From the NCBI GenBank assembly GCA_020055645.1, contig CM034546.1:102114001-102178000 (forward strand): a DNA stretch of 64,000 nucleotides. The letters are read 5' to 3'. Shown here in pieces: positions 1-64,000 of the stretch. The stretch comes from Tomocerus qinae. Taxonomy: Eukaryota > Arthropoda > Collembola > Entomobryomorpha > Tomoceridae. The position numbers and the translations under genes are program-made. Position 1 is the first letter of the stretch. The number at the start of each line of letters is the position of its first letter. The notes under the pieces were generated by a model. That model saw only the letters and a list, made by a program, of their open reading frames with translations. It was not told the origin of the DNA and did not search any database.

Positions 1-992
1 ACAATTTCGGCAAAACTGCGTAACTAATGTATTTGTATTGGTTTAGCTAACCTTCTTATGAGGTTTTCTGTTGCGCACTATAATCCCAACAGTACAAGGT
101 GTGTAGTCACTTATCGTGGTCTTATGGACAATTAAGATTATATTTGTGGCTCGATTATCTCTACTTATTTTTAATATCAAATCTATTTCTATCTCCACGA
201 CATTGTCATTAAAGACACAATCCAAAAAGCAATATCGTTTGCACGGTAGAAACAATTGTTAATAATTATACTCCTACCTACTACAGTTTGTTACAATGGA
301 ACGTGAAGCGCATCCATTCCAATCAGCGAACACTACCTATAGACATCATTTGGCATGAAGATTTGTGGGAAGAAATGTAATTGCTTGAACCTGACACGGA
401 ATCGAACGCCAAGTGTAAGGCAAATTTGCCAATAAGTGGAATGACATTGATTTGTAATTTTACATGCAATGAAAGAGATGCTCATGCAATAGGATGAAGT
501 TGTGTTATCTAACTCAATTAATCACACAACGTAATTATATATGTGCTAAAATAATATTAGGAATCGGTGGATCTAATCCAGAATCAACGTAAATACAAAG
601 AGGTATATATATTATTAGAACCTCTTTGTGAAAATACTGCTATGATAATTATTGCTGCGCTTCGTTGATAATTCTTTGCATCATGCTTGCAATACATCAT
701 TACTCCTTAGCTAGTATACAAATTATCAACATATATTTCAGTGCTAAATATTGATATTATGTTGTTTTAAATGATAATGGATATAATAGCCAGGTGAGAA
801 AATATTTACCACAATTTCTTAGGTATTGTTGGTTCAGAATGAGTAAACATGTTGGTAAACACAGAACGTCCTTTGCGTGAACACAAACCTTCTACACTCG
901 ATTTTAATCGGAAGTGGTTAGGTTGATTGAGCAATTCACCCTTTTGTTGTTGTGAGCACCTTCTCTATCCAGTCTCCCAAAAAACGCACGTG
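1..992. other. Left-edge region without a supported gene
   Basis: AT-rich sequence with only short chance open frames (for example a 70-codon one on the minus strand at 43-255 with no recognisable domain). The right end is the upstream region of the glycine-rich secreted protein gene. I see no RNA gene or mobile element in it. Confidence 0.5.
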
Positions 993-993
993 T

Positions 994-1003
994 TATATAA
1001 AAG
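994..1003 (+). promoter_or_regulatory. TATA box of the glycine-rich protein gene
   Basis: The string TATATAAAAG lies about 90 bp upstream of the start codon at 1093. That leaves room for a transcription start near 1025 and a 5' leader of roughly 65-70 bases, the same arrangement seen at the other secreted-protein genes of this window. Confidence 0.6.
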
Positions 1004-1092
1004 ACTTTTTCCTGGATTGAGTTAGTCTTATTTTCTGTTCACACACCTGTTTGATTTTCATCCTGAGAGCTTGTACTAATCTATTTTCCAAG

Positions 1093-2011
1093 ATGTTCAG
1101 TTTGACAAAGTACATTGTAAGTTTTGAACCTTTGATCTAAGCCTTACATTTTTTAATCAATATTTTGATGGTGATTTTAAAGGTGGTTTTCACCGATTTT
1201 TATTGTGTCCCTTCCTAATCTTTTCGGTTTTTAACCTGTAATCAATTATCCTATAGAATTTAGGTATAATTTTATTTTCTGGTGCCCATTTTAGATTTTC
1301 GCCGCAATTGTGAGTTCTTACACATCTTTGGCACAAAATACGGGTTATGGTGGAGGCCAAGAAGAATCAAATAGTTATGGGGGAGGCAATAGTTTCGGGG
1401 GACTTGGAGGAGGAAGTGAAAGCCTTGGTGGATTCAACGGAGGCTTCGGAGGTTCTAGCAACGGCTACGGAGGAAGTTCTGGTATCGAAGATGTTGGTAG
1501 CAGTTACGGAGGACAAAGTGGATCTTTCGGGAGAGGAGGTGGAGGAAGTTTCGGAGGAGGCTTTAATGGGTACAACGGAGGAGTGGGACAAGGAAATCTT
1601 GGGGGAAGTGGCTACGGAGGGGGAATAGGCAGAGGAGGGCTCAATGTCATTCCTGGAGGTTATGGCGGTGGTGCTGGAGGAATCGGATCTAGTCCTGGAG
1701 GCCTTGGTGTTGGAGGAATTGGAGCTGGTGCTGGAGGCCTTGGAGGTGGAGTTGGGGGAATTGGGCCTGGTGCTGGAGGACTTGGAGGTGGAGTTGGAGG
1801 AATTGGACCTGGTGCTGGAGGAATCGGTGTTGGAGGCTACAATGGAGGAGCGGCAGGTGCTGGAGGCTACGGAGGACAAAGTGAAGCCTACACTGCAGCT
1901 TCTCCTGGCGGAGGTTCCGGATACGGAGGAGGAATTGGTGCTGGAGGATTTGGAGGTTTGGGCGGTGGATATGGTGGTGCATCTTTAGGTTCTCAAAGAT
2001 ATCAAGGATGA
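1093..2011 (+). CDS. Secreted glycine-rich protein
   Basis: Two exons: 1093-1116 (eight codons, then a GTAAGT donor) and 1295-2011 (after a TTTTAG acceptor), giving about 246 residues. The joined N-terminus (MFSLTKYI then IFAAIVSSYTSLAQ) is a typical signal peptide that the small first exon helps encode. The mature part is almost all Gly with Tyr, Ser, Phe and Ala. It has GGYGG and GGFGG units first, then a block of near-identical repeats of the type GPGAGGLGGGVGGI around 1690-1830, then GYGG again. There are no cysteines or enzymatic motifs. Such composition is found in cuticular glycine-rich proteins, silk or glue proteins and some glycine-rich antimicrobial peptides; the sequence alone does not decide between them. 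A TATA box lies at 994-1003 and an AATAAA at 2029-2034, so the gene is short and complete. Confidence 0.85.
1690..1835 (+). repeat. In-frame Gly/Ala tandem repeat
   Basis: Short repeats of about 45-60 bp encode GAGGLGGGVGGIGPGAG-like units inside the glycine-rich protein. The copies are nearly identical at the DNA level, which suggests recent slippage or unequal exchange. Confidence 0.65.
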
Positions 2012-2028
2012 ATCTTTTTCTAACACTT

Positions 2029-2034
2029 AATAAA
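2029..2034 (+). other. Polyadenylation signal AATAAA
   Basis: AATAAA lies 18 bases past the stop codon of the glycine-rich protein gene. Confidence 0.5.
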
Positions 2035-2258
2035 ATAACAAATGAAGAAAATGTTCCTTGGAAGGTATCACACCTACCGCTCTACTGACAAACAAAAATA
2101 GACCTAATAGCTTTATTATGCATATGATAATTAATTATATGTATTACAAATTTTTTTTAGTTCATAGGCAGTTTAACATAATTTATTTGAGATTTAATGA
2201 CAATTAAAAGACTACTCCCAAATCACAATCATTCATCAAAACATTTTTATTTAAATAC

Positions 2259-4544
2259 TTAGTGCTCACTTGATTGTGACTCTAATAATGTGGCATTTAT
2301 AGGATGTTCATCATCTATGATCTTGATAACTCCACAATTAATATCGTCCTCCCGTCGCGTGCACTGAAAAAACCCTTCGTCGTTCAAACCTAAATAGTTC
2401 TTGGAAGGCAAATAGTTATTTCCATTTGTATCGACGAGAAGATTATTAAATTCATCGTAGCATTTATTAATCGGATCGAAAAAGGGTAAACAAGGCCAAT
2501 CACATTGACACATCTTCTGCATCCAAACCGAGACTTTACCAATTAATGCTTCTTCGGCAGAATCTCTTGGTACTTGTGGAACACCTTTATCATCGTGGTT
2601 ATGAGAAAATGTACGTTTTTTCACGCAAGGAAATCCTTCAGGACAATCACTACGGACGTGAATTTCCGTTATTTTCCTTGCTTTTTCATTTTTCGCGACC
2701 ACCTCTTCCTTCACGCAGCTCCCTTCGACCTTTCTCCACATTCCACAATTAGAGTTGTGGGCCCTATCTAATTAAGTACAAAAAGATGGCCAATTTTAAT
2801 TACTAATTTGGTTCATTACATGGTTGAAAATGTTTGAATCTCGGAAATAGAGGATTGTTCACCTTTGCATTCTTTGAATTCCCAACTAAAGCAAGGAGGT
2901 GGAGGTTGCTCTTTGTGGAATACATTTGCTACTCTCATTGGAAGCCATGGAATTCTTACCGGGTCGAGGGGATGAGTAACTTGAGTTATAGCTCGACAAA
3001 GCTGTAGGGCTTGGTTATGGGAAACTTTGTAATTGTTTTTAATACCGTGATCATTGTCTTTAACATCGGGGCTAGTTTCAGTGGTTTCAATTCGACATCT
3101 CTGAAAAGGGTCGAAGTAAGGAATACATGGCCAGTCACACATGCAGTGCCCTGGAACCATATCTTGAGGTCTTCCATGAACATATTTATACTTCTTCGCT
3201 GCAGTATTGTATCCACAGTCATCAGTACGTAATGGTGTAGGTGCCCAAAACGTGCAAGGTTTCATCAAAGGCCAAACTAGCTCTCCTCCACCTAAAGAAA
3301 GTTATTAATTATTTGTTATGAATTAAATTATGAATATAATGGTCAATTACATTTTTTTAGTTTCCATTTGAAACATCCCTGGGCGAAAACAGGAGGATCC
3401 AAAATAAATCCTCTAGATATTCCAGGAATATATTGGCGAATAGGAATCCACAGGTAAGAACTATCAAGCCCACGCGTCTCATTACTGTGATCGTGTTCAG
3501 AAGGAAGATATCCTGCTTCTAAAAGTGCGTTGCAGAGGTATAAACTTATCTTATCTCCAATCTCTGTACTCATGTGCTTATTTCCACTGCTGGAACTAGG
3601 GCTATCTCCTTTATTAGAATTTTCAGTAGTAATAATGCCCCCAGGGATATCATCTTCCAATGGTGTTTCATAGTTAGAATCTCCTTGCCGGTGTGGTTCT
3701 TCATTTTTCATTTTCTTGACAAGATAAGCATTTTTAGCTGGGAGTCCAGATGGTAATGTACCATTATATTCAAAAGAAGAGTCTGGATCTAGAGCTGGTA
3801 GTGGGGAGTCATTGGATTTGCTGGCAGGAGCGCCATCATCATGTTCCGCTTCCTGTATTAAATCCTCTTCGGGTGCCTGTGGTTGAACATCCTCCTCCTC
3901 GGGCATATCTCCTGAAGAAAGTCTTCCTTTACGAGAGTATGAACTTCCTTTGTCCACTTCTACAAATCTATTTAGTGAACGAGAATGTTCAGGGAATTTT
4001 GGAGAAGGAATTGGAGGGGACGTTTCTTCTGACTCATTTTTGTCATCTGTACTTCGTAAATTGGATATTACAGAGGATGTTGGTGGAGGAATTGGAGGGG
4101 GTGTATTTTCAACATGTTTTTTATCATCTGCTTTCGCTCGAGCAGTAGTGGCTTTGACCTTTTTGATTTTCCAACCGAATAAGTAAGGTGAATCGCCTAT
4201 AGTAAAAGGTAGAGGAAGATCTTCCGGCTGTGCGGTGGTTAGGGGTAGATATTGAGAATCTTGTACTGGTGGTTCTACCACAGCTGCCTTTCTTGCTTCA
4301 GAGCGTCTTCCACTAGAAATCATGGACTCACCTGATGAATGCAAACATTAATACTTGAATTATCCTTTGGATTTAATCAATATTTTTTAATCAATCAGAA
4401 CACACTGTTGATGTATTTTTTGATGAAGGATAATGAAAAATAATGATAATTATTATGAAATAATTAGTTGAATTTACCATTCGGGAAGTAAAACAAAGTA
4501 AGAAGAATAGTTAAAAGGTTTTCTATCTTAAAAAAGTTTTCCAT
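2259..4544 (-). CDS. Secreted protein with repeated CDWPC-type cysteine modules
   Basis: Four exons on the minus strand: 4544-4478, 4331-3351, 3291-2863 and 2767-2259. All junctions are GT-AG and in frame (phase 1 each), giving about 661 residues. Exon 1 encodes a hydrophobic leader (MENFFKIENLLTILLTLFY). Residues about 25-340 are acidic, Pro/Ser-rich and probably disordered. The rest carries a repeated cysteine pattern: a CFKWKLKKC-like segment, a stretch with spaced cysteines, then C-x-CDWPC-x-P-[YF]-FDP-x4-C. The CDWPC motif occurs near residues 400 and 580. The segment before it occurs three times: YLFGWKIKK near residue 66 with its cysteines lost, GCFKWKLKKC near 345, and PCFSWEFKEC near 490. 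I do not recognise the family. It is presumably extracellular and disulfide-bonded; no catalytic motif is visible. Confidence 0.8.
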
Positions 4545-5450
4545 TGGTTATACTATAAAATTATTTGGAACACTGGTATAAAAGTTGTCCACGAACTCCT
4601 CAAATCTTTATCAGATTCATTAACACTTAGCAGAGATGTAACTATTTTATCTAATAGCTATGAAAATGAGAAAGTAAAACTATTGAATTAGTATGTAAGT
4701 ATGCACTTCTCTAGAGTTTCCACGTATTATGAAACGAAAGTGATTTTTTAATTGTTCAGAGCATAACTGTAACTTTCTATTAGTAATATTCTTCTCATTA
4801 CTTAATTTTTTTATTTCAATTTACTTACCTACAATTATGCAATCATGAATTTGTGAAACCGTAAATGATATTGTATTTTGATAAACAATCGAACTCCTGT
4901 GCATAATAGAATGATTCTTCTGACGAAACACGTAACTGTTATTCTAGTCGACCTCAGAGACACGATGAATACACCTATAAATATTTTTACACCTGCAATT
5001 TTCCGTTTTGACTAAATGGATAGGTATGCTATATATAAATGCTATGTTGAACACAATATTTGAGATTTTTAGATATTTATTATACCGATGATAGTTCGCT
5101 TTATTATTGACCATTAAGATTACAAATACGACTACTGTTTGCATATGTACACGCGCATATATATTAAATAGCTAAGAACTATTTTGGGTAAAGTGTAGAG
5201 TAGAGTAACAATATCGGAATCGAAACGGGAATCAATTTAATCTATATCATAGTATTAGCAAAATGATGTATCTATAATAAGTATAGGGTACATTTTCTAA
5301 AACTGAACATGTAAAAAATGTCATTTTACCAAAAACGAAAGTTTGGGGTATAGTTGAGACTTCGGCAGTGCCCTTAGTATAAGTACCTATATGTAGTATA
5401 ATAATGTGCAAGTCAACCTGAAAAGTTAATTAGGTAATAGACAAAATAAT
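4545..5450. other. Intergenic AT-rich stretch
   Basis: Upstream region of the cysteine-module gene and downstream of the F-box gene. I see only short chance open frames (for example 4944-5144 minus, no domain) and no structural RNA or repeat. Confidence 0.5.
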
Positions 5451-7463
5451 TTAAGAAAGATTTTTCAACGACTCATAGGCTGAGGATGATCCGTCATCAA
5501 ATTCAAGCCAAGTATCCTGCCCTTCATAAGGTAGGCCAATGCTCTGAAAAACTTCTTCCAGTTCTCTTTTCCTATCAGTTGTCGAGTCGTTGAATCCGAT
5601 AATCTCTAGAAACTTGAGGTGAGTTAATCTAGCCATAAGTTTGATGACATCTGCACTCACTCCATATGTTCCTGATTTTCCGCACTCGTGCAAAAACAAT
5701 TTTTTCAAATTGACACATTTAGCAACCATAGCTTGTAAATCCGAGGTAAGCATAGGGAACCAGTAGATTTCCAGCGCTTCTAGTCCTACAGGGAGTTCCA
5801 TTGCGTTAACCATAAGAAGAACTTCTCGGGATTGTGGCGGAGCAGCGTCAGGAGCTACGTTTCCATTTTCATTCCCAAGATTGCCATTCGCTGCTGGAGG
5901 AGCAGGCCCAGGTTCTTCTGGCACTCCGTCCACTTCATCATTTTGAGGATCTTCGTCCACTTCCTGAATCCTCGCCTGTGTCTCCCGACAGCGTAAGACC
6001 AAGCTGCGGAGTCGTCGGCAGTTCCGAAAAATGCTAAGATCGAAAGGTATCACACGGGCCGAGCGGGGAGTTTCTCGAGATGTGGAAAACATTGATAGAC
6101 TAGTAAGCTCAACGCAAACTAAGCTCTCGGAGCATTTCTCAATGGGGACCTGAAAGTGGTACCATGGAAAACCGGTGACCCTTGCTCTGAACTCCGCTCT
6201 TGGGTCACGGCACAACCAATCAAAGCGTAGCTCCCGCAGCTCCGTTTGCGTTTCTAAGATTGATTTCCAAATTGAAATATCTCGATCACTTCCTTTTGTG
6301 GTGACGCAGCATTTTTGCAGCTGCATTTGCATCAGCTGAGGCAGATCTATTGCTTCAGGGGAAAGAAAATTCTGATGTGCTCTTCTCTCCTTTCGATATC
6401 TTGCAATGGTATTCATTCGCTCTTCGTCAGACTCTGAAGAATCTTCTCCGTCAGACACGAAATTATCTTCGTCGTTTATAAAGGCAACGCAAGATAAAGG
6501 AATCAGGTCCAGCTCGACACTTTTTAATGTCTTGGCATGCCGAGCTACAAACCGGAGAACATCTGTTATGTGATGAGCATACTGCCAAACAGGAAATCGC
6601 TTCAATATCTCAAAGTGCTTTAAACTCGGGAAGTAACAATCTGTTATCGGAGGTTGTTTCAAATATTGGGGATTACGACGAATACGAGTGAGGAAAACGT
6701 GTTCTTCTGAATTCAACCGGAGGTATTTCAACTTCTTTAAATTATTTAACTCGGGAGTCTCTTGGTAGTTTAATATCCACGGGTAATTTGCTCTACGGGT
6801 GAATGTTAGTTGTTCCAGGTTTTCGGAAGCCACTACAAGAGCTTTGAGGTTTTCTGCTAAAATCGGACCATACACTTTTATTACTTTTAAGTAGGAAGGG
6901 TGCAGAAAAAGGCAGGGTGGGGATAATCCGGAAGTTTGTGTCAATTTCCATATGGTACATTCTCGGCATCTCAGATTTCTTATAAGATTCAGATTGGTCG
7001 TTGTGTCGTAGATATTTACTGCAACATTTAAGAGTTATTTATCAATTTCACTGATCCACAGATTTAATACTCAGTAATTATTTATAGGTTTTAAATTTAC
7101 ATGTTCACTTACAAGAAAACTCGTAAAATTTTTCAATTTCATCTTTCCACTGATGACAAACGAGACGCAAAGTGGGGACCGTTCTTTGATTTAGCATATT
7201 GAAGATTTTTGCTCTGATCTGTTTACATAAAAAGTTAAAATTAGAAGTCATAAAACAGAGTTGCTAATTTTAGACTGTTTTAAATATATTTTTTGAAGTA
7301 ATTTTACACAAAATTTTATTACCTCTACAGGGAGCTGCATAATAGGAAAGAAATTGGCGTCTGGTGAGTCTGCTGATGAATTAGAACAAGTGGAACTAGT
7401 TATACTCCAACTGCTGCTGCTACTACTTCCCCCTCCGAAAACTTTGGCTCCAGAAGAATCCAT
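5451..7463 (-). CDS. F-box / leucine-rich-repeat-like protein
   Basis: Three minus-strand exons: 7463-7323, 7218-7113 and 7018-5451, about 604 residues. I chose the ATG at 7463 because it sits in a perfect GCCACCATGG context; the frame stays open upstream to 7631 but has only non-ATG starts there. Residues about 40-82 form an F-box: PIMQLPVE at the exon 1/2 joint, then IRAKIFNML and LRLVCHQWK. The long third exon reads as irregular leucine-rich segments (LKALVVASENLEQLTF, LKKLKYLRLN, LRSLVLRC, LEALEIYWF, LKKLFLHECG). It is interrupted by an acidic Ser/Asp/Glu loop near residue 240 and a Pro/Asn/Ala-rich loop near residue 420. F-box proteins of this build act as substrate receptors of SCF ubiquitin ligases, with the LRR binding the target; the substrate cannot be inferred. 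No close named orthologue is recognised. Confidence 0.8.
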
Positions 7464-10400
7464 GGTGGCTGTAACGGCGGCGACACTGTCGCTAACTGTA
7501 GTTGTTACCAAATCTTTCCAGATTACAGCCTGACTGGCCAACTTCTCACAAATGATATCCCACCCTTCCAAAATGCCGGAACAATTTTCGTCTTCAGGAG
7601 TATCAGCCAGGGTGCAGTCTATTATGGACAATTCTCCACTAACAATTTACACTATTTACAGGAATCTTTCTCTATTATAATCATAATCTTCTATTTTCTA
7701 CGTCCCCCACCGCACTGTAATCTCCGATATAAAGATAATTCACTGTATGAACAAAGGTAGATTCTGCGAAAAGTAAAACACAAAAAGATTCAGAATTAGA
7801 CAGATATAAAATAACCTCAACGTACTATTTTCAGATATTAGTGATTAAACTACAAACACAATCTTACGAAATAAATCTTTCCATTTTCTATTATTACAAT
7901 GATATTACTACAGGAAAATTTTCTCTGAATTACTTTTGCACATAAACCTAATAATAAATGTAGCTTACAAATCAAGCCAACAAATACGCTACACATCTGT
8001 TAGCTGACATTAAAATGATTTTAATAGCGAACATTAAAATTACATTTCTTTTGCTCAAGATATCTTCAAGGTAAACTCATGAATAGGTACGAGCGTTTTA
8101 TAAATCCCAGTATTATAAAACAAGACAATGGATTTTAGCTGCTAGTGACTTTTAATAGAGTATAGAAGGAAAAATAAAAATCAATCTCTCTAACTCCTAC
8201 TTTATAAGATTGAAGATTTATATGTATATGGGTTGATTTCTAAAATTACTTTTCTTATCAGCCATAAATGTCAAAGTTACACAGTGTGAAATGTTAAGAT
8301 GGGTTTTAATTTTATGGCTGAGCAGCAATATTTAGCGTTCAAATTATTTTAAAAAGGGTCTTAAAGACCTAAACGTAAATATAAAATATTCCATGCTTTT
8401 TAGCGGATTTTCATTGCTAAAAATATTTCGATATAGTTCATACTTATAATGTGTGTATTTATAAGCTATATGCGTAAAATAAGTGTAGGAATTCACATGT
8501 TAACACATCACATCTAATAAAAGCTAGAAATTGTAAATAAATTAGCTTTAAATATAGAGTTAGTTAAGACAGAGTAATTGAAGTTTTCCTTACCGATTAA
8601 CTTTCCATTGGCTACCTATACTGTGAACATAATGAAGAATTTGTCAAAATAATAAATTTTAAAAATGCACTAAATGTACATAAAGGTTGACAGACTGTTG
8701 AGACCGCATTGCAGTGTGTATCTATAATATTGAAACAGGTGATAATAAGCAGATGCAACTACATGATAGTTTGAGATGGGAATTAGTCAGTATTGACAAA
8801 GTTGGGATTAAAAATCCAGTCTTCAATATGTGTAGTGATGTAGCGGAGACATTTCCCCGTTCTACTTGTCATATGGTTAATACTGATACAATGGAATACA
8901 TACAAGTAGCTAAAGAAGTGTAGAAAACAGAGTAGGTATGTGGAAGTGAGGAGAGCGAGGCAAGAGAATTGGCTAAAGCGCAGATTGTAGAAAGAAGGAC
9001 AGATTAAATAAGTAAAGCGATACATACCTATACTATACTCACTACACCAAAATCCAACACTATTTTCATAATAAGCCTTTTATATACATACTTCATCCTA
9101 TATCTCAGACCTCTCTTCTCCTTCATCCAACGTCTATCTCCATTCTGCATCATCATTTTCCTGGAGTTTATCCACATCCAAAACTGCTAACAAATATAAC
9201 TAAATTAAAAGTCCACTTTCCAACCAAACTAAAAAATTAGTTTTCCCCAAACTGCTTAAAAGCTCTAGCTAAACTAAAAATAGACTTCGTCATCCAAAAG
9301 GCTATAGAAATTGAATTTTTTCATCCTGAATTATTTGAAAACTCTGACTAAGCCAAAAATGCTAAACTTTTCAAAATTGTTAACAAACTTTTCTCTCTTT
9401 GATAGTGGTACTACAAATTCATATATCCCGATGGACAAAGAACTTTTAAATTCTGTATAAAACATAACCAAAACATATGATTACCTATTACTTACCTATA
9501 TACGACCGAGATTGGAAAATAAATAGGCATTCCAGCTATAAGCTGAACTTTAGAGAATTACACTCCATTTTAAAATAAACTGCAATGAGCTAAGTATTAT
9601 CATGCTGCATATTTCATACAGATACATAGGTAAATGCACAGTTAATATTGCACAAAACATATGCAATTGATGTCCATGCTTTATCAACCATTCTTGAGAT
9701 TTTTTCTTTATGTCTACGGAAACTGGAAAGATGTAATAGATTTGTCTCAAATTCAACTGCGTATGTTATATTAACATCACTTGATTGATATCAATGTTTT
9801 ATTATGGAATTCAACATCCTTATGAGATGGCTGATGAGATGGCTTAATGATTATCAAATAGAACAATTTTTTTTGTTATTTTGCTAGTTTTTAGTTAGTT
9901 CAGTTTAGTTTAGTTTCTAATTTATTTTATAATACATATAAGTTATTCTAGAATCATGTTTTTAAACAGTGTAAGTTTCAACAGAAGCAGTTGGAGAAGC
10001 AGAAAAAGATATAAAACTAACTTCAGGCAAACGCTACCGGAAAATAATTTCTACTTCTTTTCAACATTCCACCTCACCGCAATTCTTCGTTGCATATATG
10101 CGACCTATGACGTGACAAAGCATAGCCAGTAAGTAAAGCACAGTCATACCTAAAGAGTTGCCTGAAGAGTAATACCTTGTTAATACCCGGTAATACCTTA
10201 TCATGAAATTACCTTATGTCATATCACCTTGACAATCTAAAATTTTACTTACCTTGATGTCTTGATGTGCACCATGGCTACATTTAAATGAGAGATGCGT
10301 CTATAAAGATGAAATCCATTACAAAAATATTGACAAGATGTTGCACCCACTGAAAGGATAATAATTTTTCAAGCTGCCATAATCCATTTTAGTCATTAGA

Positions 10401-10473
10401 GAAATATAGGTAGATTATATATGCAAGCCAGAAAGTGATAGATATAAACATGCATTTTTAGGTTAGATTTAAG
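7464..10473. other. 3-kb intergenic region
   Basis: Begins with the probable 5' leader of the F-box gene (frame open to 7631, possible acceptor just upstream). The rest is AT-rich and contains only small open frames such as 8714-8923 (+) and 9550-9756 (-), which lack start context, domains or splice support. No RNA gene or transposon end was seen. Confidence 0.45.
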
Positions 10474-12967
10474 ATGGCCAATCTTGGAAATAGATACAAA
10501 CTGTTATGTTTTGTTTTCGTATTTATGACCTCATTACTAAGATTAGCAATTAGCATGTCTTCGCACGAATGTGCAACTAGAGCAGGGTCTTCAGACCATT
10601 GTGTGTGTTCCTTATCTAGTGCTGTACAAAGTATAATAGAAATAGTAAAGGGTTCACATGTAGAATCCAGATTATCATCATTTCGATGTCCACATTTCAT
10701 ACAGTTACCTTTTAGTTTGACTAAAACGGAAGAATTTGTTGTGGTCCCTAAAGAAAATCAAGAACATGGAAGAACAAGAAAACATCATTCGCACTTTAAT
10801 GAAGAAACCAATTTAAACCAGGAATATCAAAATGAAGAAGAAGAGGAACCTGAAGAGGAACGTCCTCGGTACTCTGTTGACAGCCAGGGTCGACGCACGG
10901 GTCCCCGGTACAGAAAGAGACGATTTCGTAGATCTTTATCCCGATTGGTAAATCCTTCCCCAAATCACCGTCGTTTTAAAAGACAAGTTGCATTGGGTGT
11001 TCCAACTGCCGACACATTTTCTAAAGTGGTGGCTAAAATGCCCTCGCCAGGAGATCAGCACCAGTATGTACCATTAGGCTCTCCTGCTACTTTGCAGTGC
11101 TTCAATCCTGAAAAGCAACCACATTTCAAAAAATGGCCCAACAAGAGATTCACTTGGACTTATTCTGATGGAAGACCAGTGACAACTTCCCAGGTTTGAT
11201 TTTCAAAGAAATAAATGTTGATTATTTAGGTATCTAATCCCGGATAATATTATCCATTTTGGTGTTAATATCAAGATGGCTGTTGATAAAAAAACGGGAG
11301 AACTCACAATTCATACGGTTCAACTACAAGATACAAATGTGTACAATTGTACAGTGGACTTCATCAATAAAAAGTCGGAGATAGAGATGACGGAAAAGTT
11401 TACTCATCAAATAGATGTTGTCTCAGAGCCAGCATTCTGGCTTCAAGTCTCAATGTATTACACTACAGATTCGGATAGCTGTTTTCCAGGAGAGATCTAC
11501 GATATTGAGAAGAGCATTAGTACGTGGGTTCACGCGTACGCTTGCGAAAATTGCGAAGTGAGAAATGTATCACTTATATGCCAACACAGCGAAGGAGTAA
11601 CTAAAGTTCTCATACAAATGATCATCACAACAATGGGAATCGAGTCAAAAATTCCTACTGTCAAGTTTGGATCTTCTTACGCTTGTCCAATGACGTGTTC
11701 AGAAAAACTACATTTAAAATTATTGGAGATAATTGATGCTTCCTTAGTGAAAATGTTTCTATTGCCAAGTATACTACTTATTCATGGGGTATTTTGTTAG
11801 TTTTGTTGATTCAACATATTTAATGATTAATGATGTACTATTCTTACCCGTATTTAGTTGAACTAATTGACGAAGAAGGAGATCCAGTTTGGTATCAGCC
11901 GGTGAGTTCATCAATGACTACACAAGTAGTTGAGGGCTGTCTTTCGGGATTTTATCAGGCCTACAAACTATGCTGTAATAAAGTTCAGAAATTATATATT
12001 CAGTCCTTTAAAATTTTCTTTGAAGCTCATCATGGAGTTACGCAAATTATTTCTACAGTTCCTTGTGCAGTGGGAAAATACAGCCCTAATGGAAAAGCAG
12101 ATTGCCTTTTATGTCCAAAGGGAAGTTATCAGAATAAGCAAGGCTCCTCTGGTTGTATTCGATGTGCAGAAGGATTATCTACCCTAAGTGAAGGTTCTAC
12201 AATGGAATATAGCTGCCTAATCCCTACCGTATGTAATTTTTCGCAACAATGAAACATATTTCTTTTTCAAATTGCTGAAATTTGTTATTTGAGTTTAGGC
12301 ATTTGATGGTTGCATCGATTGGATACAAATTCATTGGATTCTGGCAATTGTCATATTTCTTTTGATAACATTAATACTGAAAATCGTGGTTTTCTTGTGG
12401 TGTTTCCCCGCATCGAAAGTATCTTTAATTATCCGGATGGTCCTCTTGTGTGGTGGTTGTTGCCACGACTGTTGTGACTGCTGTGCTAACTGTTTCAAAA
12501 GACCTGTGATGCCTAAGAAATCTAGCAAGAAATTAAGGAGAGATAGTTCCCTGCTGTTGACAACAGATACTACTACTACGGATGCAACTTCAGAGTCGGA
12601 TTTGGCAGATAACGCTCCTAAAGCTCCGAAGAGAAATTTGAGGGCAAAGCTAAATGAAATAGGAAGAAAAGCCAGCAAGTTTATTCCCAAATCTGCAAAA
12701 CGGGCAATGAAAAATACATTATCTGACAGTAATTTGAATAAAGTTACCAGTAGACTCCTTCCTTCCATTCCTAAGAAACTTACGCAAATGATTTCTGAGG
12801 AAGACGAAGACGATAACCCAGATGATTATGTGCCACTGTACAAAAGGAATACTCTACCAGCAAAGAATGCTGCCAATGATGGAGTAATAGAACAGCTCAA
12901 AGGTATTAAGAATATCGGTAATGACCTCAGGAAGAAAATGCGAAGACAAGATGGTTTCAGGGTGTAA
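10474..12967 (+). CDS. Ig-domain, ephrin-receptor-like single-pass membrane protein (ZPBP/Sp38-like layout)
   Basis: Four exons: 10474-11193, 11276-11768, 11858-12228 and 12299-12967, about 750 residues. The first junction is the least certain (donor GTTTGA); the others are clean. Layout: signal peptide (CFVFVFMTSLLRLAIS), a short cysteine-containing segment, an acidic then very Arg-rich stretch ending in a furin-type site RRFKR near residue 170, and an Ig-like domain from about 190 (LQCF, FTWTYSDG, DTNVYNC). Next come a cysteine-containing middle region, a TNFR/ephrin-receptor-like module near 475-520 (VPCAVGKYSPNG, CLLCPKGSYQ, GCIRCAEG), a transmembrane helix near 540-565, a cluster of cysteines (CGGCCHDCCDCCANC), and a basic, Ser-rich cytoplasmic tail of about 170 residues. 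The Ig + middle + GCC2/GCC3-like order recalls vertebrate acrosomal ZPBP/Sp38, which lacks the membrane anchor; this is a resemblance only. Start context AAGATGG is good. Confidence 0.75.
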
Positions 12968-13313
12968 CCTCGTCAAGATCTTTATGATATGTAAGTCAGA
13001 AATGATTGTGTGGTGGTGCTAATAGAGTACAGAACAACATATTTAGAATGAAAGAAATCAAATATAATTTTTATTCAACAGGAACCAATAGAATCTATGA
13101 GAGAAGTAACAAGACTAAAGATCTAGAAAACTCTCAATCAGAACAACAGAAGATGTAGTTTAAATGGTAATAACAAATTTAGGTAAAACTGCAGTTTCAC
13201 AACAAAGTTAAAGATTAGTATTGTTAGTTAGTTAATTTTAGATGTAAGAATATACTTTTTTCTGATTAATACAGGTTATTGAGTTAAAGCTGAGGCAACA
13301 AGTCGGTTATCAA
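12968..13313. other. Convergent 3' flanks
   Basis: The 3' ends of the Ig/ephrin-like gene (+) and the serine-protease homolog (-) face each other here. A minus-strand AATAAA near 13070 could serve the protease homolog. No further gene is visible. Confidence 0.5.
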
Positions 13314-16002
13314 TTATCCTTGATATCCATAACTAGGTGGAGGGGTGTAACTTGGGGTTGGATAGGAGGGGTAAGCAGGTTCATAATTAGGAGGGTTGTA
13401 AGCAGGAGCAGGATAGGCTGGAGCTGGGTAGCTGGGATAAGCAGGCTCGTAGGATGGATACTGAGGCTCGTAAGATGGATAACTAGGCTCATAGGATGGA
13501 TAGCTAGGCTCATACACTGCTGGGTAGCTTTGGTATGGAGGTTCATACGAAGGATAAGCTGGTGGGTTGTATGAAGGGTAAGCCGGTGGATTGTACGAAG
13601 GATAAGATGGCTGGTAAGCAGGCTCTTGATAATAAGACTTCGTAGCTGGACATGAGTCATCATATGCATTCTCCCAGAAAATGTCGATGATTTTGTCCAC
13701 CGTTTGGTAGTCGACCTTTGTGGCGGTGATAGGCTTCGACTGTGGCTGTTGGTAGTTGCTTCCGTAGCCTCCGTATGATGGTGGTGGGTAGTTATCCGAG
13801 CATTGGGTCAGTTTCTGAACGATGGCAACCAAAACTGCACGCTTACGCTTGGGAAGCTCATTCGCAATAATTGCTCTGCAAAAATGACAAAATTAAAATA
13901 AGAAATGCTCGATACAAATAATTATCACGATCTTGTAATTAAGAAATTATGAAAGTTGAAGCAACATATGAAAAAAACTTACTTAATTTCTTTCTTGGCG
14001 TAACTCTGCTCATAGCCATAAGCTGGTGTCGGGTAAGATGGGTAGGAAGATGGGTAGGAAGATGGTTGGTAATTAGGCTGATAAGAATCAGTGTTAGAGT
14101 AGCCAGAATCATAGCTTCCATAATACTTCTCATCAACCACGCAATAGACGCCAGCGCCTTTATCCGCCACACATGTATCGTCTCCATCAACTCCGACGTA
14201 GCAAACTGAGTTGCTTCCGTAGCTCGGACTCTGAGAACCGTAGCCATAAGACGGGCACTTGATTTCCTTGACCTTTGCTTTCCTTTGAACTCTGGACTGG
14301 TCATATCCTTTGTAATACTCTTCATAGTATTTGGGTTCGGGTTGCTGGTAGCTTTTTCCATAGCTTCCGTAACTGTTACTGCTGTACTCTTCGGAAGCAG
14401 TAGGCTTAGGATGCTGCAAAAATTGATACAATTATATATTTGTCTGGCATAATTATAATTTAAATTCATGGCAAATCAAAAAAAAAATTCTAAATGCGAA
14501 AGATATTTCGTTAATAGTAGTAGTTTGCATATTTCTGACATGGTAAAGAATGAAGTACTTACATTTTTCAGTTCAGTAGTTGGTGGCGCATACCAACCGA
14601 CAACCCAACACTCGGAGTAATAAGTTGGTGGTTGATAATAGGACGGAGCTGGATAACTCGGGGTGTATGAAGGAGCCACGTAAGGTTGAGCCGGGTAAGC
14701 TGATGGATATGCTGGAGGATTGTAAGCTGGAGGATTGTAAGCTGGTGGATTGTAAGCTGGAGGATTATAAGCTGGAGGATTGTAAGGAGGAGTGTAAGAT
14801 GGTGGAGGATAATAAGAAGGATAGACAGGCAAGCAGATGGGAGCAACTTGAGGATACTTGTCATAGTCGAATTCGTTGTCGACTTCCAATAATACCAAAT
14901 CTGCATAGTCCTGTTGATAACCGTAACTTGGAGGTGGAGAGTAACTGCCATAACTTTCTGATTTCACCGGGAATTTCTTGCAGATACGCGCCTCGAAGTT
15001 CTTGTACGCCTCATATTCGTTGTAGTCAGTTAGAATATCCCAATCGCCCAAACGCACGCGATATTTATCCAGAGGACCATTAATACAAGATGCAGCCGTC
15101 AGAACAAAGTAGTTGTTCACAATCACACCGGTACATACATAATTCTGTCCAATAATTTCAAAAAATCGATTAGAAAATGCATTAAATATTCACAACAGAT
15201 TCTGTCATTAAGGTGGAAATTATTCAAAAAACTTACGTAGTAATCGTCTGTGATGAGAACAACCCACCGGGATTTAGCGAAGGGGTTCACGGGTTGCAAA
15301 TCATAAGACGGGGGTCCGTAACCGTATTGCTGCTGCTGGTACAATGAGTTGTCTAGGTAGAGTTCATCATTAGTGCTGGGGAGAACACCGCAATGAATTG
15401 ATGCATTTACTTCCAAATACTGAAAAACAATTAAAATAAGTTGTAAAATTGAACATCATTTATTTTTAAGAGAAAAATTTTACGTCTACTTACTGTAACA
15501 GCCTCGTAGCTATCATACTCAGTATACTGAACGGGTTGAGGATAAGACGGCTGGTAAGTCGGAGCATACGCTGGAGCTGGGTAGCTCGGAGTGTAAGCCG
15601 GAGCTGGGTAGCTCGGTGTGTAAGCCGGAGCAGGATAACTGGGTTGGTACTCAGGAGCTGGATAACTTGGAGCGTATGCTGGAGCTGGATAACTGGGTTG
15701 ATACTCCGGAGCTGGATAACTAGGTTGGTACTCAGGAGCGGGGTAACTCGGTGCATAAGTTTGTGGATAAGGGTCTGGTGCGGGAGGGTATCCTGAAATT
15801 ATTAGAAAATGAAAATTTTAATAATTTACAACAAAAAATTCTCGCTAAATATTATTTCAACAAATTAAACATTAAGTTATGAAGAATAAATTTATGTCTT
15901 ACCTGAATAAGGGACAGGTGAAACTGCAGGGAGAGCAGCGGCGACTAAAGCACTGGCCAAAAGCACTCCTAACCTATTCCATCGCTTCGAGGAAGTCCCC
16001 AT
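13314..16002 (-). CDS. Secreted inactive serine-protease homolog with Pro/Tyr-rich repeats
   Basis: Six minus-strand exons: 16002-15903, 15792-15494, 15419-15237, 15144-14563, 14413-13983 and 13875-13314. All are GT-AG and in frame, about 718 residues. Residues 1-24 are a signal peptide. Residues 34-120 are repeats of SYPAPEYQP/SYPAPAYTP. A trypsin fold (S1) follows: GVIVNNYFVLTAASC, LGDWDIL, YADLVLLEV, APICLPV, ECWVVGW, DTCVADKGAGVYCVV. The catalytic His is Ser (TAASC instead of TAAHC). The Asp of the triad is probably kept (ADLVLL). The GDSGG site reads ADKGAG, so the nucleophile Ser is gone. It is therefore a pseudoprotease like the masquerade-type SPHs, which act as cofactors in prophenoloxidase activation or adhesion. 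Pro/Tyr-rich inserts sit in at least three surface loops and a long PSYEPSYPSYEP tail closes the protein. A TATA box lies at 16093-16100. Confidence 0.88.
13320..13640 (-). repeat. C-terminal SYPSYEP coding repeat
   Basis: Tandem units of 12-24 bp encode PSYEPSYPSYEP-like peptides in the tail of the protease homolog. Several adjacent units differ at only one or two bases. Confidence 0.75.
14690..14800 (-). repeat. YNPPA coding repeat inside the protease fold
   Basis: A 15-bp unit encoding YNPPA is repeated about five times, almost without change, between the LPV strand and the ECWVVGW strand of the protease homolog. Confidence 0.75.
15535..15770 (-). repeat. N-terminal SYPAP coding repeat
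   Basis: Units of 24 bp encode SYPAPEYQP or SYPAPAYTP. They form most of exon 2 of the protease homolog, directly after the signal-peptide exon. Confidence 0.75.
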
Positions 16003-16092
16003 ATTTTCTTCGAAATCAATTTTGGACAGGACAGAGTGATGAGCAGACCAGAATCACCCGACTGACTCGAGGTTCCATCGGATCGTAGGTCT

Positions 16093-16100
16093 TATTTATA
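16093..16100 (-). promoter_or_regulatory. TATA box of the protease-homolog gene
   Basis: TATAAATA on the minus strand, about 90 bp upstream of the start codon at 16002. Confidence 0.6.
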
Positions 16101-16102
16101 CC

Positions 16103-16790
16103 TTTGCCTGTCCTTGTCTTAATCTACAAATTCACAAGTCTAGCCATCTCTTCAAGTTACGGTGACGCGGCTGAGGTAAGTTTTGTTCAATCCTGATTCG
16201 CTTTCCATTCTTCCTTCTCATTTACATCCACTGTCTATGAGTTAGCAGCGATTATACATATTTATCTAACCTGGAATCAACTGTGGTACATTACTTTTAC
16301 AATTTTCAGTTGAAAATAAGAATGTTTAATGAATTATCACAGTATGCTAGGTAATATGCTAGGTATTTAAACGTTTTCGTTTTTGCATTTCAAAAAGTTA
16401 TATTTCACCACAAGGGTCTGAGTACAAAACATTACATTGTCTCTTGGACTTATTCAGTCGATATTACAATTGCAAGTGAATAATTTCTCTATCCTAAAAA
16501 AGTAGCCATTGACCTTTAGCGATCGGCATGGCTGGCACCTATTCAAATGCCTCCCTGATACATGTTTTACAAGATATACATTTTAAGATTACATATTACA
16601 CTGAACATTTCTGGTATGATTTGGCTTATCACATACTATCAGACAACTTTTACTTAACATAAATACTTTTCATTATCTTATAGAATGGTGTGCATGGCAA
16701 ACGGGCTTCTTCTGCTGCTTCAAAAATAGGATCTGTAATTTATTCAGATGTATAAGAAAACTATGATAATATTATATTTGCGTTCTCATT
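16103..16790. other. Intergenic region
   Basis: Upstream of the protease homolog and downstream of INTS15. Only AT-rich sequence is seen, with no supported feature. Confidence 0.5.
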
Positions 16791-18822
16791 TTAGGGTTTA
16801 CATTTTGATAAGCACGAGAATAGACTCTTACGGATTTCGTTACGATCCAGACACTCTGCGGCGACTAACATTTGAATAAGCTGAAAAAGACGGTCAACGC
16901 TCTGTTCTTTTCCATTTGACAGAGTTCCTTGCCCATTACTTGCCATTGAATGATCCCTTTTCATTCGTATCTCTTGGATCAATGTCATTACATGAGGAAT
17001 AACTTGAAGCTGGGCTCCTTTCCTAGCTCTCTCAATAGAACTCAACAGAGCAAAATGTAACCTTGATTGATCTTCTTCACTGTTCATACACCATCGGAAT
17101 ATTTCTACATATATTTCAATTATTAGCATACGAGGTCATTAGAAAATATTCTACAAACCAATTAGGAACTAAACTCACCAAATATAGCTGAATGTGGGGG
17201 AACAAAGCATACTGCTGGACAAGACTCTATCCAACCAGTGACTTGTTGTATCAGTCGAGGAAGGGGTGCTATTAATATGTACTTATTATTACTGATTTTA
17301 ATACATCACAGTGTTACTCAATAGTAATATGATGCTGGTGTATATAACATAAACTTACTTTGACTTCTAAAAGTCTTCCCTATTGCAATAAGCATGACAG
17401 CTGTAAATAAAGAGTCAGTCATTGGAAGATGGCTGTATTTTCCTGGATTTTCATCACTAATTAAATCTTTAGTAACATCACTGGCAACATACAACACTGC
17501 AGGACTATCAACACCTGCTGTCTATAAAACCATTAAAATTAGTTTAAAATTTTTCTATTCGCTTTCAGATTTTTTTCTGAATTACACAGACGATATAATG
17601 AATCTTACCAACATCCACATAGCAATACATTTGAGCACATCCGAGTTTTTAGACGCTATGGCTAAAGAAGTAACAAGACTTAGAACCAATAAAGGCACGT
17701 CTCCATCTGAAAATTCAAAGATAAAACATCTATGTTAAATTAAGGTCAATACATAGAATAACCCTAGTAGTAAAAACAATTAGGTCATTTACATATCATG
17801 AAACACCTCCACACATTTACATAATAGCAAGCACAATTTAATAGAACTGATATAATTAACTTTTTTTACTATATATACTGAAGAATATCATCCATATAGG
17901 TATTATGAAAATCAAACCGCTGCTGATAATAATAAATTATCGATATTATAATTTAATTATCACTGTAACTATTTCACGAATAAAAGTAGCAAAGTGTGTC
18001 TACTGTCTTTTAACTTATTAAACTTGGGCACCATTACTATTTCACCCCGTTTATTACACAGAAAACAAAAATTAATATATTTGGCTTACTATAAAAATTA
18101 GTTCTGTAGAATATCATATTGAAGAGAGCTCCACGATCTTCATCACTTCCCCGAAAAGATAGATACGTTAAAATTGTTTCCGCAAGCTCCAATTTTTGAA
18201 TAGTACTCAGCCTCTATCAAATATAAAATCATAATTGCTATATTTTTGAATAATAAGAAGGCAATGAAATAATAGAAGATTCATCAGACTTTATAAGATA
18301 ACATTCTTACCGATCTTTTGATGTCTCTTACATCATACAATCCAAAGACAAATTGATTCACTAAATCTGTCACAGCTTCCAAATTGCATGGAATATTGGC
18401 GGATTTAAAAGAAAAGTAAATCTGATCTGTAAATGTATAATAATAAGACATTAGCATTATAAACCTTAATAAAATCATTACACAATATACAACATTACAA
18501 CACATAAAAGATGATGAATATTAAAAAAATACTAAAAAGCGAATACAATAATACAAAATACAATGCATTAAATTGGCACTGTCGGTGTATGCTTTTATAC
18601 ACATTTTACAAATGAGTAATCAGTCACATTTTCTAAAATGTATTAAACATTAGCAAAGAACTCTTTGTTCTTTTGATCATTTGCTGTTTGCAGCTTTACA
18701 TGCCAAAGATATTGCAAATAATAATAGTATCTAATCATACCTAATTTTGTTATGGCTTCTTTCGCCGGGAATTCAAGCCAACGCAAGTTTGCTGCAATTT
18801 CGGTGATTATGTGAGGATTCAT
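16791..18822 (-). CDS. INTS15: Integrator complex subunit 15 (C7orf26 homolog)
   Basis: Seven minus-strand exons: 18822-18741, 18426-18311, 18213-18090, 17706-17609, 17521-17359, 17268-17179 and 17104-16791. All junctions are in frame, giving about 328 residues. Blocks that line up by eye with human INTS15 are QIYFSFKSANIP (near DIYFSSQLQSAP), DLVNQFVFG (ELLEEFVFQ), RLSTIQKLELAETI (RLNSLQELQLLEIM), NMIFYRTNF (QIIFSSLF), DVLKCIAMWM (VLECAASWL) and C-terminal SVDRLFQLIQMLVAAECLDRNEIR (SLDRLAQALQ..). INTS15 is a helical-repeat subunit that joins the Integrator tail module of INTS10/13/14, which processes snRNAs and attenuates paused RNA polymerase II in the nucleus. The protein is shorter than the roughly 450 residues of the human one, mostly in the middle and the Pro-rich C-terminus. 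It is divergent from the USP5-SETDB1 chimera upstream. Confidence 0.8.
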
Positions 18823-20010
18823 TCTCGTTCCGATGAAAAAATGCTGTTTTTAATAAAAATTTTGGAAATTTCACACAAGCGATGTTCTTTTATTTGATGA
18901 CCGACGATGATCTATCTCCTAAGACGTAATGCAGGATTTGCAATTTTAATTCCAGTCTGTAAATTAAGATTAAAAAATCGTGAATCATGACTTCATGACT
19001 GATACTGATGACACATGAAACATGGAGCATTAACATTTTTTACACAAAATACATCATTTTGACTAATGAATTAGTAAGTAATTTAACCTTTACTGTTTTA
19101 AATGGGATGCTCCGCTTCAAGTTTGTGACTTCTTGGCATCACTTTTCGGATTCGGAACACGTACTGAATTGAAATTCTCAGAAATGAGAATCAGAATAGA
19201 ATAATGTTGAAATGCATGAATGAATGAAACCGTCAAAAGCTGTTCCAAGCCAACATTTCAAAACAAGCGGTTTAGAATATCGGGAGATTGCTGCAAGAAC
19301 AACACTCTTCGAAAGTCTCTTTCTGGTCTTACGTATCGCATTCTGTTTTGGTTAGTTTGGGAATTTCAAATGGCCATCTAACCCTAGCCGACTGCCGCGT
19401 TATAGTCTAAATAACTGTTGGCGGAATTTTCTTTCTCCATTAAAATTTCGTCATTTCGAAAAGAAGATAAAAATGATTATGACAATTTCAGAAAGGGTTG
19501 ATAAGTTGGTGTAGTATTGTACACTGCGTGTGAAATATTGTGCGATAGTCTTTCCAGAGTCACTTGGTCATTAGGTTCGAAATTTCTTACATTTACAACT
19601 TACTGTTTCTTACTGTCCATGTCCTGCTCTAGTGAGTTACTGGATGCTGGATAGCTAATTTGTTAACGATTTGTAGGATCTGACAACTATTGAGAATGGG
19701 AGAGCAGGCCTAGTAAGTTTGTGTACATATTTAAACATTAGTACAATTTTCTTAAAAAATATATGAAATAAGGACATAGGATATGTTCCTTTTTGTAATT
19801 TTATTTTAATCACTTTTACCTGTTAGTGTACGCTTACAATACTTGGAAATGGAATTTTGAAATTCGTAATGAATATGAAATATCGATTAATTACAGGGGA
19901 AGAGGAGAAGCCAAGACAAACTTTTGTCAATATATAAGTTCAAAGTTATTAAAGGAATATTTTGTTGTCATACCCTACTTCGAGACACGAAACCGAGTTA
20001 ATCAACTAAA
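18823..20010. promoter_or_regulatory. Shared upstream region of INTS15 and the USP5-SETDB1 chimera
   Basis: A 1.2-kb divergent intergenic region without a TATA box close to either start, as is usual for housekeeping genes. On the + side, a GTAAGT donor at about 19712 and an acceptor TTACAG at about 19899 could define a noncoding leader exon. Its ATG at 19695 opens only a five-codon upstream frame. Core elements are not otherwise recognisable. Confidence 0.4.
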
Positions 20011-23000
20011 ATGTCAACAACCGATGTTGACATCGAAGCTCTTCTGTCGAGTGGCCTTTCTCGAGTCAGAATTCCTCAACCTAATGATAAAGTTTACAAA
20101 GATGAATGCGTATATTCTTTTGACACTCCGGTACTTTTAAATCACATAATCATTTCAAAACTCGTGTATATCTATTCTCTACTTGTCTAAATCATTTAAT
20201 AACTTTTTGATAATTTAAAATTATAATAATAAAGGAGACTGAAACTGGACTATTCATTTGCCTGAATTCTTTTTGGGGCCTAGGAAAGGAATATGTGGAA
20301 GGATATAGTTCAAGAACCGGAAATTCTATATTTTTCCATATGCAACGAATTATTGATACAAAGGTCAGTGCTTGATTTATATGAATTTAAGCTTATATTT
20401 AAGCTGAAATTGGAAATTTTAATAATTATACTAAATATTTTTACTTTCACCCCTTTGAAGACATCTGACGCAAAAGCCAATGAAAATGAATCTATTGAGG
20501 ATCTGGAAAAGATGGACACCAATACGCTGCCAGTAGGCGTGGAAGGCGATTTTGATGCATCGACCTCGACAGAATATGCGATGACGGAACGTCGCAGTAT
20601 CTACGTTTTACCCGATTTTTATAAGATTGATTTACCTAACGACAAACTCCCAGACGAGGTTTGCGTTGCGATCACTGCCAATTTATAGTCATAGGTTCAA
20701 ACACACATAATACATGCTTTATGAAAGTTAATTTTTAATAGCTGCTGCGCTCAGTAGAAGGAATCCTCAAAGCTGAATCGGCAACAAAATTGCAAACTAT
20801 GGCTACAACGTTTGATGGGGAACCAAGAAAACTGTCAAAGTATGTTTATCCATTATATAATATGTAAAAGTTTTGCCAACTCCATCCTCATAGTTGTTAT
20901 AAAGTGATTCTGTCATCCCATTAGACACGCTGACAATTTGGTTCAGTTAGACAACGGCAAAAAGATTCGGAGGCGGAAGCAGCGTTGTGAAGTAGAAGGG
21001 TGTAATATTACGGAAAATTTATGGATAAATCTGACGGATGGATCAGTGAGATGTGATCGTCGTTATGCTGATGGATCTGGAGGGAATAATCACGCTTTGG
21101 AGCATTACCTTTCGACAAGTAATAAAATAACTAAATTGAATTAATGTTTTCAATAATGTACCCCAACGAATACATTCATGTGCTAAATTTAATACATGGG
21201 GGTATGCGACATGCGTTAGCGTACATTATTGAAAACATTAATTGTTTGAAAGTTAGATTATTTAGTACATGGAGCAAGTCATTTAAATGTATCATGTAAT
21301 ATTATGTATTATAATATCTCTTCTAATACTTTATAATTTTAATAGAGTATCCTCTTGCTGCGAAGTTAACAACTATCACTCAAGATGGAAAAGCAGATGT
21401 TTACTGCTACGATGAAGATGATTTGGTCGAAGATCCTCATTTGCTTAAACATCTTTTACATTTTATTATTTTGAAAGAACTGGATTATGAAGATGAAGTT
21501 GAAGAAATACCAAAGGAAGAAGTTGCAGCTGCAGAAATTGAGGAGATCAATTTAGACAGTGACGATGAAGATGAATCTGCAGATGCTGATAAAAGTGGTG
21601 ATATGAAAATTGACTGTGAAGATGCAGATGCTGCTGTTGGAAATATTGATATCGACGATATCAAGATGGACGAAGCAGACATAAAAATGGAAGAAATTAA
21701 TAAAGATGATGATGAAATTGATGGCGTCAAGGTAGAGAATGAAATTGCATCAGGGTCTGTTAAAAATGCTGATGAAATCAAGGTAGAAAGTGAAGACGAA
21801 CGAGACTTGAAAACCTACAGTAAAGTAATGTCACGACCATCAGACGGTAGAAAATTATGTTGCAATGAAAATTGTCCGAATCTTCACCCTGGTCCTTTAG
21901 TTCGTGCCCCAAGTCATGCTCTTTCTTTCTTTTGTTTGCAAAAGAAACAAAAAGTTCAACGGATGTGTCAAGACTGCTTGGATAGGGCAAATGAATTTAC
22001 GGACAATTGTATTGACGCCCTAAAATCAGAAATTCCGGTATTTACTTACAAAACAGAGCCTCGGACAGTTCTTACTATTTGTTTGGATGAGGAATCAGAT
22101 GAGGAATCAGAGGAAGATTTAGAGAAGACGGAGAAAGTTGAAGTGTCAGATTTGGAAAACGTTTTAGATGCCCTAACCAGCAAGTTCAAACTAACCTATC
22201 AGAGAGATGAGTGTACAAAAATTTTGGAAAAAGAAATGGATGATCTGGAAAAAGAATTTGAATGGCTGGATGCGGAGTTCACGAAAACTAGCGAACTAGT
22301 TGAAGAAACAAGGAAGGCGTATCTTGACATTGCTCTTCCTAAAATCAAACCGGTAATAACAGGCCACGTGGATATCGACGCTAACGGAGATTGCAATTTC
22401 TATAGTACTGCGGAAGAATGCGTTCCGAAAGCGAAAAGGCCTGTAGCAGTGAAGCAAACAGCACTTCCGCCAAAAAATTTCAGAACCACTCGTTCCTCAG
22501 CATCATCCAGTCAGGCGGCAGAAGACTGCGGTGATGTCCTTGAAGTTAATTTAGTAAACCGAGTCGCACCACAAATGCAGCTGTCAGCCACGCCTCCCGT
22601 TATTCCAAGAGTTATGCCAAAGATTGGAGATAAAATTTATGGAATGCACAGAAGCTCACTACATTACTGGCTCCGAGGGGAAATTGCTGAGATTCATCCT
22701 GCTCAAAATGAATTTGTCGTAAAATTTGAACCTACGAAACGAGGAAGACCGTTGCGAGATGGTAACAAGTACGATGGGGGAACCGTTCAGACTGTGAAGA
22801 CTATGAGCGCAAAGCATTTAGCATACAACCTTCCGTGTCCGTTCATCCTACCCGTAGGAACTCGTGTGATTGCCAAATTTAAAGATGAGTTTCAAACTGA
22901 ACTTGACGGTCATGGTCATTTCTACGCTGGAATAGTTGCTGAGCCACCTAAAAACACAAATTTGTATAGATATTTAGTATTTTTCGACGATGGCTACGCC

Positions 23001-24980
23001 CAATATGTATCTCAAGACGAAGTTCTCCTGGTAGCTGAATCCTCTAAAGATGTATGGCTAGATGTCCATCCCGATTCTTCAGAGTTCATTAAAAACTACG
23101 TTCAGAAATATCCAGAGCGACCCATGGTTCGATTACAAAAGGGAAGTATGGTAACTACAGAATGGAATGGGAAATGGTGGGTAGCTAGAGTAGTAGAACT
23201 GGATTGTTCCCTTGTCAAGATGCATTTTGAAGCCGATGCTCGATACGAATGGATATACAGAGGCTCAACAAGATTATCTCCATTATTTCACAAGCAGGAA
23301 AGACAGCTGACATCTGGGACGAAGAGTAATGTACGTCGCCACAATGTAAGCACAGCTAGTAGGAATACAAATCAACCAACGATAGAATACATGTACGGAG
23401 CTGAAGACTGGAGAAACAAATTGGATGGAAAGAATCCGGTTGCTAGAAAATCAACTGGATCCGGTCCTGTTCGTCCAGAGCCGCAGACTATTGTTGGAGT
23501 TTTGAAGAGGAAGGCTGGACCTATCTCCGCTGCTGAAAATAGGCTCATTGAATTTGAAGGTTCTGTCCAGGCGGTTAAGATTCCAGATCACGTCCCAAAA
23601 CCCAAAGACTACGTCAATCACTTTTGCAATGAAGATTGTGTCCTTCCGTACAACAAATATGACAGGAGTTTAAGATCGATAAATCCTCTGGCTCTCCCTA
23701 TTTATCTTGGATGGGCACGGGAAATAGCAAAAGCCCCACGTCGCACAGTTTTTTACAGAGCTCCTTGTGGCCGACGTTTAAGAGACTACGACGAGCTCTA
23801 CAGATTCCTCTCGAGAACAAATTACCAATTGGGTGTCGATTACTTCTGCTTCGACTTTGCTGTGGACTGCTTCCACGAATTCAGACCAACAAGAATTATC
23901 AAGCAACTGAAAGATCTGACATACAATAAGGAACAAGTTAAAATCACATGTGTTAACGCTTTGGACTTTGATCACCCGGAATATCTTGACTACTCCGCGG
24001 ACAGAATCCCAGGCAAAGGAGTTACTATAAATACAAGTAAAGACTTTCTTATGTGTTGTGAATGTACTGACGACTGTAGGGATAAATCAAAATGCGCCTG
24101 CTGGCAATTGACGATGTCTGGCATCTCCTTCACTAAATTGAACAATCCAGACTTTCCTATCAAAGGTTATGAAAACAGACGTCTTTATGATCACATCGTC
24201 AGTGGCATATACGAATGCAATGATAAATGCTCGTGTAAGAAGACTTGTTACAATCGAGTTGCTCAACAGCCTCTCAAATGGCATTTACAAGTTTTTAAGA
24301 CGACTTCAAAAGGTTGGGGAATCCGTCCGCTCTACGATATTCCCCAGGGGGCTTTCATTTGTATTTATGCTGGGCAGGTTCTTACAGAAGACGGAGCTAA
24401 TGAAGATGGACGCACTTTCGGAGACGAATATTTAGCAGAGTTGGATTTTATTGAAGTTAACGAGCAAGTTAAGGCTGACTACGAATCCGATGTCACAGAC
24501 ATTGAAGATGAGAAAAAGACTAGTTCCGACGAAGAGAAGTCAAGAGTTATTACAACGAGCAGTGGCAGAGTGGTCACCACCAGACGCATCACCGACGATT
24601 ATGATTCGGATGAGGAAGGTCGCAAAAGAAAACCGTCTAAATTAGCTGCCAATCCCAGTAGTTTCAAGAAAAAGAAACCAAAGCGAGTTCCTACCCGAGA
24701 GTTATTCGGAAAAGATGAGCAGTGCTATATTATGGATGCAAAAAGCAAAGGAAACATTGGCAGATACTTGAATCATTCTTGTCAACCGAATGTTTTTGTT
24801 CAAAATGTGTTCGTTGATACTCATGATTTAAGATTTCCTTGGGTAGCTTTTTTCGCATACAAACATATTCGTGCAGGGACAGAGCTCACCTGGGATTATA
24901 ATTATGATATTGGAAGTGTTCCTGACAAAAGTATGTATTGCTATTGTGGAGCTCCCGAATGCAGAGGAAGATTGTTGTAA
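20011..24980 (+). CDS. SETDB1: Chimera: USP5-type ubiquitin-binding zinc fingers fused to SETDB1/eggless H3K9 methyltransferase
   Basis: Exons 20011-20130, 20235-20363, 20461-20658 (or -20664), 20742-20839, 20925-21118 and 21346-24980, about 1457 residues. Residues 1-286 match the N-terminus of USP5/USP13. They include KDECVYSFDTP, GLFICLNSFWGLGKEYVE, GVEGDFD, YVLPDF, ENLWINLTDGSVRC, RRYADGSGGNNHALEHY and DVYCYDEDDLVEDP, so both UBP zinc-finger regions are present and the deubiquitinase catalytic domain is absent. The same exon then runs into SETDB1: an acidic region, a Cys-rich NENCPN segment (~415), a coiled coil (~515-575), Tudor repeats (~670-890; FFDDGYA, EWIYRGSTRL), an MBD (~1000-1087), pre-SET (~1140-1170; CRDKSKCACWQL) and a SET domain split by an acidic insert (GWGIRPL; NHSCQPN; ELTWDYNYD). 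Post-SET CYCGAPECRGRLL closes it. SETDB1 trimethylates H3K9 to silence transposons and genes. The catalytic motifs are intact. An alternative start for SETDB1 alone would be ATG 21603. Confidence 0.85.
21141..21241. mobile_element. Small inverted-repeat element (MITE-like) in an intron
   Basis: A perfect inverted repeat: 21139-21161 is the exact reverse complement of 21221-21243 (23 bp, beginning AATTAATGTTTTCAATAATG). Both ends carry TTAA, so the element can be read as a TTAA-flanked unit of about 100 bp with TGTTTTCAAT termini. That is the target choice of piggyBac-type transposons. It lies in the last intron of the chimera, just before the fusion exon, and codes for nothing. Confidence 0.6.
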
Positions 24981-25695
24981 AATACCAAAAGTAGATTTTT
25001 CATTTTCTGTTCGAGACTGCGTGATTCGCACTTAAAATCGTTCTTACTAAATATGTATTTACATCAGCCTTAAACTTTTATTAGCTTAGATTTTCATATC
25101 GCCTAAAAGTATTTCTTTTTGTGTACCAATTAATTGCGTTTTACAATAGAATTATCTATCATAACATAATCATATTTATGCATCCTTTTTGTAGGATACT
25201 TTCTATTTCGACCTAATTAAGTAGCTCAACATTAAAATCTCTGACAGTAAACTGAGAATACGCAAATGTATAAGCTATCACGCAGTGAAACCCTAATACA
25301 GTTGTCCTTCTGTTACTTTCATTCAATTCCAAACGGCTTCAATTGGTTTATACTATCAATTGTTATTATATTATTGTTAATGGGATGCTGTAATGTATTT
25401 GTAACATGAATATATTGATTTTAATGTCGTTACCTTTGTGTGGACTGTATTTTTCATTGAATTGAAATAAAATAAATAGAAACGTTTTAGGAAAATCAAT
25501 TTGCAAATGATGTTTTGTTTGCTTTATTTTTTGATGATCAATTAGAGTAAGTTGGTATTTCTAGGAAAGGTTTCATGAATTTAAAACATAACCTGTATAT
25601 CCAACATAATATCGAATCGAGACTAGAGAGATATTCTTATTGGCATAAAAACAAGTACATCAAAGATAAGCTGGATGGTTAGAAAAGTCTAATAA
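24981..25695. other. 3' flank of the chimera with AATAAA at 25466-25471
   Basis: Long AT-rich 3' untranslated region and downstream flank. The AATAAA at 25466-25471 (in an A-rich run) is the best polyadenylation signal. The lysozyme gene ends on the opposite strand at 25696, so the two genes converge here. Confidence 0.5.
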
Positions 25696-26624
25696 TTAAG
25701 ATGCACACCAAGAATTTCCACCATTAGATGTAATTCTGACATAAACAGCTGAGACATATCCGTTGGAGACTTTGAACCAATTAGTATTTCCACTAACTGA
25801 ACTTCCCGTCACCCTGCTCTGGATTGTGATGCTAGCACCATTTGCGAATGAACCTACAACGCTGGCAGAAGAAGATGGACTGGATCGGATGTTCAGACCT
25901 CCATCTGCAACGACGGTACCCCGACAAGTGTTATCTGCTCCACACACTCCTCCGGTGCAGAACAAAACTCTTTCAGCCTCTCGACGACGAACGAGTCCAG
26001 GAAGTGGAACTCCTCCTGCATTGACCCATTTGGCGAATTCTCTTGAAGCTCCAGCGACATCTCCTCCGTTTAGAAGACGCACCAGAGTGGAAGATTGAAG
26101 ATTTCCACAGCCCAAGTTGAATGTGAATGAGGCAAGAGCAGAGAATTGATTTGCATTAAGATTTGCATATGTTACGGTACTGGCAACACATTTTTCATAC
26201 CGACCAGGAGCGGCTAAATCGTCGACCAAGAGATTGTTTCCGTTGGCTGTGGAAAGAGGAACCGGGTATTTACCGTTCAGTGGCACAGAGCAATCCCACA
26301 CGTGGCACGCGTGTCCATAACCGATGGTTCGGATACCCTGTAGATATAAACATGAAATTACTATGTACAATCCTTTCAGAGTCTTTCTCTTAAAATGCTT
26401 TTAATTTTCTTACAACTGGATCAGTGTAGAAATTTGGGTACCATCCTTCAAATTCTTTGATGAGAGCAAGCCCAGCTGCATTTGTTGGTCCCGTATAGCC
26501 TAAGATCAAATATATTTTTTACCACTCGGGTCAGAGATTTTATTTTAATTGGTATCAAGAATGAATACTTACGTGCTGCGTTGCTGGCAGCAATGCATAG
26601 GACTACAACTAAGAAAAGTTTCAT
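25696..26624 (-). CDS. Secreted GH24 lysozyme with C-terminal SH3b domain
   Basis: Three minus-strand exons: 26624-26573, 26499-26414 and 26337-25696, all in frame, about 259 residues. Residues 1-16 are a signal peptide (MKLFLVVVLCIAASNA). The lysozyme core follows: LALIKEFEGWYPNFYTDP with the catalytic Glu of the ExFEG motif, then RTIGYGHACHVW, LNANQFSALASFTFNLG, STLVRLLN, FAKWVNAGGVPLPGLVRRREAE. This is glycoside hydrolase family 24 (phage T4/lambda-like endolysin type), which cleaves peptidoglycan between MurNAc and GlcNAc. Residues about 185-250 are a bacterial-type SH3b domain (GLNIRSSPS, VVGSFANGASI, NWFKVSNGYVSAVYV), often a cell-wall binder. Extra cysteines (CHVWDCS, CVAS, LGCG, FCTGGVC) suggest disulfides suited to secretion. 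Likely roles are digestion of bacteria or defence. GH24 is not a usual animal lysozyme family, so horizontal acquisition is likely; introns and the signal peptide argue against contamination. Confidence 0.88.
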
Positions 26625-26704
26625 TTTCAGTGTATTTGAAACGGGCTAGGAAACACAAACGCAGTTCTTGTGATGACTACTCAATTTTATTTTCGTGACC
26701 CCCG

Positions 26705-26711
26705 TTATATA
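26705..26711 (-). promoter_or_regulatory. TATA box of the lysozyme gene
   Basis: TATATAA on the minus strand about 85 bp upstream of the start codon at 26624. Confidence 0.55.
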
Positions 26712-26712
26712 T

Positions 26713-29413
26713 CCTTTGGACATGACTAATCTAACGTGGCTCCTCCCATTATCACTTCATCCATAATATTATTCCAGCACATTTTGTAATAAAACATTTG
26801 TAGAGTAAAGTATATACATCAAATTGACTTTATAATTTTTGACCTTCAACAATCACCTTTTGATGTGATATGCAATACGTAAATAAAGTAACCGCAGAAC
26901 CGCACTGTGGTACTTCCTAATCTGCAGCTATATAGTTTACAAGTATATGAAATGATTACACAAGCAGAAAGCTTAGGTAAGTACTTAAACTATCTGGAGA
27001 AACTCGCCGATTATATCACATCGAGAAATCAATCAAAATTCCAGCTTATCAAATATTGACTTGTAATTCTCTGAGAATCCAATCAATTTTTCATGTATGA
27101 GTTGCAATTCAATTTACTGAGTGCTTATGTGATACCGCGTCGGTATCAACTGTGTAAATCTCTAATATATTTCCAGTGCGGTAACTTCATTGTGTTGTAT
27201 AAATAACATGAATTATACATACAAATATTATTAACTTCTGGTTTGCCTAGTGTGTATGTATTTGTATAGCATAATACAATACATTTTACACAGATAAATT
27301 CATGGAAAGTATCAACATTTCATCGAGTCCCAATAATAATTGCAATTGAGTACTTTTAACAATACTCCGGGCTGCATGGATACTTCATTCTTATTACTTG
27401 TCGGCATCGTATTCATGATTCTTGGCAGATAGTACAGTATAACAGGCTTAATTAGAAAGTTTCGCTGTGGAATGTTTACTTCATAATTTTTAGTTCCAAG
27501 AATGTATCTATTAGGGGGCCAGAAAAGGCGCAGAGCCTCCCCCCCTGGAAAAAAAATTTGGAAAAAATAGAAGATTTTCCAAAAATCGCAAAATTTTTTT
27601 TCCCAAGCAAATTTTAATTGAAATATATAATTTGTTGCTGCTCTTTACGATACTTCCGAATATAATTGATTGTCTGTTATGTTTTAGTTAGACTATTTAA
27701 TTTGACATCGCATAAGAATAGTATTTTCTGAATTTGGTGAATTTAATAAGGGCAGTATTTGTGAAATTATGCTGAAGTCTATACATATGATTTTAAGTAT
27801 GTTTTTATTGTCTGTCCCATTCAGTCCATCAAAAGCACATAAACCATTGTTTGCAATTTAGGTACATGTAAGTATATAGAAAATGATGTTAGAATATGAA
27901 TTAACATCTAATTACAATTAACAAATATTAAAAAATTAGATATACTTCCATTTTTGTGACTATTTTAACGCATCATTTTCCAGTCATAAACATGCTTCAT
28001 ATAGGTGTATCACCCTATCACTTAGTGTTTCTGTCCCCCAAATCCAAACCCCCATTGCCAAGTCCCAACTTAATCATTTACTAAATCAAAACCGCTTAAA
28101 GCTGTGTATTTTTGTGTTTATACAGTTATAGTGTATAGTGTGACTAATCCAATTTATATAGGAGTGAAGCTGCTGTAAATAACCCAAAGCACTTGAAAAC
28201 TTGGCAGTTGGCACATGCAATCCGGGTAACATATAATTGATTCATTCCATGGTTGGCTGTCATGCTATAATTGATTTATGTACTTGCACCGTTGAAATTG
28301 AAACCGACTTGAGTGAAAACAATTCAATTACAAATAACACTTGTGTTTCTCAAGTACTTTTATCTTGTCATGTCAATTACATTTTAATAGCTGTAGTAAG
28401 GTACGTAATAGCTGATAAAAAGAAAAACTATAAATAAATATATACTCACTCGACTCATGTCATTTATTCTGTCAGGGAGCCTATAGTCTAAGTAGTTGAT
28501 ACAGTAGTAGTAACAGGCATAAATTGTATTTAATGTATCATTACGTATAATATTTTCGACAATTATAATTTATGTAACTTTATTCTCAGGTCCTGCAGCC
28601 TATCCAGAGGTTGTTAGTTCTATTAGGTCTTTGGCCTGTTCACTTACTATAATTATTACTAAATACAGATGCTATTGCTATTTATATCCCCCTTGTGGAT
28701 CAGCAAAGCTTATAATTACCTAGAATGATGATGAATATACACTTATACATGCACTATCACCACGAGATTCACAATCTATTTATAATTTAATTACACTAAT
28801 CCTACAGCATTCGTGTTTATACAATATAACATTTAGCATTCAAACTTACTTTGATCACAAGCATAGTATTTTAAGTAAATTGCTGCATACCATTAGTTCT
28901 TCTGAGTGGCATTCGTTAGTGCGCATTGTTCTCTCAAAAACACGTTTTGCTATTTATGTACTTTTTAAGTACTACAAATACATTAATTGCGATAATTAAT
29001 TGTACATTAAGGTATGCATTATATATCTGATCTAAATTTCTACCTTCTAATTGATAAGGTTCGCTAATTAGCTACAATTTTAGCAATGCAGGTGTAGGGA
29101 CCTACATTAACTGCTATTGCTACTACTATTATTAATTTATTGACATCGAGGCTATATTATTCCTCTGCGAATACATCAAGATTTTATTAACTTCTTCGCG
29201 AAAAGTGTTGGATTTGATTGCAACCTTACCGAATGCCGGTTCTATCATATCATGGATGAGATTGCTCTAAGGTGTATCTTACGTTTCTTGTGCGCCGAAA
29301 ATAATCGTCGATATTGTTTGGCATCTTCTAGAGAGGTGCTAATTATGGTGGCAAATCTAACCTGACTTCTCTTACTGAAAACGTTAGATCAAAATCACTG
29401 ACATAGGACACGC
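26713..29413. other. 2.7-kb intergenic region
   Basis: No supported gene. Open frames such as 28237-28437 (+) have no domain or splice support. A short G- and C-rich patch at 27513-27545 followed by A/T runs stands out from the AT-rich background and may be a transposon end. Confidence 0.45.
27513..27605. repeat. Possible transposon end
   Basis: A block starting AGGGGGCCAGAAAAGGCGC is followed by GCCTCCCCCCCTGG and then homopolymer-rich GGAAAAAA/TTTTCC stretches. The GGGGGCC...GCCTCCCCCC pair can fold. Such termini are common in arthropod DNA transposons, but no partner end was found nearby. Confidence 0.25.
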
Positions 29414-32285
29414 CTAGTTCAATGTGTCGTAGTTATCATTCGTATTGGCATTCAGTTCTTGACGGAATTCTTCCAGCTGCTGACGCAGCTTTTCCAAGCT
29501 AAATATAATATATACAATTTAATTATTCAAAAAAGGTTATTTCATTGCATTAAAATGCACTTCTTAAATTGCATTAATCTGAACCTGTAAGCAGCTGAAA
29601 GTTTCTCGATGATGTGATTTTTGACTTGCGATAGTTCGGACTCCGTCATTTCTTGACCTTTATGAGCTCCAGTGTATTTCACGGCATCCCAAATCAATTT
29701 GTCGCCCGCAGATTCCATTTGCTGCTCCAATTGTTCCAGTTTATCTTCTTGCTGTGGGCTAATTATTAAACAAATTACATTGATAAATTAATTTTCACTT
29801 GAATTAATGTTTTACCCCAAGACAATGCATACCTGCTCTCCCGTTTTCTTTTGACATTCGTAGCCATAGCCAAATTCTTGTAGAATTCCTTAAGGATCCA
29901 TTTTCTATCGTTTTTGTCCTCCGTTTCATTTTCTTCTCGCTGTCGCACGGCTTTAGCCTCCTTGGTGTCCTTCTCATCCTTAGTGGTGTACACCATAGGT
30001 GTGGCAATATGTTGTTCTTGAGGATTGGCTTTCTTTGGTTTGTCATGTTGGTCCTGAGTAGCTTTGTCGTTTCCCCCTACAGAATTAGCAGTTGGGGATT
30101 CTGATTTGATTGCCTTCGCTTTATCGGCATGTCCATCTTTTTTATCAATTCCAAAGTAATTGGACCAATCGACATCTTTTTTGGCAGCAGCTTTCTTGAT
30201 TTCATTTTCATCAGTAGGATTTGGGCCTGGTGCAGAGTGAGCGTCCTTGTGATGCCCTCCAGAAAGCAGAGGAGGAGTTGATGATGAATCATGAATTACT
30301 TTTTCCGGAGATTTCGGTATATTATCATGTAAATGTTCATGTTCTTCTTTATTTCCAAAAATTTTTAACAGTTGAGCTGAGACATGTGGATCTGTCTCTT
30401 TCTTTATTCGGTTCACGGAGTTCTGAAAATCAATTTAGAATTCGTAAACTGCGACGATAAAAACCATAAATTATTGTCAGGAAATCAATACATACCATTG
30501 CAAAAAGGCTACGTGCCCCGATTCTTTTATTGCGAGTTTGAATAGGGAGAGACTGCGAGGAGTAATAATTTGATGAGCCTCCATCTCGTTTACCGATAGA
30601 TTTCTGGAACCCTCCATAATGCTTGCCCCCTCGGGAAACTCTTGCAAAGTCATCCGTACTCATGTAATCTGAGTTTCTTAGTCCTTCTTTATTCGTGTCT
30701 GTGTTCAAAGCATATCCATCCAGAAGCATAAGAAGAGTTTCCAGGTCCTGATCGCTTAATTGAGCTTCATCTCCGTCCTACAGTAAGTAGTTAATGATAC
30801 CTTTATTTACATCCAGACAAGTGCTTAATAAGAATATAGCCCTTTGGCTTTGATAAATGTACTCGGCTACAAGTTAAGTCGACAAGTCGCAATTACGAAT
30901 TCATACATCAAACAGAAGTAACTGATGCCTAAGCACTATAAATACCTGAGTGGATTCGCAGAGATTATTATTCATATCCACATTCATAAATAAAAGGTCA
31001 TGAATATGTATATTTGAGACTTACGTAGTTGATCATTGTTCCTGGGTAGCGTTTTGAATTTCTCCGAGCCATGGCATAAGGGAGGTAGGACTCTGGCCCA
31101 TTAAACACCGGTCTTTCGTACCCGTCTTCCCAAGTTCCTTCCGATTCTACAATGGAATCTGCATCTTCCCTATCTCTCGCTTGACTTGACTCAGGTCTCG
31201 GACGAAATTCACGGAAAGATGAACGCGGAGGAGGATTCCGTTGTTCGCGTTGATTCATCACATTGTCATCCATGCTATTAAGTTTTATCCAAAACATTTT
31301 TCACAGAAAGAATAAATAATACCATGTATTATGCCCAATGATTTCTGGCTAGAGTCTTTTGTCTGTCTATCTACCATTCACATGCACGATATTCCCACAC
31401 ATTCCTCTTTTATATCTTTCGCGAAAGCAAAGAAAACTCATAAATCCTATGTATGTACAAAAATCAATTATATCACGACTCATGCTTTTCAAGATAAATG
31501 CATATGCAACTCGCTTGCTATACGCTAAAATGTACTTCATTAAAATACCTAATCATGTTACTTCCTTACTGTCTACTCTGGAAACTAATTTTGTTACTCT
31601 AATGCAATTTTCTTCCAAAAGTAATAAAGTCTGCGTCCAAGAAATTGCTAGTCATAAAATAAAGCAAAGTCTCAACTGTCTGTTGTCTGTTGGTAGTGAC
31701 TTGGTAGTTTCTGCCGAAATTTTCAACACCCTAAATAATCTCATTTATTTTCAACTACTTTGCGTATTAAAAGTGTACGCGACATTTCGCGATGTTTATG
31801 CGGCTGGTAGTAACATATGGTATTCAGTAATTTCAGCGTAATGATTGTTTTTCAAAGCTATAAGAGTACATTTATGACAAGTCAAATGGATTCAAGGGAC
31901 CATAAATATGCTCTCTAAATTGATATCTACATTAACGCCAATACTAGAGTTGGAAGATGTCAATTTAAGGTATGTGGAAATTGGAATTGGAGTATAAAAT
32001 AAAAATGCTGTGGTGAAAGATTCAAGGGAATGAGTATTTATTGAGGGAAAAGACTTACGTATTTCGTGCATGTCCCTTGTTAGCGTTAATGTAGGCAAGA
32101 GGAACGCGTCCGAGGGCAGAATATCGTTTAGTGCGAGTTCCGTGGATCTCAACACCTCCATCCAAGTCCTGTTGCTGATTTCCGTCGAAATTGAATTGAG
32201 AATTCTTAATAACAGTAGCCTCTGAGAGAAACACGATTGCCAAGCAGTTCAAAAGTAGAAACACAATTTTATTAGCCATTTTCAT
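29414..32285 (-). CDS. Secreted prohormone-like protein with dibasic sites
   Basis: Six minus-strand exons: 32285-32059, 31274-31025, 30777-30496, 30422-29833, 29758-29585 and 29498-29414. Every junction keeps frame, giving about 535 residues. Residues 1-23 are a signal peptide (NKIVFLLLNCLAIVFLSEA). Paired-basic sites suitable for prohormone convertases occur repeatedly: TRTKR before YSALGRVPLAY, MARRNSKR before YPGTMINY, GKRDGG, and RNKR before IGARSLFAM. The middle is hydrophilic with low complexity and includes DVDWSNYFGIDKKDG. The C-terminal 80 residues are helical and coiled-coil-like (EDKLEQLEQQMESAGDKL, LEKLRQQLEEFRQEL). There are almost no cysteines after the leader. This is the build of a neuropeptide or granin-like precursor of the regulated secretory pathway. 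I cannot name the peptide family; no C-terminal Gly-Lys-Arg amidation repeat is evident. A TATA box lies at 32375-32381. Confidence 0.75.
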
Positions 32286-32374
32286 AATTTTCCTTTCACA
32301 GTTCAGAATTTGGAAAATGGTTTGTAGAACGAGAAAGAGTGAATACTAAAATGTTTTTATTGATCCGAGAATAA

Positions 32375-32381
32375 CTTTATA
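32375..32381 (-). promoter_or_regulatory. TATA box of the prohormone-like gene
   Basis: TATAAAG on the minus strand about 90 bp upstream of the start codon at 32285. Confidence 0.5.
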
Positions 32382-35260
32382 GAATTGTCTATGCACAGAG
32401 TTTGTCCAGTTTGGAAGTGGAAAAAAACTACATAGTTTTAAGTTAGAAATTGTTTTTCAATAGGTGGCTGGGTAGTTATGACTGAAGTGTATGACGTATA
32501 AGAGAGGACTGGACTGCGTTCTGTGAAGTAATTACTTTCTCCTGGAGCTTTCTCCTTTTCCGCACTGGGAAAGTAGTCTGTTTCCCAGGTCTAACAAGAC
32601 CTCAAGTCGGGGAGCTCAACAGTAGGGAAGATATGCCGAACAACTCCGAAAACCGAGGAGTTTTTTGTGAAAGAAAGGGAAGGAGTGAGCATGAGCCGGA
32701 AAAGAATGTGGGCGAGTGAAATACTATGCAGGCAGAGTACAAAACATACTTAAGATATGCTCCCTGACTAAAACAAAATTTCTACAGGACTTTCTCCGAC
32801 TCCTTCTTCCTCGAAGAATTTCATTATGATCATGTTCATTATACTATTTACAGGGAGGCTGGGAAATATCTTGTGTCACCGTCACCACTCCCTACGGGCA
32901 ATACACAAGGCGAGACTGCAGAAAACTTGATCCCTTTACTGCTCTACTACACTGAAATAAAGAAGAGCTCTATCGTCTAGGGAAAGCCTTGAATTCCGAT
33001 TTAATATAGCTTTATGGAGACAGCAGAAGGCAGAATTACTATTATTGCACACCTATATAGCTCGCAAAAATACTATTTAATTACAGATATTCTATTTATG
33101 TAATGTCATTTGTCCGGTGTAAATGTATATGTAGTCATTTAACACATTCTTCCTCTGAAATTACAAATAGAACGAAATATATTGCATTTTTAAATTTATA
33201 TACGTAGAAAATTGTTTAGCAATTGGACCTGGAAGTAGTCAAGTGGTTAGGGAAGGATATTGCGTAGCTTTGCAAACAATAATAAAAGCATTTTTATTCT
33301 TTTGGGAGGAGAGAGAGAGCTTGCTTTTGAGGTAGAGTATCAAATGAATCTGCAAAATGCGCAATGTTAATATTGTGTATGGCCATCCAGGGATAAACTC
33401 CAACTTCCGAGTCCCGGAGAACAAATAGAACTCGGGGAAAGGTCGACCTATGGAGGTGCCCCCTAAATAACACTTATACTTTATTGAACTTTATTACATT
33501 TTTGGAGACAGAATTGCCTCCACGTCTTTTCTCGGATTATCCTTCGCATCTTCCATGCACGCCAACTTTGAATGACGCAAAACACAAGAGTCTTGACATT
33601 TCCTGGAGTTTCATTAGTTTACAGCAACTAGGAACATATTACAATTCCTGCAGGTGAAATACTTGTTTACGGTAAATCTTACAAATTACAATTAGGTATA
33701 CTGCATCCATGCATGCGTTTACATATACCCAGGAGGGTATAAAATGACTTACCGAGATGTATTTATCAGGCATGATTGAAGTTTATTGTTCCAAATCTGA
33801 GTAACCTATTCCATACCATGTCTTACATTACGATATTACCAGTTTGGTGTTGTCGTAAAAACGCCAAGTATCCGCAATTCAATTTAAGAAATTTGTGATG
33901 GAGTGTTTACGGCTTACCATCATAGTCATAAATTGTATCAAATGTGTATTGTATATGAGCCCAGCCTTTTATTTGATAACATTCAAGCAATTTGACTTCA
34001 ATTTTGTTTTCCTAAAGAAGGAATTTTCACAGATTTGTCGTTGTTTGGCTTTGAGATTAGAATTTTAACCGTTAGTTGTTTTTTAAAGCATACAACACAA
34101 TAAATACAAACTTATTCATCATTTTAGTCTATCTATGCCAAATAGCAGTTCTTCAGTATGAATTTAATGCAGATATCCATAGTATATATATTCTAAATAA
34201 AAGAATGCGAAGATGAAAAGCACATTTTGTGAAACTACGTACTACTTGTTTCACAAAAGAATTTATTTTAGTAGATATTTTTTGACATTACAATTTCAAT
34301 TAATTGTTTTACAACATTTTGAAGCCTGCCAAATAAATAGCTGGAACAACAATATTTGTGATGCAGTATTAAATGCAGATCAGTGGGTTTTGTGGAGTTT
34401 GTATTTGTAATAATAAACATAGCAGTGAGGAAAGTGAAGAGTAACACATTTGGATGTAGGTATTTCATACATTGAGTCAACGAGGGATTTAGTGCATAGG
34501 CATTTTAAATTATAAACTGGAATCTGGTTTCTGTCATCTGTAATGGATTTCTATCTGCAGTATTTATTGCATTCTAAATGAAATAAAAGAAAATAAAAGT
34601 ATATTCTGTACCTGTTGTATCCTTACAACTGTTCCAAACCTGTGAGATCGTCGAATTTCTGTAGATATTTATCTTTGCCACTTATGAAAAGAGTCGAAAA
34701 GAAAATGACATATCATGTAATTTGAGAGTTGTAGTGTAAAATAGGCATAACAATGGTAGATGATATGTATAGTGTAATAGTGAACACAATAGAAATATTT
34801 ATAGAGATTATTAAAGCCGAGTTAAGTTGAGTGAGAAAAAGAGCTGTAAGGCATCTTCATCCTATTTACTTCAAAGTTCTTTATTAAAGGTCTGTATTTA
34901 CATTGGCATTGGTAGTTACAGAGAGACAGGATATGACAGACAGAGTTCCATATTACATGAATATAATATATGATGGCTAAGTACAATGATAAAAGAGTTC
35001 TGGTTGGTTGACGCTAACAATAAGGTATAGAGTGATGGTCTGCAGTGTCGTCGTCATCGTCCTCATGTGCCAAAAAGTGTTTCGGAAGTGAAAGCGATCA
35101 CCGCTCGTTCGTGTGTTACTGACTGTCGCGGTGTCGATGAACTTTGTACAAGACAATCTGCCTGAGACCATCACCCATCCCTTCATTTGCATTTCCACTC
35201 TACCGCAACTCAAACCAAACTACAATGCATACTCGACGTGGATGGATGTGAAGACATGTA
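32382..35260. other. Intergenic region
   Basis: AT-rich with short chance open frames on both strands (for example 34213-34410 + and 34268-34480 -, which overlap each other; 34977-35213 -). None has a domain, start context or splice support. Confidence 0.45.
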
Positions 35261-36651
35261 TATGTCGTAGCCCGTGAGAGGACGTGGGCTGTCACCGTGA
35301 CAGCCTAGGCTACGAGAGTGGCATCTCATAGCCTAGGATTTGAGAGGACAGCATGTCAGGCTCTGAGAGGACGGTCAATTCCTTTATATAATATAACAAT
35401 AAAATTATCCTAATACCAACAAAGTGAAGTTAATTCACAACGAACATAACAGGATATGTTTTACTAGCATCTGTATCTTGAAAAAAATTATTTTGTAAGT
35501 CAAAAACAAATTATTATCATTATTATTGCCAATTATTATTTGCTATTAATAAATTATATTATAAGAGTGACATTATTTAAGGGTTTGCACTAGCACACAA
35601 GATTTCAGTATTCCATGCAAATTACAACATTAATAACACTCATAACACAACTTCTTTCTATAGATTCAAAAAAATAATTCTGTGGAAAGTTTTGGAAATA
35701 TAGCCATACCCTGAAATGGGAATATAGGAAGTTTATATCTTTGAAAATGAAGGAATGAAAATATGCCCCCATTTACTTCAAAATTAAAATCTAAGTCATT
35801 AAAGTTTTAGGACCTCTACAACATTTAGAATGTGTTTTACTACCATTTGTATCTTGTAAAAAATTATTTTATACGTCAAAAAAATTATCACCATTATTAT
35901 TGTAGGCCAATTATTATTTGATATTCATAAATTATATTATTTGAGGGTTTGCACTAACATACATGATTTCAGGAAGCCATAAAAATTATGACAGTAAAGT
36001 CGTAATATTCATAGCAAAAACTGAGGTATAAGATGTAGCTGAGCGAATAAATTTTTTCAAGATACAGTTGCTAGTAAAACACCTCCTAAATGTTGTAGAG
36101 GTCCTAAAACTTTAATGAATTTTAATTTTGAAGTACCTAAAAGGGGGCAAATTTTCATTCCTTCACTTTCAAACTTCCTATATTCCCATTTCGGGGCATG
36201 GCCATATATCCAAAATTTTGCACAGACAACAGAATTATTTTTTTGAATCTATAGAAAGAAGTTGTGTTATGAGTGTTATTAATGTTGTAATTTGCATGGA
36301 ATACTGAAATCTTGTGTGCTAGTGCAAACCCTTAAATAATGTCACTCTTATAATATAATTTATTAATAGCAAATAATAATTGGCAATAATAATGATAATA
36401 ATTTGTTTTTGACTTACAAAATAATTTTTTTCAAGATACAGATGCTAGTAAAACATATCCTGTTATGTTCGTTGTGAATTAACTTCACTTTGTTGGTATT
36501 AGGATAATTTTATTGTTATATTATATTAAGGAATTGACCGTCCTCTCAGAGCCTGACATGCTGTCCTCTCAAATCCTAGGCTGTGAGATGCCACTCTCGT
36601 AGCCTAGGCTGTCACGGTGACAGCCAATGTCCTCTCACGGGCTACGACATA
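35261..36651. mobile_element. 1.39-kb foldback DNA transposon, non-autonomous
   Basis: The two ends are long inverted repeats. 35261 onward (TATGTCGTAGCCCGTGAGAG) is the reverse complement of the sequence ending at 36651. The arms run about 620 bp each (to about 35882 and from about 36033) with few differences and leave a loop of about 150 bp. The element is flanked by TA on both sides (35259-35260, 36652-36653), the duplication expected of Tc1/mariner-type insertion. Inside each arm is a palindrome, GGCTGTCACCGTGACAGCC (around 35288-35306 and its mirror). A 140-bp internal segment (from 35459) recurs diverged at about 35833. No transposase frame exists; a 190-codon open frame starting at 36583 only reads through the right end. 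Confidence 0.85.
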
Positions 36652-36653
36652 TA

Positions 36654-39600
36654 CACTAATTGCAATCTGCAAATGTGTATCTGCATGAAAACAACTCCAC
36701 ACACACACATATGTAGTCCCATACTCACAAGTCACAATAAGTACCATAAGAATTCTTTTCTTATTCACTACTCTACTCTGTTTACCTTCCCTTTTATTAG
36801 CAGTAGCTCTACAGCCAATTCCCATTTGTTTGTTTCCACTGTCTCACTCTCTTACAATTTCAAATTAAATGCTAATGCTCTCTTGTGGTGTACCTTCTAT
36901 ATACCTAGGATACTACTAAAATCCTGTTGCTTCCAACTCTTTGAAATAATAACACTTGTGACTTTAACTATGCGTAGAATTACAAATTACAAAGGAAGTA
37001 TTTACGCAGTACATTTGCCATACCTTTTTAGCGATTATTCTATAGTTTGCATCGTGTTTCTAGGTTCACACGGACAGGATTGCATTATCTGTAGCAAATG
37101 TATATTTCTGAGGGAATATAGGAACAATCATCCATATCACTACTCTATAATTTAATATCTACTTTAATCATATCAGATTATTCATTCCATCCGAGTCTCA
37201 CCTTGAGTCTTGAGTTGGTTGACTTTGTTTACTTCTGCAATGTGTACCAATAACTTGTCTGCATTTCGCAAGCGTACCTTTCCTTTGTTTATATTACTTT
37301 TTCTACTTAGATAAATACTCTCAGGTTATCCTTGCACTTGAACTTTGCTATTTTATTATTGCAAATCTTTATAGAACTATTTCCATATGCATTTAACTAT
37401 TAAAAACAACAATAATTGCATGTTTGGATTCATTACTTTTGCAATTACCATATTTTAGTGCTAAATCAAAATTAGATTTGTTTTAACAACATAGATAACT
37501 TGGAAATCATATTTAGGACATTTGACAATTATTATTACAATTAGTGTGGAAGTAAATTATTAGCTAAACTACTATGCCTAGATTAATTATGAGTTAAAGT
37601 CTACATTTCTCAACAATAACTGATAAAACATTTGTTATTGTAAGCATATTGATTTGTATTTAAGGATTATAAATAGGCTGGGTGATTTGAATAATGCGTT
37701 GGAAGTTAATATCCGTATAGAATGGCATTATTAGGTCTGTGGCCTAATTTACTTACTTACAACATCAGTATTTTCGGTGTAGATAATGTATAGATTGTAA
37801 GAATGTGGCCAAAAGTGGTTTGTTTCACTCTCATTGGACTCATTAGGAGCTATTTTTGTCTGGGAACATGAAGAGACATAGATTTTTGTCATTCTTGTCC
37901 ATTCTGACAAATCAGTTCAGTAGTGCAGCGAAGGAAAGGAAAAAGGTGTTCATCCTGGATTGAGACTGTTGAAGTGGGATGCTTATAAGTCTAATTACAT
38001 AGGTCTTACCATAACCTAAGTACACAATAGAGTAATGCACAGAGTTGGAGTCCAAGTGCAGAGAAGCCCAAAGCGTTGAAACGAAGGAGTACTTAGTAGA
38101 TGCACATCCACATGGAATGATAGTAAACGTTAAGTATGGTTTGCTTTGGTTGCTAACTGAGAAAAGAAGGATGTCTTGTTGGTTTGGTGAGAAGAAGTGA
38201 GCTCAAAGTCAAAGTGCTAAAGTAGGACAGTGGCACACATAGCTACAGCCATAATACAACAGAGCACATTTAGGTACTTACAATATCATAATATGTATCT
38301 GCATTATTATTACTCCCGTCTACAGACCTAACTACATTTCTTATTACCTCTCCAACTCTCCTTTGTACATCCAACCTTACAGACCCAACGAATTAATACC
38401 TCACAATGGGAAACACTTCTCGAATCACAAACCAGAGCAAACGAACCAAAGTCCGAAAAGTAATTATAAACTCTTCGATCCAAATACTGTCCTAGAACTA
38501 ATCATCCAACTCCAACTATCTAGAACTACGTAGAATGAACTCCAATGCATCCACGTAGAATTAACTACCATTTTTATTTTGTGAAGAATAGGAAAACTGA
38601 ATGAAATTCTAGGATTGGCTGTATAAATATAAATTAATCAGATGCAGAAAGCATTATATATTAATAAATTGAAAGGAGATTGACATTTGTGAAGAATATG
38701 GACTACGAAGTGAAATATTCACGAAACTCGGAGAGATGGATGAGATAAAGTGTAAAAGTCAAGAAATGAGGTAGATTAGTTGATGTATTTATGATTTTGA
38801 GTGCCTTGGGAGGAATATAATATTACATGTAGGAGAGGAACTTGTTTATGGAAGTTGGATAGGTAGACAGGGTACATAATGATAATATAATAAATATGAG
38901 ACACGACATGCTTTTGCCGTAATGCGATGCAATGTCGTGTTTAAATGATGGAATGAAGAAGAGTGAGATTTGGCAGAATGCTAAACAATAGATATTAAAG
39001 AGAGTGGGATGTGAATAGTGAGTTTGTATATATCTGCAAGGCAAGAGAAGAGTGCAAGTGGACCAGAAGAATATAGTACATGCAACTAACAATCAAGTAC
39101 GACGACGACCAACTAGCCAAGAGGACGGATGGATTAGTGGAATTAGTTAGCATTGGGGGAAGAGGGAACAGTCTTTACTATACCTATCTACAATAACATC
39201 TCTACTATAATATATTTATATAGTTATATAGTTACTATATAGTTATATAGAGGTAATATAATTATTAGTTAGCTGTACTTCTAGTATAATGTTGTTGTGA
39301 GTCTGACTATAAAAGAATGATAGTGAGTCGTCATAAAAGTTGTAACGGGACTAACTAGCTGCACTGATGGTCTGCAGCTCTGTCAACGTCAGAGCTAGTC
39401 TCTCTCATCCATTTCATCGTAAGCCAGTTTGGCCTAATGCAAAATGCAAGAGATATAGTCAGGTGAGTATAGGCGAGTATCACGTTTTGCCATCTCCCTC
39501 TTCACTGACTGTTATTAGCGTTGTTCACTTTTATACTCATCCGTTAGTGCAAAAGAGAGCAGAGCAGAACGTTTTTGACGTGTACCCAGCTAAATAGAAT

Positions 39601-42600
39601 ACACTTTCAAATATACATGTCTAGCATAGCTCTACCATGTTAGATGCCTATTTACTTTATGTAACGAAAGGATAGAACCACAGACCAGATAGGACTCACT
39701 GACTGGTTAGACCATTTCATATTAAATGGTTCCCCGTTTGTAAAAGTGCTTCGTTTGTTTGGATATGCACTGAATACACAGGGGGATGTTGGACAAATAC
39801 ATACACGCTATCTCGTTCACTGAGGTAGTAGGTAATAATGTGTATAGCAAGGCCAGGGGAATAACTATGCCAAACCAAGCAGCTTACTACGCCAAGAGTA
39901 ACATTCGCATTCACATTGGCATTGGCATTGACAATTTCACTCGCACAATCTTTTTTACCTACTACTACTGTACATATCTATCTAAGTATATTACGTGCAC
40001 AGGGAAAAGTATCATAATATTATCTGTTTCACTAACCAACTAAATTCACTATTCATTTCCAATGCCTACTTACATAGATACCTCCTGTCATGTCATAAAT
40101 GTTCACATTTACTACTACTTACCATGCGAAATACTAATGTGATCTAGAATCTAAATCTACAGGAGAATAACCCCAGGTCAAATAATATTAGTAGCATTAT
40201 TTCAAACCCCCTACCTATCTATACCTATACCTATACAAGTTAAGTGGACACGGACGAAGGAGGGTAAAATAATAAGAAAATTGTCTTGTTGTCGTGCCTG
40301 ATTTTTAAATAGATTAAAATATGCAAGGAGTAAAGACCTTTAAGCCATTCACAATTAGCTAAGCGACTACAAGAAATACGCATCGTCAGCCTATGAGAAT
40401 GTTAATCGTGAGTAACAACATCATTATGTGCACCCCTATAGGACTATTTTTTAGCCATTAGGTTCAAGAGGCAAAACATCTATAATAAAAAATATGAGAC
40501 AATGACATACTTCTAGGACAAGAGGTTAAAGCTCTGCCTGCCATTTTACCTGTTCTCGTATTTCCCTGAGTTACAGCTATCAAAGATTTGTATATGAAAT
40601 ATCTACACTAAATAATGTAGTATATAGTAGGTACCATTTATATAGCCTGTGGACATGGCTGCATTATCCTTATTATAAAAGTTAACTAATGAGACAAAGC
40701 AAAGTGTTGGAGCAACGAAAGGTAAAGTCAGGTAGCTCTCCTACTTTAAAGAATGACTAAAAATGCACATAGTAAAGTAAGAGTGCTCTCCTGTCAACTT
40801 TTTATGGTTCACTTGGCCCAATCTCAGGTATTAATGTCTATCTATAAGCTTCATCCTATATGTCTCTGTCACTCTATAATTGTTTTTCCCAACAGACTGG
40901 CATATCTCACTAAATAACTGAACCTTAACCATAATAATAATAAGTCGTGTTTTGTATGCATCCATAGCCTCGGCCTATTTATCCTTTTCTTCTTCCCTAT
41001 TTTCTTGTTTTCTATCATAATCATCAACAAGCCATCCTCAAACACAGTAACGACTCCGACCCATCATAAATATTTTACTATGTGAAGACAAGGACGCAAA
41101 CGACCACAAATTGAGCAGGACAAGAACATTTTTCTAAAGCCGAGAGTTTTTTTTAAAGCTTGATTTTACCGAATGAATAATTCTATAATATAATCGCACT
41201 AATACCTGACTATCTATGTCTTGGTACGACCGCCTAGGAAACCTGCATATATTACGTAACGTAAAACCCCCTTTCTCAAGTGTAGCGCAAGTGCTAGCTG
41301 TAACTCTTTTGGGCATCGCTTCCTCCCATCAACTATCAACGTAATATGCACGTTCCTTGAAAGCACAAAAGTAAAATGCGCATGCCCCTCCCTCTAAACC
41401 AACGAATTGAGTTGTTTCATATTATTATAACATCAGAACAATAATACGAATTCACATAAGATGATTATTGGTGATTGAATGGAAATAATTAGCTAAAGAA
41501 GGCAATTCGTTTTCCAAAATCCCGGAAAGGGGAACATTCTGGGGTGTTTAATAAAAATAATGTTTTATTATTCCCCATTTGAACCGGAATTGTTTTTATT
41601 ACTGTGATGGGTTGCCTGCTTAATTTCTCTTGAGTGCCAGGTTCGCCCCTTAGCTGGGTTCAACTATATTCTATACTCACCAACTTCTTCAATGTTTTGA
41701 TGCCAAAAGTCAACTTTTTTGCAATGTAGGTAGCAAGTAGGTATTTTCTTTTCACTAACCTGCTAAATGCTGACAGGCCGACTTGTTGCTGCACAATTCC
41801 TCTACAAGACATGCAACACGAGTTGCTTTGTGGAATTTCAGTGCCCTGTGCCAGCTTTAGCTACATAATTTACCTTATTGTTAATAAAATCTTAGTATTT
41901 GCATAGCATGTCAACTTTATCTACACATAACTCACGTCAACTTCAACATTTACAGCCACGCCATATTCCACAACCCTATCAGACTCTGCATCTCTTAATT
42001 TCAATTTTAATTTACCGACCATGTCTCACAGCTACAATCTCAAAACCTCCAAGATTAAATTAATGACACAAACTCAACTAACGTCTGTAACGTTTCATTA
42101 AGGAACTTTGTCATTCTAATCTTATCCCGAAGATTAGAATACTAATTTACGGGTAATATACTTGATAGATTCGAAAAGCTACAGCTACATGGATATACAG
42201 GAAGAAACTGTCAATCAATGCATATCAATACAGTACAGGTTACAATATTCATAAGAAAACTACCTAATTCTTTCTAAGGTTGTGCTTTAATGGCTGAATG
42301 TAATTTGAGGCTTTTATTTGCATGGAAAAATTAAAATATAAGTACTGATTGTAATAATTATTAGCCTTGTATTTGTACAACATCAAACAAATCTACATTA
42401 AATTATGTAATTCCAGAATATAACGAACCGAGAAAATAAACCTGATGGAGTGGAAAAAATCTATTCTGGAATCAATCGGAAAAATAGGTTCTTGGGGTAA
42501 AACAAAGGACACCATAAAATCTAATTTCAGTAATTCTTCAGAATGTATTCAATCGGTAAAATAATGCAGATGGAGTTCAAAATTTAATTTTGTTATTTAC

Positions 42601-45600
42601 GCATAGGGTATTTATAAATAGAACATTTAGTGCAGTATTTGTGTTCCTGATCTTATGACACTATTCGTTTGATTTGATCTGCATATAAAATAGTGCAATG
42701 TAGTATGTCGGTATTGTGTTTATTTATCCGTGTCTATTGTCTAGATGTTTTGGTTTATTGACAAAGACTAATATATTATGTGCAAGTTACGTGTATATAA
42801 ACTGAAACGTTGCATAGTGCGCGTACGTACGGGTTAGAAAAAAAATGAGTTAAGTTTGGTTACAAATCAGGTATTATAGCAGATATTATAAGTTGATAGG
42901 AGTTATTGAAGAGAGTGAAGCTTGAAACGAGAGAATTTAATGTCTCTACTAGTAAATGGTATTAGAGTTGGCTGGCTGGCTGTGGGAAGTAAGAAGGTAT
43001 AGGTATGAGTGGTGTGAGTATTTACATATTGTAGGTATATAGTAGGAACGCACAGAGAGTACACGGTGGATGGTTGTTGTGGGCTTAGCTTTAAGTTGTT
43101 AGTTGGATTGGAGAGATATTCACCTGTGCCACTTAGAATGTAGGGCAGTTGCTTGAATGGAGGCATAGTGTGTCAGTTCTCATCTAGGCCTTCCATCGAG
43201 AGCACACAACAGCCAACAGCTAACTGTCCCTACGACATTATTATTGTGTACTCTTCTTCTATACACTTTTATACCCATTTTTACCTATTTTCATAAAAGT
43301 GATATTAATTATAGTGATCAAATTATTGTGAATCTGGATCCTAGTACAAGCAACAGTTACCCACAACAGGATAGTTGTTAGTGCATGGTGAAATTGTCAA
43401 CAAACCGGAGGATAACCACCTGTGCTCTGCATGGAACGGTTTCAGTGCTTCCATTACTAAAGTGGCGTGTCTCAGCTCAAAGTTTGTTTAGTTCACTTGA
43501 GACTGGTCCCGGTCTTTCGCTGGATCCCTCTTAGTCCCACTTTTACGAGTCATCTTCCTCATTGTGAGTGCTTATAGAATGTGATGTACGTATTTCTAAA
43601 CCCGCATTATATTTGCGTCTATTAAAATATACCAACATATTGCTGTGATGAATGGACACACATCAAGCACAAGTCTTTTTGGATATTATTAACCACGGTT
43701 AATCTACTCGGTACCTTTTTTCCAATGCTACTATTTTAATAATTCTCCTTACCATTTCAAGTGACTATTTATTCCTGACATCAGTGCCAATTTTAAATAT
43801 TTATTGCACTAATTAAATTTCCAATTTCAATTTATAAGCAGATTGTTTTTTAACTTGTTTAGCAGATTATTTTCGCAATTGAGTAAACTCAAAAAAAATC
43901 CGTATTTCTGTTTCATTAAAAGTCATTCCTCAATTTATTCATTTTGCGTATTTCTTGGATATCTTGAACAGTTATTATTTGCTATTATTTTCTCTCTAAG
44001 ATTTAATAAAACGGAATTGTGTAGATTATAATTGCATAAGATTTTGAAATTTGTTAATTGATTTGAGTGTTGATAAATAGTGTAGGAAAAGGGACAGAGT
44101 AGATAATTCGTGTGCGTGTCGAGCCATTGCCCTTGCACTTGTCACTTTTCTGCAATAACGCTACTTATCTAGCACAACGGAACGCGATACAAAGAAAGAT
44201 GAAAGCTTTTCCTTTTGCTCCCCTTAGTAGTAGACAGAGCAGTCTCTTGTAGTCACTTTGCATGCACATCCACTTCTCACTATTATCTATCTGTGTAGAC
44301 TCTTGTCCATCCAGGTCTCATTTCAAATACGTTACTATCCTGTCCCCTGTTAATATAGACAATCTTTCCTATCTTCACAATTTTGGATGTTTACAGTTAG
44401 ATCCAATATTGGCCACGCATAGCTTATTATTAATATCATACACTAATCTGTGTAGATATAGCAGTTAAATGTATCTTGCCCAATTTCTTTATCAGTAGAT
44501 CAAAGTATTAGTGTAGACAAGGAAATAATAGTTAATTACAGAATATTTAGATAAATTATTGTGACTTGTCTTGAGACAGTTCCATGCAAAGTAGTAATTT
44601 GGGGGGTAGTAAGTTAACATGTAATTCTATACCTCACATTTAGAGGAGAGCTCTACTCGACCAATGACGGGACTGGAGTCAATAAATCAGTGATAAGTCC
44701 GGATTGATGATAGCCATCTTATGCATGTGTGTGTGACCAAATAATTGTGCTCTTAACTCATTCTCAAGTCATTAAAGTGGAGATGAAGGAGGAAAACCTC
44801 TGAGTGAAAGTGAAGATCCCCATGCAGTGAGTTCTACTCCCTCAGTCAGTACTAAGTACTAATACTCTCCAATCCCTCAACCAACCACATACATACATCT
44901 ATGCTAAATGCATTCATACATATTCACTGCTATAGGACGGATATAAAACACAATACGAGATATATAGCTGCGAGCAACAATAGTCAGTCCAAGTGCAATT
45001 CAATAACAACGTTTGTAGTGGTAGGCAGTGAAAAGTGACGGTCGAGTCTCAGGATACAGAGTGCAAGAAACTGGGTCAACTGCTCCTTTAACTGGGCATT
45101 TCCGTCTGTTGACGTACTACCACCTGTCCACACTTTTCCACGGAGATTACCTCGTAACAACAAGGACTCACTCTGATGCTTACGACCAACTACATTCTTA
45201 CGTATACACGGATCTCTATCATTTTTATTCTAATAATACAATGCTTTGTATGCATAGCTTTATCTAATATCATCGAAACTGAACCTTTGCAAAATCTACG
45301 TCATTTGCATCATCTCCTGTTTCTTAGTACTTATGAATACGCAGGGTAGATGTTTATTACACAAATTCAATATTTATGTCTAGATGGATATCCTTTATTT
45401 TGGACAACTCGTGTCAATGACTTTTCTTAGTATTTAGAAACAGTAAGCTGCACAGAAAATGATAGTAGTAGCATCATTAAAACCTATGTGCATTAAATGA
45501 CAAAGAAATAGCTTAGTCAAGACAAGGAAAATCATTTTTTAGGACAGATATATTTATTTATCTGTAAAGAGACATGCCATGATCAATTAATAGTTAATTT

Positions 45601-46590
45601 CTTGTGTAAAGTTTTAATACCCTTTCTGCAAAATACTTGAATCGTATTTTACAATTTATACAGATTTTACAGGTCATCAATATTGTAGGTTAGGTGTTAA
45701 AATTATCAATTAGTAAAACAAAATGTTTTTCCATCTAAATAATTAACTATCTTTTGACCCCTGAAGAAAATACGATTTAATCATTCAAAATCGCCACAAA
45801 ATTTTGATTTCATCCCAACAACTATTTGTTGAACAGTAGACAAAAACTTAGGTGTAGGTGTTCCATGTAGAATTTTAGGGGTTAGAATTTCAATTTCCAT
45901 GAAAAAAGTCTGTTCCCTTGCTGGAAAACTTTGTGCACAAGATTTGATTTGGTATGTACAGCTAAAAGCAATAACAATGTATGATCAATGACTATGCTTC
46001 TGTCACCATCCCCTTCTACAATAATTACGAATTACATTTGGTGTTATTTATGTTAGTTTAGTTATGCCTGTAAATGGTAATAGAAAAACACCAGAGTCAA
46101 TTCCAACGTAATAAGAAAATCATAGTCAATACATTGAAAGAAAGAGTTTCCTTAGCATAACTGAATAAAAGTGGGTCTTTCGCTTTGCTGTAGCCATTAC
46201 TTACTACTTTACATGATACTATTGTAAAAGAAAGAAATAATACAAAATTGAACCTTGTTTAGAAAAGAAGCTGAGTGAACCAAGATTGGAAATCAAAATC
46301 AAGAAGGAGGATGAGAAAGTGCTGAATTTGGAAAATTGTGCACCCGGATTGTGTCTTGAGTGACTAGTGACTTATAGGGGAAGGATTTGCAGGAGTTGGT
46401 TGTGTTTTGGGTGGGTGCTGGAGTAGTCATTGTGGGGAGAGAGGAAACTGATGGACAAGTGTTGAATGTGTCGTGTGGGTGTAGCTGAGCGTGCCTAAGC
46501 CAAAAGGATGACAAGGATTGGAGTCGCTAGTGACAGAGAGTGGTGCAGTTACAGTTAGAAGGGACTTGAAGGACTCATCCGGGAAATACT
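36654..46590. other. 10-kb gene-poor region upstream of the zinc-finger gene
   Basis: No coding region can be supported. Open frames here are short, lack domains and often overlap on both strands. Simple AT repeats occur (for example TATATAG/TTATATAG around 39210-39255). Its position in front of a probable developmental regulator makes it a candidate for cis-regulatory DNA or noncoding leader exons, but I cannot point to specific sites. Confidence 0.45.
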
Positions 46591-49500
46591 ATGAAATTGA
46601 ATGAATCAAATTTGGCAGATCCGTTGTTACTGACCGGATGTGCCTTGGGAGGACCACCGTGGGGATCAGTGGGTCCGTTCGGAGGTCAAGATCTGATATC
46701 AACAACAACATTTCCAGAAGAAGCACTTTTACTGCCTCCAGGAGCCAGCACGCCGTCTCCTTTGCTCTGCAAAAACATTTCCCTGGGTGGAGGGAGTGGA
46801 GGAGGGAGCGGGGATGGAGGGCAGACGGGAGTGGAGCTGGACGCCTTGCTCATCGTCCAGTCGAGTGATAATTTTGCAGAGCTGAAGCCTCTGCCGCCGT
46901 TCGAGTATGCATCCACCGGTCCGATTTCTTTGCACAATGACCCTCACCTGCCGCAGATGAGTTCGACGGTGAACTCGCCACCCCAACTGCAACATTCGCA
47001 TCTGCAACACCCGTCGACGAACAACAGCAATGGAAGCAACAGCAGGGAGGAGAAAAGTCCTAGTGGAAGTAGTCGCAGTAGTCACGGCTCACCGAACACC
47101 GCCAGTTCTCCGGGAGGAAGCAGTTTGTTTGACCCCGTCTCCAGCTCCACCCCAGTTCCTGTCAATGTCAGCACACTCAATATCAAGTCTGAGCTCGCTG
47201 ACTATCTCCTCAACTCCGACATCGACGATATAGCGGCTCTCATCGGCAATGCCATCGCGGACTCAACTGTCCCGAGTCTCGGCATCGAACTCGACCCCAA
47301 CGCCGTCACGTCCTCCACCATGGACCCCTGGACAGAACTGGATGCCTGGATCGAAAGTGCTTGCCAACAGCCAGCCCCTTTGTCTCAAAATGGAAATGTA
47401 CTTAACCGGCTCACTGTGGTTGACCAGGACGCCACGATTCATACTTCGGGGGGAAACTCCTCAGGAAATAGCAACGGAGACCAGAACTTCTTAGAGGATT
47501 CTACCACGTCCACACTGCAGAGTCTTTTGGCTGCCGACTCCTTCTCACTCTATCATCATAATAACTCACATCACTCCCATAATCTCAACCATCAGAACTC
47601 ACATTCTCAGGATATTCTTAATAAACACTCGGATTTTCACCCGCCGCCTTCTTCTATTTTACAGTCTAGGTAATCCCCTAATTTATTTATTATTTCGCAT
47701 CCAAATGCTAATCTACCAAACATATTTTCCTACTTTGCACTTCAGGACATCAAAATTCCATTTTCAATGTTGGTATTTCCATTAAATAGGGTAGATCATT
47801 GATCTTTGTTAAGAATCTCTAGGGCGAAAAGCAGAAACATCCAGTTTCCGTTCACAATCTGTCTACTTCAGCATTGCAAACACAAAGAACGACTTTTAAG
47901 CGTATGGTAGTTTCAATATCATTTACACGCAGAAATATTTCCATGCATGAAGTAGATATTTCAATGGTATATTCAACGTACTATATCATTTAATCTCTAT
48001 ATCAGTGTACATATTTGCATTGTATGAAGAATGAAACGACTCAAAAAATAGAGAACAAGCTTCTGCATTGACAGACTTGCAAAAATATAAAACAGGTGAA
48101 AGAGATTATGTAGGTATCCGTTCACAAACAGAATATTAAAGAGAATAATAGAAGGAGTCCCTATAACTCCTCCAGTCCCTTCTGAGCATCTACTAAGACA
48201 GTCAGGTGTGTTTCAATTTAATTACATAGATTTACTTTTTAATAGGATTTGCAATGTAAGGAGTTCATGGTGATGCTATTTATTACTATCTGCAGAGATA
48301 ATAGTGCTGATGCAAGTGGAGTGTGTAGTTTGCAACAAGTAGCTGCATATTATCATAAAGCTCAACATAATACTACAAAATAGTATTTACATGTTTACTT
48401 GAGTGTTTAGGTAGAGTTTTAGTTGAAGGTAGTCTCATCTCACCTCATGATGATTATTTAGTTTTTTTTTGAGCAAAGAACAGTCTGGTTTGGAGATTCA
48501 AGTTGGTGTTTCGTCTGATCCTAATAGGGCATAGCATGGGATAGTATGGGGATGGAAATGATATTCTTTAGTGAGTTGGGATGAGTCAAACAAAACAAAG
48601 TCAAGTGAAAGTTGAGCTAGAAACTCGTTTGATTGCTTGAGTGGAAGTGGAAGTGGAGCAGTAGGCTACGCTCATCGCCACGCTCACTGACTCCACAACT
48701 CGAAATATCTGCCAATGCACTGCATTCACACATCCACTGACTATACCCCACTCACATACATACTAACCGTAAATACGTACCGTAGTAGCTGGGAGATACC
48801 TGCTGTACATGCAGAATAGTTATAATGCCTACGACTACATCATGTGGACATGATGAACATTTTCCTACATACGAATTCCTATCTTCTACCTAAATTCACT
48901 CTTCGAACAGAGCAGAGGACCATAAAGATGAGATAGGCACTAGGCCCATTTATCTCCTCTGTACCCAAAGTCTTTCCACTTTTAGTTTAGCATATGCACC
49001 AACAAAAAGGGAATTGCAATTTAGACAAACGGCTCTTGCGTTTTAAACCCTATTCGAGAATGCACATCAATAAATAAGGCTCTGATAATGAATTGAGCTC
49101 AGACACTACTTACTTACTACATGAGATGCATTTACAATAGTACTATAGGGAAATTACTCCTTTGAATTGATACAGATACGTGTCTGTATAAGAAAAAAGT
49201 GAGTTGCAGATAGGCAATCTAAGGAATTGTTTTTAAGTATGTAGCAATAATTATGTGTATACTTTTAACAAATTGACGATAAAAGCTTTTTTGTTAGGTT
49301 TACGTATTTCACTTCACCTGTGCAGACATTTTTACTAAATAGATGTACGGATGAAACTGTGTGTCTCTGGTTCTTTGTATTACTATCAGACAGAGCGATC
49401 TGAAAGAAATGAGAATGATAGTAGAGATGTTCTTCGCCAAAAGTGGAGTAAGACTGTTGTTGTTGTTGCGGTTCTTTGTTTGCGAACCTGCTCAACTAAA

Positions 49501-50924
49501 TCGTATCTATCTACTAGAGCATCCCTATTTAAGAATGACTTTTTTGATAGACTGCATAATATAGTCTATTACTCTTTCCCTCTTGTTTCATTTCGTTTGG
49601 CAAAGATGATATAGATTCTGAATGGTTATTATGTTTGCATAAAATATATAGATAATGGTATCTTAGGGGTTGATGAAAAATAAGTTCGACTTGGTTTCAT
49701 GCATTTTTGTATGAATGAAGCGTATCCATTCATAAGTATGGAGTAGGTGCTAAAGATATAATTTATCTAGTTGAGAAGAGATGGGTTATCATTTTTTGAG
49801 TTATAGACTCAGAAGGCGATAAGCGGTAGAAATAGAGTGGCAAAACGTTACGGTATGGTGTATTAACATGTGTTTCGCATGTAGTCAGTAAAATTAATGT
49901 GGAAGAAGGATGTTTTAATTATTTATATTAGTCTGAATGGATGTGCAAAGTAGTTAAATAGAGTTTTACACAAAAGCATTAGTCCTGACGGAGATAATTG
50001 TAATATAATGATAAGTATGTTGGGGTATTTTTGAATGGAGAGATTTCTCTTTGCAGATTACAGCAGAATCCGAACGGAGGACTTCGGAATGGTGGGAGTT
50101 CGAGTAGTATATCTCCTTGTCAGCAAGTGCCCGAGTCAACAACGCCGTATGTCTTGAAAGTGGACCCGTACACATTGGACAGGCTGGAGCCTGGGTCGCC
50201 ACCTTTTCTGGAGCACGTGGGTAATGGGGAAGTGCAAAGACCACACACGACGCACGTGTCTCCTCCGGCGGTGGTGACTTCAACGATGATGAGCAATCAG
50301 CACGGAGGCTCAAACGGGTCGGCCCGATTTCGGAAATCGTCGTACAATAACAATCGTGGGAACAAGCCTTCACCCCACAGCCACGACAACAGCAATCTAA
50401 TAAATTCGAGCAGTGGGAACTACCACCATCCCTCTGGAGAGAGTTACATGTCCCCCTTCTCCAACTCACCTTCCAATGCTCCTTACGACCAAATCCACAA
50501 TCATGTAAGCTTTTCTTACAAGAACGGTATATATTCTCCTAAATTACATTTCGTTGAATGCAAGGATCGGGCTAAGGATTGGAATACTATTTGCACGCAG
50601 GGAGTGTCACCCAACAGCCGACTCGGAGGCTCTGGATTGAAAAACAAAAGAAAGTCGTCGAAAGTGATAAGTTCCTCTGGGTCCAGCGCTGGGTGTGTAG
50701 ACAGTGGGAGTCTGTCAGGGTTAGACGGATGCGGAAAAGAGAAACCGATTCATCGCTGCGGAATTTGCAATCGTGGCTTCCTCAACAAGTCTAATATCAA
50801 AGTTCATCTCCGAACGCATACCGGAGAGAAGCCCTTCAAATGCGACACTTGTGGCAAGGCCTTTCGACAAAAAGCACATCTCCTTAAACATGTTCAAATC
50901 CACAAACGAATACCTAGGGACTGA
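46591..50924 (+). CDS. C2H2 zinc-finger transcription factor
   Basis: Two exons: 46591-47669 and 50057-50924, joined in frame (AG+A) across a 2.4-kb intron, about 648 residues. The first exon is distinctly GC-richer than its surroundings. It encodes a Gly/Ser/Pro/His-rich region with conserved-looking acidic, hydrophobic patches (SELADYLLNSDIDDIAALIG; DPWTELDAWIESACQQ) that could be activation or cofactor-binding motifs. The second exon is Ser/Asn/His-rich and ends with exactly two classical fingers at about residues 593-641: CGICNRGFLNKSNIKVHLRTH, linker TGEKPFK, CDTCGKAFRQKAHLLKHVQIH. The stop follows ten residues later. Two fingers contact about six base pairs, so it would need a partner or further contacts. 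It is a nuclear DNA-binding regulator; I do not recognise a specific orthologue. Large flanking noncoding regions fit a tightly regulated gene. Confidence 0.82.
47670..50056 (+). other. 2.4-kb intron of the zinc-finger gene
   Basis: Begins GTAATC and ends TCTTTGCAG. It is AT-rich and holds overlapping short open frames near 49265-49614 on both strands that are not supported as genes. Confidence 0.6.
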
Positions 50925-53900
50925 ACTAAATAATCTAACATTCCAATTCTATCTTTGTTACTACATAATATAGATTTATATACCAATACCCCCCAAAATA
51001 TATACTATGTACCTACTAAACAGTTGTCGCTCGAGAATATATATATTATATACTATACAACAACTACTACTACTATTATAATACCTACTATATTATATTA
51101 TATTATATAGATGGTCATTGTATATAGTAGGAGGAGAGAAATACAATACAGATTACAATTATTATTGTTTAGTAATTATTATTAGATTATTATCTGTATA
51201 CTTACTTATTTTACTGTATCTATTATTGCTAGCTATTTAGTACGTGGAGACAAATCTCTTTCTGGGTACTTTCGTTATGTTGTTTTGTTTTTATGTATGT
51301 TATATTATGTTATAGTTTGAGATAAGGATATGAAGCATGTACGGTTTTATAAGATGTACCTACTTACAACTCCTATGTAATTGGCCTTGTTTTCCAGTAA
51401 ATCATTTTTTAGAATATTAATAGAATAGGATGGCTATGACCTGACAGCGATCTCAATTCAGATGAGACACGACACTCAACTTGTTCGTTACCTGACTTCT
51501 CCTCCTTCCTTCCTAATACCTTCCATCATCCAATTAGTGATCTGTCTTCCATTTATACATGACTCTAATAGGATATTCCCCAAAATGAGATCTGCTAATA
51601 ATCTACTATTTTTGTAACCCATACTTAACATTTCATAATCTATAAGACTTGCCTTACTGTTGGAATATCATGGTGTTTTGTATAGTAATTTCTATTTTCG
51701 ATAATGTAACTTATTAGAGAATCTGTCCATATTATAATGAAACTGTCAATCGAAACAAAACAAGTACCTGTGGAATTCTTTATTATTATATGATAATAAG
51801 ATATAATATGATGACCTCTTTATATTGGAATTTTTATTGTAACATTGAAATATGTAGAGCATTACATTCAATCGCACTATGTAATTAATTACCATTTATA
51901 AACGAATTAGATACATTTTACGATGGCTTTGTTATAATTTTCTTATGTATATTTGCATATTGTCAATTTTAACAGCTATGCATAAAGTGAAACTTCCCAT
52001 TAATATTACAAAGGCTCAATTCAAATGACAGAGTAGGTGACTTGACTTCGGACACTATAACTTTGGAGTGTGATTCATAATTAAGGCAATAAGTGCAGTA
52101 ATAGTCAGCGGACAATAATAATTTGTCCGTAGAATGTCAAACGAAACAGAGAAGTGGGCCAGCATAACAAACAAACTAAGATGGACGAGAGAAAGTGTAT
52201 TCTTTCATTGTTTGCACACTCGTACACAATACACAATCCTATGGCCTTTGTTTGTCTACGTGGATAAACCGAGTCAAGTGCAGAGTTGTACAGCTCTATA
52301 TCTACTATACCTACTGTACTTCTATCTATATGTACCTATTTGACTAATAAATCATGTTCACAAATATTTTTTCACTTATGCCCATTCACCCTTGCCTACT
52401 CTTTACTTAAATACCATCACAAACTCAAAAATCTTGTCTTTCCTATACAAAATTCCTCCTAATGAATTATGTATCTTAATTTACAATCATGCTTTCAACT
52501 CACTATCATAAAAAATTATACAGCTTAATTCCCAATGGTCTCTATAAATTCCTATGTAAAATCTTTTTAAAGATTTCATTCATTGCATCTGCATTCATAG
52601 TTCAATGAGTTTTATTTGAACTATTTGCAGGGATTACAAATTATTATACTTAATTTGCTATGTATGCTCGAATACAATAACTTTACTTAATATGGATTAA
52701 GTTACACATAAGTAGTCGCAATGATAAGAAAGATATTTGCATTTGATTGCATGTAACTGAAATTGCAATTTACCTACCCTTTAGTTGCAGCGTTACAGTC
52801 ATTGTACAATGTACATTTGAAAATTTGAAATGCTACACACGTGAAAAAATAGATACATTTACACTTACTAATTTGCATAAAAATACATAAAAATAGTATT
52901 TTATTTAAATAGTATTTATTAAAAATAGTAGCTCCTATTTTTAAAAGCAATCAATGTACCCTACTCTTTGAGAAAACCTAAATTCATTAGCTACACTATA
53001 ATTTTCTTTTGTTGAAAACTTCTGATAAAAGTCACCTTTGTGTGTCACTTTTGAATCCATATTTGTGTTTTACAACATAAAATGAACTAAATGATCCCTC
53101 AAATTTTAGCCTTCCTCAGGTCCTTGTCACATGTGCGTCGCAAATCAGCTCGCATGAAGTGGCACACTAAACTCTCTCGTGTGGTGAAGAGTCTTGCTTA
53201 GACCCGCTGGGGTTAGCGCCGGAACCAGGCGGCGGAAGTACCGGTCCAAGTAACTCGGTGAGTGTGAGGGAGATCGAGTAGTGGATGAGACCACAACCCG
53301 GGGAGGTATTTCTGGTACATTAAATTCTTGCCTAAGGCTAAATCGGGATGGCTCTGGACTAGATTTGTATACCCGGTGTCGCTAAAGAGATTGTGGACAC
53401 TTTGGACGGAGTGAGAGACTTATCTCTATAGTCAAAGGCTGGATACTAATTCCTGCTGTGCACTTCCATGTATACACATGATATAGCACAATAGATTTAA
53501 TTTTGCAAAAAGTTCTGCTGAGAGACTTTTTTGTCCTATTACCCACCGTTTATTGATTATATTATATCTGGGACCCCTCACATCATTTTGTTATGCTATA
53601 ATAATGGCTCCAGACTTCTCGTAAATGAGAAGAGACCATAATGTGCTAAACAAAAGCCACAAAGAGTTAATTCAATGTGTCCCTAGATAAGATGTGACTT
53701 CATGTGTGCCGATGGAGAACCCGGGTATCTCACTAAACAAAATCGGTACAGCTACAGCTAGAAAAAAAACAGACAGGCACATTAATCCCTAGTTCATTAT
53801 GAAACATTTCGTTTAAAATTACTTACAACAACTCCCTAAGCTAAATGCATTTATTTAAGTGAAGATTCATCCGGATTAAAATGAAAAATACTTAAACTAA

Positions 53901-54834
53901 ATCCCGCTGCTGGTACTTATCTATTCCACGGGTAGATAAGTATTAACATTGTATCTGTATGAGCAAAAATGTAGGATCAGGAATTATAGGATGTAAAATG
54001 TAGGTTTCCGCATGAAATTCTGCATTTAGGTCTGAGCATTCGCAATTCGTTCGTAGGTCTGCGTTTCTTGTCCTTCCTTTGGCTGCCAGTAGGCAATATA
54101 GAGCAAGTCCTTACATCCTAACAAAATAGCTGTTTGTGTAGGTTATATTCAGTGTTTGTGAACCTTGTGCACGGAGTAGCTAGTAACATGCGTACTGAAT
54201 ATCTCAGCTGGCAAGTTTCAACATTTTGGAGTTGTTTGCCTTGCAAAGGACTATTTCATTCGACAATAATAATATCGACATGAAGTAATAAAAATTGAAT
54301 AATTCATACATTGTATAGAAGACTATTAAGACAGTCTGGGATGGAATTCATTAAGAAAAGACAATAACTGTTGTAGTCGTAGTCACACTCAGTCAAGGGC
54401 AAGGCAATCTTCACACATGTAAGTATTGTATAACAAACGAATATTACTTAATAGCTCTACATACTCCATATATACATCTTAGACACGCGAGTTAAATATT
54501 CTATAGCACATCTAACATCTTACAAGGTCTTTAATATCAGCTGGTATATACATGGGCTCTGTGTGCACTCTGTTTGCTCTGTTAATTGCAAATTCAGTTT
54601 GCTCCTACTACTTAATGACTTATCCATTCTCAATCCAGTACAACCAGTTTGCTGGATTGTGCTCTATGGAGATTCTATTCTAAGTGCATAATACACACAT
54701 CCACTACACACTCACATACGAGACGGCAGGCAGTCGGGTAAGAAGATATTCAAATTATGCATTGAAAATCACATTCACAAAATCATTCTGTTATTAACAT
54801 ATTGTCCTGTAATTTCATAATTTAAAGGGGCACA
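50925..54834. other. 3.9-kb region between the zinc-finger and SLC17 genes
   Basis: The first part is the probable 3' untranslated region of the zinc-finger gene, with AT microsatellite runs (around 51085-51110). The rest is AT-rich except for a GC-richer island at about 53100-53480, listed separately. No coding region is supported. Confidence 0.45.
53100..53480. repeat. GC-richer complex island, possible mobile-element remnant
   Basis: About 380 bp of markedly higher GC and normal complexity (for example GCTGGGGTTAGCGCCGG and GGCGGCGGAAGTACCGG) stand in AT-rich DNA, with no open frame, no splice-site context and no known RNA motif I could match. A decayed retroelement, an LTR fragment or an unrecognised structured RNA are the options. 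Confidence 0.3.
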
Positions 54835-57819
54835 ATGGGCAAAAATCTAGAAAATGGACACGCTACGAAGACGGATTCATCTAAACCACGTATGTATAAT
54901 TATCTATCTGCTCTAGTACTGCATTTACATGAAATATATATTATCTCTATACATTATATCTATATTATATCCTAGAATAGAATCTATAACATTTCAAATG
55001 GTAGTATACATTTTGCAAATTCGTTTTTGCGTACATCTATTGGGTATAGATATACATATAGTGTGATCTTTGTTATAATTCTACTATAGTGTATTTTATA
55101 AGTATTTTACTAATGTATGAATTTCTATGTGCATTAAGTAACTCTTGATTTGTTCTCTCTTTGCAGCTCGGTTGCTATTTTCTTGTCGGCTCACATTATT
55201 CGTCGTTTGTATGATAACCACATTCAGTTTTATGATCCAGCGAATCAATATTAACTTTGCTTTAGTTTGCATGGTGAAACCTATCCATCACCACGTGCCA
55301 CCTCTCAACTCGACATTCGACATTTCCTCAGATGAATTCACCAACAGAAACAATAACTCCGTCCTCAATGGGGATTTTGAGACTTTGGAAAACATTACCA
55401 ATTACAATGACTATACAGACAATAAAGACCTTTTGGCGACAGAACAAGATTGCAAATTCACGACAACTTTATCAAAAAGCAATCAGTCTCATGTATGAAT
55501 TTCATTATAGCAATCAATATTTGGTATACCTATATTATAGCAAGCACGAAGTATGCACATGGCATACATTTCATTAGTGCTAATTCATTTGTATGTACCT
55601 ATACACAATGTAATCTAAATTCTGCTGTTTTTGATTGACAGGGCGATGTGGGCGAATTTGAATGGTCCAAAGATGTCCAAGGGGCTTTGCTGGCGTCTTT
55701 TTACTATGGATTTGTGTTTACTCAAGTAATTGGCTTTTTTACTATATCGTTATCTACTAAATTCTCTACGCCACCTTTTATTGTTCATTTAGTAATTTTA
55801 TAGATTTAAAAATTATATTTTACAGATAGACTAAATTTTAAATAAATTCTGCAGGTTGAATGAAAAGTGACCGCGTTTTATACCATTCTGAAAATAAGTT
55901 TGATCAATTCTTACTCGTATTAAAGGAGTAAACGAAGTAAATTGGTAAATTGTTCCGTTTGGTTGTAGATTCCCGGAGGTTGGATTTGTGATCGATTCGG
56001 GGCAAAGAAAGCCTTTATTCTAACTTCGGGTATATTTAGCTTCCTATCTCTAGTCAATCCAGTTGCTGCAAAATTGGGACCAGAGTACCTCTTTGTCACT
56101 AGGTTGTTACAAGGTTTAGTCAATGTAAGTCTATTAATGCTATAAAAGTCAGAACAATATTTATGTTAATACTAAACTAAGGCATTATTACACGATAAAT
56201 GAATTCTCTATTTGTATCTGGACAGGGAGGAGCTATTCCGAGCATAAATGTATTGTCAGCCCGATGGTGCGGTGCTCGAGAAAGAGCTTTTCTTCTTGGC
56301 ATAGCTTATGCTGGATTTAGCATAGCTTCCGCAGTTACTTATCCGATAGCGGCCTTCCTATGTGCTTATCTTGGCTGGGAATGGATATTTTACGTCACAG
56401 GTGACAAACTTAATCCTAGAAACTAGAAAATTGACTGGAAACCGATAAACGATACCTAATAAAAATCCCATAAAAACTATATGGCTTAACTTACCAAGAA
56501 AATTGAAACTGCTATAAATTTGATATGTTTTCTTATAAAGGAACATTTGGAATCATCTGCTGCATCGGCTCATACTTCTTAATATTTGACTGGCCAGAAA
56601 AGCATCCCAGGATACAAATTACAGAGCTGCAGTACCTCAGAAAAACTCGGGCTGTTCAATATGGAAATGGAAATAAAACGGTAATATGCAATTGATTGAT
56701 ACTTTGATGCACAATTTTTGTGTTTGTTTGTACCGGTGAAAATAAATGCTTTTTCATCTGGAATTAATGATAACTTATAAATAGATATGAAGTACCAAAC
56801 CAATTTTAGTTTGATTATTTCGTCTTAATCATAGACTAAAACATAACCCACCTAAAATTACATCTTCTTTGCGTCTTAATGATAAAGACAAATTACACTA
56901 ATTGGTATACCTTTTCTTTGACAGAAATTAAATGTTCCCTGGAAGCTGATTATTTTCTCCGGGCCAATAATGGCCCTGCTTATCACGAATTTCTGTTGCT
57001 TTTGGGTGTTCTTGACGATGGTGACATACTTGCCTACCTTCCTTAAGGAGGTGATGGGTATGGATATCAGTCAGGTATGGATAAAATTATGCTATCGTTT
57101 TCGCTTCAAAATTATTATCATAGTGAACCTAATTTGCAAATTGTTATTTCCCAGAATGGATTATATTCATCCATCCCATTTATAATAATGATGATCTTTC
57201 ATTTTGCGGTGAGCCACATTTTTGATTTGGTAAGGAAAATGGATTTCTGCCGATTGACATACCTTCGAAAGATTTTCAATACCGTTGGTAAGACTTAATC
57301 TAGAAACTTTTGTAAAAATCATTATAATTCTTTTGTAAAATTTTAGTATAAATGTTAAATCTGTTTTATACAGGAATGGTGATACCTGCAATCTGTCTTT
57401 CAGTAATCGGTTTGCTATCTTGTAACAGCCAAATCGAAGCAATATTTGTAATAGCTGCTGGTTTAGCATTTACCGAATTTGCATTTATGGGAGGATATCT
57501 CTTCAGTGTATTTGAAATCGCTCCGAGATTTGCAGGAGTTGTGACCGGCGTCAGCAACACTTTCGGATTGCTGACCGGTTTTCTCTGTCCTGCATTAGTA
57601 GGGTACATCACAGCTTCAGGAACAAGAAGCGAATGGCTAATGGTGTTTTACATCGCTGCTGCCTTCAGTATTTTCGGAAGTATTGTTTACCTTTTACTAG
57701 GAAGTTCAGAGCTTCAACCCTGGGCTGCTGCCCCAGCTGAAAGTCCTCGTGATACAGAATTAAAATCTCTACAAGAGAATCTCCTAGACAAATCAATAGT
57801 CCACGCTGGTCGTGGTTAA
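54835..57819 (+). CDS. SLC17-family anion transporter (sialin / phosphate-cotransporter-like)
   Basis: Nine exons: 54835-54889, 55167-55492, 55642-55725, 55969-56124, 56226-56400, 56541-56680, 56925-57074, 57155-57287 and 57374-57819. All are in frame, about 554 residues. It is a 12-helix major-facilitator protein with SLC17 hallmarks: QRININ(F)ALVCMV in helix 1, FEWSKDVQGALLASFYYGF, QIPGGWICDRFGAKKAF, RLLQGLVNGGAIPSINVLSARWC, ERAFLLGIAYAG, FYVTGTFGIICC, and late helices with GVVTGVSNTFG. Relatives move organic anions (sialic acid, glutamate, urate) or Na+/phosphate across lysosomal, vesicular or plasma membranes; the substrate is not decided here. The loop after helix 1 is long, Asn/Asp-rich and has several N-glycosylation sequons. 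The C-terminus is short and acidic. AATAAA signals follow at 58158 and 58259. Confidence 0.88.
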
Positions 57820-58957
57820 GTTTCTAAATTAACTTAGTGATTTTCTAGCTATCTATTTTGGTATCGGTTATAGGTTATGGCGTTCTAGTATCAAATATCT
57901 GAATTTTCTTGGGGTATTCGCAACTATTAAGATATTATCTAACAGATTTTCATCACAATTTGTATTGCAATTTATTTTGTTGTCATTTTCAAGGAGTTAT
58001 GGGTTGTGAGCATTTATGAATGTGATATTATAAATGATGGTTGTTATACTAATGATGTTGAATCTTGGCTGTTTCAGTCCGGTGAGATATTAAGACTTTC
58101 ATTCTTAATTATTATCAAATTTTATTCTGTATTAATAATGAGAATCCTGTCTTGAGCAATAAAATTATATGCTAATATTTTAGAACTGTGCCACAATATT
58201 ATGTCTTATCATCTCCGTAATTGTGCCATATTTAATAGGTGTGCATATTGTACCTGAGTAATAAAGACATTTGCAATTATACAGCCTAGGATATTATAAT
58301 GGGCGGATATCATAATGGTTACACTCAATCTATTATTCTGCACAGTCTGTAATTACGTGCTAAATGAACTTATTATTACAGAGCAGGGATGCCGTAATGA
58401 GAAATGATATTCAGTAAGGAAGGGAAACGACAGGAATATAATGCAAAAGACTATTTATTTCATTCCATTTAAAAACAACCCAGTAATTCAACATCAAATC
58501 ATCGTTAGAACATTGCTACGGATAGAACGAGACGCTCACTCACGCTCATTGCTCATTAGATAAGAAGAAAGTTGAATCGTTGAGTATTTGTTCACATTAG
58601 TTAGAAGGATGCGACATGCGACCGTTTTTTGTACACACACCAAGCACCATAAAAATATACGCATACTATACATACATTACACTCACTCTCAGATAACATT
58701 CGAATACAAATCCTTACAAATACAATTTTACAACATTCTAGTAAATGACCAAGTACAATACAAGTACAATGCTCCAACTAAAAAAGCATGTACAAATTAG
58801 CAGGACACAAATCCACGGTGGTTTTGACGATTTAAAATTAAACTGACGAAATGAACGAAAATTTACTAAAACTACACAACAAAATGGTAATTTTTGAGTG
58901 AGTTTCTTAGAAATGCAGCTCTGAGGTTTATCTGACTATTATCGTATCGTGACTGAG
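57820..58957. other. Convergent 3' flanks of the SLC17 and cuticle-like genes
   Basis: Polyadenylation signals AATAAA at 58158-58163 and 58259-58264 serve the plus strand. A minus-strand AATAAA lies near 58454-58459 for the cuticle-like gene. No gene lies between. Confidence 0.5.
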
Positions 58958-60159
58958 TTATTTCCTCCTTCCGTATGCAGAATGTCCGTAATGTCCTCCG
59001 GCACCGTAAATCGCTTGCCCACTTTGAACATCTGTAAAAGCAGCCACTGGTGCTTCGTATGCCTCAGCTCCATAGGACTCAATACTCAGACTCGGAGCAA
59101 GTTCAGCAACAGCCACAGCTTGAGAAGCGTATTCAGTCTGGGGAATTGCATACGCTGCTACTCCTTGGTGTCCACCATAAGCTGGAGCTGCGGCATAGCC
59201 GTATCCTCCATAGGATCCGTATCCTGAGGCCACTACTGGAGCAGCTCCGTACCCAGATGCAACAACTGCGGCACCTCCATATCCAGAAGCGACTGCTGGA
59301 CCACCTCCATATCCAGAAGCGACCACTCCACCTCCGTACCCAATTGCTGGAGCAGCAGCTAAAGCATAACCAGTTGAGACAGCTGGCCCTGCGTAAGAAA
59401 CTGGACCATTGACACCCACAGTCGGGTTCGAGTATGAAGTATATTGAGTGTTAAATTGCACTGGGGCCACTTTAGGGGATCCAATCGAAGTTTGAGTGTA
59501 TCCTAAAATGTAATAATTTTCATGCATAATTTGGCATTATTTCGGTTATTTTGTCAGATATTTTATCTATTATCTAACTGCAGAAATTTTATTTTAATAG
59601 ATGCAGTAAAATGCGAATTATGCCACCTGATGATTGTAAATTCATGTTTCATGAAATTACTTTCAGCGAATTAATCAGATATTGTTTTCAAAATTAATTA
59701 TTGTACTTACCCTGAACATGGCCAATACTAAGAGCTGGCTCGCTATGAGTCAATCTGGTCGTCGTTTTCGTAACAACTGGAGTAATCGTCTTCGTAACGC
59801 CAACAGTTTCAACATTTCTGATGGCAGCAGCAGGAATGCTATGTTTATATCCATGAGGTCCGCTGGATTTATAGCCAGACGCTAAAGGCACAACGGCAGC
59901 ATGTCCATGATAATGATTTCGGAGAGAAGGTCCTCCATAACTCCCAGCAAAAGAGCTCCCTGGGAAATCAAAGATAAAAATTTTATTGCACATCACAAAT
60001 AATAACTGTAGTAGTAATCTGTGCACTGATTCCCATGCTGCAGTAGCAATTTAAGAAAAGAGACATGACTAGAATTCAAAAAATGTCAAAGAAAAACTTG
60101 AAGTTTTGAAAATTACCGAAAAGCGTGATCACAAAGGCAACTACAACAGAGTTGATCAT
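58958..60159 (-). CDS. Secreted Ala/Gly/Tyr-rich cuticle-like protein
   Basis: Three minus-strand exons: 60159-60117, 59959-59711 and 59502-58958, about 278 residues, all phase-1 joints. The small first exon encodes most of the signal peptide (MINSVVVAFVITLF). Exon 2 is a His/Ser/Gly-rich segment followed by TKTITPVVTKTTTRL. Exon 3 carries repeats of VASGYGG(G)PA and AAPA followed by a YGSYGGYGYAAAPAYGG tract, then an acidic tail with YGAGGHYGHSAYGRRK at the end. No chitin-binding Rebers-Riddiford motif or cysteines are seen, so it belongs to low-complexity structural proteins of the kind abundant in arthropod cuticle, not to a defined enzyme family. A TATA box lies at 60270-60277. Confidence 0.8.
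59215..59340 (-). repeat. ASGYGG coding repeat
   Basis: Near-identical 27-36 bp units encode VVASGYGGGPA-like peptides in exon 3 of the cuticle-like gene. Confidence 0.65.
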
Positions 60160-60269
60160 GTTGAACGTAAGATTTATAGTTAAATAAAATAAGTCGTTGA
60201 AGAAAAGCACTGATTGTTACAGTAGAACTTGTTTATTGGGAATGACTAAAGGCTTTTATTTGTCTTTAG

Positions 60270-60277
60270 CTTTTATA
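60270..60277 (-). promoter_or_regulatory. TATA box of the cuticle-like gene
   Basis: TATAAAAG on the minus strand about 110 bp upstream of the start codon at 60159. Confidence 0.6.
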
Positions 60278-63181
60278 GGTTCATTATGTAAGGGAGAGAC
60301 TTAGGACAAGGTGGAAGAAAAGAAGAGTAATGATATAGAGTACAAGAGCGGAGCATAAAAATTGCAAAATAAAAGCATCCTTTCATCGAATAATGAAAAT
60401 GAACCACCTGATTCCTAAAAGTCTGTCCACATCCTTCTTATCATTTGTAGTACATCAGATACACAAGGTACTTGACTGTAGGGCATATTGTTGATTTTGA
60501 TTATGTCTTACATATACCTTTAGGAGACGGACATGGGGAAGTAGTAAAATATGTACCTATACACTCCTCCTATGAAGTAATATACATTTAAATATGTATC
60601 ATCTGTCTATCTAGAGCCCATCTTTTCCTATATTGTGCAGATTGTCTTTATATGTGGGAAAGCATAATCTAGTAGTTATTATGTACGATGCGTATGAATT
60701 ACATATAAATTTTCATTATCCCTATCACCTGCCGTTTAAAATGATGTAAACAGATCTAACATTAACGAGATAAGACTTACAATCACATTTGTATAGGCGT
60801 ATAGGATGTCAGACATATGTACACATATTGTATAGTACGTGCACTATTGTTAAGATGCAGCTTCCTGTTCCTGCCACTTACATTATATAACATTAGTGTC
60901 TGACTGACACACTGTCTGTCAATACAAGCATATGCATTCCATTAGTTCTCGGACAACACTATACAGCTCTCATTTAATGCAAGTTAATCTAGCACAGAAT
61001 TTGTACACACGTATTGCATCTTGCACCCGAGAGCCCACTTAGATAGTTACCACTAAATGTGCACTCAATTCTGTGTATACTCTGCTTGAATATTAACTTC
61101 GTTTATATACCTACTTGTACAATTGTTTCTTTTATACGGATTTTTTTTATTTTGCTCTGACAAGTGTATTTTTTGCAACTGTAAATTCAGAACTCTCAAA
61201 TAATATTTCATTGTTGATTATGTCGTGCAGACCAGACCGGTAATAGAGGAATGTTACAAAACAAATGTTCTACAATGGGAAACTGCGAATTTGGTTCAAC
61301 TCAGTGTTGATAAATGCATTTGTTTATGTTCATGCCAATTAAGTGCTCTATTTCTTATTTCCTGATTTTTTTCCCCGCAGAAATTAGTATGGGCCGTTTG
61401 TTGTCTTGTCTCATTGTTCCACCGGCGGTGATCCCAATGTGATGAGTAGCCAACTTGATTTGACAGAATTACACTGCTTTTACTTACCTTTAACTCACTC
61501 CTTCACTATTACAATCATATCCATATCCACTTGACTCTCACTTGTCGCATTTTTTGTAAAATATCTACTTTTTCTGCCCAGCCTTTACATTCGTTGCCAA
61601 TTGTATAAATGTAATTTCTTATACAAGGAGCTTGTTACTACTAGATTATACATTTCTTATTTTTTCCAATTTTTTACACATTTTAAATCAACTTTATGAT
61701 CTGAATGCTTAATTTAGCAATTAATGCTTAACTTGCTCTACGTGGCTTTTGTAGAATTCATTTTGTAGTAGTTAGATTAGTCGAAAGATAATAAAATGCT
61801 TTAGCTACCTAAATTTAGTCCATTAACCAAACAAAACTCGTTTTTCGATGCAATTTGTTTCGCCACTCTGTGCAGTCAGTCACTCTGGGAAGGATACGTT
61901 ATAGAATATTAGTGATGGATTGCATTTATTGGTCATCATTGCTCTATTTGCATTACGTATTAATGATAATCATGCCTTATTAGTTATGCCTACACGTATG
62001 AGACCTCTTACGTGACTTCACCATTTCCTATGACCGCCTATTAATTTATCCGTCTAAAACAACTCGAATTTTATTGCTAGTTTCAGGCCACAATCCTATG
62101 AATTTTATTACTTCAACTTTTGTCTGTGGGATTGCAATCAATTGCCATTCAAACATTAAGTAGAAACCATGCAATGCGTATTTCACTGCACATAAAACAT
62201 AAAATTTCAATTGTGTGTCAGTTATTATGCATTCATGAGTCACAGCCATTATAATTAGAAAATCTACTATTGAATAGTAGTTCTTTCGACCTAAAAGCTT
62301 TTTGTATAAATAAAGGCTGAATAAGACTAATTATTATTTTTGTCATAGAGGAACAAGAATCAGAGCAGAGTAGATAAACAATTTTTACTATTTACATACC
62401 AAAACCTGTAAGATAGAGTACAACTGTCTAAAATACTTTATGGTAGATCAACATTTACGTACCTACGCCCATATGCATAATGCGTAGTATTTAACACAAT
62501 AATTAATCGAGTAGCCTGACTACTCTGATTCTGGCACTTTTGGTAATAAGCTAGAGTGAAAATATTTCGTTGCGTGTAATGTTTGATTGCTATGAAAATG
62601 TAGGGTAATTAACCAATTAAAAACCTTATTCGAAACACCCGTATGTGGGTATCGCAGAGCAAAAGGGAATTTTAGATTTTAGATGGTAATTCTTATTCTA
62701 AAATGATAACCCATAAATAGTCTAAAACAAAACTTCAAGTAATGTAAATATTTTAATTTGAGATAAGCATCAACTATGCACTACAACCAAGTATCGGCCA
62801 TAAAGCGCATTTTGATAGCTGAAAACCAGTATTTAACATCCTATACCTACAGACTTTCTTGAAACATTATATTTTCTGGAGTAATATTTTGTAAAATCGA
62901 TTGTTTAGTAAACCAAAAAATAATATTATGAAACTAAGCATTTTGCTATAGCTTTAGAACTAGGAAGTAGACTTGTTTAGATTTGTTTTTGCTGGTGAAT
63001 GTATTCGTTAGATAAAGGTGTAACATTGAAAATGGTGTTTGGTTGGGCTTACAAATAAATGCTTTTCAACTTGGATTGCTGTGACTTTAGAATACTTTAT
63101 TAACTTGAAAATCAAACTTAATTTAACTTTCTTTCCATGAACTAATCTGCAATGCTTTGATATTTAATGGAGTAGTACTTT
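60278..63181. other. Intergenic region
   Basis: AT-rich sequence without a supported gene; the only open frames are short (for example 62046-62249 minus). A partly duplicated segment near its right end is listed separately. Confidence 0.45.
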
Positions 63182-63207
63182 CTAAAATATCGATTGTTTA
63201 GTAAAAC
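62877..63207. repeat. Direct duplication of a 40-bp segment
   Basis: 62877-62915 and 63168-63207 share a diverged copy containing ATCGATTGTTTAGTAAA, 290 bp apart. The second copy overlaps the stop codon of the edge gene, so its last codons come from the repeat. Confidence 0.5.
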
Positions 63208-64000
63208 AGTAGGAGAGTATTTTATTGCGAAGTTGTCTGTTGTAGCTCGGAGACAATTTTGTGGGATGCCGGAAGTTACCCGCATACTCCGACTTTGCTG
63301 TTTTTGATCTCGCAGCTTTAATTGGTTTCTTTTGTTGACTCTTTCCGCTGTTTGGGTTTATGTTTGTTTGATCTGATTCGTCTGTTTTTGATTTGTCTCG
63401 TTTACCTGTAGCAGTAGTAGAGGAAGCAGTTCGAGCCCGGCTTCGTGAGTGATGTCGACTGCATCTCGTACAATTCATATTGTCGGGATGAACGGCTGTG
63501 GCCAATCTCTCTCTGTAGTTCAATTCTTTTAGTTTCTTCTCGTTCTCCGCCAGCTGTCCGTGAACTGGACAGAGTAAAATGGATTTTAGTTCTGCCAATG
63601 ACATTTTATCTGTCGAGACTTGAACACCTACAGCTCGAGAACTGTTTTCGGGGTGAATCTCCTCTTCGAAGGAAGATTGGTGTTCAAGTGCGTTTTTGTT
63701 ATTATCGCACACACTTCTGACACGAGCGCGGCGAAGTTTCGTTTCTTTCACGACTTCCACATCCTCTTTCCCTGATACTGACGATGATTGTCTTCTGCTT
63801 TGATGTCTACTTTTGTTTTCCTTTGAGTTGTTTTCATTATCTTTATCTTCCTGCGATGGAGAAACGCTATTTTTATTACAATTTTCAGAAGTCTGTTCGG
63901 GAGCGGAAACTTGTTCCGTTGTGGTCGATGAGATAGACGCACGAGAACTTTCCGCTGCAGGACATCCTTCTTTATGAATTTCCTTTCCTGATGTTCTTTG
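63182..64000 (-). CDS. C-terminal part of an unrecognised hydrophilic protein (runs off the window)
   Basis: One minus-strand frame is open from the window edge to the stop at 63182-63184, covering about 272 residues with no in-frame ATG start, so the 5' part lies outside. The sequence is Ser/Lys/Glu-rich and probably mostly disordered. It has a central more ordered stretch (MSLAELKSILLCPVHGQLAENEKKLKELNYRERL cut into helical parts), a CTRCSRHHSRSRAR cluster, and a basic Lys/Ser tail ending in CFTKQSIF. No domain is recognised. A nuclear or cytoskeletal role would fit the composition but is only a guess. Confidence 0.55.
   Translation of the reverse strand, partial: QRTSGKEIHKEGCPAAESSRASISSTTTEQVSAPEQTSENCNKNSVSPSQEDKDNENNSKENKSRHQSRRQSSSVSGKEDVEVVKETKLRRARVRSVCDNNKNALEHQSSFEEEIHPENSSRAVGVQVSTDKMSLAELKSILLCPVHGQLAENEKKLKELNYRERLATAVHPDNMNCTRCSRHHSRSRARTASSTTATGKRDKSKTDESDQTNINPNSGKSQQKKPIKAARSKTAKSEYAGNFRHPTKLSPSYNRQLRNKILSYCFTKQSIF

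What the first reader, a model, noticed from the sequence alone, without database searches (positions are those of the whole stretch)
20011..24980. USP5-type ubiquitin-binding domains fused in frame to SETDB1
Seen: six exons whose first 286 residues align closely by eye with the N-terminus of USP5/USP13, through both UBP zinc-finger regions. The last exon then continues without stop or splice into an acidic SETDB1 N-terminus, Tudor, MBD, pre-SET, split SET and post-SET. Known: USP5 uses this zinc finger to grip the free C-terminal Gly-Gly of ubiquitin. Mammalian SETDB1 activity is boosted by monoubiquitination in its SET insert. Inference: the chimera could be a H3K9 methyltransferase with a built-in ubiquitin reader. 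The break falls at the end of the zinc finger, the residues WINLTDG, C-x-RR and YCYDEDD are kept, and the deubiquitinase catalytic domain is missing. I know of no described gene with this architecture.
Basis: partly seen in the sequence, partly recalled or inferred. Interest (0 to 1): 0.92.

Follow-up and report, generated by a model that had tools for sequence, protein, structure and literature searches.

The report
Springtail SETDB1 wearing USP5's front end
In what looks like a springtail genome, a gene-silencing enzyme (the histone methyltransferase SETDB1) is joined in one reading frame to a copy of the ubiquitin-gripping front part of another enzyme, USP5, and the joined copy looks like a working gene rather than debris.

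Summary
Window 20011-24980 (+) encodes one six-exon, 1457-residue frame: both USP5 zinc-finger regions, an acidic linker, then a complete SETDB1. The same genome (springtail by nearest relatives) holds a full USP5 175 kb downstream, sharing the first five introns. The chimera's USP5 part, with about 0.6 kb of flank, is a DNA copy of that gene; homology stops inside exon 6. The SETDB1 part is one exon, while a second, longer-branched SETDB1 on another contig has introns: probably a retrocopy. It keeps 160 of 161 near-invariant columns. The USP5 part is constrained (pairwise dN/dS 0.24-0.30, no stops, frame-kept length changes) yet changes two to three times faster than USP5. The 11 zinc-ligand and ubiquitin-pocket residues examined are kept. 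None of 343 retrieved homologues has both modules. Reading SETDB1's own conjugated ubiquitin is unlikely, because this finger needs a free ubiquitin C-terminus. No transcript or binding data.

The parts
19383..19435 (+). upstream block shared with the flank of the full USP5 gene (co-duplicated, perhaps promoter)
   Evidence: 79% identity, E 7e-6, collinear with the parent 5' flank
20011..20130 (+). exon 1 (start codon 20011; in-frame stop at 19999-20001), USP5-derived
   Evidence: same length and phase as exon 1 of the parent
20235..20363 (+). exon 2, USP5-derived; with exon 1 holds zf-UBP_var (residues 19-79)
20461..20658 (+). exon 3, USP5-derived
   Evidence: 15 nt longer than parent exon 3
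20742..20839 (+). exon 4, USP5-derived
   Evidence: 9 nt shorter than parent exon 4
20925..21118 (+). exon 5, USP5-derived; core of zf-UBP with Zn ligands C203, C208, C225, H238 and pocket W215, R227, R228, Y229
   Evidence: same length as parent exon 5
21346..21464 (+). start of exon 6, USP5-derived: end of zf-UBP with pocket Y266, Y268, D271
   Evidence: DNA homology to parent exon 6 ends at 21464
21465..21848 (+). junction and acidic linker, in frame; no match among the retrieved homologues to its first 380 nt or so
   Evidence: Orchesella dallaii SETDB1 matches from 21819
21849..24980 (+). SETDB1 part, intronless: Tudor 22848-23018 and 23133-23282, MBD 23682-23855, pre-SET 23925-24257, split SET 24312-24902, stop at 24978-24980
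24471..24473 (+). codon of K1289, the column taken as equivalent to the ubiquitinated lysine of the SETDB1 SET insert
   Evidence: K in 121 of 121 aligned rows, one of them (P0240) plainly misaligned there; human equivalence by the paper and recall

Best explanation
This is a real, constrained chimeric gene of a springtail. Shown: the upstream flank and first five and a half exons of USP5 were copied at DNA level; the copy lies about 175 kb upstream of the intact USP5 gene and runs in one frame into an intronless, highly conserved SETDB1. Inferred: the SETDB1 half is a retrocopy and is the conserved SETDB1 of this species, while the intron-bearing copy on another contig diverged. Inferred function: transcription from a USP5-type promoter makes one protein whose N-terminal ZnF-UBP grips the free C-terminal tail of unanchored ubiquitin (or another protein with a free Gly-Gly end), tethering or regulating the H3K9 methyltransferase, much as the ZnF-UBP of HDAC6 serves a deacetylase. 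It does not read ubiquitin conjugated to SETDB1 itself.
For: Gene model and domains. Full USP5 at C1:102314188-102317998 in the same genome, first five introns shared in place and phase. Flank and exons align at DNA level; the flank up to and including the start codon scores 68 against at most 31 in 200 base shuffles. Chimera and full USP5 are sisters at 100/98 in a springtail clade. dN/dS over 279 codons: 0.205/0.729 (NG86), 0.202/0.836 (YN00), 0.196/0.647 (LWL85). Exon length differences 0, +3, +15, -9, 0. Neutral simulation at d 0.36: mean 8 stops, 1 of 400 runs without any, at least 117 changed residues, against 0 stops and 93 of 288 aligned residues differing between the copies. All 11 Zn-ligand and pocket residues examined are kept; R221 and Y261 matter most by mutation (passages of PMC3247260). 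The SETDB1 part keeps 160 of 161 near-invariant columns. Second SETDB1 on C2 with four introns inside three sampled pieces.
Against: No RNA evidence. The USP5 part departs at 12 of 53 columns that are at least 99% invariant, the full USP5 at 1 of 54, among them W-to-Q at 201 and G-to-D at 226 next to the pocket. Pocket columns are not significantly better kept than other near-invariant ones of the finger (0 of 8 against 9 of 41 changed). If the chimera branch carried only d 0.2 instead of 0.36, the residue changes alone would not reject neutrality (mean 99, minimum 73), although only 1% of runs lack a stop. Sharing of the fusion with another species was not shown: none of 5 other springtail SETDB1 proteins has it, some of which may be truncated models. 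The retrocopy reading rests on intron absence; poly-A and target-site traces were not searched for, and the C2 copy is only 60% identical.
Confidence: 0.55

Rival explanations
1. Promoter and 5'-exon capture with a passenger N-terminus: the SETDB1 copy uses the duplicated USP5 promoter and start codon, and the zinc finger is tolerated folded baggage without a ligand-binding role, as inferred for the eIF2-gamma N-terminus in insect Su(var)3-9.
For: Su(var)3-9/eIF2-gamma precedent, where the authors conclude that the fusion was non-selected and accidental (PMC1435931 sections 3 and 6). Faster change of the USP5 part (34-38 unique changes against 11-16; branch 0.41 against 0.14). Departures at otherwise invariant positions.
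Against: All 11 zinc-ligand and pocket residues examined are kept. A domain pair of 286 residues under net constraint is more than a start codon needs.
Confidence: 0.35
2. Two transcription units: SETDB1 is transcribed and translated from its own start inside exon 6 (first in-frame Met of exon 6, at 21603), and the USP5-like exons are a decaying or separate partial gene.
For: The linker found no homologue among the retrieved proteins and carries in-frame Met codons. No transcript data.
Against: Exon 6 itself starts with 119 nt of USP5 coding sequence in frame with SETDB1; no stop in any USP5-derived exon, all splice sites intact, length changes all multiples of three.
Confidence: 0.08
3. Assembly artefact that joins two unrelated loci.
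For: Not tested with reads.
Against: No N in the window and a 140-Mb contig; the join lies inside an exon and keeps the frame; the USP5 part is not the assembled USP5 gene but a paralogue 75% identical in coding DNA; the fused SETDB1 is distinct from the other SETDB1.
Confidence: 0.02

Closest known systems
SETDB1 / eggless
   Same: Tudor pair, MBD, pre-SET, bifurcated SET, post-SET, conserved ubiquitin-acceptor lysine column; 160 of 161 near-invariant columns
   Different: Carries USP5 zf-UBP_var and zf-UBP at its N-terminus; intronless; none of the 120 listed SETDB1 homologues (of 978 over threshold) has this
USP5 (isopeptidase T) N-terminus
   Same: Both UBP finger regions, intron positions, zinc ligands and ubiquitin-tail pocket
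   Different: No catalytic or UBA domains; fused to a methyltransferase; faster change
Su(var)3-9/eIF2-gamma gene fusion of insects (PMC1435931)
   Same: An H3K9 methyltransferase captured behind the 5' exons of a housekeeping gene
   Different: There the host gene is intact and both proteins arise by alternative splicing, with a shared stretch of 79-84 residues that is no closed domain; here the host 5' part is a separate duplicate, joined inside an exon, and carries whole finger domains
HDAC6
   Same: A deacetylase with a ZnF-UBP that binds free C-termini of unanchored ubiquitin (passage of PMC7659471)
   Different: Unrelated enzyme; relation of the two fingers not tested

Membership tests
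SETDB1/eggless | Tandem Tudor, MBD, pre-SET, split SET, post-SET in this order | tested here: met
   Pfam; homologues; columns
SETDB1/eggless | Groups with SETDB1 of related species | tested here: met
   Springtail clade at SH-aLRT 100 and 99/99
SETDB1/eggless | H3K9 methyltransferase activity | not testable with these tools
   Conservation of columns only
USP5/USP13 deubiquitinase | UCH catalytic domain and UBA domains | tested here: not met
   Absent from the protein and the window; the separate USP5 matches residues 2-823 of the 824 of Orchesella USP5 exon by exon
ZnF-UBP ubiquitin-tail binder | Zn ligands and W209, R221, Y261 equivalents | tested here: met
   importance of W209, R221, Y261 from passages of PMC3247260
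ZnF-UBP ubiquitin-tail binder | Measured binding to free ubiquitin | not testable with these tools
   Needs recombinant protein
Retrogene | Intronless copy of an intron-bearing gene in the same genome | tested here: met
   C2 SETDB1 has four GT-AG introns inside three sampled pieces, read by eye; the fused copy has none there
Retrogene | Direct descent from that intron-bearing copy, poly-A tract and target-site duplication | tested here: inconclusive
   60% identity to the C2 copy, whose place in the springtail clade is unresolved and whose branch is flagged long; traces not searched for

The most novel reading that the evidence does not exclude
The main SETDB1 of this species has become a chromatin enzyme gated by free protein C-termini: its USP5-type finger senses unanchored ubiquitin or another exposed Gly-Gly tail (the C-terminal GFGG of histone H4, recalled, would be a chromatin-borne candidate), so that ubiquitin status or nucleosome state directly steers H3K9 methylation.
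Probability: 0.13. Interest if true: 0.88.

Novelty: new variant of a known kind. Interest (0 to 1): 0.63.

Why it matters
It is a sequence-traceable case of exon capture that gives a heterochromatin enzyme a complete binding domain, with the donor gene still close by as a control. If the finger still binds, it links free ubiquitin or protein C-termini to H3K9 methylation, which can be tested with one recombinant domain. It also adds to the insect Su(var)3-9/eIF2-gamma case another H3K9 methyltransferase that sits behind the front of a housekeeping gene.

Tried and rejected
Nested arrangement with the rest of USP5 downstream, as in Su(var)3-9/eIF2-gamma: rejected, no USP5 catalytic sequence in the window, and the full USP5 is a separate gene. 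Retrocopied USP5 front: rejected, introns shared. Simple long-standing decay of the USP5 exons: disfavoured. Reading of SETDB1's own conjugated ubiquitin: disfavoured. Another SETDB1 nearby: none in C1:102065000-102351999 (window; L024-L026; the other stretches, whose printed tblastn left out L024). Related fusion or junction-spanning fragment in public proteins: none among the 343 listed: 120 of 352 over threshold, where only the 7988 candidates sharing most words were scored, 120 of 978, and all 103; unlisted proteins were not read, and only proteins of 0.55 to 1.75 times the query length are candidates. P0241, the best junction hit, ends as an ordinary USP5 exon. Papers: search listings showed no USP5-SETDB1 fusion; passages of PMC13389597 name no SETDB1 or ubiquitin.
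Full report
What is there. An in-frame stop begins 12 nt upstream of the start codon at 20011. Pfam and the Protein Data Bank agree on the halves: USP5-type zf-UBP_var and zf-UBP (residues 19-79, 203-279; 3ihp at E 5e-75 over 6-288) and a complete SETDB1. No USP5 catalytic sequence was found in the 64-kb window.

Where it comes from. Among USP5 proteins the best match is a pseudoscorpion model whose finger region is doubled (P0001); next come springtails (Orchesella cincta 51%, Allacma fusca 50%). The closest SETDB1 is Folsomia candida eggless (48%). So the genome is taken as a springtail; its name is not given. The genome (334 Mb, 115 contigs) places the window at C1:102114001-102178000. A search with the Orchesella USP5 gave 18 exon matches in two places: 5 in the chimera and 13 in one full USP5 at about C1:102314188-102317998, same strand. 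Exons 1-5 of the two have lengths 120, 129, 198, 98, 194 and 120, 126, 183, 107, 194, so that all differences are multiples of three and the intron phases are kept. DNA homology reaches upstream to a block at 19383-19435 (E 7e-6, collinear), and the flank from 19790 to the start codon scores 68 against a maximum of 31 in 200 base shuffles. It stops at 21464, inside exon 6, 27 nt before the parent's splice donor. This was a DNA-level partial duplication with upstream flank.

Selection on the USP5 part. Chimera and parent are 67.7% identical over 288 aligned residues. Over the 279 codons up to residue 286, dN and dS are 0.205 and 0.729 (NG86), 0.202 and 0.836 (YN00), 0.196 and 0.647 (LWL85). The chimera carries most of the change: 34-38 unique differences against 11-16 with six outgroups, chi-square 9.0-11.8, and branch lengths of 0.41 against 0.14 in a tree where the two are sisters at 100/98. 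If silent change is split evenly and protein change 75:25 (an assumption), dN/dS is about 0.36-0.46 on the chimera branch and 0.12-0.15 on the parent branch: relaxed, not absent, constraint. A simulation of neutral change at d 0.36 gave a mean of 8 stops, 1 of 400 runs without a stop, and at least 117 changed residues; at d 0.2 it gave a mean of 5 stops, 1% of runs without one, and a mean of 99 changed residues. The real pair shows no stop and 93 differing residues on both branches together. The chimera keeps 41 of 53 columns that are at least 99% invariant in 119 USP5 proteins, the parent 53 of 54. Recent loss of function cannot be excluded by these numbers.

The pocket. In human numbering the zinc ligands C199, C202, C219, H232 and the residues W209, R221, R222, Y223, Y259, Y261, D264 are all present; G220 is D; F224 is A in chimera and parent alike. 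Passages of PMC3247260 report W209, R221 and Y261 as critical and a loss of affinity from 2.3 uM to about 100 uM for R221K. Roles of Y259 and D264 and the identity of the zinc ligands are recalled. Eight of these 11 columns are near-invariant; pocket columns were not significantly better kept than other near-invariant columns of the finger (0 of 8 changed against 9 of 41; 4 of 17 changed in the N-terminal region).

The SETDB1 part. It keeps 160 of 161 columns that are at least 98% invariant in 115 SETDB1 proteins from outside the springtails. Folsomia eggless keeps 160 of 161; the other springtail copies keep 153 of 160, 153 of 161, 148 of 161 and 140 of 151. The SET-insert lysine is K1289; the column is K in 121 of 121 rows, with P0240 misaligned there. 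Ubiquitination of this site raises activity in human SETDB1 (passages of PMC5087952; PMC7354471). Human SETDB1 was not in the alignment, so the equivalence rests on the paper and recall. A whole-genome search with Folsomia eggless gave 22 matches: 2 are the chimera, 7 form a second SETDB1 at C2:56568234-56572297, and the other 13 lie elsewhere and were not studied. Two of the 7 C2 matches are listed with a TAG inside, which may be intron read-through; whether that gene is intact is open. The C2 gene has Tudor matches, the three pieces that could be read hold four introns inside them, and no USP5 match lies on C2. On 361 shared residues it is 60% identical to the chimera; its branch is 0.73, flagged as long, against 0.14 for the chimera, with unresolved order inside a 99/99 springtail clade. 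The better conserved SETDB1 of this genome is therefore the intronless, fused one. A retrocopy is the simplest cause, though intron loss is not excluded.

How it most likely works. The gene is expected to be transcribed from a USP5-type promoter (inferred) and to make SETDB1 with an N-terminal ubiquitin-tail binder (inferred). The USP5 finger recognises an unencumbered ubiquitin C-terminus (passage of PMC7659471), so that it should not hold ubiquitin already conjugated to K1289. Free ubiquitin, unanchored chains or other Gly-Gly tails are possible ligands; the title of Hard et al. 2010, seen in a reference list, says that the HDAC6 and Ubp-M fingers recognise specific C-terminal sequences. The passenger reading, as proposed for Su(var)3-9/eIF2-gamma (sections 3 and 6 of PMC1435931), is the main rival.

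Novelty. None of the 343 proteins listed by three searches of 5.8 billion sequences matches both the USP5 finger part and any SETDB1 part at E 1e-5, and none of five other springtail SETDB1 proteins carries it. Candidate lengths and listing limits apply. Listings of paper searches showed no such fusion. It is filed as a new variant of a known kind: a chimeric gene, so far seen in one genome, with a domain architecture not met in these searches.

Noticed in passing
window 21139-21243: Inverted repeat (33-nt arms, 91% complementary) in intron 5 of the chimera; pieces of it match L031 2182-2235, so it may be a small mobile element.
   Followed up: partly
window 25696-26400 (-): Phage-type lysozyme (PF00959, E 8e-32) with a bacterial SH3 domain just downstream on the other strand, perhaps horizontally acquired.
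   Followed up: no
C2:56568234-56572297 of G000 (outside the window; pieces in L047-L049): Second, intron-bearing and long-branched SETDB1 in the same genome.
   Followed up: partly
protein P0001: USP5 model of the pseudoscorpion Cordylochernes scorpioides holds its N-terminal finger region twice (residues 118-360 and 366-626); real or an annotation error.
   Followed up: no
proteins P0121, P0122, P0123, P0127: Folsomia candida and Orchesella dallaii each list two different SETDB1 proteins; SETDB1 duplicates look common in springtails.
   Followed up: partly
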